Source: a virus. From it: a stretch of 28,367 nt of DNA. The translations under genes were made by a program, and so were the position numbers. Location: positions 1-28,367 of IMG/VR virus record IMGVR_UViG_3300046009_007699; one strand, written 5' to 3'. Positions 1 through 28,367 of this stretch are shown here, in pieces; position 1 is the stretch's first letter; every line of letters starts with the position of its first letter. The notes under the pieces were generated by a model. It was not told where the DNA came from and did no database searches. It was given only the letters and a program-made list of their open reading frames with translations.

Positions 1-1
1 A

Positions 2-49
2 GCAGGTGACGAAGCAGGTGAAGTTGATCTGGGCAGAGCAAAACGCTGA
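2..49 (+). CDS. C-terminal tail of an upstream gene (partial)
   Basis: An open frame enters from the left edge and stops with TGA at 47-49. The 15 visible residues are rich in Gly, Asp and Glu and end in a basic GRAKR. The stop lies 12 bases before the GTG of the next gene, which is typical of this tightly packed genome. A second frame is also open to a TAG at 51-53, but its composition looks less protein-like. Nothing can be said about function from so few residues. Confidence 0.35.
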   Translation, partial: AGDEAGEVDLGRAKR

Positions 50-61
50 TTAGGAGCAGCG

Positions 62-394
62 GTGCTCATTAAAGAAGTTCAAGAAATTGAAGTCAATTTG
101 CCAAAGATAATTGCTTTGGCAAATTTTCTCATTGGTCGCGCTGAAGATACCGGCGCACAAAAACGTATTGGTGCCAAAGCTTTCTTGGAACTTTGTCAAC
201 ACATGGGCATTGGTATAACTCAAGACACATTAGTAAATCTTGCACAGCAAGGCAAACTAAGTCAAGTCATAGCCAATGTCACTCCCAAAGAAGTTATTTT
301 CAAAGGTGCTGATGACACTGCCGGCGAAACTCAACCCAGTCCAGAACAAAATCAAGCCATAGTAGCACAAATGGCCAAACGTGCTATGAAATAA
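62..394 (+). CDS. Conserved-looking small phage protein, unknown function
   Basis: The frame encodes 110 residues and starts with GTG. A GGAGCAGC stretch just upstream is a weak ribosome binding site. The sequence looks mostly alpha-helical: an N-terminal amphipathic stretch (about 1-30) with a KIIALANFLIGRAEDTGA segment, then a helical core, then a Gln/Pro-rich C-terminal tail (about 85-110). No catalytic or metal-binding motif is visible and there is no signal peptide. It is the last gene before the strong promoter of iscU and probably ends the transcription unit entering from the left. I do not recognise the family. It could be a small structural or assembly protein, but that is only a guess from the phage context. 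Confidence 0.65.
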   Translation: MLIKEVQEIEVNLPKIIALANFLIGRAEDTGAQKRIGAKAFLELCQHMGIGITQDTLVNLAQQGKLSQVIANVTPKEVIFKGADDTAGETQPSPEQNQAIVAQMAKRAMK

Positions 395-402
395 AAATCA
401 GG

Positions 403-431
403 TTGACGCTTGATGGTTGCTGTTGTATAAT
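403..431 (+). promoter_or_regulatory. Sigma-70-type promoter for iscU
   Basis: TTGACG (403-408) and a perfect TATAAT (426-431) are separated by exactly 17 bases, immediately upstream of iscU. Transcription would begin near 438, giving a leader of about 19 bases that contains the AAAGGAG ribosome binding site (444-450). The promoter occupies almost all of the 62-base gap between the two genes, so iscU (and the co-oriented methyltransferase) is probably expressed by unmodified host RNA polymerase. Confidence 0.8.
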
Positions 432-456
432 CTAGGTAAGGAAAAAGGAGATAGAT

Positions 457-837
457 ATGGCTTATTCAGGTCAAGTCTTAGATCATTATGAGAATCCAAG
501 AAATGTTGGAAAGCTTGATAAAGACGATCCCTCAGTAGGCACCGGACTTGTGGGTGCTCCGGCCTGCGGAGATGTACTACAGTTACAAATCAAAGTTGAA
601 GATGACATTATCACAGATGCCAAATTTAAGACATATGGTTGCGGTTCGGCGATCGCAAGTTCGTCGCTGGTCACTACTTGGCTTAAAGGAAAGAGTCTTG
701 ATGAGGCGAATTCAATTAAGAACTCGGACATTGCGGAAGAACTCGCGTTACCTCCGGTTAAAATCCATTGTAGTATTTTAGCTGAAGATGCAATCAAAGC
801 GGCCTTGGCTGACTACTGGGCAAAACATGCCAATTAA
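457..837 (+). CDS. iscU: IscU-type iron-sulfur cluster scaffold protein
   Basis: IscU is the scaffold on which 2Fe-2S clusters are built from IscS-derived sulfur before transfer to apo-proteins. The 126 residues match the normal family length (about 128). All hallmark residues are present: Cys37 and Asp39 in PACGD, Cys62 in YGCGS, Cys105 in KIHCS, and the LPPVK motif at 98-102 that the HscA chaperone recognises. The start follows a good AAAGGAG site with a 6-base spacer and lies behind a near-consensus promoter. No iscS, hscA or hscB is visible here, so the protein presumably plugs into host machinery. It overlaps the start of the downstream methyltransferase by 11 bases. An intact scaffold in a phage is unusual; together with the IscA-like gene at 2193 it suggests a deliberate iron-sulfur function. 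Confidence 0.95.
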   Translation: MAYSGQVLDHYENPRNVGKLDKDDPSVGTGLVGAPACGDVLQLQIKVEDDIITDAKFKTYGCGSAIASSSLVTTWLKGKSLDEANSIKNSDIAEELALPPVKIHCSILAEDAIKAALADYWAKHAN

Positions 838-1459
838 TGCAAACACGCTGAGTATTGATCTGTTTCACAAAGCTGAAGTATACGCTGGCAAAGGAGACAA
901 GTTACGCAAGAAACATTTGTGCAGTGCTTATGATCAAAGCACAGTCAACGGATTAACATTAGAGTTTGGCGTATTTCAGGGCTTTACTTTGAATGCATTG
1001 GCAAGATACATTGCTCCTGAGAAAATTTATGGATTCGACAGTTTTCAAGGTTTACCAGAAGATTGGAACTTAACTGACAGCAGCGGCCTAAGCAAAGGTT
1101 TTTTTCAGCTAGATAATTTGCCTGCAACAGCATCTAATGCGGAACTAGTGGTTGGTTGGTTTGAACAAACGCTGCCGGATTTTTTAAATCAACACTCTGA
1201 GCCCGTGCGCTGTTTGCATATTGATGCAGATCTTTATTCAAGTACCATTTATGTTTTACGAACTTTAAATGATAAAATAGTCCCAGGCACTGTGATAGTT
1301 TTTGATGAATTATATAACTGGGACAATCCTGCTGAGTACACCAATTGGCACCAGGGTGAATTTCAAGCTTTAAAAGATTGGATGCAAGAATTCAATCGCA
1401 CCATTGATATTCTATGGCGTACAGATTGTTTTCATGCTTCGGTTGTTGTGCGTAGTTGA
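827..1459 (+). CDS. TylF/MycF-family SAM-dependent O-methyltransferase
   Basis: Class I SAM-dependent methyltransferase of the macrocin-O-methyltransferase (TylF) type, 210 residues. Visible motifs are the SAM-binding LEFGVFQGFTLNALA, the IYGFDSFQGLPE segment with the acidic ribose-binding residue, LHIDADLYSSTIYVL, and GTVIVFDELYNW with metal-ligand-type acidic residues. I chose ATG 827, which overlaps the end of iscU, over an upstream ATG at 788 because the extra 13 residues lie inside iscU coding sequence and do not resemble the family. These enzymes methylate sugar hydroxyls, so the likely target is a surface or modified sugar, but the substrate cannot be read from the sequence. Its 3' end overlaps the reverse-strand desaturase gene by 28 bases. 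Confidence 0.85.
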   Translation: MPINANTLSIDLFHKAEVYAGKGDKLRKKHLCSAYDQSTVNGLTLEFGVFQGFTLNALARYIAPEKIYGFDSFQGLPEDWNLTDSSGLSKGFFQLDNLPATASNAELVVGWFEQTLPDFLNQHSEPVRCLHIDADLYSSTIYVLRTLNDKIVPGTVIVFDELYNWDNPAEYTNWHQGEFQALKDWMQEFNRTIDILWRTDCFHASVVVRS

Positions 1460-2148
1460 GCCAGCTTCAAAAAGCAAAGTATCTGTATCCACGCATAACC
1501 TATATCAAATTCCCACCATTTCATAGATAGCCTTGGGTTACCAGGCGATAGATGATGATTATTATGAAGCTCTTCGCCACCAATCCAAATACCAAGAGGA
1601 AAAATATTTCTGGAACTATCCCTAGTTTCTCCATTTCTATACCCCCACCAGTGTGCTAACCCATTTATAACGCCTGCTGCCCAGAACGGAATCCATAACA
1701 TTTGTATGCCCCATATTATGGCGCCCATCCAGCCAAAGAGTGCGATGTTGAACAAAAAGAGAATGCCAATGCCAAGTCGGCTGTGAGGCGTGTATAGGCG
1801 GCGCTCGATCCAATCATCAGGAGTGCCAACACCGTAAATACGCACCATTTCTGTATCTTTACTGGCAGCATGGTATAGTAGGGCTCCTCCAAATAACACA
1901 CGCCACAGTCCCACTTGCTTTGGGCTGTGTGGATCGTCCGGCTGTTCACAGAATCTATGATGTTTTCTGTGTATTGCTACCCACTGTTGAGTGATCATTC
2001 CTGTGGTTAACCACAACCAAAAACGCATAAAGTGGCTTATTACTGGATTAAACTCCACCCCACGATGTGCCTGACTACGATGTAAATATAGAGTCACGCA
2101 CAAAATGGTTAAGTGTGTGCAGAGCAGCAAATAAATTAAAATTGACAT
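1432..2148 (-). CDS. Membrane fatty acid desaturase (acyl-CoA/acyl-lipid type)
   Basis: Integral-membrane di-iron desaturase that introduces a double bond into fatty acyl chains. The three histidine boxes are intact: HRSQAH (His23-His28), HRKHH (60-64) and HNNHH (195-199). A further His sits in GLAHWWGY. Hydrophobic segments are seen at about 2-22, 38-55 and 125-165. At 238 residues it is shorter than most bacterial desaturases but keeps the whole catalytic core. The gene is alone on the reverse strand between two forward genes, with a 28-base antisense overlap at its 3' end and 44 bases to the divergent iscA. It probably alters host membrane fluidity or lipid composition during infection (inference). 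The electron donor would have to come from the host. Confidence 0.88.
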   Translation of the reverse strand: MSILIYLLLCTHLTILCVTLYLHRSQAHRGVEFNPVISHFMRFWLWLTTGMITQQWVAIHRKHHRFCEQPDDPHSPKQVGLWRVLFGGALLYHAASKDTEMVRIYGVGTPDDWIERRLYTPHSRLGIGILFLFNIALFGWMGAIIWGIQMLWIPFWAAGVINGLAHWWGYRNGETRDSSRNIFPLGIWIGGEELHNNHHLSPGNPRLSMKWWEFDIGYAWIQILCFLKLAQLRTTTEA

Positions 2149-2158
2149 AAAATATTTA

Positions 2159-2187
2159 TTGACTGCAAGCTATCTTTATAATATAAT
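2159..2187 (+). promoter_or_regulatory. Sigma-70-type promoter for iscA, possibly leaderless
   Basis: TTGACT (2159-2164) is followed by a 17-base spacer and TATAAT (2182-2187). An overlapping TATAAT lies at 2177-2182 but has a poor 12-base spacing. The -10 box ends only 5 bases before the ATG at 2193, so transcription from this promoter would start at or just after the start codon. Either the iscA message is leaderless or translation uses a transcript from further upstream. There is no Shine-Dalgarno sequence before the ATG, which fits the leaderless reading. Confidence 0.6.
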
Positions 2188-2192
2188 ACAAC

Positions 2193-2519
2193 ATGATTAA
2201 TCTTACCGAAACAGCAGCCAAAAGAGTATTAAAAAAACTACAACAACGTGGTCGAGGCGCGGGAATAATGATTGGGGTGCGTACCACAGGATGTTCTGGG
2301 CTGGCCTATAAACTTGAATACGTTGACGCTCCTCCGGCCACAACAGATTGGCTCAAATACGAAAGCAATGGAGTCACAGTTTGGGTAAATGGCAAAGATC
2401 ATCCTTATGTTAATGGATTGACCATGGACTATCGCCGCCAAGGACTAAATGAAGGATTTGAATTTGTTAATCCCAATGAGCGAGATCGCTGCGGCTGCGG
2501 AGAAAGTTTTAGGGTATAA
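2193..2519 (+). CDS. iscA: A-type iron-sulfur cluster carrier (IscA/ErpA/HesB family)
   Basis: A-type carriers accept 2Fe-2S or 4Fe-4S clusters from IscU or SufB and deliver them to apo-enzymes. The 108-residue protein has the family length and all three ligands: Cys34 in TTGCSG, and Cys100 and Cys102 in the C-terminal CGCGESF. The first part (LTETAAKRV) is the usual helical start. It could equally be called ErpA or SufA; the subfamily cannot be fixed by eye. The start has no Shine-Dalgarno sequence and sits 5 bases after a TATAAT box. The stop codon directly abuts the ATG of the exonuclease gene (2520), so the two are probably co-transcribed and translationally coupled. Separated from iscU only by the methyltransferase and the inverted desaturase. 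Confidence 0.93.
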   Translation: MINLTETAAKRVLKKLQQRGRGAGIMIGVRTTGCSGLAYKLEYVDAPPATTDWLKYESNGVTVWVNGKDHPYVNGLTMDYRRQGLNEGFEFVNPNERDRCGCGESFRV

Positions 2520-3233
2520 ATGATAGTACAAAAATACAATTATGCTCCGTTGAGCAGAACCACTGTGGATGGCAAACGACATTATTGTTTGCCTGATGGT
2601 CGCAACGTTCCCAGTGTCACAACTATTTTAGATCGCACCAAGCCTGAACAAGCCCGGCAAGCCTTGCAACAGTGGCGCGATCGTGTTGGGCATGAACGAG
2701 CACAACAGATCACCACAGAAGCTGCCAATCGTGGCACCAGGATGCACACCTATCTTGAACGCTACATCAAGACCAATGACATAGGTGATTTCCCCTCCAA
2801 TCCATTTGCTCAGCCTAGTTGGTTCATGGCAGCCGAAGTCATATTAAAAGGACTGGACCATGTAGACGAGGTCTGGGGAGTGGAAGTGCCTGTGTATTAT
2901 TCTGGGCTGTATGCAGGCACCACTGACTGTGTGGGCATGTGGAAAGGTCGCCCTGCTATCATGGATTTCAAGCAGACCAACAAACCCAAAAAGCGAGAAT
3001 GGATTGGCGACTATTTTTTACAACTTGCTGCCTATGCTGCTGCTCACGATGAAACGCATGGAACGCAAATCAATGACGGGGTGATTTTAATGGCTTGTCA
3101 GCCCGCTGAACTGCCCAACGGTGACGGGTATGCTACCCCGGAATATCTTGAATTTGAAGTGTCAGGTGATGAATTTGAATATTGGAGCAGTGAATGGCGC
3201 AAGCGTGTTGAGCTCTACTACTTGATCAGCTAA
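2520..3233 (+). CDS. PD-(D/E)XK nuclease (RecB/Cas4-like phage exonuclease)
   Basis: 237-residue nuclease of the PD-(D/E)XK fold. The core motifs are a GTTD segment (Asp136), the DFK motif (Asp149 and Lys151) and the downstream QLAAYA motif (Gln168) typical of RecB/Cas4-like exonucleases. A helical N-terminal half (about 35-85) contains NRGTRMH, which corresponds to the conserved GxxxH region of this family. There is no C-terminal cysteine cluster, so unlike Cas4/AddB it probably does not carry an iron-sulfur cluster despite its iscA neighbour. The likely role is DNA processing in phage recombination or replication. Its start directly follows the iscA stop; 26 bases later the tail spike gene begins, an abrupt change from DNA metabolism to virion genes. 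Confidence 0.82.
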   Translation: MIVQKYNYAPLSRTTVDGKRHYCLPDGRNVPSVTTILDRTKPEQARQALQQWRDRVGHERAQQITTEAANRGTRMHTYLERYIKTNDIGDFPSNPFAQPSWFMAAEVILKGLDHVDEVWGVEVPVYYSGLYAGTTDCVGMWKGRPAIMDFKQTNKPKKREWIGDYFLQLAAYAAAHDETHGTQINDGVILMACQPAELPNGDGYATPEYLEFEVSGDEFEYWSSEWRKRVELYYLIS

Positions 3234-3259
3234 ATACCTAATAGCAAAGGATCAGACAC

Positions 3260-4846
3260 GTGGCAATTGTACAAATTTCAAGAATTCAACAGCGCAAAGG
3301 ACTGCAAACTGATTTGCCCCAACTCGCAGGCGGCGAACTTGGTTGGAGCGTGGATACTAGACAGCTCTATATTGGCAATGGCACTCTTCAAGAAGGCGCA
3401 CCAGTAGTTGGCAACACTCAGATCCTCACTGAATTCACAAATATTTTAGAAATTTCATCTGGTTATACCTATCAAGGTGCCGCAGCTGGATACACAGTAC
3501 AAACCGGTTCCACACCTGGCAGTCCTGTTGTACAAAGTTTGCAGTCAAGACTGGACAACTTTGCTATTGTTACAGAATTTGGCGCAGTGGGTGATGGGGT
3601 GACTGACAATACCGAGGCAATCAATCGTGCATTGTTTCAATTGTTTTGTAGACAGACCAACGTTCAAGTACGTAGAGGTTTGTTTTTCCCAGCCGGTGTA
3701 TATTTGATTTCTGAAACTATTTTGATCCCGCCGTTTTGTACATTGTACGGCGAAGGTCCACAAAGCTCTATTATCAAACTTGACATCGCCAGTGACATCA
3801 GTACATTGAATAGTTTTGTGGCTAGAACCGCGGACAGTTTACAGCAATATGGTGTAAACATTGGCAACAACGGAGCTTTTGTACCACAGCAAATCACAAT
3901 TGAAAACATGGGTTTCGCCAGCTTTCAAGAAACAGATATATTTTTAGTTGATCAGGCCGATAACGTAAGTTTTAATAATGTTAGTTTCACTGGACCACTG
4001 AGTAGCACAGCTATCAGTAATCCCAGTACCGCAGGCGACCTCGCTGGTGTGAGATTCAACAGCACAGCCAGTTTTATTTCATCTGATATCACATTCAATG
4101 AATGCCAATTTACCAATGCCACATACGGTATAAACACCGATGAAGTTGTAAACAGTTTTAGAGTAACCAACAGCACGTTTGATACATTGTTACAAGGTGT
4201 GGTATTGACCAACAACCCTTATGGTTGTTCAATACTTCAGAGTACCTTTAACAATATCTATAATGAAGGTGTGGCATTTTATGGAACCTGTGCCAATAAC
4301 ATGACCGGGTACAATACCTTCTACGACGTTGGCAATCACTTTGGTGGGGTATCAGGTACACCATTTACTTCTGTGATAGTGTTCACCAGCGGCAACAACG
4401 TAAGCCTGGCAGACATGTTCAAAAGAAGCGATGGCGCATCGCAGACCTATCCGCGTATCAATATCAACAACCAGGCCAGTATTGCCATTGACAATGGCAG
4501 TAGGCTGTTGCTGGGCACACAAACTCTTAATGCAGGAGTAAGTGCGATAGTAAACAACAATGCCAGCGCAGTTACACTGTTTACTTTACAGACCACTGTG
4601 GCAAGAGCCTTTGATGTGAATTATTCTGTGCTACGAGGAATTCATTTACGTAAAGGCACGTTGACTGTGGCAGCAGACATCAGTGGTGGTACCAGTGTAC
4701 AATATTCAGATGATTTTGTTGAACAAGGTACCACTGGATTCACTTTCACAGTTACTGAAACCGCTGGTGTTGTCACAATTGCATACAACACAACCAACAC
4801 CGGTACTGCCGGCACAATTCGTTATAATCTAGAATATTTTAATTGA
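3260..4846 (+). CDS. Tail spike/fibre with right-handed beta-helix (pectate-lyase-like) domain
   Basis: 528-residue virion protein. The N-terminus (about 5-50) has the RIQQRKG...LPQLAGGELGWSVDTRQLYIGNG pattern of phage tail-fibre/Mtd-like N-terminal modules (quoted in part). From about 105 the EFGAVGDGVTDNTEAINRAL segment begins a pectate-lyase-3-type parallel beta-helix, followed by many short Asn/Ser/Thr/Gly-rich beta-strand turns to about 380. The C-terminal part (about 390-528) is beta-rich and repeat-like, fitting a trimeric receptor-binding tip. It starts with GTG behind AAAGG (3246-3250). Beta-helix spikes often bind or cleave surface polysaccharide, but depolymerase activity cannot be confirmed here because active-site residues are not conserved between such proteins. 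Confidence 0.85.
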   Translation: MAIVQISRIQQRKGLQTDLPQLAGGELGWSVDTRQLYIGNGTLQEGAPVVGNTQILTEFTNILEISSGYTYQGAAAGYTVQTGSTPGSPVVQSLQSRLDNFAIVTEFGAVGDGVTDNTEAINRALFQLFCRQTNVQVRRGLFFPAGVYLISETILIPPFCTLYGEGPQSSIIKLDIASDISTLNSFVARTADSLQQYGVNIGNNGAFVPQQITIENMGFASFQETDIFLVDQADNVSFNNVSFTGPLSSTAISNPSTAGDLAGVRFNSTASFISSDITFNECQFTNATYGINTDEVVNSFRVTNSTFDTLLQGVVLTNNPYGCSILQSTFNNIYNEGVAFYGTCANNMTGYNTFYDVGNHFGGVSGTPFTSVIVFTSGNNVSLADMFKRSDGASQTYPRININNQASIAIDNGSRLLLGTQTLNAGVSAIVNNNASAVTLFTLQTTVARAFDVNYSVLRGIHLRKGTLTVAADISGGTSVQYSDDFVEQGTTGFTFTVTETAGVVTIAYNTTNTGTAGTIRYNLEYFN

Positions 4847-5271
4847 TGTGGCCAAAAACTTTCCAGGACAGGTTACGGTCCTGGGTAGATCTACGTGCAG
4901 TTGTCAGCCAAGAGACACTGCCTGTTGCACTTGAAAAAATCAATCAGTTTTGGTTAGCCGCACCGTGGCAACCTTACTATTTGCATTGGGATGATTTTGA
5001 AACTTGGCCCGATGCATGGCAATTACTGGATGACAACATCTTTTGTGATGTTGCACGAGGGCTAGGTATGTGTTATACTTTGTCTATGATTGCCCACTGT
5101 GACATCACAGATTTTGAGTACATAGATACCCAAAACGCTAATTTAGTCCTGGTCAACTCGGGAAAATATATATTGAATTGTTCTACAGGTAACATTGTAA
5201 ATAACAACCTCGAATATGGAAAAGTCCGTCATCGTTTATTACAAAACGATATACAACAAAAAATAAAGTAA
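4846..5271 (+). CDS. Uncharacterised phage protein, Trp-rich
   Basis: 141 residues starting at ATG 4846, which overlaps the tail spike stop (TGATG); a TTG one codon upstream is less likely. The protein is rich in Trp (WPKTF, RSWVDL, APWQPYYLHWDDFETWPDAWQ in part) and has an IFCDVARGLGMCYTL segment around 66-80 with two Cys. The pattern of a Cys followed by later His and Asp is faintly reminiscent of cysteine-protease or transglutaminase folds, but I would not assign it. It lies 3 bases before nrdA and carries a possible internal nrd promoter. Could be a tail-associated protein co-transcribed with the spike, or an nrd-linked protein; undecided. Confidence 0.75.
   Translation: MWPKTFQDRLRSWVDLRAVVSQETLPVALEKINQFWLAAPWQPYYLHWDDFETWPDAWQLLDDNIFCDVARGLGMCYTLSMIAHCDITDFEYIDTQNANLVLVNSGKYILNCSTGNIVNNNLEYGKVRHRLLQNDIQQKIK
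5051..5079 (+). promoter_or_regulatory. Candidate internal promoter for the nrd-aceA operon
   Basis: TTGCAC (5051-5056) and TATACT (5074-5079) are spaced by 17 bases, and TG one base before the -10 (5071-5072) makes it an extended -10 element. It lies inside the preceding gene, about 190 bases before the nrdA start. It fits the exact 17-base spacing of the other strong promoters in this window, but being within coding sequence it is less certain. Confidence 0.4.
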
Positions 5272-5274
5272 AAT

Positions 5275-7593
5275 ATGGCAATAATAACAGTGGTCAAGCG
5301 TGACGGAACCAACGTTCCGTTAGATATTACAAAATGGCAAGCACAGGTAGCAAAAGTTTGTGCTGGCATTGCTGACGTAAGTCAAAGCATGATTGAAATC
5401 AAAGCTCAATTGCACTTCTATGATGGTATTCATACCCAAGAAATCGATGCAGTGACTCTACGTGCAATCGTTGATTTGATTGACGTTGAAAGCAACCCAG
5501 ACATTGGACATACAAACTATCAGTATGTGGCTGGCAAACTTAGATTGAGCATGTTGCGTAAAGATGTTTATGGCGAATACGCTCCTCCGCATCTATACGA
5601 GATTGTGAAACGCAACATAGCAGTGGGGTTGTACACTCCAGAACTACTGCAATGGTACAGCGAAGATGACTGGAATCGCATGAATGACATGATTGATCAT
5701 TCCAAGGATGAACAGTACAGCTACGCCGCTATTGAACAACTGATTGAAAAATATCTTGTTAAAAATCGAGCCACAAAGGAAATTTATGAAACTCCCCAAG
5801 TTCGGTACATGGTGGCTGCGGCTACTGTGTTCCACAGAGAAGAACCTAATACAGCTAGAATGCGCTATATCAAAGAATACTATACGGCGGCTTCGGATGG
5901 TCTTTTTACTCTGGCTACCCCAGTGCTTGCTGGTCTTGGGACTCCTACTAAACAATTCAGCAGTTGTGTGCTCATCCGTTCTGACGATGATTTGGATAGC
6001 ATTTTCGCTTCCGGCGAAATGATGGCCAAGTATGCCAGCAAACGTGCAGGCATTGGTTTAGAGATTGGCCGACTGCGCCCACTAGGCAGTCCTATCCGAG
6101 GTGGTGAAATCATGCACACTGGCATGATCCCATTCTTAAAGAAATGGTTTGGTGATTTAAGAAGTTGTTCACAAGGAGGTATACGCAATGCTAGTGCTAC
6201 GATTTTCTATCCCATATGGCACTATCAGTTTGATGATCTCATTGTTCTCAAAAACAATCAAGGTACCGAGGAGACTAGAGTACGGCACATGGATTACGGA
6301 GTTGTGCTGTCAGCTTTCTTTTGGCGGAGATTCAAAAACAAAGAAAATATTACCTTCTTTGACCCTAACAGTGTGCCCGACCTATATGAGGCATTCTATA
6401 GAGACACTGAGCTTTTTGAAGAGCTTTATGTCAAATATGAAGCTAGGACTGACATCAGGAAGAAAACTATATCTGCTGAAGAAGTCTTCAAATCAGGTAT
6501 ACTTAAGGAGCGAACAGATACTGGTCGTATCTATCTAGTGTTCATTGACAATGTGATGAATCAAGGACCGTTTGATCCTGAGTACCACACCATTTATCAA
6601 AGTAATCTTTGCTGTGAAATACTGTTACCTACAAAACCTTTTAAACGACTTGACGATGCTGAAGGAAGAATCGCCCTTTGCACTCTTGGTAGTATCAACT
6701 GGGGTGCGTTCCGTAATCCTGAGGACATGCGTCGTGCTTGCCGCATTCTTCAAAGATCACTGTGTAACATTCTTGACTATCAAGACTTCCTCTCGATTCA
6801 GAGCAAACTATCAAATGAAGAAATCCAGCCGCTGGGCATTGGCGTTACTAACCTTGCTTATTGGCATGCCAAGCGTGGTTTAAAATACGGAGACGACGAT
6901 GCATTGTCAGAAGTAAAAACTTGGATAGAGCACCAGGCCTATTATCTCACCGAAGCCACTGTTGAACTTGCCAAAGAACGTGGTCGCTGTGTGGACAGTG
7001 ATCGCACTTGGTATGGAAAAGGCGTGTTTCCCTGGGAGCGTCGAGCTGCAGGAGTCAATGAACTCACTGACTTCTCACCAGAACTAAACTGGGAGTCTCT
7101 GCGTGAACAAATGCTACAGCATGGTGTACGCAATGCCACGCTAATGGCCATTGCTCCAGTTGAATCAAGTTCAGTGGTTATTAACTCAACCAATGGCATT
7201 GAAATGCCCATGAGTTTGATCAGTGTCAAAGAAAGCAAAGCAGGGTCGTTTACACAGGTAGTACCAGATTATCATAGACTAAAAAACCGTTATCAATTGA
7301 TGTGGGATCAAACCGATTGCGTGGGATACATAAAGACTGCGGCAGTATTATCTGCTTATGTAGACCAAAGCATCAGTACCAATACATTCTACAATCCGGC
7401 ACACTTTGCAGATCGCAAGGTTCCTACAACTTTGATAGCAAAAAATTTAATGATGGCACATTACTGGGGCGTCAAGACTTTTTATTACAGTTTGATCAAT
7501 AAAACCGGAGTCAAAGTCAAAGACGAAATCGTTGAGCTTGCAGCCTCTGAAGAAATTTTAGACGAAGAAGATTGCGAAGCTTGTAAACTTTAA
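5275..7593 (+). CDS. nrdA: Class Ia ribonucleotide reductase, large (alpha) subunit
   Basis: Reduces ribonucleoside diphosphates to deoxyribonucleotides with NrdB, feeding phage DNA synthesis. The 772 residues contain an N-terminal ATP-cone (about 3-95, starting VVKRDGT), so activity should be controlled by ATP/dATP. Catalytic residues are visible: redox pair Cys231 (FSSCVLI) and Cys469 (ALCTLGS); Asn444, Cys446 and Glu448 in SNLCCEI; the radical-transfer tyrosines Tyr737-Tyr738 (FYYS). The C-terminal CEAC (Cys767, Cys770) is the flexible thiol pair that thioredoxin or glutaredoxin recharges. The frame is complete. It has little Shine-Dalgarno sequence and starts 3 bases after the upstream stop, so is probably coupled. 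Its own TAA overlaps the AAGGAA ribosome binding site of the isocitrate lyase gene. Confidence 0.97.
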   Translation: MAIITVVKRDGTNVPLDITKWQAQVAKVCAGIADVSQSMIEIKAQLHFYDGIHTQEIDAVTLRAIVDLIDVESNPDIGHTNYQYVAGKLRLSMLRKDVYGEYAPPHLYEIVKRNIAVGLYTPELLQWYSEDDWNRMNDMIDHSKDEQYSYAAIEQLIEKYLVKNRATKEIYETPQVRYMVAAATVFHREEPNTARMRYIKEYYTAASDGLFTLATPVLAGLGTPTKQFSSCVLIRSDDDLDSIFASGEMMAKYASKRAGIGLEIGRLRPLGSPIRGGEIMHTGMIPFLKKWFGDLRSCSQGGIRNASATIFYPIWHYQFDDLIVLKNNQGTEETRVRHMDYGVVLSAFFWRRFKNKENITFFDPNSVPDLYEAFYRDTELFEELYVKYEARTDIRKKTISAEEVFKSGILKERTDTGRIYLVFIDNVMNQGPFDPEYHTIYQSNLCCEILLPTKPFKRLDDAEGRIALCTLGSINWGAFRNPEDMRRACRILQRSLCNILDYQDFLSIQSKLSNEEIQPLGIGVTNLAYWHAKRGLKYGDDDALSEVKTWIEHQAYYLTEATVELAKERGRCVDSDRTWYGKGVFPWERRAAGVNELTDFSPELNWESLREQMLQHGVRNATLMAIAPVESSSVVINSTNGIEMPMSLISVKESKAGSFTQVVPDYHRLKNRYQLMWDQTDCVGYIKTAAVLSAYVDQSISTNTFYNPAHFADRKVPTTLIAKNLMMAHYWGVKTFYYSLINKTGVKVKDEIVELAASEEILDEEDCEACKL

Positions 7594-7602
7594 GGAAAAT
7601 TT

Positions 7603-8811
7603 ATGTCAAAAAGGAATTACACACTGGACACAGTAAAACGGCTTCGCGGGTCACTGCAAGTAGAACATACCCTGGCCAAACGTGGTGCAGAAAAACTAAG
7701 ATATCTATTGGCCAAAGAGCCATACATCAACACACTGGGCGCCTATAACGGACAAATGGCTGTGCAACATGCCAAGGCCGGATTGAAAGCCATTTACCTG
7801 TCAGGTTGGCAAGTAGCAGCAGCCAACAACACAGCAAATACCACTTACCCTGATCAAAGTTTATATCCGGTAGACAGTGTGCCTAGAGTGGTAAAAGGTA
7901 TCAACAATGCTTTTCGTCGTGCAGATCAAATTGATTTTGCTGAAGGTAAAACTGATGTAGATTATTTCTTGCCTATTGTGGCTGATGCGGAAGCAGGTTT
8001 TGGCGGTGCTTTAAATGCATACGAGCTTATGACTCACATGATCGAAGCCGGTGCAGCTGGTGTGCATTTTGAAGATCAATTGGCCAGTGAAAAAAAGTGC
8101 GGACATCTAGGCGGTAAAGTATTGGTACCAACCAGCCAAATGATTCGCACACTCAATGCGGCCAGACTGGCAGCAGACGTAGCTGGTGTTGATACTGTGA
8201 TCATGGCCCGCACAGATGCCGAAGCAGCCACCTTGATTACCAGCGACCATGATCCTCTGGACAAGGACTATATAATTGATGAACGAACTGAAGAAGGCTT
8301 CTTCAAATTTAAAAATGGCATTGAAGCATGCATCGCCAGAGGATTGGCCTATGCGCCGTACGCTGATCTACTCTGGTTCGAAACCAGCACCCCTGATGTC
8401 GCGCAGGCAAAAAAGTTTGCGGATGCGATTCACGCCAAATATCCTGACCAGATGTTGGCGTACAATTGTTCGCCGAGTTTTAATTGGAAAAAATTCTTAA
8501 GTGATGCTGAATGTTTGAATTTCCAGAAAGAACTTAGCAAACTAGGTTACAAGTTTCAATTTATTACTCTTGCAGGATTTCATTGTGTTAACTTGGCCAC
8601 ATTCAATCTTGCAGAACAATATAAAAATCAAGGCATGGCGGCCTATGCAGATTTTCAAGAAACAGAATTTGCTGCACAAAGCCGTGGTTTCACAACAGTA
8701 AAACATCAACGCGAAGTTGGTGTAGGATATTTTGATTTGATCAGTGAAGCGGTGGGAGCCACCAGCACTGTGGCCAATCGAACATCCACAGAAGCAAGTC
8801 AATTTCACTAA
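7603..8811 (+). CDS. aceA: Isocitrate lyase (glyoxylate shunt) inserted between nrdA and nrdB
   Basis: Splits isocitrate into glyoxylate and succinate, the first step of the glyoxylate bypass. The 402-residue frame is intact and strongly resembles bacterial AceA throughout. The signature KKCGHLGGK (catalytic Cys166) identifies isocitrate lyase rather than 2-methylisocitrate lyase, whose loop reads KRCGHR. Also present are YLSGWQVAA (65-73), DAEAGFGG (128-135) with Mg-ligand acidic residues, HFEDQ (155-159), and NCSPSFNW (288-295) of the active-site lid. It is about 30 residues shorter than the E. coli enzyme (434), mostly at the N-terminus, with the catalytic core unaffected. It sits 9 bases after nrdA behind AAGGAAAA and 5 bases before nrdB, so all three must share a message. 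No malate synthase, aceK or iclR is visible. Codon use looks like that of its neighbours, suggesting the gene is not a very recent import. Likely an auxiliary metabolic gene acting in the host cytoplasm. Confidence 0.96.
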
Positions 8812-8816
8812 TAATA

Positions 8817-9917
8817 ATGAGCAAAGCACAATATGATTTAAAACATCGTACTGACTATCTTCAACGCAAAATGTTTCTAGACCCACAGGGTCCGGTCACA
8901 GTGCAACGTTTTGAAGAAGTCAAGTACAACAAAATAGCAAAGTTTGAACAAGAAGCACGTGGATTCTTTTGGGTGCCAGAAGAAATCTCTTTGAGCAAGG
9001 ACGCACAGGATTTCAAAGAATCCAGTGACACTGTGCGTCATATCTTCACCAGTAACCTGCTGCGACAAACCGCCTTGGATAGTCTACAGGGCCGAGGTCC
9101 TAGTCAAGTCTTTGCTCCGGTGATATCACTACCAGAACTAGAAGCCTTGGTATACAACTGGACGTTCTTTGAGACCAACATTCATAGTCGTAGCTATAGT
9201 CACATCATTCGTAACATCTACAACGTGCCCAAGGATGTGTTCAACACTATCCATGACACAGAAGCAATCGTAGATATGGCAAGCAGTGTTGGCAAATATT
9301 ATGATGATCTACATCAGATTAACTGTGCAAAAGAATCAGGACAGTCGGTCACAGAAGAAGAACATATCCGAGCAATTTATCTAGCACTTCACGCTAGTTA
9401 TGCACTGGAGGCATTCCGCTTCATGGTAAGCTTTGCCACAAGCTTGGCCATGGTAGAAAACAAAATCTTTATTGGCAACGGTAATATCATCAGTTTGATT
9501 TTGCAAGACGAAATACTGCATCGCGATTGGACTGCATGGATGATCAATCAAGTGGTAAAAGAAGATTCACGGTTTGCCGCAATCAAAACAAAATGCGAAG
9601 CAGAAGTGTATCAACTGTACATGGACGTAATCAAAGAAGAAAAAGACTGGGCTGATTATTTGTTCAAACACGGTCCTGTGATTGGACTAAATGCACAGAT
9701 TCTCAAAGACTTTGTGGATTTCACTGCCTACAACGCACTCAAAGAAATTGGCATCAAATACCATCATGCACATCCAAAATCAACACCAATTCCCTGGTTT
9801 AACAAACACGTTGACACACATAAAAAACAAACTGCTCTGCAGGAAAATGAGTCAACAAACTACGTGATTGGAGTCATGAGCGATGCGATTGTTTACGAAG
9901 AATTACCAAATTTATAA
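8817..9917 (+). CDS. nrdB: Class Ia ribonucleotide reductase, small (beta) subunit
   Basis: Di-iron/tyrosyl-radical subunit that partners NrdA. 366 residues, close to E. coli NrdB (376). Visible are the first carboxylate ligand Asp88 (ALDSLQGR), Glu119 and His123, the radical Tyr127 in SRSYSHIIRN, Glu198 in ALEAFRF, and Glu232 and His235 in DEILHRD. In this protein Glu119 and His123 are four residues apart (ETNIH), whereas E. coli has three (ETIH); this may be normal for the phage subfamily. No convincing Shine-Dalgarno sequence precedes the ATG, which lies 5 bases after the isocitrate lyase stop, so translation is probably coupled to that gene. Followed by glutaredoxin. Confidence 0.96.
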   Translation: MSKAQYDLKHRTDYLQRKMFLDPQGPVTVQRFEEVKYNKIAKFEQEARGFFWVPEEISLSKDAQDFKESSDTVRHIFTSNLLRQTALDSLQGRGPSQVFAPVISLPELEALVYNWTFFETNIHSRSYSHIIRNIYNVPKDVFNTIHDTEAIVDMASSVGKYYDDLHQINCAKESGQSVTEEEHIRAIYLALHASYALEAFRFMVSFATSLAMVENKIFIGNGNIISLILQDEILHRDWTAWMINQVVKEDSRFAAIKTKCEAEVYQLYMDVIKEEKDWADYLFKHGPVIGLNAQILKDFVDFTAYNALKEIGIKYHHAHPKSTPIPWFNKHVDTHKKQTALQENESTNYVIGVMSDAIVYEELPNL

Positions 9918-9937
9918 AAACAAGGAGAAAAATAAAA

Positions 9938-10171
9938 ATGAAGGCAATTGTATGGAGTAAGTATCACTGCCCATTTTGCGATCAGGCAAAAGCTTTACTA
10001 GAACAACGTGGTATACCTTACGAGGAACGCAAAATTGGGGATGGCTATACTCGTGAGGATTTGTTAGAAGCCATTCCCACAGCAAGAACAGTGCCGCAAA
10101 TTTATTTGGGAGACCAATACATAGGCGGTTTCACTGAACTAAGAAAACATCTTACAGAACAGGCGGCTTAA
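9938..10171 (+). CDS. grx: Glutaredoxin
   Basis: 77-residue dithiol glutaredoxin. The active site CPFC is at 11-14, the cis-Pro segment TVPQIYLGD at about 52-60, and the glutathione-binding GGFTEL at about 63-68. The length matches short phage and bacterial glutaredoxins (NrdH/GrxC type). It has the best ribosome binding site of the cluster (CAAGGAG, 9921-9927). Lying directly after nrdB, it is the likely reductant of the NrdA C-terminal CEAC pair. Its TAA overlaps the ATG of the next gene. Confidence 0.94.
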   Translation: MKAIVWSKYHCPFCDQAKALLEQRGIPYEERKIGDGYTREDLLEAIPTARTVPQIYLGDQYIGGFTELRKHLTEQAA

Positions 10172-10470
10172 TGAAATTCGAAACAACAGAAGTTTATAGT
10201 TTGAAAATTGCCAATGGTGATGAACTAATTGCCAAGGTCATTGAAGTTAATGATACCAGTATCAAAGTGGCGGCGCCACTAACAGTGGTGCCATCAAGAG
10301 ATGGTATACAACTTGTTCCAAGTTTGTTTACCACAGAGTTGAACTCAGATGTAACTATAAATATCAACAACATTGTAATGATAGCACCAGTAAGAGATCA
10401 GGTTAGAGATAGCTATACTGAAGCAACCACTGGTATCAAACCAGTGCGTAGTCAAATTTTAACAGGGTAA
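10171..10470 (+). CDS. Small beta-rich protein, possibly Sm/Hfq-like barrel
   Basis: 99 residues starting at ATG 10171, in a TAATG overlap with glutaredoxin. The N-terminal 75 residues alternate short beta-strands: YSLKIANGDELIAKV, a bend, then SIKVAAPLTVV, GIQLVPSLF and DVTININNIVMIAPV. This layout (a conserved Asn-Gly-Asp turn, a strongly bent barrel and a late INxxNI-like strand) resembles Sm/LSm-type folds seen in other marine myovirus proteins. The C-terminus (about 75-99) looks disordered. RNA binding is only a possibility; the assignment rests on predicted strand pattern. Located between glutaredoxin and PAAR, at the junction of metabolic and virion genes. Confidence 0.75.
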   Translation: MKFETTEVYSLKIANGDELIAKVIEVNDTSIKVAAPLTVVPSRDGIQLVPSLFTTELNSDVTININNIVMIAPVRDQVRDSYTEATTGIKPVRSQILTG

Positions 10471-10473
10471 TCA

Positions 10474-10773
10474 ATGCCACGTGTTGCACGTATTGGAGAT
10501 AAAATCAGCACAGGTCATGCTTGCAGTCCTACCAGCAGTTTAATTGGTGGATCAGGTGATGTTTATACCAATGGTCGTCGCACTGAACGTCGGGGCGACG
10601 GCGTGGCCATGCACACTATCAAAAGAGGCAAAAAGTGTGTGCCGCATCCAGGACAAAAAGTCAACAGAGGATCAGGCAGTGTGTTTGTAAATGGTAGACC
10701 CATAGCCAGAGTTGGAGACAGTGCCGACCAAGGCAGAGTCACCAGTGGCTCAGGGGATGTACACGCAGGATGA
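10474..10773 (+). CDS. PAAR-repeat spike-tip protein
   Basis: 99-residue PAAR protein. It forms the sharpened tip that caps the baseplate central spike (the role of T4 gp5.4) and is related to tips of type VI secretion spikes. The sequence begins with ARIGDKISTGH and contains three related SGSGDVYTNGR / GSGSVFVNGRP / SGSGDVHAG repeats that build the small beta-cone. Candidate zinc ligands are His15, Cys17, His47, Cys55 and His58. No effector extension follows, so it is a plain tip. It overlaps the next gene by 4 bases (ATGA), which suggests that the large downstream protein acts in the same substructure. Confidence 0.92.
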   Translation: MPRVARIGDKISTGHACSPTSSLIGGSGDVYTNGRRTERRGDGVAMHTIKRGKKCVPHPGQKVNRGSGSVFVNGRPIARVGDSADQGRVTSGSGDVHAG

Positions 10774-12644
10774 CACCAATTCAATTAAATGCCCTTTCGG
10801 GTTTGTTGAACAACCAAGGTCTACAGGCCAATGCCAACATGACCACGGCTATCAGTTCCTACGAAACTTCTCCATTAATAGCCAATCTAATCACTGCCAT
10901 GACCATTGGAGCGGAAGTAGTTCCCCCACCTTCGGGTATAGGTCCTGCAAACACCAAACTAAATGGAAACACCTTGGGCAACCTAAAAACCATGGGGTTC
11001 AATGTGTGTGCTGCTCTCGCAGACAGTTTTCCAGCCAATGCACGTGGTTATGTGGTAGTAGCAAACACACCACCCGGGGTAACAGGGCAAATTAAAATCA
11101 ATGCATCTACACTTTTGCCCAATGACTATTCAAGATTTGTTCAGGCATTTTCAGCAGCCACAGGTTTTGTGACCACAAACAATCAGGTCATTTTAATCAA
11201 CAGAAACAGTCAAACCTATCTTGGACCAGTTTGGTCCAACATGAGCAATTTGACCACAGGTGGCATCAGTTCGATGAACACAAATCTTCAAACATTTGCC
11301 GCAGATCTTATAGCTCTAGGTCAACTTTGGAATTTCGCTTATCTAAACACATTTGGCAGTCCCGCTGAGATTTTAAGACAAATGCAAAACATAGGTGGAT
11401 TGACGCCTGCGTTGATCACTGCCTTGAACACAGAGAATGTTCCTGAATCTGAAACTGCTAATCTGTTGGTCGCTGAATATCAAATGAGTGACAATCTTCA
11501 AGCGGCAGTTTACAAAGCCATGAAAAAAGTCACAGGCAATGATTTAGCGCAGGTATTAGGCATTTTAGGCATAACCACACCTAACCTAAAAACCATGGCG
11601 GATCTTCTTGATCCAGTGTTGTTGTTTCCGCGTAGCTACAAGACTCTAACAGTTTTAAATGGCAACAATACACAACAAATATATCCTGACAGCGGCAGCG
11701 GTGCTGCTATAAATTCTTTACTCACAGTAGAATTACCTCCTTCTTTGATCAAGAGCACAAGTCCGGGAATGCCGTATGAACGATTGCTTACAATTATACC
11801 CAGCAATCAAGCTCTTGCTTTCAAAGCACTACAGCAAGGTTTTTTACAAATCAAAAACATAGCCGAAGTTACGTTGCCTGCGTTTGCATCGTCAACTGCC
11901 ATACTTGAAACTCCGTCAGCATATCCACTTATCAACAATCTAAAAGAAGCCGTGCCACGCGGTGCATTTAACACTATTCAATCAAGATTGCCGTTGGGTA
12001 CCGGACCATTTCAAACCTTGGTCATAGGCGACGTCATGGGCAGTTTGTCTGGATATAACATCACAGATCAACTCACCAATGTCACACAAACCATAGCAAC
12101 TATAAACACAGCGACTTTAAGATCTATCTACAGTGTCATGGCCAATGTTGTGCTTGGCAAATATTCAGGCGGCAACGCCAACGCTAATGTTGAACCAGGT
12201 CCTGTGAATATTCCAATAGGACAACCAGGAGCAGGCAATTATACATCTTGGGACGCAGCTTTTGCGAACTTGTGTAATTTGGCCAACTCTAATATTAGAT
12301 CTATCGCAAGCAGCAATCCAGCTCAAGCCTCAAGTCTAAATCAAAATTGGATAACCATTGCCAACACTGTATACGACAACAAAAACAATCTAGCCTTGGC
12401 AGACATTGATTACGAAAACATCACTGGTAATCAGTTCCAGGCATTATATAGTTTTGTTGACAGTTTACACGACATTGGTGCAGACGTAAGTCCCAATGGT
12501 ATTCAAAGTTTTGTGGTCAGCATATCAGCCAAAGGTACCTACGGAGGACAAGCGGTGTTAGCATGTTTGCAAGAGGGCAGAAACCTATTGACCTTGAGCA
12601 ACACCGGTGTAAGCACAGATACTGAAATTCCCGATACTTATTAA
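10770..12644 (+). CDS. Large presumed virion structural protein, unknown
   Basis: 624 residues starting in a 4-base ATGA overlap with the PAAR gene. The composition is typical of phage structural proteins: rich in Asn, Thr, Ala, Leu and Ser, with few charged residues and few Cys (positions near 80, 500 and 605). There is no signal peptide, transmembrane segment or catalytic motif that I can see. Pro/Gly patches around 50-60 (EVVPPPSGIGP) and 455-475 (NVEPGPVNIPIGQPGAG) may be linkers between a helical N-terminal half and a C-terminal domain. Coupling to PAAR suggests a baseplate or spike component. I do not recognise the family. It ends a transcription unit, because the ligase promoter follows within 20 bases. 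Confidence 0.82.
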   Translation: MTPIQLNALSGLLNNQGLQANANMTTAISSYETSPLIANLITAMTIGAEVVPPPSGIGPANTKLNGNTLGNLKTMGFNVCAALADSFPANARGYVVVANTPPGVTGQIKINASTLLPNDYSRFVQAFSAATGFVTTNNQVILINRNSQTYLGPVWSNMSNLTTGGISSMNTNLQTFAADLIALGQLWNFAYLNTFGSPAEILRQMQNIGGLTPALITALNTENVPESETANLLVAEYQMSDNLQAAVYKAMKKVTGNDLAQVLGILGITTPNLKTMADLLDPVLLFPRSYKTLTVLNGNNTQQIYPDSGSGAAINSLLTVELPPSLIKSTSPGMPYERLLTIIPSNQALAFKALQQGFLQIKNIAEVTLPAFASSTAILETPSAYPLINNLKEAVPRGAFNTIQSRLPLGTGPFQTLVIGDVMGSLSGYNITDQLTNVTQTIATINTATLRSIYSVMANVVLGKYSGGNANANVEPGPVNIPIGQPGAGNYTSWDAAFANLCNLANSNIRSIASSNPAQASSLNQNWITIANTVYDNKNNLALADIDYENITGNQFQALYSFVDSLHDIGADVSPNGIQSFVVSISAKGTYGGQAVLACLQEGRNLLTLSNTGVSTDTEIPDTY

Positions 12645-12659
12645 AATAACAACAAGGAT

Positions 12660-12688
12660 TTGACACAAAATTCAACATTTGTTACAAT
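12660..12688 (+). promoter_or_regulatory. Strong extended -10 promoter for the DNA ligase gene
   Basis: A perfect TTGACA (12660-12665), a 17-base spacer and TACAAT (12683-12688), preceded by TG at the extended -10 position (12680-12681). It lies in the 74-base gap between the large structural gene and the ligase. Transcription would begin near 12695, about 24 bases before the ATG at 12719. Confidence 0.8.
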
Positions 12689-12718
12689 AATACTCAACTA
12701 ATATTTTTGGGTAGGAAT

Positions 12719-14092
12719 ATGGTAACTTTTTCCAGTGTTGATGACCGTGTTAACGGAGTTGCAGTGGCAGCGGATTGGATTACCGACCTCGAGAGTTCTG
12801 ATAGTCGTTTACACAAAGAACGTGTAATAGAAAAAGCTCTTATGGCCAGTAGATTGGGATCATCCAGTGCTCAGGCTTTTTTGTTCAATGCTTACTTGGC
12901 ATACAATCCCTACTTTACCTACCATATCAAACAAGTTCCTGAAGTCAACGGACAAACCGGACGTTCTAATCCTTGGACTAAGTTTTGGGCATTGTGCGAA
13001 GCTCTGCGTACAAGAAGTATCACAGGCCATGAAGCTCGTGACATGGTTAAAGACATTGCAGCACAGTTTGATGATGATGAATGGAACAATCTTGCACGGC
13101 GTGTGTTGATAAAAGATCTGCGTTGCGGTATCAGTGAAAAAACGCTGAACAAAATTCTTGGCAAAACAGAATGGGCCATTCCTGTGTTCACATGCCAATT
13201 AGCACAAGACAGCACCGATCAAGCCAGTAAGATGCGTGGAAAAAAACGAATTGAAGTCAAACTAGACGGCGTTCGTGTGCTGGCTGTGGTTAACAGTAAC
13301 AAAGTGGTGTTGTTTAGTCGCAATGGCAAGGAATTTTTAAACTTTCCTGATATTGTTGAAACTATTCAGCAACATTGGCTGACTTTTGCCAATTTGGTAA
13401 AGAGCAAGTCTTTTGTATTGGACGGTGAAATAGTTGGTGAAAGTTTTCAAAATCTCATGAAGCAGGCACATCGCAAGAGCGATGCTAAAACCACAGATAT
13501 GGTGTACCATGTATTTGATATCATGCCGTTGGAAGATTTTCAACGAGGATTTTATAACGCTCAACAATACAAAAGATTGGACATTCTAGACAATGCTAAA
13601 ACTAAATTGCCGCCTGATCTTGCAGTGCGAATCATGGCTGGGTTGTTGGTGGATCTTGACACCAGCGAGGGGCATGACATCATGCATAGATTTGCCCAAG
13701 ATGCTGTGACAGCAGGCTTTGAAGGTATCATGATCAAAGACATGAATGCCCCATATGAATGTAAACGCAGTAGCTTTTGGTTAAAATGGAAGCCAACTAT
13801 ATCGGTGGATCTTCAGATTGTTGGTTTTGAGCAAGGCACTGGTCGCAACAAAACCAGGTTAGGTGCTATAATTTGTGAAGGAGATGACAATGGACGCAGC
13901 ATTAGAGTCAATGTTGGCAGCGGGTTTACTGATAATGATCGCAATGAGTTTTGGGCTGTTCGAGATACTCTTATTGGTCACTTGGTTGAAATACAAGCTG
14001 ACGCAGTCACACAAAACCAAGACGGAACATACAGTCTCCGGTTCCCTAGATTCTTAAGATTTCGGGACTTTGAGATTGGAGAAAAAATTTGA
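12719..14092 (+). CDS. ATP-dependent DNA ligase (T4 gp30-like)
   Basis: Seals nicks in duplex DNA during phage replication and repair. 457 residues from ATG 12719; a TTG four codons earlier is less likely because TAGGA sits between the two. The adenylation lysine is Lys181 in EVKLDGVR (motif I), followed by LFSRNGKEF (motif Ia-like), LDGEIVGE (III), EGIMIKD (IV) and the WLKWKP motif (V). The N-terminal 165 residues form the helical DNA-binding region and the C-terminal 120 the OB fold. The length is close to T4 ligase (487). It is led by its own strong promoter and ends in an ATGA overlap with the next gene. Confidence 0.95.
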   Translation: MVTFSSVDDRVNGVAVAADWITDLESSDSRLHKERVIEKALMASRLGSSSAQAFLFNAYLAYNPYFTYHIKQVPEVNGQTGRSNPWTKFWALCEALRTRSITGHEARDMVKDIAAQFDDDEWNNLARRVLIKDLRCGISEKTLNKILGKTEWAIPVFTCQLAQDSTDQASKMRGKKRIEVKLDGVRVLAVVNSNKVVLFSRNGKEFLNFPDIVETIQQHWLTFANLVKSKSFVLDGEIVGESFQNLMKQAHRKSDAKTTDMVYHVFDIMPLEDFQRGFYNAQQYKRLDILDNAKTKLPPDLAVRIMAGLLVDLDTSEGHDIMHRFAQDAVTAGFEGIMIKDMNAPYECKRSSFWLKWKPTISVDLQIVGFEQGTGRNKTRLGAIICEGDDNGRSIRVNVGSGFTDNDRNEFWAVRDTLIGHLVEIQADAVTQNQDGTYSLRFPRFLRFRDFEIGEKI

Positions 14093-14940
14093 TGAATCAA
14101 AAAGGTAGACTATTCACATTTGGCTGTAGCAGAACTGCATACAGGTGGCCTACCTGGGCAGATATTATTGGATGTCAATGGGAATATTTTGAAAACTGGG
14201 GCAAGAACGGTGCTGGCAACACCTATATTTTTGACTCAGTAATCGAATGTGATGCACAAAATCAGCTCACAGAAAATGATACGGTTATGATCATGTGGAC
14301 CGGAATAGCGCGAATAGACTCTTACCAGATCAATGAGTGGAGTCATACCATTAACATCTTTGCTAGGGATGATTCAACCAAGCCTTATAGTTGTCCAGAT
14401 GGATATGAAATCCTAAGTTATCCTTTGTTTGTGGCACTAGAACAGTATTTGAAGTCTAAAAATATCAATTACATTTTTATGTCGCATGTTCCTTACGACA
14501 CAGAATCAAATGCCGGGCGGTTATACCAAAACACAATTCAAAAAATAAAATTGATCAAGTATGATCTTGCAGCAGCAAAGATCAAATTGTTGGCAAACGT
14601 TGAACAAGTTGAATCTTTATACAAACGTCTAGCTGGACCAGATTGGCCCGGGCTAGACAGCATACTAGAAAATTGCTATACTACAGTGAGTACAGAGATT
14701 GACCAAGAAGTTCAAGATTTTATTCAATTAATCAAGGATGATCCTTATTTCTCGTTAAAGTCTAGAGACATCGTGGATACTCACCCACTGCCTTTGGGAC
14801 ATTTAAAGGCAGTGAAGCAAATTGTTCCAGACCTAGAGCTGTCAGATTCCACACTACAGTGGGTGTCTAACATTAATGAAAAGATTCTTAAGGGAAAATA
14901 TTATCATTATGATAAGCATTATCCAACCAGTAGACTATAA
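14092..14940 (+). CDS. SGNH/GDSL-hydrolase-like protein
   Basis: 282 residues starting at ATG 14092 (ATGA overlap with the ligase). The N-terminal FTFGCSRTAYRWPTWADI matches the block I segment common in SGNH-like proteins of marine phages, with Ser13 as candidate nucleophile. A C-terminal DTHPLPLGHLKAV gives the Asp-x-His pair. Block II and III residues are harder to place (MWTGIARID may be one). A helical insertion (about 140-205) separates the two halves. If active it could be an esterase acting on acylated carbohydrate. The block I Gly-Cys-Ser context and missing clear blocks mean that enzymatic activity is uncertain. Confidence 0.7.
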   Translation: MNQKGRLFTFGCSRTAYRWPTWADIIGCQWEYFENWGKNGAGNTYIFDSVIECDAQNQLTENDTVMIMWTGIARIDSYQINEWSHTINIFARDDSTKPYSCPDGYEILSYPLFVALEQYLKSKNINYIFMSHVPYDTESNAGRLYQNTIQKIKLIKYDLAAAKIKLLANVEQVESLYKRLAGPDWPGLDSILENCYTTVSTEIDQEVQDFIQLIKDDPYFSLKSRDIVDTHPLPLGHLKAVKQIVPDLELSDSTLQWVSNINEKILKGKYYHYDKHYPTSRL

Positions 14941-14942
14941 CC

Positions 14943-15008
14943 ATGCCTAAAGTCTGTAAAGATGAAATTGTAAAATGGAATATTGAGATAGGAGAAAAAT
15001 ATGAATGA
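14943..15008 (+). CDS. Possible 21-residue leader peptide
   Basis: A short frame of 21 codons fills the gap between the SGNH-like gene and the next gene and ends 8 bases inside it (TGA 15006-15008). It has no Shine-Dalgarno sequence and no recognisable motif. Its only support is that it bridges an otherwise empty 60-base gap with a translational overlap. It may be chance. Confidence 0.15.
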   Translation: MPKVCKDEIVKWNIEIGEKYE

Positions 15009-15246
15009 TCGCGTTGGACCTATTACAATAGATTTTGAAACCGCAGATAAAATTACCTATCTGAATTTAAAAAACTATAGAGATACATTACAACACCAGC
15101 TAGACACATGGAAAGCAAATCCGCGAACAGATACCAATGAAAGTGGTGTTTGGATGCACCCAGATGATGTAGTAGAAAGCACCAAGGCAATTGACGCCAT
15201 TAACATTCTTTTTAACCATTTTAATTCTTATGAACACACACTTTGA
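15001..15246 (+). CDS. Small phage protein, unknown function
   Basis: 81 residues with a good TAGGAG ribosome binding site (14989-14994). Predicted largely helical, acidic and soluble, with a probable coiled-coil-forming segment at 22-40 and a helix at 60-78. There are no Cys and no recognised motif. Part of a run of three small unknown genes (15001-15798) behind the ligase. The overlap with the next start (15230) suggests translational coupling. Confidence 0.7.
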   Translation: MNDRVGPITIDFETADKITYLNLKNYRDTLQHQLDTWKANPRTDTNESGVWMHPDDVVESTKAIDAINILFNHFNSYEHTL

Positions 15247-15454
15247 ACTTAACATATCTGCAATGATTGAATCAGACGCTGCCTTAGACATTATCAAAAC
15301 TGTGGCAGAAAATCAAACTGGACGAAAAGTTTCAGAAATCAAACCACTGGTAGTAGAGGGCAAGTTTAATGGATTTGATGTATCTTTTGAGCAGGAATTG
15401 GTATCTCAACCTTTGAACACTAAAAAAGGCTTTATTCTCACACGTTTTACCTAA
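15230..15454 (+). CDS. Small phage protein, unknown function
   Basis: 74 residues from ATG 15230, which overlaps the preceding gene by 17 bases; a TTG start at 15191 would add a hydrophobic stretch lying entirely inside the upstream gene and is unlikely. A helical region (about 11-28, SDAALDIIKTVAENQTG) is followed by beta strands (KVSEIKPLVVEGKFNGFDVSF in part). No motif is recognised. Probably soluble and co-transcribed with its neighbours. Confidence 0.6.
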   Translation: MNTHFELNISAMIESDAALDIIKTVAENQTGRKVSEIKPLVVEGKFNGFDVSFEQELVSQPLNTKKGFILTRFT

Positions 15455-15468
15455 TTGTAAGAGGTCAT

Positions 15469-15798
15469 ATGAATCATCAGTTTGTAGTGATGTGGGACAG
15501 TTTTGGCTTGGAAACAGTGTTTGATATTACCAAGGCAGATAAAGATGCCACATGGGATACATTGAAAACTGGCTATGCAAAAATTAAATGTCCAAACATA
15601 CTGCATCTACAACTAAGAGCTCAGTTCAATCCACAGCGTCATTACGAAATATACATGTTTGAAGCCGTTGAAGGCATTGATGTTGACGACATTAGACAGA
15701 TGTTTGAAAACAACCCCCAGGCAGCGGCAGAAACTATTCGTAATATTGGTCACTGTTTTTATAGTGACAGAAGCACAAAAAAAGCTGTGATAACTTAG
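15469..15798 (+). CDS. Small phage protein, unknown function
   Basis: 109 residues behind an AGAGG ribosome binding site. It begins NHQFVVMWDSFGLETVFDIT and has an alternating beta-alpha pattern, with a helical C-terminal third (about 70-95). No enzyme motif or membrane segment is seen. The preserved N-terminal 'WDSFGLE' pattern suggests a small conserved phage family, but I cannot name it. The next gene follows after 38 bases. Confidence 0.7.
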   Translation: MNHQFVVMWDSFGLETVFDITKADKDATWDTLKTGYAKIKCPNILHLQLRAQFNPQRHYEIYMFEAVEGIDVDDIRQMFENNPQAAAETIRNIGHCFYSDRSTKKAVIT

Positions 15799-15836
15799 CA
15801 TTGATTTTGCATAATTAATACTTTAAGGACCAAGAT

Positions 15837-17375
15837 TTGAAAAGCCAAAATCAAAGTTATCTGCTGAGTTACCTTATGCTATTGGTAGCTGTGTCGCTGA
15901 GTGCGATTGCTGCCTTTTATAGTATCATGGGCCTGGCTGCAATTTTTGCTGCCGCCGTTATACCTATTGTTATAATGGGCAGTATTTTGGAAGTGGCCAA
16001 GGTAACTGTCACTGTTTGGTTGCATGAATACTGGCAGGATGCAAAACTGCTGATGCGTGGCTATCTTACCTTGGCAGTGGTTGTGCTTATGATGTTGACC
16101 AGCATGGGCATCTTTGGTTTCCTAAGCAAGGCCCACAGTGATCAAAGCTTGGTGACTGGAGACAGTCAAGCAAAGTTAGCGATATATGATGAAAAGATCA
16201 AAACCTCTCGAGATAACATCGAAACCAACCGCCGCGCTCTCAAACAAATGGATGAGGCAGTGGACCAGGTTATGGGTCGCAGTTCGGATGAAAAGGGTGC
16301 CGATAAAGCCGTGGCTATCCGTAGGGCTCAGCAAAAAGAGCGTGTTCGTCTCCTTGCAGAAATCGCCGCCGAACAGAAAACAATTGCGAAGCTTAATGAA
16401 GAAGCGGCACCAATTAGAGCAGAGAACAGAAAGATTGAAGCTGAAGTAGGACCAATCAAATATATCGCCGCATTGATTTATGGCGACAATCCTGATGCCA
16501 GTTTGTTAGAACGTGCAGTGCGTTGGGTAATCATAATGATTGTGATTGTGTTTGATCCTTTAGCAATCATGATGTTATTGGCGGCTACTGAAAGCATGAG
16601 CTGGATAAAACGGCAAAGATCAGAAGACAAAGAACAACCTATTGTTGTTGTACCTGATGCAGTACCACCTGTGCCCGAAATCCCAGAAGCAGAACCAGAA
16701 CCAATATCAGAAGCAAAAAGCAGTATAACTCATTTCAACGATCCTGGGGAACATCCAAAAGACTACGATGAAACACAGATTGAAAATATTGAGCAAATAG
16801 AAGAAGTCGGTAGTGAGCAAGAATTCTTTGACAAAGCAAAATTTACAGCTCAAGCCATTGACATCATAGACGAACAACAAAGAGCGGCAAAAGCAAATGC
16901 AATAATGTCAGAGATTGAACTAGAACAAAATGATGACGAAGAAACAACCACAGCACTAGATGAAAAACAAGCTCAACGCGAATGGAAAGATGCCAATCCA
17001 GGTAAAACACTAAAACAAGAACGTGCAAGGTATGATCGTGGAGAAATAACAGAACTGCCATGGTTACAAAGTATAAAACTGCAAGCAGACAATGCCAAGG
17101 TCACCGGCGAAGTTAGAGGTTTTGGAATTGAGTTTCCTGCTGAACCGCAGAAAGGCGATCAGTTCATTAGAGTTGATGTCATGCCTAATAGGCTGTATAA
17201 GTACAACGGTACCAAATGGATTGAAGTAGATAAAAGCCTAAGTGATCAATATACATTTGATTCTGCGTATATAGATCATCTTATTGAAAAATTAGACAGA
17301 GGCGAATATGATGCGGATTTGCTCAGTGACGCCGAACGTGATCAAATAAAATTCAGATTGACTAACAAAGGATAA
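15837..17375 (+). CDS. Four-TM membrane protein with long coiled coil and acidic tail
   Basis: 512 residues starting with TTG behind a good TAAGGA site (15824-15829, 7-base spacer). Predicted layout: membrane segments at about 8-29, 32-54, 74-96 and 229-251; a long Lys/Glu/Arg-rich coiled coil between the third and fourth (about 108-205); then a Pro/Glu-rich acidic region (about 265-400). Near the C-terminus (about 420-465) is a GEVRGFGIEFPAEPQKGD...NRLYKYNGTKWIEVD module (quoted in part) that resembles short beta modules of phage structural proteins. No catalytic motif is visible. A role in the host envelope during infection is plausible. Its stop is one base before the clpX GTG, so these genes are tightly linked. 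I do not recognise the family. Confidence 0.85.
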   Translation: MKSQNQSYLLSYLMLLVAVSLSAIAAFYSIMGLAAIFAAAVIPIVIMGSILEVAKVTVTVWLHEYWQDAKLLMRGYLTLAVVVLMMLTSMGIFGFLSKAHSDQSLVTGDSQAKLAIYDEKIKTSRDNIETNRRALKQMDEAVDQVMGRSSDEKGADKAVAIRRAQQKERVRLLAEIAAEQKTIAKLNEEAAPIRAENRKIEAEVGPIKYIAALIYGDNPDASLLERAVRWVIIMIVIVFDPLAIMMLLAATESMSWIKRQRSEDKEQPIVVVPDAVPPVPEIPEAEPEPISEAKSSITHFNDPGEHPKDYDETQIENIEQIEEVGSEQEFFDKAKFTAQAIDIIDEQQRAAKANAIMSEIELEQNDDEETTTALDEKQAQREWKDANPGKTLKQERARYDRGEITELPWLQSIKLQADNAKVTGEVRGFGIEFPAEPQKGDQFIRVDVMPNRLYKYNGTKWIEVDKSLSDQYTFDSAYIDHLIEKLDRGEYDADLLSDAERDQIKFRLTNKG

Positions 17376-17376
17376 C

Positions 17377-18582
17377 GTGAGTGATCTGTATCAACATTGC
17401 AGTTTTTGTGGAAAACACAAAGACAGTGTAAAAAAACTAATTGTAGGGGATCGTGTTGGTATTTGTAACGAATGTGTTATTCTTTGCACAGACTTACTCA
17501 CAACCGAAGACACAGAACCAACTTCCGAAATAGTAACCAATCCCTTGGATCCAAGGGAAATTAAAAAATTTCTTGATCAATATGTTATAGGACAAAATGC
17601 TGCAAAAACAGTGTTGGCAGTGTCCATTGTTAATCATTACAAACGAATCAATGGATCCAGTGATGATGTTGAGATTGAGAAGTCTAATATTTTAATGCTA
17701 GGCCCAACGGGCTCTGGTAAAACGCTGCTGGCTCGCAGCGTTGCACGATATCTTGATGTGCCATTTGCAATTGCAGACGCAACAAGTCTAACCGAGGCAG
17801 GCTATGTTGGCGATGATGTTGAAAGTACAATTGCCAGACTTCTACAGGCAGCAAATGGTGACGTAGAAAAAACTCAACGTGGCATTATATTCATTGATGA
17901 AATTGACAAAATAGCAAGAAAAAGCGAGAGTACCAGTATCACACGTGATGTATCTGGAGAAGGTGTACAGCAGGCTTTGCTTAAATTAGTAGAAGGCACT
18001 AAGTGCAGAGTTCCTAATAGCAGCACTGGTCGCAAACATCCCAACAGTGACATGATTGAAATAGATACAAAGAACATATTGTTTATTGCCGGTGGTGCTT
18101 TTGTGGGCTTAGAAAATCTAGTTAAAAATAGAGTAAAAGGCACTGCAATTGGTTTTGGTGCTAGTATAAATGAACAAACTGACACAGATTTGATGAATCA
18201 ATCAATGCCAGATGACATCGTAAAGTTTGGTATGATTCCAGAGTTTGTGGGCAGATTCCCTACCTGGGTAACTCTAGAGCAGTTGGGTCTTGATGAGCTA
18301 ATCAACATTTTAACTCAGGTCAAAAACTGTTATGTGAAACAGTATCAGTGGTTGTTTGCACAGGATGAAATAAAATTAGAATTTGACCAAGACGCACTTG
18401 AAGCCATTGCCAAGCGAGCACAACAAAATAAAACCGGAGCTCGGGGACTACACAGTGAACTTGAACGAGTGCTGATCCCTCATATGTTTGATTTAAAGCA
18501 GTACAAAGACAAAGATTTGGATCAGATTTTGATAAATGCAGATTTGGTAAATAACCCAAGAACTTTAATTTCAGGGGGATAA
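17377..18582 (+). CDS. clpX: ClpX, AAA+ unfoldase of the Clp protease
   Basis: 401 residues, close to bacterial ClpX (about 424), starting with GTG. The N-terminal zinc finger has Cys8, Cys11, Cys30 and Cys33 (CSFCGK...CNECV). Walker A is GPTGSGKT, Walker B is IIFIDEID, and the pore loops GYVG (142-145) and RKH (219-221) are intact. The ClpP-docking loop IGF is retained (258-260), so the phage protein should be able to engage host ClpP; no clpP is visible here. It may redirect the host protease to new substrates, or supply unfoldase for virion or replication remodelling (inference). Followed after one base by bS21. Confidence 0.96.
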   Translation: MSDLYQHCSFCGKHKDSVKKLIVGDRVGICNECVILCTDLLTTEDTEPTSEIVTNPLDPREIKKFLDQYVIGQNAAKTVLAVSIVNHYKRINGSSDDVEIEKSNILMLGPTGSGKTLLARSVARYLDVPFAIADATSLTEAGYVGDDVESTIARLLQAANGDVEKTQRGIIFIDEIDKIARKSESTSITRDVSGEGVQQALLKLVEGTKCRVPNSSTGRKHPNSDMIEIDTKNILFIAGGAFVGLENLVKNRVKGTAIGFGASINEQTDTDLMNQSMPDDIVKFGMIPEFVGRFPTWVTLEQLGLDELINILTQVKNCYVKQYQWLFAQDEIKLEFDQDALEAIAKRAQQNKTGARGLHSELERVLIPHMFDLKQYKDKDLDQILINADLVNNPRTLISGG

Positions 18583-18583
18583 G

Positions 18584-18808
18584 TTGGCTCGCAAAGGAAT
18601 CACAGTGTATGTTGGTGCAGACGGCAATGTAGAAAAAGCTCTGCGAAAACTAAAAAAGAAAGTGCAGGAAAGCCGTTTGCTCTTGGAGCTACGTGATCGT
18701 CAACACTATGTAAAACCTACCACAGAACGAAAAATCAAAAAAGGGGCGGCACGAAGTAGATGGCGCAAATACATAGACAGCCAAAAACTCCCCCCAAAAA
18801 ACTTTTAA
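18584..18808 (+). CDS. rpsU: Ribosomal protein bS21 (small subunit)
   Basis: 74 residues resembling bacterial bS21: the helical N-terminal VEKALRKLKKKVQESRLLLELRDRQ (quoted in part), then the diagnostic YVKPTTERK motif and a very basic C-terminus. bS21 sits near the anti-Shine-Dalgarno end of 16S rRNA and helps initiation, so a phage copy could bias ribosomes toward phage messages. It starts with TTG (18584) behind AGGGGG (18573-18578, 5-base spacer), an unusually strong site. An ATG is absent from the plausible N-terminus. Phage-encoded bS21 is known from aquatic phages. Its stop overlaps the next ATG (TAATG). Confidence 0.9.
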   Translation: MARKGITVYVGADGNVEKALRKLKKKVQESRLLLELRDRQHYVKPTTERKIKKGAARSRWRKYIDSQKLPPKNF

Positions 18809-19068
18809 TGTATATAAAATTTGTGCTGCCACATGGTGCTGGCGGTACAGCAGCAGCAGTTGCACTAAATCGTCTAAGTACGTTGCTCCACAAATGGGGT
18901 AACCGTTACAACATTGTTTATAAAATGAAACCCCACAAGTATTCAGTGAGAGTAACATTTGACAACGATCAACACTATGTTTTGTTTGCATTAACTTGGA
19001 AACCAGATCACCCCTACTTTGCCAATTTTGAACTTGTAGAACCAATGAAAATTGACAAAACCAAATAA
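18808..19068 (+). CDS. Small phage protein, unknown function
   Basis: 86 residues from ATG 18808, in a TAATG overlap with bS21; an in-frame upstream ATG at 18760 lies entirely within bS21 and is unlikely. Predicted alpha/beta: a helix around 10-27 (AGGTAAAVALNRLSTLLHKW), then strands (YNIVYKM, YSVRVTF, HYVLFAL). No known motif. It sits between bS21 and hsp20, and its 3' end carries the hsp20 -35 box. Confidence 0.72.
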   Translation: MYIKFVLPHGAGGTAAAVALNRLSTLLHKWGNRYNIVYKMKPHKYSVRVTFDNDQHYVLFALTWKPDHPYFANFELVEPMKIDKTK

Positions 19069-19080
19069 TTGCTGTATAAA
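19052..19080 (+). promoter_or_regulatory. Consensus sigma-70 promoter for hsp20
   Basis: TTGACA (19052-19057), a 17-base spacer and TATAAA (19075-19080). The -35 box lies in the last codons of the preceding gene. No sigma-32 boxes (CTTGAA / CCCCAT-type) are seen. The predicted start near 19087 coincides with the first base of the 5' hairpin. The -10 region also reads TATAAATA, the T4 late-promoter core, so use by a late factor is possible. Confidence 0.75.
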
Positions 19081-19086
19081 TATGTT

Positions 19087-19142
19087 TGTAGCGCCGATGG
19101 TCGGGCTACAATTAGTCAACTTGCTTAATAAAGGAGAATGAC
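19087..19142 (+). promoter_or_regulatory. ROSE-like RNA thermometer in the hsp20 leader
   Basis: The leader folds by eye into two hairpins. Hairpin I pairs TGTAGC (19087-19092) with GCTACA (19105-19110) and CCGA (19094-19097) with TCGG (19101-19104), leaving one bulged G and a 3-base loop. Hairpin II pairs GTCA (19115-19118) with TGAC (19139-19142) and TTGCTT (19121-19126) with AAGGAG (19131-19136), closing on the loop AATA. The TTGCT segment against AGGAG, with its internal G-G mismatch and U-G pair, is the defining U(U/C)GCU anti-Shine-Dalgarno motif of ROSE elements. These control small heat-shock genes in proteobacteria: the stem melts at higher temperature and exposes the ribosome binding site. 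The ATG (19143) is the next base after the stem. Rests on manual pairing. Confidence 0.7.
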
Positions 19143-19580
19143 ATGACTAAACTTCAAACTTTTGATCTCACACCTTTTTATCGTAGTGCCATTGGAGTAG
19201 ACCGTCTTTTTGATCGCATTGTAAATCAAATTGATCATGCTTCACAACACAACTATCCTCCCTACAACATTGTAGAAACAGGCGAAAACACCTATGAAGT
19301 GCAGATTGCTGTGGCTGGCTTCGCGCAAGGCGAAGTTGAGATCACAGTCAAGGACGGCGAATTGATTATCACAGGTGAAAAAACATCTAATTTGCCAGAA
19401 GGACATGTGTACCGTCATCAAGGTATCAGTGCAAGGAAATTCATACGCACTTTTAGTCTAGGTGATCATGTGGAAGTAAAAGACGCAGAATCACGAGATG
19501 GTATCTTAACTGTTAAATTAGAACGTATAGTTCCTGAAAGTGCAAAACCTAAAGCTATTGCAATCAACTACGTTTCCTAA
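19143..19580 (+). CDS. hsp20: IbpA-like small heat-shock protein (Hsp20)
   Basis: 145-residue chaperone that holds unfolding proteins. It begins FDLTPFYRSAIGVDRLFDRI, the IbpA/IbpB-type N-terminus, then an alpha-crystallin domain (about 35-130) with PPYNIVE, VAGFAQGEVEI, DGELIITGEK, a GISARKFIRTFSLGD segment and GILTVKLERIVPE. The ending AIAINYV is the I-x-I-type tail used for oligomerisation. Length and order match the family. The ribosome binding site is AAGGAG at 19131-19136, buried in the ROSE-like hairpin. A downstream promoter within its last codons drives clpS. Hsp20 genes are frequent in T4-like aquatic phages, where a role in virion or replication-complex folding has been proposed. 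Confidence 0.93.
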   Translation: MTKLQTFDLTPFYRSAIGVDRLFDRIVNQIDHASQHNYPPYNIVETGENTYEVQIAVAGFAQGEVEITVKDGELIITGEKTSNLPEGHVYRHQGISARKFIRTFSLGDHVEVKDAESRDGILTVKLERIVPESAKPKAIAINYVS

Positions 19581-19586
19581 TATAAT
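19558..19586 (+). promoter_or_regulatory. Sigma-70-type promoter for clpS
   Basis: TTGCAA (19558-19563), a 17-base spacer and a perfect TATAAT (19581-19586). The -35 box is inside the last codons of hsp20. Transcription would start around 19593, at the foot of the hairpin 19591-19620, giving clpS its own message with a structured 5' end. Confidence 0.65.
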
Positions 19587-19590
19587 GTAA

Positions 19591-19620
19591 ATACAGGGAG
19601 GGGCTACTCTCTCCCTGTAT
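19591..19620 (+). promoter_or_regulatory. Perfect 10-bp hairpin in the clpS leader
   Basis: ATACAGGGAG (19591-19600) is the exact reverse complement of CTCCCTGTAT (19611-19620). The loop GGGCTACTCT can add G-T, G-C and G-T pairs, leaving a CTAC tetraloop. No T-run follows, so it is not an ordinary intrinsic terminator. It begins at the predicted clpS transcription start and ends 3 bases before the GAGGA ribosome binding site (19624-19628). A 5' mRNA-stabilising stem or a processing site between hsp20 and clpS are the simplest readings. Confidence 0.7.
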
Positions 19621-19634
19621 ACCGAGGATAAAAA

Positions 19635-19949
19635 ATGCCGCATGCAGATAACGAAGTTCAAACACGAATTGATATAAATCATCAGGTCAAAGAACCACCA
19701 ATGTTCAGAGTGATTTATATCAATGACAACAAAACCAGTGTAGAATTTGTAGTAGAAAGTTTGATTGAATTCTTTGATTATACGCCTGTGACAGCAGAAA
19801 AAATAACCATGGACATTCATGAAACTGGTGCAGCCACGGTGGCTGTGTTACCGTATGAAATAGCAGAACAAAAGGGTGCTGAGGTTACTCTAAGTGCAAG
19901 ACAGCAAAATTATCCATTGCAGATTAAGTTAGAACCTGATGAAGCTTAA
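19635..19949 (+). CDS. clpS: ClpS, N-degron adaptor of the Clp protease
   Basis: ClpS delivers proteins with destabilising N-terminal residues to ClpA(P). The 104 residues match the family length (106). After a flexible N-terminus (1-19) come PPMFRVIYINDNKTSVEFVVESLIEFF-type core strands and helix, DIHETGAATVAVLPYEIAEQKGAEV, and the C-terminal PLQIKLEPD. Residues that bind the N-degron are Asn30, Asp31 and His62. The position equal to E. coli Asp36 is Asn32 here, which may change substrate preference. It is notable that the phage carries ClpX and ClpS but neither ClpA nor ClpP in this window. Has its own promoter and leader hairpin. The stop overlaps the reverse-strand phosphoesterase gene by 4 bases. 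Confidence 0.9.
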   Translation: MPHADNEVQTRIDINHQVKEPPMFRVIYINDNKTSVEFVVESLIEFFDYTPVTAEKITMDIHETGAATVAVLPYEIAEQKGAEVTLSARQQNYPLQIKLEPDEA

Positions 19950-20746
19950 TATTCAATGGTTATTCTTTTTGGATAATAAGCAACCTGTTTGAATTCAGTG
20001 TCGTGTCTACCACGACAGTTATTGACAAATCTAACTCCATTTATGGTTGTGTCCACTGATCCATGATAATGACCAAAACACCAAGTATGAATTTTTTTCT
20101 CAGTGTCCATGGCTAGACAGTTTGTAATTTCACTGTTGCCCATGCTGTTGTATCGCCAATCATTGATCAATGAAACATCGTGATTGATCAAATTGGCACC
20201 AGGCACTGTGTGGGTAACTAAAACTATTTTTTTAACATCTTTATGGCGTTGTAATCTTTGCACACTTTTAACAAGATAAGCTGCATCACCTTTGCTCCAG
20301 ACAATCAGTTCTTCGGGATCTACTACTTGTTCACCAGCTTCTATAAGTCTTTGTATCCACGGCCAAGTGCTGTCGTGAAGACTTAGCTCTGGATTATAGT
20401 CAAAAGTAAACCAACCATTTGTGGCTAAAAAGGCAATACCATTTAAAACCACTACGTTGTCTTGCAAGTAGACCAGTTTATTGATCTTAGATAATTGATC
20501 TCCAAGTTCGTTATAACTGTTGCTTAGATTATTTTGATAAAACTTGTGTTCTTCGTTGCCGTCAATATAGAGCACTACTTGATAACAAGTGGTTAGATGC
20601 TGTAATGTTTTTATCAGTAACTTTCTATCTTTGGCAACGTCTCCTGCTACCAAACAAATTGGACTGGTGGGTTGTCCTTGCCAATTAAAAGTTCCTGGCC
20701 AGCTTTCTAAATGTAAGTCGGAAATTAAATCAAAGTGAAATTGCAT
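19946..20746 (-). CDS. Calcineurin-like metallophosphoesterase
   Basis: 266 residues with the complete metal-binding set of the family: DLH in ISDLHLE (Asp10, His12), GD in VAGDVA, a GNEEH variant of the usual GNH(E/D), THT in VTHTVPG, and GHYHG near the C-terminus. Many phages carry such enzymes as nucleic-acid or nucleotide phosphodiesterases/phosphatases, but the substrate cannot be read here. It is a lone reverse-strand gene between forward clpS and the 20771 gene, which starts 24 bases from its own start in the opposite direction. No good Shine-Dalgarno sequence is visible. Confidence 0.9.
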   Translation of the reverse strand: MQFHFDLISDLHLESWPGTFNWQGQPTSPICLVAGDVAKDRKLLIKTLQHLTTCYQVVLYIDGNEEHKFYQNNLSNSYNELGDQLSKINKLVYLQDNVVVLNGIAFLATNGWFTFDYNPELSLHDSTWPWIQRLIEAGEQVVDPEELIVWSKGDAAYLVKSVQRLQRHKDVKKIVLVTHTVPGANLINHDVSLINDWRYNSMGNSEITNCLAMDTEKKIHTWCFGHYHGSVDTTINGVRFVNNCRGRHDTEFKQVAYYPKRITIEY

Positions 20747-20770
20747 GATACATATTTACAGGAGAACAAA

Positions 20771-21157
20771 ATGCAAATTATTTTTGGACGCAAAGCTTTA
20801 GAACTGATAGGCATAGACTCTGCCTATACATTGTTGGAATTAGATACAATCCAACCCAGTCCGGATCATGAGTCTGAGCCTAGTTACTGTGTGCTTACCA
20901 ACGTGCCATTGACAGAAATACATTTACTCGAACAAAAGAATAAAATGCACAACGATATGTTGACTTTTTATAGAAGTCAACAATGGGACGAATGTGAAGA
21001 TTTGATCAAATTACTACGCGGCAGTTGGAATGGTGAAATTGATTCTTTCTATGATGAACTTTTGCAGCGTATGCAACAATACAGATCTCAGCCCCCAGAA
21101 ACTAATTGGGATGCAGTGTATAGGCCTTGGTTAAATTCAAGACCTCAGCTTTCGTAG
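20771..21157 (+). CDS. Small phage protein, unknown function
   Basis: 128 residues from ATG 20771 behind AGGAG (20760-20764). An in-frame TTG at 20735 would overlap the divergent phosphoesterase start and is unlikely. The N-terminal half is beta-rich (MQIIFGRKALELIG, YTLLELDTI, YCVLTNVPL). The C-terminal half is helical and acidic with several Trp, ending NWDAVYRPWLNSRPQLS. No enzyme motif is recognised. The 3' end overlaps the reverse-strand glycosyltransferase-like gene by 21 bases. Confidence 0.72.
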   Translation: MQIIFGRKALELIGIDSAYTLLELDTIQPSPDHESEPSYCVLTNVPLTEIHLLEQKNKMHNDMLTFYRSQQWDECEDLIKLLRGSWNGEIDSFYDELLQRMQQYRSQPPETNWDAVYRPWLNSRPQLS

Positions 21158-22426
21158 TGCAAAAGCTTTGATCCGTTCATTGTTTCTATAAAGATAGTTT
21201 TTATACCCATTGGGTTGATGTTGACGAATAAGTTTCCTATTTCTCAACCAATTCTCTCCTTTGGTAACTGCGGCTTTTTGTATTGCTGCTCTAAGATTGG
21301 TGAATATTTCATCTAGTACCAGAGATTGAAAATCATCACTGAAAAACCAAATCTTGTTTCTGTGTGCTATCTTGTTTGCTGCTTGGCTCCAGGCCTGCCA
21401 TTGATCTGAATCCATTTGATTTAGTTTTTTCATTGCTTCACTGATTTTGTATAATCTTATCACAGGATCCGGTTCTAAATCATAACTTTCATCAATCAAT
21501 GATTCAAATGTTTCAAAACCGTATCGTCGCAGTAATCGCAATGCTCCGGGCGCCGCTGCCAATATAAAAGGATGACCGCAGGCTATGGGGCGTAATATTT
21601 TTTCAGTTAGATGTATTTTACTGTCACTAAACTGTGTTTCTAAAACCACGCTTAGATAAGTTGAATTAAAATCACGTGCATCGTACATAGCACTTGCGTC
21701 TGCACCCACTGTGCATGATCTTGCAAAGTCTAAAATATTTGAATCACGTATTTGAAATCTTGGATCTTTAGCAGTATAGTTTTTAACGTATTGCTGTTGT
21801 TCTCGGTCAAGCAAAGTAATTTTGGAATTGTCAAGCAGTCCGTGATCGTAAAGAAACTCAATAAACTTTAATCTATATTCTCTTGTGTTTGTAAACCCTC
21901 TACTGTATACAAGAAAATTGTGTGTTTTATCTCCTGGATTTAGATCAGGATCGTATTGTGCGTACCTATACCAATCTCTGGCTATCATGGCATGACTCCA
22001 CCAGTAGGCAGTTTCAAATCCGTGTGCTTGATATTTGATCATATCTTGAGAATTGAGCTCGCTGTGCAACAACACTGTGTGGTCAAAAACACTGGCTCCT
22101 TGAACGTACTGTACAGCAAGATTTAAGTTAAGATTGGACAAGAAAACAAACTTTTCAATTCCACTGTTTTCTTTGAATTTGGCATCCACAATGTCTTTGA
22201 ACTCTTGCATTTCAGCTTGTTGATCACTATAATGTTCAAAGTTTAATGGTTCTTGATCGTGAATTATTACATTGGGTCTAACCAACATTTGCTCGGTTTT
22301 ATATGCTTTCAGCGGACGTAGATTAGATATTTTGCGGTCACCATGGGGGTAGAATAAGTAGAATGATACTGGCAAATCTAGTTTGCCTTCAATAAAGTTA
22401 TACAAATTATCAAAAGGAATGTTCAT
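21137..22426 (-). CDS. Putative glycosyltransferase (fucosyltransferase/exostosin-like C-terminus)
   Basis: 429 residues from ATG at 22426-22424; a TTG ten codons upstream has no better support. The diagnostic stretch is around 275-320: VVLETQF, IHLTEKILRPIACGHPFILAAAPGALRLLRRYGF (quoted in part), matching the pattern ExN/T...TEKi..al..G..Pi of GT10/GT47-like donor-binding domains. An RGFTNTREYR segment lies near 175-190. The N-terminal half is unlike anything I recognise. It is probably involved in glycosylating a phage or host surface structure, in line with the nucleotide-sugar dehydrogenase next door. Start codons of the two divergent genes share one CATG. Confidence 0.7.
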   Translation of the reverse strand: MNIPFDNLYNFIEGKLDLPVSFYLFYPHGDRKISNLRPLKAYKTEQMLVRPNVIIHDQEPLNFEHYSDQQAEMQEFKDIVDAKFKENSGIEKFVFLSNLNLNLAVQYVQGASVFDHTVLLHSELNSQDMIKYQAHGFETAYWWSHAMIARDWYRYAQYDPDLNPGDKTHNFLVYSRGFTNTREYRLKFIEFLYDHGLLDNSKITLLDREQQQYVKNYTAKDPRFQIRDSNILDFARSCTVGADASAMYDARDFNSTYLSVVLETQFSDSKIHLTEKILRPIACGHPFILAAAPGALRLLRRYGFETFESLIDESYDLEPDPVIRLYKISEAMKKLNQMDSDQWQAWSQAANKIAHRNKIWFFSDDFQSLVLDEIFTNLRAAIQKAAVTKGENWLRNRKLIRQHQPNGYKNYLYRNNERIKAFALRKLRS

Positions 22427-23660
22427 GCAAAAAATTGGTTTTATTGGTATCGGCAAACTGGGCTTGGATTGCGCCGAAGTGATGGCCGAGAAACACGAAG
22501 TCAGGGGTTACGATATTTACCCACGAGAAAGCAATACTGTAAAAGTTTGCGGTATTGAGGAATGTATCAATGAAAGTGATTGGATTTTCATTGCAGTGCC
22601 TACCCCACATGCTGAAGGCTATGATGGGTCGGTTCCAAGCTCGCACATGGAACCACGTGACTTTGGCCATGACGCTGTGATTGACGCAATCAACAATGTC
22701 AACAAGTATGCCAAAACACAAAAGAAAGTTGTTTTGATTTCCACAGTGCTACCAGGTACTACCAGACAAAAATTTGTCCCATTGTTAGACAAAAAACATC
22801 TATTTCTTTACAATCCGTATCTTATAGCCATGGGCAGTGTGAAGTGGGACATGGCGAATCCAGAAATGGTTATTATTGGAACCGAAGACGGCAGCGTGAC
22901 CGGAGTGGCTGGCGAGCTGATAAGTTTGTACAAAACCATTATGCAAAATGATCCAAGATACGAAGTTGGTACCTGGGATGAGTGTGAAGCTATCAAGATT
23001 TTTTACAACACATTTATTTCAGCCAAGGTTGGCTTGGCTAATATGATTCAAGACTTTGCGTTGAAGATTGGCAACATCAACGTTGATGTTGTTACCAATG
23101 CTCTTGCTCGCAGCAACATGCGTATCATGGGACCTAAGTACATGACCGCTGGCATGGGAGATGCAGGTGCATGCCACCCACGCGACAACATTGCACTGCG
23201 TTGGCTTGCTCAGGAATATGACATTGGTTATGATTTGTTCGACACTATCATGCATGCTAGAGAAGTACAAGCACGAAATCTTGCACAATTTTTAGTTGAC
23301 CATGCAGAGTCAAAACCAATTGCTATTCATGGCAAGGCCTATAAACCAGATGTGCCTTATTGCATTGGCAGTTACTCAACTTTGGTTGGACACTATGTCA
23401 AAGAAATGGGCCATGCAGTAAAATACATTGATCCAATAGCAGATGATCAAAATGAAGTGGTAGAAAATCTAGGCAATGAGCCACATATTGTGCTGTGGGC
23501 GCACAATAGAAAAATTACCTATGAATACACAGGAAGCCAACAGGACACTCCGCCTTACTGTAACATTCCTGATGGATCTGTAATAGTAGATCCTTGGAGA
23601 AGACTAGGCCCGTCTGACAAGTTCAAAGTCATCCATTATGGAAATACACGTACACGCTGA
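22425..23660 (+). CDS. UDP-glucose/GDP-mannose dehydrogenase family protein
   Basis: Oxidises the C6 hydroxyl of a nucleotide sugar to a uronic acid in two NAD-dependent steps. 411 residues from ATG 22425 behind AAAAGGAA (22412-22419). A Rossmann start IGFIGIGKLGLD (GxGxxG) is followed by FIAVPTP, the STVLPGTT segment, the catalytic Cys250 in GDAGACHPRDNIAL, and the third-domain motif HGKAYKPDV. The central ACHPRD replaces the usual SCFPKD, keeping the Cys and Asp. The product would be an acidic sugar donor, perhaps for the neighbouring glycosyltransferase. Its 3' end overlaps the next gene by 23 bases. Confidence 0.88.
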   Translation: MQKIGFIGIGKLGLDCAEVMAEKHEVRGYDIYPRESNTVKVCGIEECINESDWIFIAVPTPHAEGYDGSVPSSHMEPRDFGHDAVIDAINNVNKYAKTQKKVVLISTVLPGTTRQKFVPLLDKKHLFLYNPYLIAMGSVKWDMANPEMVIIGTEDGSVTGVAGELISLYKTIMQNDPRYEVGTWDECEAIKIFYNTFISAKVGLANMIQDFALKIGNINVDVVTNALARSNMRIMGPKYMTAGMGDAGACHPRDNIALRWLAQEYDIGYDLFDTIMHAREVQARNLAQFLVDHAESKPIAIHGKAYKPDVPYCIGSYSTLVGHYVKEMGHAVKYIDPIADDQNEVVENLGNEPHIVLWAHNRKITYEYTGSQQDTPPYCNIPDGSVIVDPWRRLGPSDKFKVIHYGNTRTR

Positions 23661-24153
23661 TTCTTGGGCCAAGGGTCACATTGACCCTTGGTGGAAAGAG
23701 TCTGACCTGTTTTTACCATATCGCAATGAGCCTTTTAACGATCAAGATGCTTTATTGGAATGGCAAAGATTGGGGTACACGCAATCAAAGTTCACTGGCG
23801 ATCTATATGACATGCGTGACGCTGAACCAAAATGGATAGATCCTTTTAGAAAGATTTTTCCTTTACAAAACTTCAGTTGGTCTTTGTACTGTATGCCTCC
23901 GGGTACTGTGTTGCCAGAGCATGGAGATACCTACACCAAGTTTAAAGAGATTCACAAAGTCAAAAACACAACTATCATTAGAATCATTGTGTTTTTAAAA
24001 GATTGGCAGCAAGGCCATTACATGGAAATGAACGGAGAACCTGTGCTTAAATGGCGTGCAGGAGATTGGGTTTGTTGGAGTGATGGATTCTTACATACCG
24101 CTGCGAATGTGGGTAAAACCAATAGATACACACTTCAAATCACAGGCACATGA
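23638..24153 (+). CDS. 2OG-Fe(II) oxygenase-like protein
   Basis: 171 residues with the metal triad of double-stranded beta-helix oxygenases: His95 and Asp97 in PEHGDTY, His153 in GFLHTAAN, and Arg163 in NRYTLQI as the likely 2-oxoglutarate anchor. The spacing and the WRAGDWVCWSDG segment resemble aspartyl/asparaginyl beta-hydroxylase-like and phage prolyl-hydroxylase-like families. Substrate unknown. If active, it consumes 2-oxoglutarate and oxygen and releases succinate. Starts within the dehydrogenase gene and ends in an ATGA overlap with the amidinotransferase, so these genes are translated as an operon. Confidence 0.75.
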   Translation: MEIHVHADSWAKGHIDPWWKESDLFLPYRNEPFNDQDALLEWQRLGYTQSKFTGDLYDMRDAEPKWIDPFRKIFPLQNFSWSLYCMPPGTVLPEHGDTYTKFKEIHKVKNTTIIRIIVFLKDWQQGHYMEMNGEPVLKWRAGDWVCWSDGFLHTAANVGKTNRYTLQITGT

Positions 24154-25067
24154 AAGTATACAGTCACAATGAATGGGACCACCTAAGAACCATTTTGGTT
24201 GGTACAGCTACCAACGCAAATTGGCCAAAAAATGATCCGGTTTTTTCCAAAGAAAGTTCCAAAACAACATGGAAAGATACCCCAGTTCCAAGTGGTCCGG
24301 TTCCAGATTTTGTGATTGAAAAGGCCAATGAAGAACTTGACATTTTATCTGATGTTTTGTATAATTTGGGAGTTGAGGTATGGCGTCCGAACGATTTAGA
24401 TTTTGTTGGACGAGATGGAATGTACAACTACTGCCCAAGAGACAGGCTCTTAATAGCTGATGGTGTTGTGGTTGATCCAGCTATGATGTATCCATGCCGC
24501 GACATGGAAATCGAAGAACTTCAATTTATATGTGATGCAGCAGACCAAGTTGTACAAATGCCAAGAGATCAAGGCATGGTAATGGATGCTGCTAATGTTT
24601 GCAAGCTTGGCAAGGATTGGTTGTATCTTCTTAGCCCAAGTGGCAATCAGTTGGCGCTGGATTGGTTGCGTGAACAATTTCCATATAAAAGCATAGAGTC
24701 CTGCGATTTCTATTCGGGTGTACACATTGATTCAACAGTTATTCCATTGCATCATGGACTGGTCTTGTTGAATGGTGAGAGAGTGAATGAATACAACTTA
24801 CCAAAATGTTTACATGATTGGGACCGAGTTTATATGACTCAAGTAATGGAGCGGGACTTTTATCAGTACCCGTATGCAAGCAAGTGGATAGGATTAAACT
24901 TATTGGTGGTTCGACCAGGTTTGGTAATCGTAGACAAAATCCAAACTCTGTTGATTCAAATGCTGCTATCAAGAGGCATTCAGGTAATTCCACTGGATCT
25001 TACTCACAGCCGTACTCTGGGCGGTGGCTTCCATTGCGTGACTTTGGATATTCACCGAGAACCTTAA
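24150..25067 (+). CDS. Glycine amidinotransferase-like (pentein-fold) enzyme
   Basis: 305 residues of the amidinotransferase family, which move an amidino group from arginine to an amine acceptor. Visible are the N-terminal SHNEWDHLRTILVG, PRDRLLIADGV, MVMDAANVCK, the catalytic GVHIDS (His192 and Asp194) and the C-terminal GGGFHCVTLDIHR with nucleophile Cys296. The order and Cys context match glycine and inosamine amidinotransferases rather than arginine deiminase. The acceptor is unknown; an amino sugar would suit the neighbouring nucleotide-sugar genes, and glycine would give guanidinoacetate. It is in an ATGA overlap with the oxygenase. Confidence 0.85.
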   Translation: MKVYSHNEWDHLRTILVGTATNANWPKNDPVFSKESSKTTWKDTPVPSGPVPDFVIEKANEELDILSDVLYNLGVEVWRPNDLDFVGRDGMYNYCPRDRLLIADGVVVDPAMMYPCRDMEIEELQFICDAADQVVQMPRDQGMVMDAANVCKLGKDWLYLLSPSGNQLALDWLREQFPYKSIESCDFYSGVHIDSTVIPLHHGLVLLNGERVNEYNLPKCLHDWDRVYMTQVMERDFYQYPYASKWIGLNLLVVRPGLVIVDKIQTLLIQMLLSRGIQVIPLDLTHSRTLGGGFHCVTLDIHREP

Positions 25068-25075
25068 ACTTTCCT

Positions 25076-25507
25076 TTGGTTTATTTTGCATATGGTTCAA
25101 ACATGAACCATGATCAAATGTCACGTCGGTGCCCGGACGCAAAATTTATCAAACCTTTATACCTTAGAGGGTGGCAGTTGGAAATGTTTTGCCACGCCAC
25201 TATTGGTCCTAAAAAGGGTGCTAGTGTGGCCGGTGCACTCTGGAGTATCAGTGAAAGTGATCTGTACAATCTTGATTGCTATGAAGGAACTCCAATTTAC
25301 TACCGGCGCAGACGTTGGAAACAGGATGGCGAAGAGTTCTTTTTTTATGAAATGAATGATCCCAGAAGCGGCTCGCCAAGTCTGGGCTATGTTGAAGATA
25401 TCAGACAAGGTTACTTAGACTGCGGACTAGATCCCAAAGTTTTGGATAACTATTTGACAAATTTTAAAAAAAATCATATACTAAACTATGAATCCAGAAT
25501 TGCATAG
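25076..25507 (+). CDS. Gamma-glutamylcyclotransferase-like protein
   Basis: GGCT/AIG2-fold protein of about 143 residues. The diagnostic VYFAYGSNM is at the start, followed by LYLRGWQLEMFC and the DCYEGTPIYYRR segment containing the catalytic-type Glu. The open frame extends much further left, but that part lies inside the amidinotransferase and looks nothing like the family. I therefore chose TTG 25076, 8 bases after the amidinotransferase stop and directly before the conserved strand; there is no clear Shine-Dalgarno sequence. Family members release 5-oxoproline from gamma-glutamyl amines, but the substrate here is unknown. Overlaps the UvsE gene by 20 bases. Confidence 0.82.
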   Translation: MVYFAYGSNMNHDQMSRRCPDAKFIKPLYLRGWQLEMFCHATIGPKKGASVAGALWSISESDLYNLDCYEGTPIYYRRRRWKQDGEEFFFYEMNDPRSGSPSLGYVEDIRQGYLDCGLDPKVLDNYLTNFKKNHILNYESRIA

Positions 25508-26543
25508 AATTGGTTTTGCATGTAAATATCTCACTGACCCTGCTGAGGTTGCTGGCAAACGACCAGCGGCAACGGATCATAACACCCGCTCAACCACAGT
25601 GGCCTGGTTAAATAGACAATGTCGTGATGATGCTGTGCAAAGATTGTGGGAAATAATCCAGCACAATATCCTTGCAACTCAAAAACTTGTTGAAAGAGTA
25701 GGTACCTATGACAGCTCACGCCGAATGGTTCGTATTGGCAGTGATATTCTTCCCATGTATACTCAGTCTGATTGGAGCTGGTTTTATCAGCAATCAGATG
25801 TTAGAGCGTATGCCGAAAAACATTTTGCTGAAGTGGGACGGGTGGCTCGCGCCCTTGATGTGCGCCTTAGTTTTCATCCTGGCCAATACTGTGTTCTTGC
25901 TAGTGACAATGATAACATTGTTGAACGCAGTATTGACGAATTTGAATATCATGTAGACATGGCCCGTTGGATGGGCTATGGATCCGGCTGGCATGATCAT
26001 GGTTTTAAAATTAACGTGCATCTTTCGGGTCGAGGCGGTATTGAAAAGTTTTTGCGAACTTTTTCAAGGCTTTCACCAGAAGCTCGTAATCTAATAACAA
26101 TCGAAAACGACGAGGTATCTTATGGGTTGGACGCTGTTTTGCCTTTGGCTGAGCATTGTGCTCTTGTGTTGGACATACATCATCATTGGGTTAAAACCGG
26201 CGAGTACATCAGCCCTGATGATCCTCGTGCGCTCCGTGCTATTGAGTCTTGGCGTGGTCGGCGTCCTGTACTTCACTATTCAGTTAGTCGCGAAGACATT
26301 CTGGTTGACCATGATCCAGGAGTTCGACCTGACCTTAATTTATTGGTTGATCGAGGTTTTAAGAAACAACAACTTAGAGCACACAGTGACTTTTACTGGA
26401 ATCATGCTGTAAATGACTGGGCTCTAACTTTTTGGCCTTACTTTGATATCATGTGCGAGAGCAAAGCAAAAAACTTGGCTAGCCAGTCTTTGTTAGAACA
26501 TTACAACGCCAAAAATCAAACGGTGTTAACCGAACATGCTTGA
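25488..26543 (+). CDS. uvsE: UV damage endonuclease UvsE/UVDE
   Basis: Nicks DNA 5' of pyrimidine dimers and other lesions, starting an alternative excision repair. The TIM-barrel protein has 351 residues, near the size of bacterial UvsE (about 300-320 plus extension). It begins RIGFACKY, then SFHPGQY (His130), KINVHLSG, the metal-binding ENDE (206-209), DIHHHW (229-234) and a C-terminal HSDFYWN segment. All core metal-ligand motifs seem present. Repair of UV damage makes sense for a phage in sunlit water. Starts 20 bases inside the previous gene and ends in an 8-base overlap with the next. Confidence 0.92.
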   Translation: MNPELHRIGFACKYLTDPAEVAGKRPAATDHNTRSTTVAWLNRQCRDDAVQRLWEIIQHNILATQKLVERVGTYDSSRRMVRIGSDILPMYTQSDWSWFYQQSDVRAYAEKHFAEVGRVARALDVRLSFHPGQYCVLASDNDNIVERSIDEFEYHVDMARWMGYGSGWHDHGFKINVHLSGRGGIEKFLRTFSRLSPEARNLITIENDEVSYGLDAVLPLAEHCALVLDIHHHWVKTGEYISPDDPRALRAIESWRGRRPVLHYSVSREDILVDHDPGVRPDLNLLVDRGFKKQQLRAHSDFYWNHAVNDWALTFWPYFDIMCESKAKNLASQSLLEHYNAKNQTVLTEHA

Positions 26544-26823
26544 TACTCTAAGACCAATATTTGATTGGATCAAAGATGATTGGGCATCAAATCGTTTACG
26601 TTTTGGTATAGAGCTGCTGGCCTGGGTCTTGAGTATTGGATGCTCTGTTACAATGGCCTTGACAGTGCCCAACCCACCTCTTTATGCTTTGTATCCTGCA
26701 TGGATATCTGCTTGCGCCTTGTACTCATGGGCTGCATGGAGTCGTAAATCATTTGGCATGTTAGCCAATTATCTACTGCTCACTGCTATCGATATAGTTG
26801 GACTAATTAGGTTACTGTCGTGA
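26536..26823 (+). CDS. Small membrane protein with three predicted TM segments
   Basis: 95 residues. After an amphipathic N-terminus (1-20) come hydrophobic segments at about 23-44, 50-68 and 74-94, linked by short loops (TVPNPPLYALYP and WSRKSFGM). The pattern WAAWSRKSFGMLANYLLLTAID looks like a conserved family of small phage membrane proteins and vaguely recalls the C-terminal part of PnuC-like transporters, but the protein is far too short to be a transporter alone. Overlaps UvsE by 8 bases and the next gene by 4 (GTGA). Confidence 0.75.
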   Translation: MLDTLRPIFDWIKDDWASNRLRFGIELLAWVLSIGCSVTMALTVPNPPLYALYPAWISACALYSWAAWSRKSFGMLANYLLLTAIDIVGLIRLLS

Positions 26824-27488
26824 CAGTGATTTACAGTTTTCCTCCCGGCACCGGAGGAGATCATGTAATTGGTATGTTGACCAATACTCACACGCTGCAA
26901 GGGCACACAGTTCAAAGTTTATCTTCAGTAAAAAATCTAGAACATCTTGTAAAAATAGGCAAGGCATCCTTACAAGATTACATCCAAACCCTGCGCGACA
27001 GCATTGCAGCTAATGTTCCAATAATTGCCAGCCATCATACAAGTTTTCCTGGTATAGAAAATTTAACTTGCGTAAGAGCTGTTTGGTATGATACTGCAAT
27101 GACCAATAGGTTTATTGCAAGAGATTTGATGACCAATGATTTCTACAATGATGTAAGGCCTTATCTAAATGGTGATATACAAAACATCATGTACGATGCA
27201 AGTTTGTCTTTGCGCCACAGGTGGTTACAGTACATCAAACATATTCAACATCACGGCTTATGGCACAGCCACGAGAAAGTAAACAGTAATTGGCAAACCT
27301 TTTGCATTGACAGATTATTTTGTATTGAGTTTGTTGAGGATGTTGCAGCTCTTGCCAATAAAATAGGACTGAGTGTAAACCTTGATGATGTCAAACAACA
27401 ACATCAAAAATGGTTACAACTCAATCCTGTGAATAATTATAGTTTGAAAACCGCGATTAGATATTTAGAAACTACTGTTGTTCTGTAG
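26820..27488 (+). CDS. P-loop-like protein, possibly sulfotransferase-related
   Basis: 222 residues starting with GTG in a GTGA overlap. The N-terminal VIYSFPPGTGGDHVIGML fits the PAPS- or nucleotide-binding loop of sulfotransferase-like folds (PGSGGxHL pattern). The rest is helical and His/Trp-rich, including a SLRHRWLQYIKHIQHHGLWH segment around 130-150. No second sulfotransferase motif (the 3'-phosphate-binding RxP..S) is clear, so the assignment is tentative. It is the last forward gene in the run and overlaps the reverse-strand CDGSH-like gene by 17 bases. Confidence 0.7.
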   Translation: MTVIYSFPPGTGGDHVIGMLTNTHTLQGHTVQSLSSVKNLEHLVKIGKASLQDYIQTLRDSIAANVPIIASHHTSFPGIENLTCVRAVWYDTAMTNRFIARDLMTNDFYNDVRPYLNGDIQNIMYDASLSLRHRWLQYIKHIQHHGLWHSHEKVNSNWQTFCIDRLFCIEFVEDVAALANKIGLSVNLDDVKQQHQKWLQLNPVNNYSLKTAIRYLETTVVL

Positions 27489-27795
27489 TTTTCTTTGTAC
27501 GTCCACGCTTGATCTTTGCAGCCTTGATTTCATCAGTTTTTGGATATTCAGGATGAGCTTTCCATTCTTCCTCACTGAGTTTGTGCAAACCAACGCATAG
27601 TCCAGAACTGCTTCTACCACAACCACACTTTGCAGCAGCAGGCTGGGTTGACTCAATCGGCGGCGATTCAATTTTATATGGTGCTGGAGTAACAGAATCC
27701 AATGGATGAGACCCGTCTTCTTTTTCGTTGTTTAAAACCTTGTAACCAACATAACCAATGACACCAATAACAGCTATTGCAATAATTAACTCCAT
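27472..27795 (-). CDS. Membrane-anchored protein with CDGSH-like metal motif
   Basis: 107 residues. A hydrophobic N-terminal segment (about 2-20, LIIAIAVIGVIGYVGYKV) is a membrane anchor or uncleaved signal, followed by a Pro/Ser-rich linker. The CGCGRSSSGLCVGLHKLSEEEW motif (quoted in part; Cys57 to His71) aligns with the CxC..S....CxGxH ligand pattern of CDGSH iron-sulfur proteins, but it lacks the Pro and is one residue shorter than in mitoNEET. The C-terminus is very basic. It has a strong AAAGGAG site (complement of 27801-27807). If it binds a 2Fe-2S cluster it would link to the phage iscU and iscA genes; zinc binding is the alternative. Confidence 0.75.
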   Translation of the reverse strand: MELIIAIAVIGVIGYVGYKVLNNEKEDGSHPLDSVTPAPYKIESPPIESTQPAAAKCGCGRSSSGLCVGLHKLSEEEWKAHPEYPKTDEIKAAKIKRGRTKKTTEQQ

Positions 27796-27811
27796 ACTGC
27801 CTCCTTTGATA

Positions 27812-27819
27812 TATTTATA
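27812..27819 (-). promoter_or_regulatory. T4-late-type promoter core (TATAAATA)
   Basis: On the reverse strand TATAAATA lies 16 bases before the start of the CDGSH-like gene. It is identical to the T4 late-promoter core, but an eight-base AT-rich match can be chance, and the implied start would be close to the ribosome binding site. A TTGACC (reverse strand, 27822-27827) nearby is not correctly spaced for a sigma-70 promoter. Confidence 0.3.
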
Positions 27820-27845
27820 GGGTCAAAAATTCTACACAGAAAATT

Positions 27846-28022
27846 TTATACGTAGGTGATAAAACTTTTGGTTTTGCTCTGAACTAATTTGTATTTTTCA
27901 ATTACCATTTTTATAGTTGCTTCGGGGTATCTTAATCGTAGATGAATATCTTCGATTTCAAAGCCGTGATCTCTATACATACGTGCAATCAAATTCACAT
28001 TGATTTTAGGAGTTGATTTCAC
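27846..28022 (-). CDS. 58-residue small protein, unknown
   Basis: A complete frame of 58 codons starts with GTG (complement of 28020-28022) and stops with TAA (complement of 27846-27848). It overlaps the end of the preceding reverse-strand gene by 17 bases, the arrangement used throughout this genome. The protein is basic and amphipathic, with a probable helix-turn-helix-like layout: KINVNLIARMYRDHGFEIEDI, then LRYPEATIKMVIEKYKLVQ, ending KSFITYV. A DNA- or protein-binding role is possible but unsupported. Without it the 175-base interval between neighbours would be empty. Confidence 0.6.
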   Translation of the reverse strand: MKSTPKINVNLIARMYRDHGFEIEDIHLRLRYPEATIKMVIEKYKLVQSKTKSFITYV

Positions 28023-28350
28023 AGTCTATCCACTTTAAATTGTTATACCAATCATAAACTACATTTCCTTTAGGGATTAGACAACGACCTAGTTCAGGTT
28101 CCACTTCAATTCTTACTTGAACCACTGCCCACACTAACCAAATCAAATATACACTGACCACAGTGGCAATACCATACTTCCAGGCGTTGCATTTTATATG
28201 TTCTATTCTACGGCGTCTTTTTTGTGCAGCAATCTTGTCCTGTACTCGTTTTTTGGCCCAAGCAACAGATTGTTCTTTCTTCATCTTCTCCATCATTGCA
28301 TACACTCTAGTATACAAATCGCCTAGTTCTGGAGGACAGTTATAAACCAT
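28006..28350 (-). CDS. Small single-TM membrane protein, start uncertain
   Basis: 114 residues from ATG (complement of 28348-28350). An N-terminal helical, very basic region (about 15-52, with KKRVQDKIAAQKRRRR) is followed by one transmembrane segment (about 58-78, GIATVVSVYLIWLVWAVVQV) and a C-terminal domain with two Cys (about 90 and 110). The basic side suggests the N-terminus is cytoplasmic and the Cys-containing tail periplasmic. The frame stays open to the window edge beyond the chosen ATG (ELREL upstream), so the true start may lie outside. No function is recognised. Confidence 0.68.
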   Translation of the reverse strand: MVYNCPPELGDLYTRVYAMMEKMKKEQSVAWAKKRVQDKIAAQKRRRRIEHIKCNAWKYGIATVVSVYLIWLVWAVVQVRIEVEPELGRCLIPKGNVVYDWYNNLKWIDCEINS

Positions 28351-28367
28351 GAGTTCACGAAGTTCTC

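Follow-up and report, generated by a model that had tools for sequence, protein, structure and literature searches.

A ROSE-like two-hairpin leader on hsp20 and other chaperone genes of phages, with matched bulged purines

The hsp20 gene of a 28,367-base virus record, which also carries ribonucleotide reductase, DNA ligase, and PAAR genes of phage type, is preceded by a ROSE-like element. This element lies at positions 19086-19150 of the window (the whole stretch of DNA that was analysed, at its full length of 28,367 bases) and comprises two hairpins upstream of hsp20, whose ATG is at 19143. Comparison with relatives confirms that the leader is real and more than a chance arrangement. The same leader is very widely distributed in phages, and very probably places phage chaperone genes under translational control of the ROSE type. 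In the window, it occupies the short stretch between an unnamed open reading frame (18760-19068) and hsp20, with the following features, all on the plus strand.

19052-19057, plus strand: TTGACA, resembling a -35 element from its sequence and located 17 nt from TATAAA; putative promoter element.
19075-19082, plus strand: TATAAATA, putative -10 element and/or T4-type late promoter, based on the enrichment of NATAAATA 5' of hairpin I.
19086-19111, plus strand: hairpin I, TTGTAGC[G]CCGATGGTCGGGCTACAA, with a bulged G at 19093, based on the ROSE_3 match and covariation.
19112-19118, plus strand: 5' arm of the hairpin II lower stem, TTAGTCA, whose partner in the minimum-energy fold is TGACTAA at 19144-19150.
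19120-19126, plus strand: anti-Shine-Dalgarno (anti-SD) sequence CTTGCTT, containing the ROSE motif U(U/C)GCU, with a bulged G at 19123.
19130-19136, plus strand: 3' arm of hairpin II, AAAGGAG, containing the Shine-Dalgarno (SD) sequence, based on the ROSE_3 match and pair counting.
19144-19150, plus strand: 3' arm of the lower stem, TGACTAA, that is, the UG of the start codon and codons 2 and 3, based on the fold and on leader statistics.
19143-19580, plus strand: hsp20, 145 amino acids, IbpA-like (Pfam HSP20, E 9.4e-18; PHROG 432, 1.8e-38).

The preliminary description of this DNA had proposed a hairpin I followed by a TTGCTT stretch facing AAGGAG, an IbpA-like gene downstream, and a ROSE-like anatomy in a phage context. 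The first two are recovered at the positions listed above, and the third is borne out by the two-hairpin leader, by its relatives, and by covariation.

ROSE elements are defined by two to four hairpins in the 5'UTR of a small heat-shock gene, the 3'-most of which holds a U(U/C)GCU motif in imperfect pairing with the SD sequence (PMC3669281). The window has two hairpins upstream of hsp20 and CTTGCTT opposite AAAGGAG, and the motif or a near variant is found in 71 of 79 phage hsp20 leaders. A G is present in the SD helix, conserved as G or A among leaders, and would correspond to the non-canonical or unpaired G whose removal locks ROSE elements. At the gathering level, no Rfam family matched in the window. 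A permissive search over 301 nt returned ROSE_3 (RF02523) at 19085-19148 with 27.6 bits (E 6.6e-4), below the gathering score of 43 bits for this family, and phage relatives score between 24.5 and 34.1 bits, always upstream of hsp20. The covariance-model comparison suggested in the preliminary description thus gives a weak match to ROSE_3 rather than none, and the leader fits the literature definition of a ROSE-like element but misses the score for Rfam membership.

The leader resembles the short ROSE-like thermometers of Pseudomonas ibpA and ROSE_3 in having two hairpins, a U(U/C)GCU motif opposite the SD sequence, a bulged-G hairpin I, and a small heat-shock gene downstream. It differs from them in its phage genome, its Rfam score below the cut-off, its A/A and shifted-G variants, and its presence on dnaK and groES as well; in addition, the phage AUG can join the lower stem, whereas the AUG is unpaired in Pseudomonas (PMC3669281). 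ROSE_2 (RF01832, enterobacterial ibpA) has a UCGCU motif and a hairpin I that can also be drawn with a bulged G, but the phage leaders differ from it in sequence and hairpin layout, and permissive searches with them gave no ROSE_2 match. The lambda cIII leader (PMC4166951) is a phage RNA thermometer, a character that the leaders described here may share; it switches between two alternative folds, is closed at high temperature, and is unrelated in structure and gene. We found no report of phage ROSE elements or phage hsp20 thermometers in the open-access papers searched.

The association of the anti-SD motif with chaperone genes is strong. With relatives chosen by protein similarity only, and motif classes scored at most 45 nt from the start, the motif is present in 71/79 phage hsp20 leaders and in 63/63 phage dnaK leaders (CUUACUU variants being counted as the motif in the latter), against 6/188 other genes with a GGAG site at the same loci; two of these six are groES genes with the full element. 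A DNA pattern specifying only anti-SD, SD, and ATG gave at least 123 matches; among the matches listed, 99 precede hsp20 and 8 precede dnaK by similarity, and four more precede a variant or truncated hsp20 as judged by eye. The control pattern with a scrambled anti-SD gave 59 matches over the whole collection, made up of 14 natural-variant hsp20 leaders and 45 background matches.

Hairpin I shows the strong covariation among relatives that the preliminary description had proposed to look for. Pair counting in 73 leaders, with an alignment that was fitted to the model and leans towards it, gives changes on both sides at 9 of 11 pairs, and 210 double-change cells, where shuffled controls give 67.5 (sd 8.1) and slid pairings no more than 47. 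Many standard pair types are also found at each of the outer pairs 3-6 in the raw sequences of 300 distinct hairpins. Little covariation is possible in hairpin II because one of its arms is the SD sequence, and the argument for this predicted hairpin is the conservation of its other arm.

The lower part of hairpin II and its unpaired G are best described somewhat differently than before. The lower stem initially proposed, GTCA with TGAC ending at the ATG, can be formed only by the window and a handful of very near relatives, L001/L002 among them. As a conserved stem it had to be abandoned, the TGAC just before the ATG being absent from the other relatives. Most relatives can pair the lower stem with the start codon and codon 2, as seen for TTAGTCA/TGACTAA in the window, GTCAT/ATGAC in L004-L009, and CGTTC/GAACG in L010. 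Of 201 distinct leaders, 114 have a run of 5 nt or longer upstream of the anti-SD that is complementary to the region of the start codon, with about 21 expected when the upstream stretch is shuffled. The dnaK leaders mostly have no lower stem of this kind.

Similarly, the G-G mismatch initially read in the TTGCT/AGGAG helix is possible, but a single bulged G in CUU[G]CUU/AAGGAG fits equally. We favour the bulge, given the variants CUUC[G]UUU/AAAGGAG and CUU[A]CUU, in which the SD helix still has one purine left unpaired. Indeed, 14 hsp20 leaders (L232, L252, L262, L264, L269, L272, L275, L280, L282, L284, L288, L293, L303, and L307) carry CTTCGTTT and not CTTGCTTT, with the same hairpin I and a bulged G displaced by one position, and the CTTCGTTT..AAAGGAG variant preserves the helix despite this shift. 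In the Pseudomonas ROSE element, deletion of the G in the SD helix locks the element (PMC3669281).

The two hairpins share a more specific feature. In hairpin I, one purine bulges out between a C-G pair on one side and a U-G or C-G pair on the other, and a drawing of the anti-SD helix with this local motif is also possible, namely U-G, bulged purine, C-G, and Y-R. The bulged base is G in both hairpins of 311 leaders and A in both hairpins of 104, counts that should not be taken as frequencies, some of the leaders having been picked by their anti-SD pattern; selection on the base in hairpin I was limited to the search with the tight phage version of the element (at least 119 contigs), and the bulged base of about 20 leaders was read by eye. 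The 21 remaining leaders are mostly parser failures, with two true mixtures by eye (L386, dnaK, and L467, hsp20). Non-chaperone open reading frames matched by chance show no such preference in bulge identity. Within one phage locus, the bulge class of hsp20, dnaK, and groES is concordant for 85 of the 86 loci compared. A small extra hairpin, such as GGGCATAGTGCCC or GAGCATAGTGCTC, is found between hairpins I and II in most A-class leaders of dnaK and in a number of other leaders, for example L469, L506, and L368.

Two gene trees bear on this concordance. The A class needs only 2 changes on the Hsp20 tree, where A-class proteins form nearly one clade, and 6 changes on the DnaK tree, at least 3 of them forced by well-supported branches. 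In each of the independent DnaK-tree pairs, hsp20 switches together with dnaK (3/3, too few for significance). The Hsp20 residue that best separates the two classes corresponds to A58 of the window protein and is T in 40 of 41 A-class proteins, which, again, are nearly one clade. Judged from the Hsp20 tree, the matched bulges rest on few events. Moreover, the distance between dnaK and hsp20 is often only about 2 kb, and concordant bulges could also result if the two genes are exchanged as a block. We regard the matched bulges as a strong hint, but not proof, of a base-specific reader of the leader, perhaps Hsp20.

Among named phages, the motif and an upstream hairpin are found in 20 of 20 hsp20 leaders, two records with bacterial ibpA being set aside. 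They include Synechococcus phages ACG-2014d/e/f, syn9, S-SSM7, S-CAM1, S-CAM9, and S-MbCM100, cyanophages P-RSM6, S-RIM12, and S-SSM6b, Prochlorococcus phage P-SSM5, Pelagibacter phages HTVC115P and Mosig, Methylophilales phage Melnitz-3, and Agrobacterium phage Atu_ph07, in which the motif takes the form TTGCTttttGGAG. The gene itself has been listed since 2010 as a core gene of T4-like cyanophages, with a role that was only guessed (PMC3037559, PMC7674155). The two records set aside, Campylobacter phage A11a (L250) and Pseudomonas phage Y7 (L249), contain bacterial ibpA with ROSE_2/ROSE_3 matches above gathering (ROSE_2 in the enteric ibpA of L250) and are probably host contamination. The tight phage version of the element is present in at least 119 viral contigs, whereas a search of 84,980 genomes of bacteria and archaea gave none. 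Among bacterial Hsp20s, those of alphaproteobacteria come closest, mostly at 38-46% identity, and the hsp20 leaders of SAR11 and Rickettsiales show the same layout, which makes hosts of this type a plausible source.

The preliminary description attached the element to the hsp20 of a single phage, where it is indeed present, but this view is too narrow since dnaK, groES, and a small helical protein are also found behind it. We built a covariance model, R1, from 29 phage leaders including that of the window, where it finds one site. Over 20 phage records (E<1e-3), R1 matches almost only leaders of hsp20, dnaK, one groES (verified by a Cpn10 match), and small helical proteins, with one clear false match (L606). 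The small targets L624, L625, L626, and L630 are lysine-rich and probably helical proteins of about 90 residues (MFTADALIDTVQTGKKTFVNTF...), and L629 has a different protein of this kind behind the same leader. No Pfam family matched the small helical proteins, and the name "phasin-like" considered for them was dropped, being unsupported by any Pfam family.

In 385 alphaproteobacterial genomes, R1 gives 23 matches (E<=1e-4) in 22 genomes, mostly upstream of hsp20, the other targets being dnaK (L675, L685, L686) and rpoH-like sigma factors (L673, L677, L681, L682, L687). In 398 genomes spread over the phylum, 4 genomes were matched, all upstream of hsp20 (L690 by eye). The alphaproteobacterial dnaK and rpoH-like leaders indicate that targets beyond small heat-shock genes are not confined to phages; groES was seen as a target in phages only, among the genomes searched. 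ROSE elements have been described as always tied to small heat-shock genes (PMC4166951), and the targets found here are broader than those described for this family.

Regarding transcription, NATAAATA, the core of the T4-type late promoter, precedes hairpin I by at most 45 nt in 243 leaders out of 403 distinct ones, compared to 13 of 1520 background stretches, and most often ends 4-6 nt before the hairpin I stem. In the window, a -35 element of the sigma-70 type is present as well and is correctly spaced (TTGACA-N17-TATAAA); its -10 part can also be read as the T4-type late promoter TATAAATA. We noticed no site for a heat-shock sigma factor, in line with the earlier suggestion that none is involved. 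From the position of the promoter core, the transcript would start at or shortly ahead of hairpin I, probably late in infection.

Folding with standard energies gives the hairpin II core of the window -2.2 kcal/mol at 20 °C, -0.1 at 37 °C, and +0.55 at 42 °C, a predicted marginal stability fitting for a melting switch. The predicted low-temperature fold, proposed as a check in the preliminary description, has the start codon and the 3' part of the SD site paired. Over all leaders, the median for the G-class core is -1.4 kcal/mol at 15 °C and +1.1 at 37 °C, and the A-class core is at +1.8 kcal/mol at 37 °C. Ensemble folding at 20 °C gave no reduction of SD accessibility relative to other phage genes (hsp20, p 0.18; dnaK, p 0.97), and this accessibility shifts little with temperature. 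The only clear difference in accessibility is at the hsp20 start codon, with a median of 0.19 unpaired versus 0.53 at 20 °C. Standard energy rules miss the non-standard pairs for which ROSE elements are known, and standard folding thus neither confirms nor refutes a thermometer. On these calculations, heat as the only signal is not established, and the weak predicted stability, together with the matched bulges, suggests that there is room for a protein factor.

We lean towards an explanation in which hairpin II represses translation until folding stress, and in which heat and titration of bound Hsp20 together open it. The hsp20 mRNA would begin at hairpin I or a little ahead of it, this hairpin being a stable 5' stem that carries a single bulged purine. 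CUUGCUU would then pair with the SD sequence in hairpin II, whose lower stem would also bind the start codon in many hsp20 leaders, and we infer that closed hairpin II would hold translation down. Protein-folding stress would open hairpin II directly by heat and probably also through Hsp20, which, bound to both bulged-purine hairpins, would keep them closed until unfolded protein draws it away. In phages with the leader on dnaK or groES too, the same signal would raise these products together.

This proposal has a parallel in gammaproteobacterial IbpA, which represses its own mRNA via the 5'UTR, with R93 and Y34 being required (PMC10474464). In both cases an IbpA-like protein is associated with a ROSE-bearing leader, binding being putative on the phage side. 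The residue equivalent to R93 is R in 130 of 132 phage Hsp20s and that equivalent to Y34 is Y or F in 131 of 132, whereas the equivalent of K98 is not kept. Nevertheless, the R93 and Y34 equivalents are also present in nine Hsp20s from loci counted as leaderless or scoring only by chance, so that their conservation is permissive evidence only and no pointer to leader binding. The rpoH-like leaders described above would fit a control of rpoH translation by IbpA, as has reportedly been seen in E. coli.

Three other explanations can be weighed against the combined action of heat and Hsp20. A pure RNA thermometer, in which temperature melts hairpin II with no other reader, would agree with the behaviour of ROSE elements in reporter and in vitro tests (PMC3669281) and with the predicted stability of the window core crossing zero near 37 °C. 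We nevertheless find it unlikely, given that it leaves unexplained why the bulge of hairpin I, far from the SD, matches that of hairpin II, that the core, taken across all leaders, is no longer stable by 37 °C and has no more than marginal stability at 15 °C, and that SD accessibility barely changes with temperature in the ensemble calculation. A leader serving as operator for another RNA-binding protein, a phage or host translational repressor, with temperature playing no part, would account for the twin bulged-purine motif and for its identity being matched across genes, but the targets are almost all stress chaperones and the alphaproteobacterial ones (hsp20, dnaK, rpoH-like) also point to proteostasis, which makes this explanation quite improbable. 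Finally, the leader might be only a stabilising 5' hairpin next to a strong ribosome site, with an incidental CUUGCUU match, as mRNA stabilisation by 5' hairpins is possible and standard folding shows no special SD occlusion. The presence of CUUGCUU-type motifs in 71/79 and 63/63 leaders versus 6/188 other genes, and natural variants that preserve the pairing, leave this explanation with hardly any probability.

Returning to the explanation based on both heat and Hsp20, we tentatively extend it to a possible, still doubtful RNA-level chaperone regulon of many large phages. The leaders of hsp20, dnaK, groES, and the small proteins would share the twin bulged-purine element and a phage-encoded reader, most simply Hsp20, and the bulge base (G or A) would co-evolve with this reader, so that all members within one phage switch together. 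A conserved stress-type leader on phage hsp20, dnaK, and groES would mean that expression of these genes is designed to stay low until it is needed, and the same switch on several chaperone genes in very many phages suggests that phages have their own chaperone stress control. For the search for the factor that reads ROSE elements, the matched bulged bases are a concrete point of entry. Should phage chaperones be gated by heat or proteotoxic stress, a rise in temperature would directly affect how abundant phages of marine and fresh waters run their infection programme.

Other genes of the window include a proteostasis cluster at 17377-19949, in which a ClpX-like ATPase, ribosomal protein S21, hsp20, and the Clp adaptor ClpS adjoin; a Clp adaptor is also found near hsp20 in Agrobacterium phage Atu_ph07. 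The window also encodes a phage-borne isocitrate lyase family protein at 7603-8811 (Pfam ICL, 3.5e-100), and NifU/IscU-like and IscA-like iron-sulphur proteins at 457-837 and 2193-2519, respectively.
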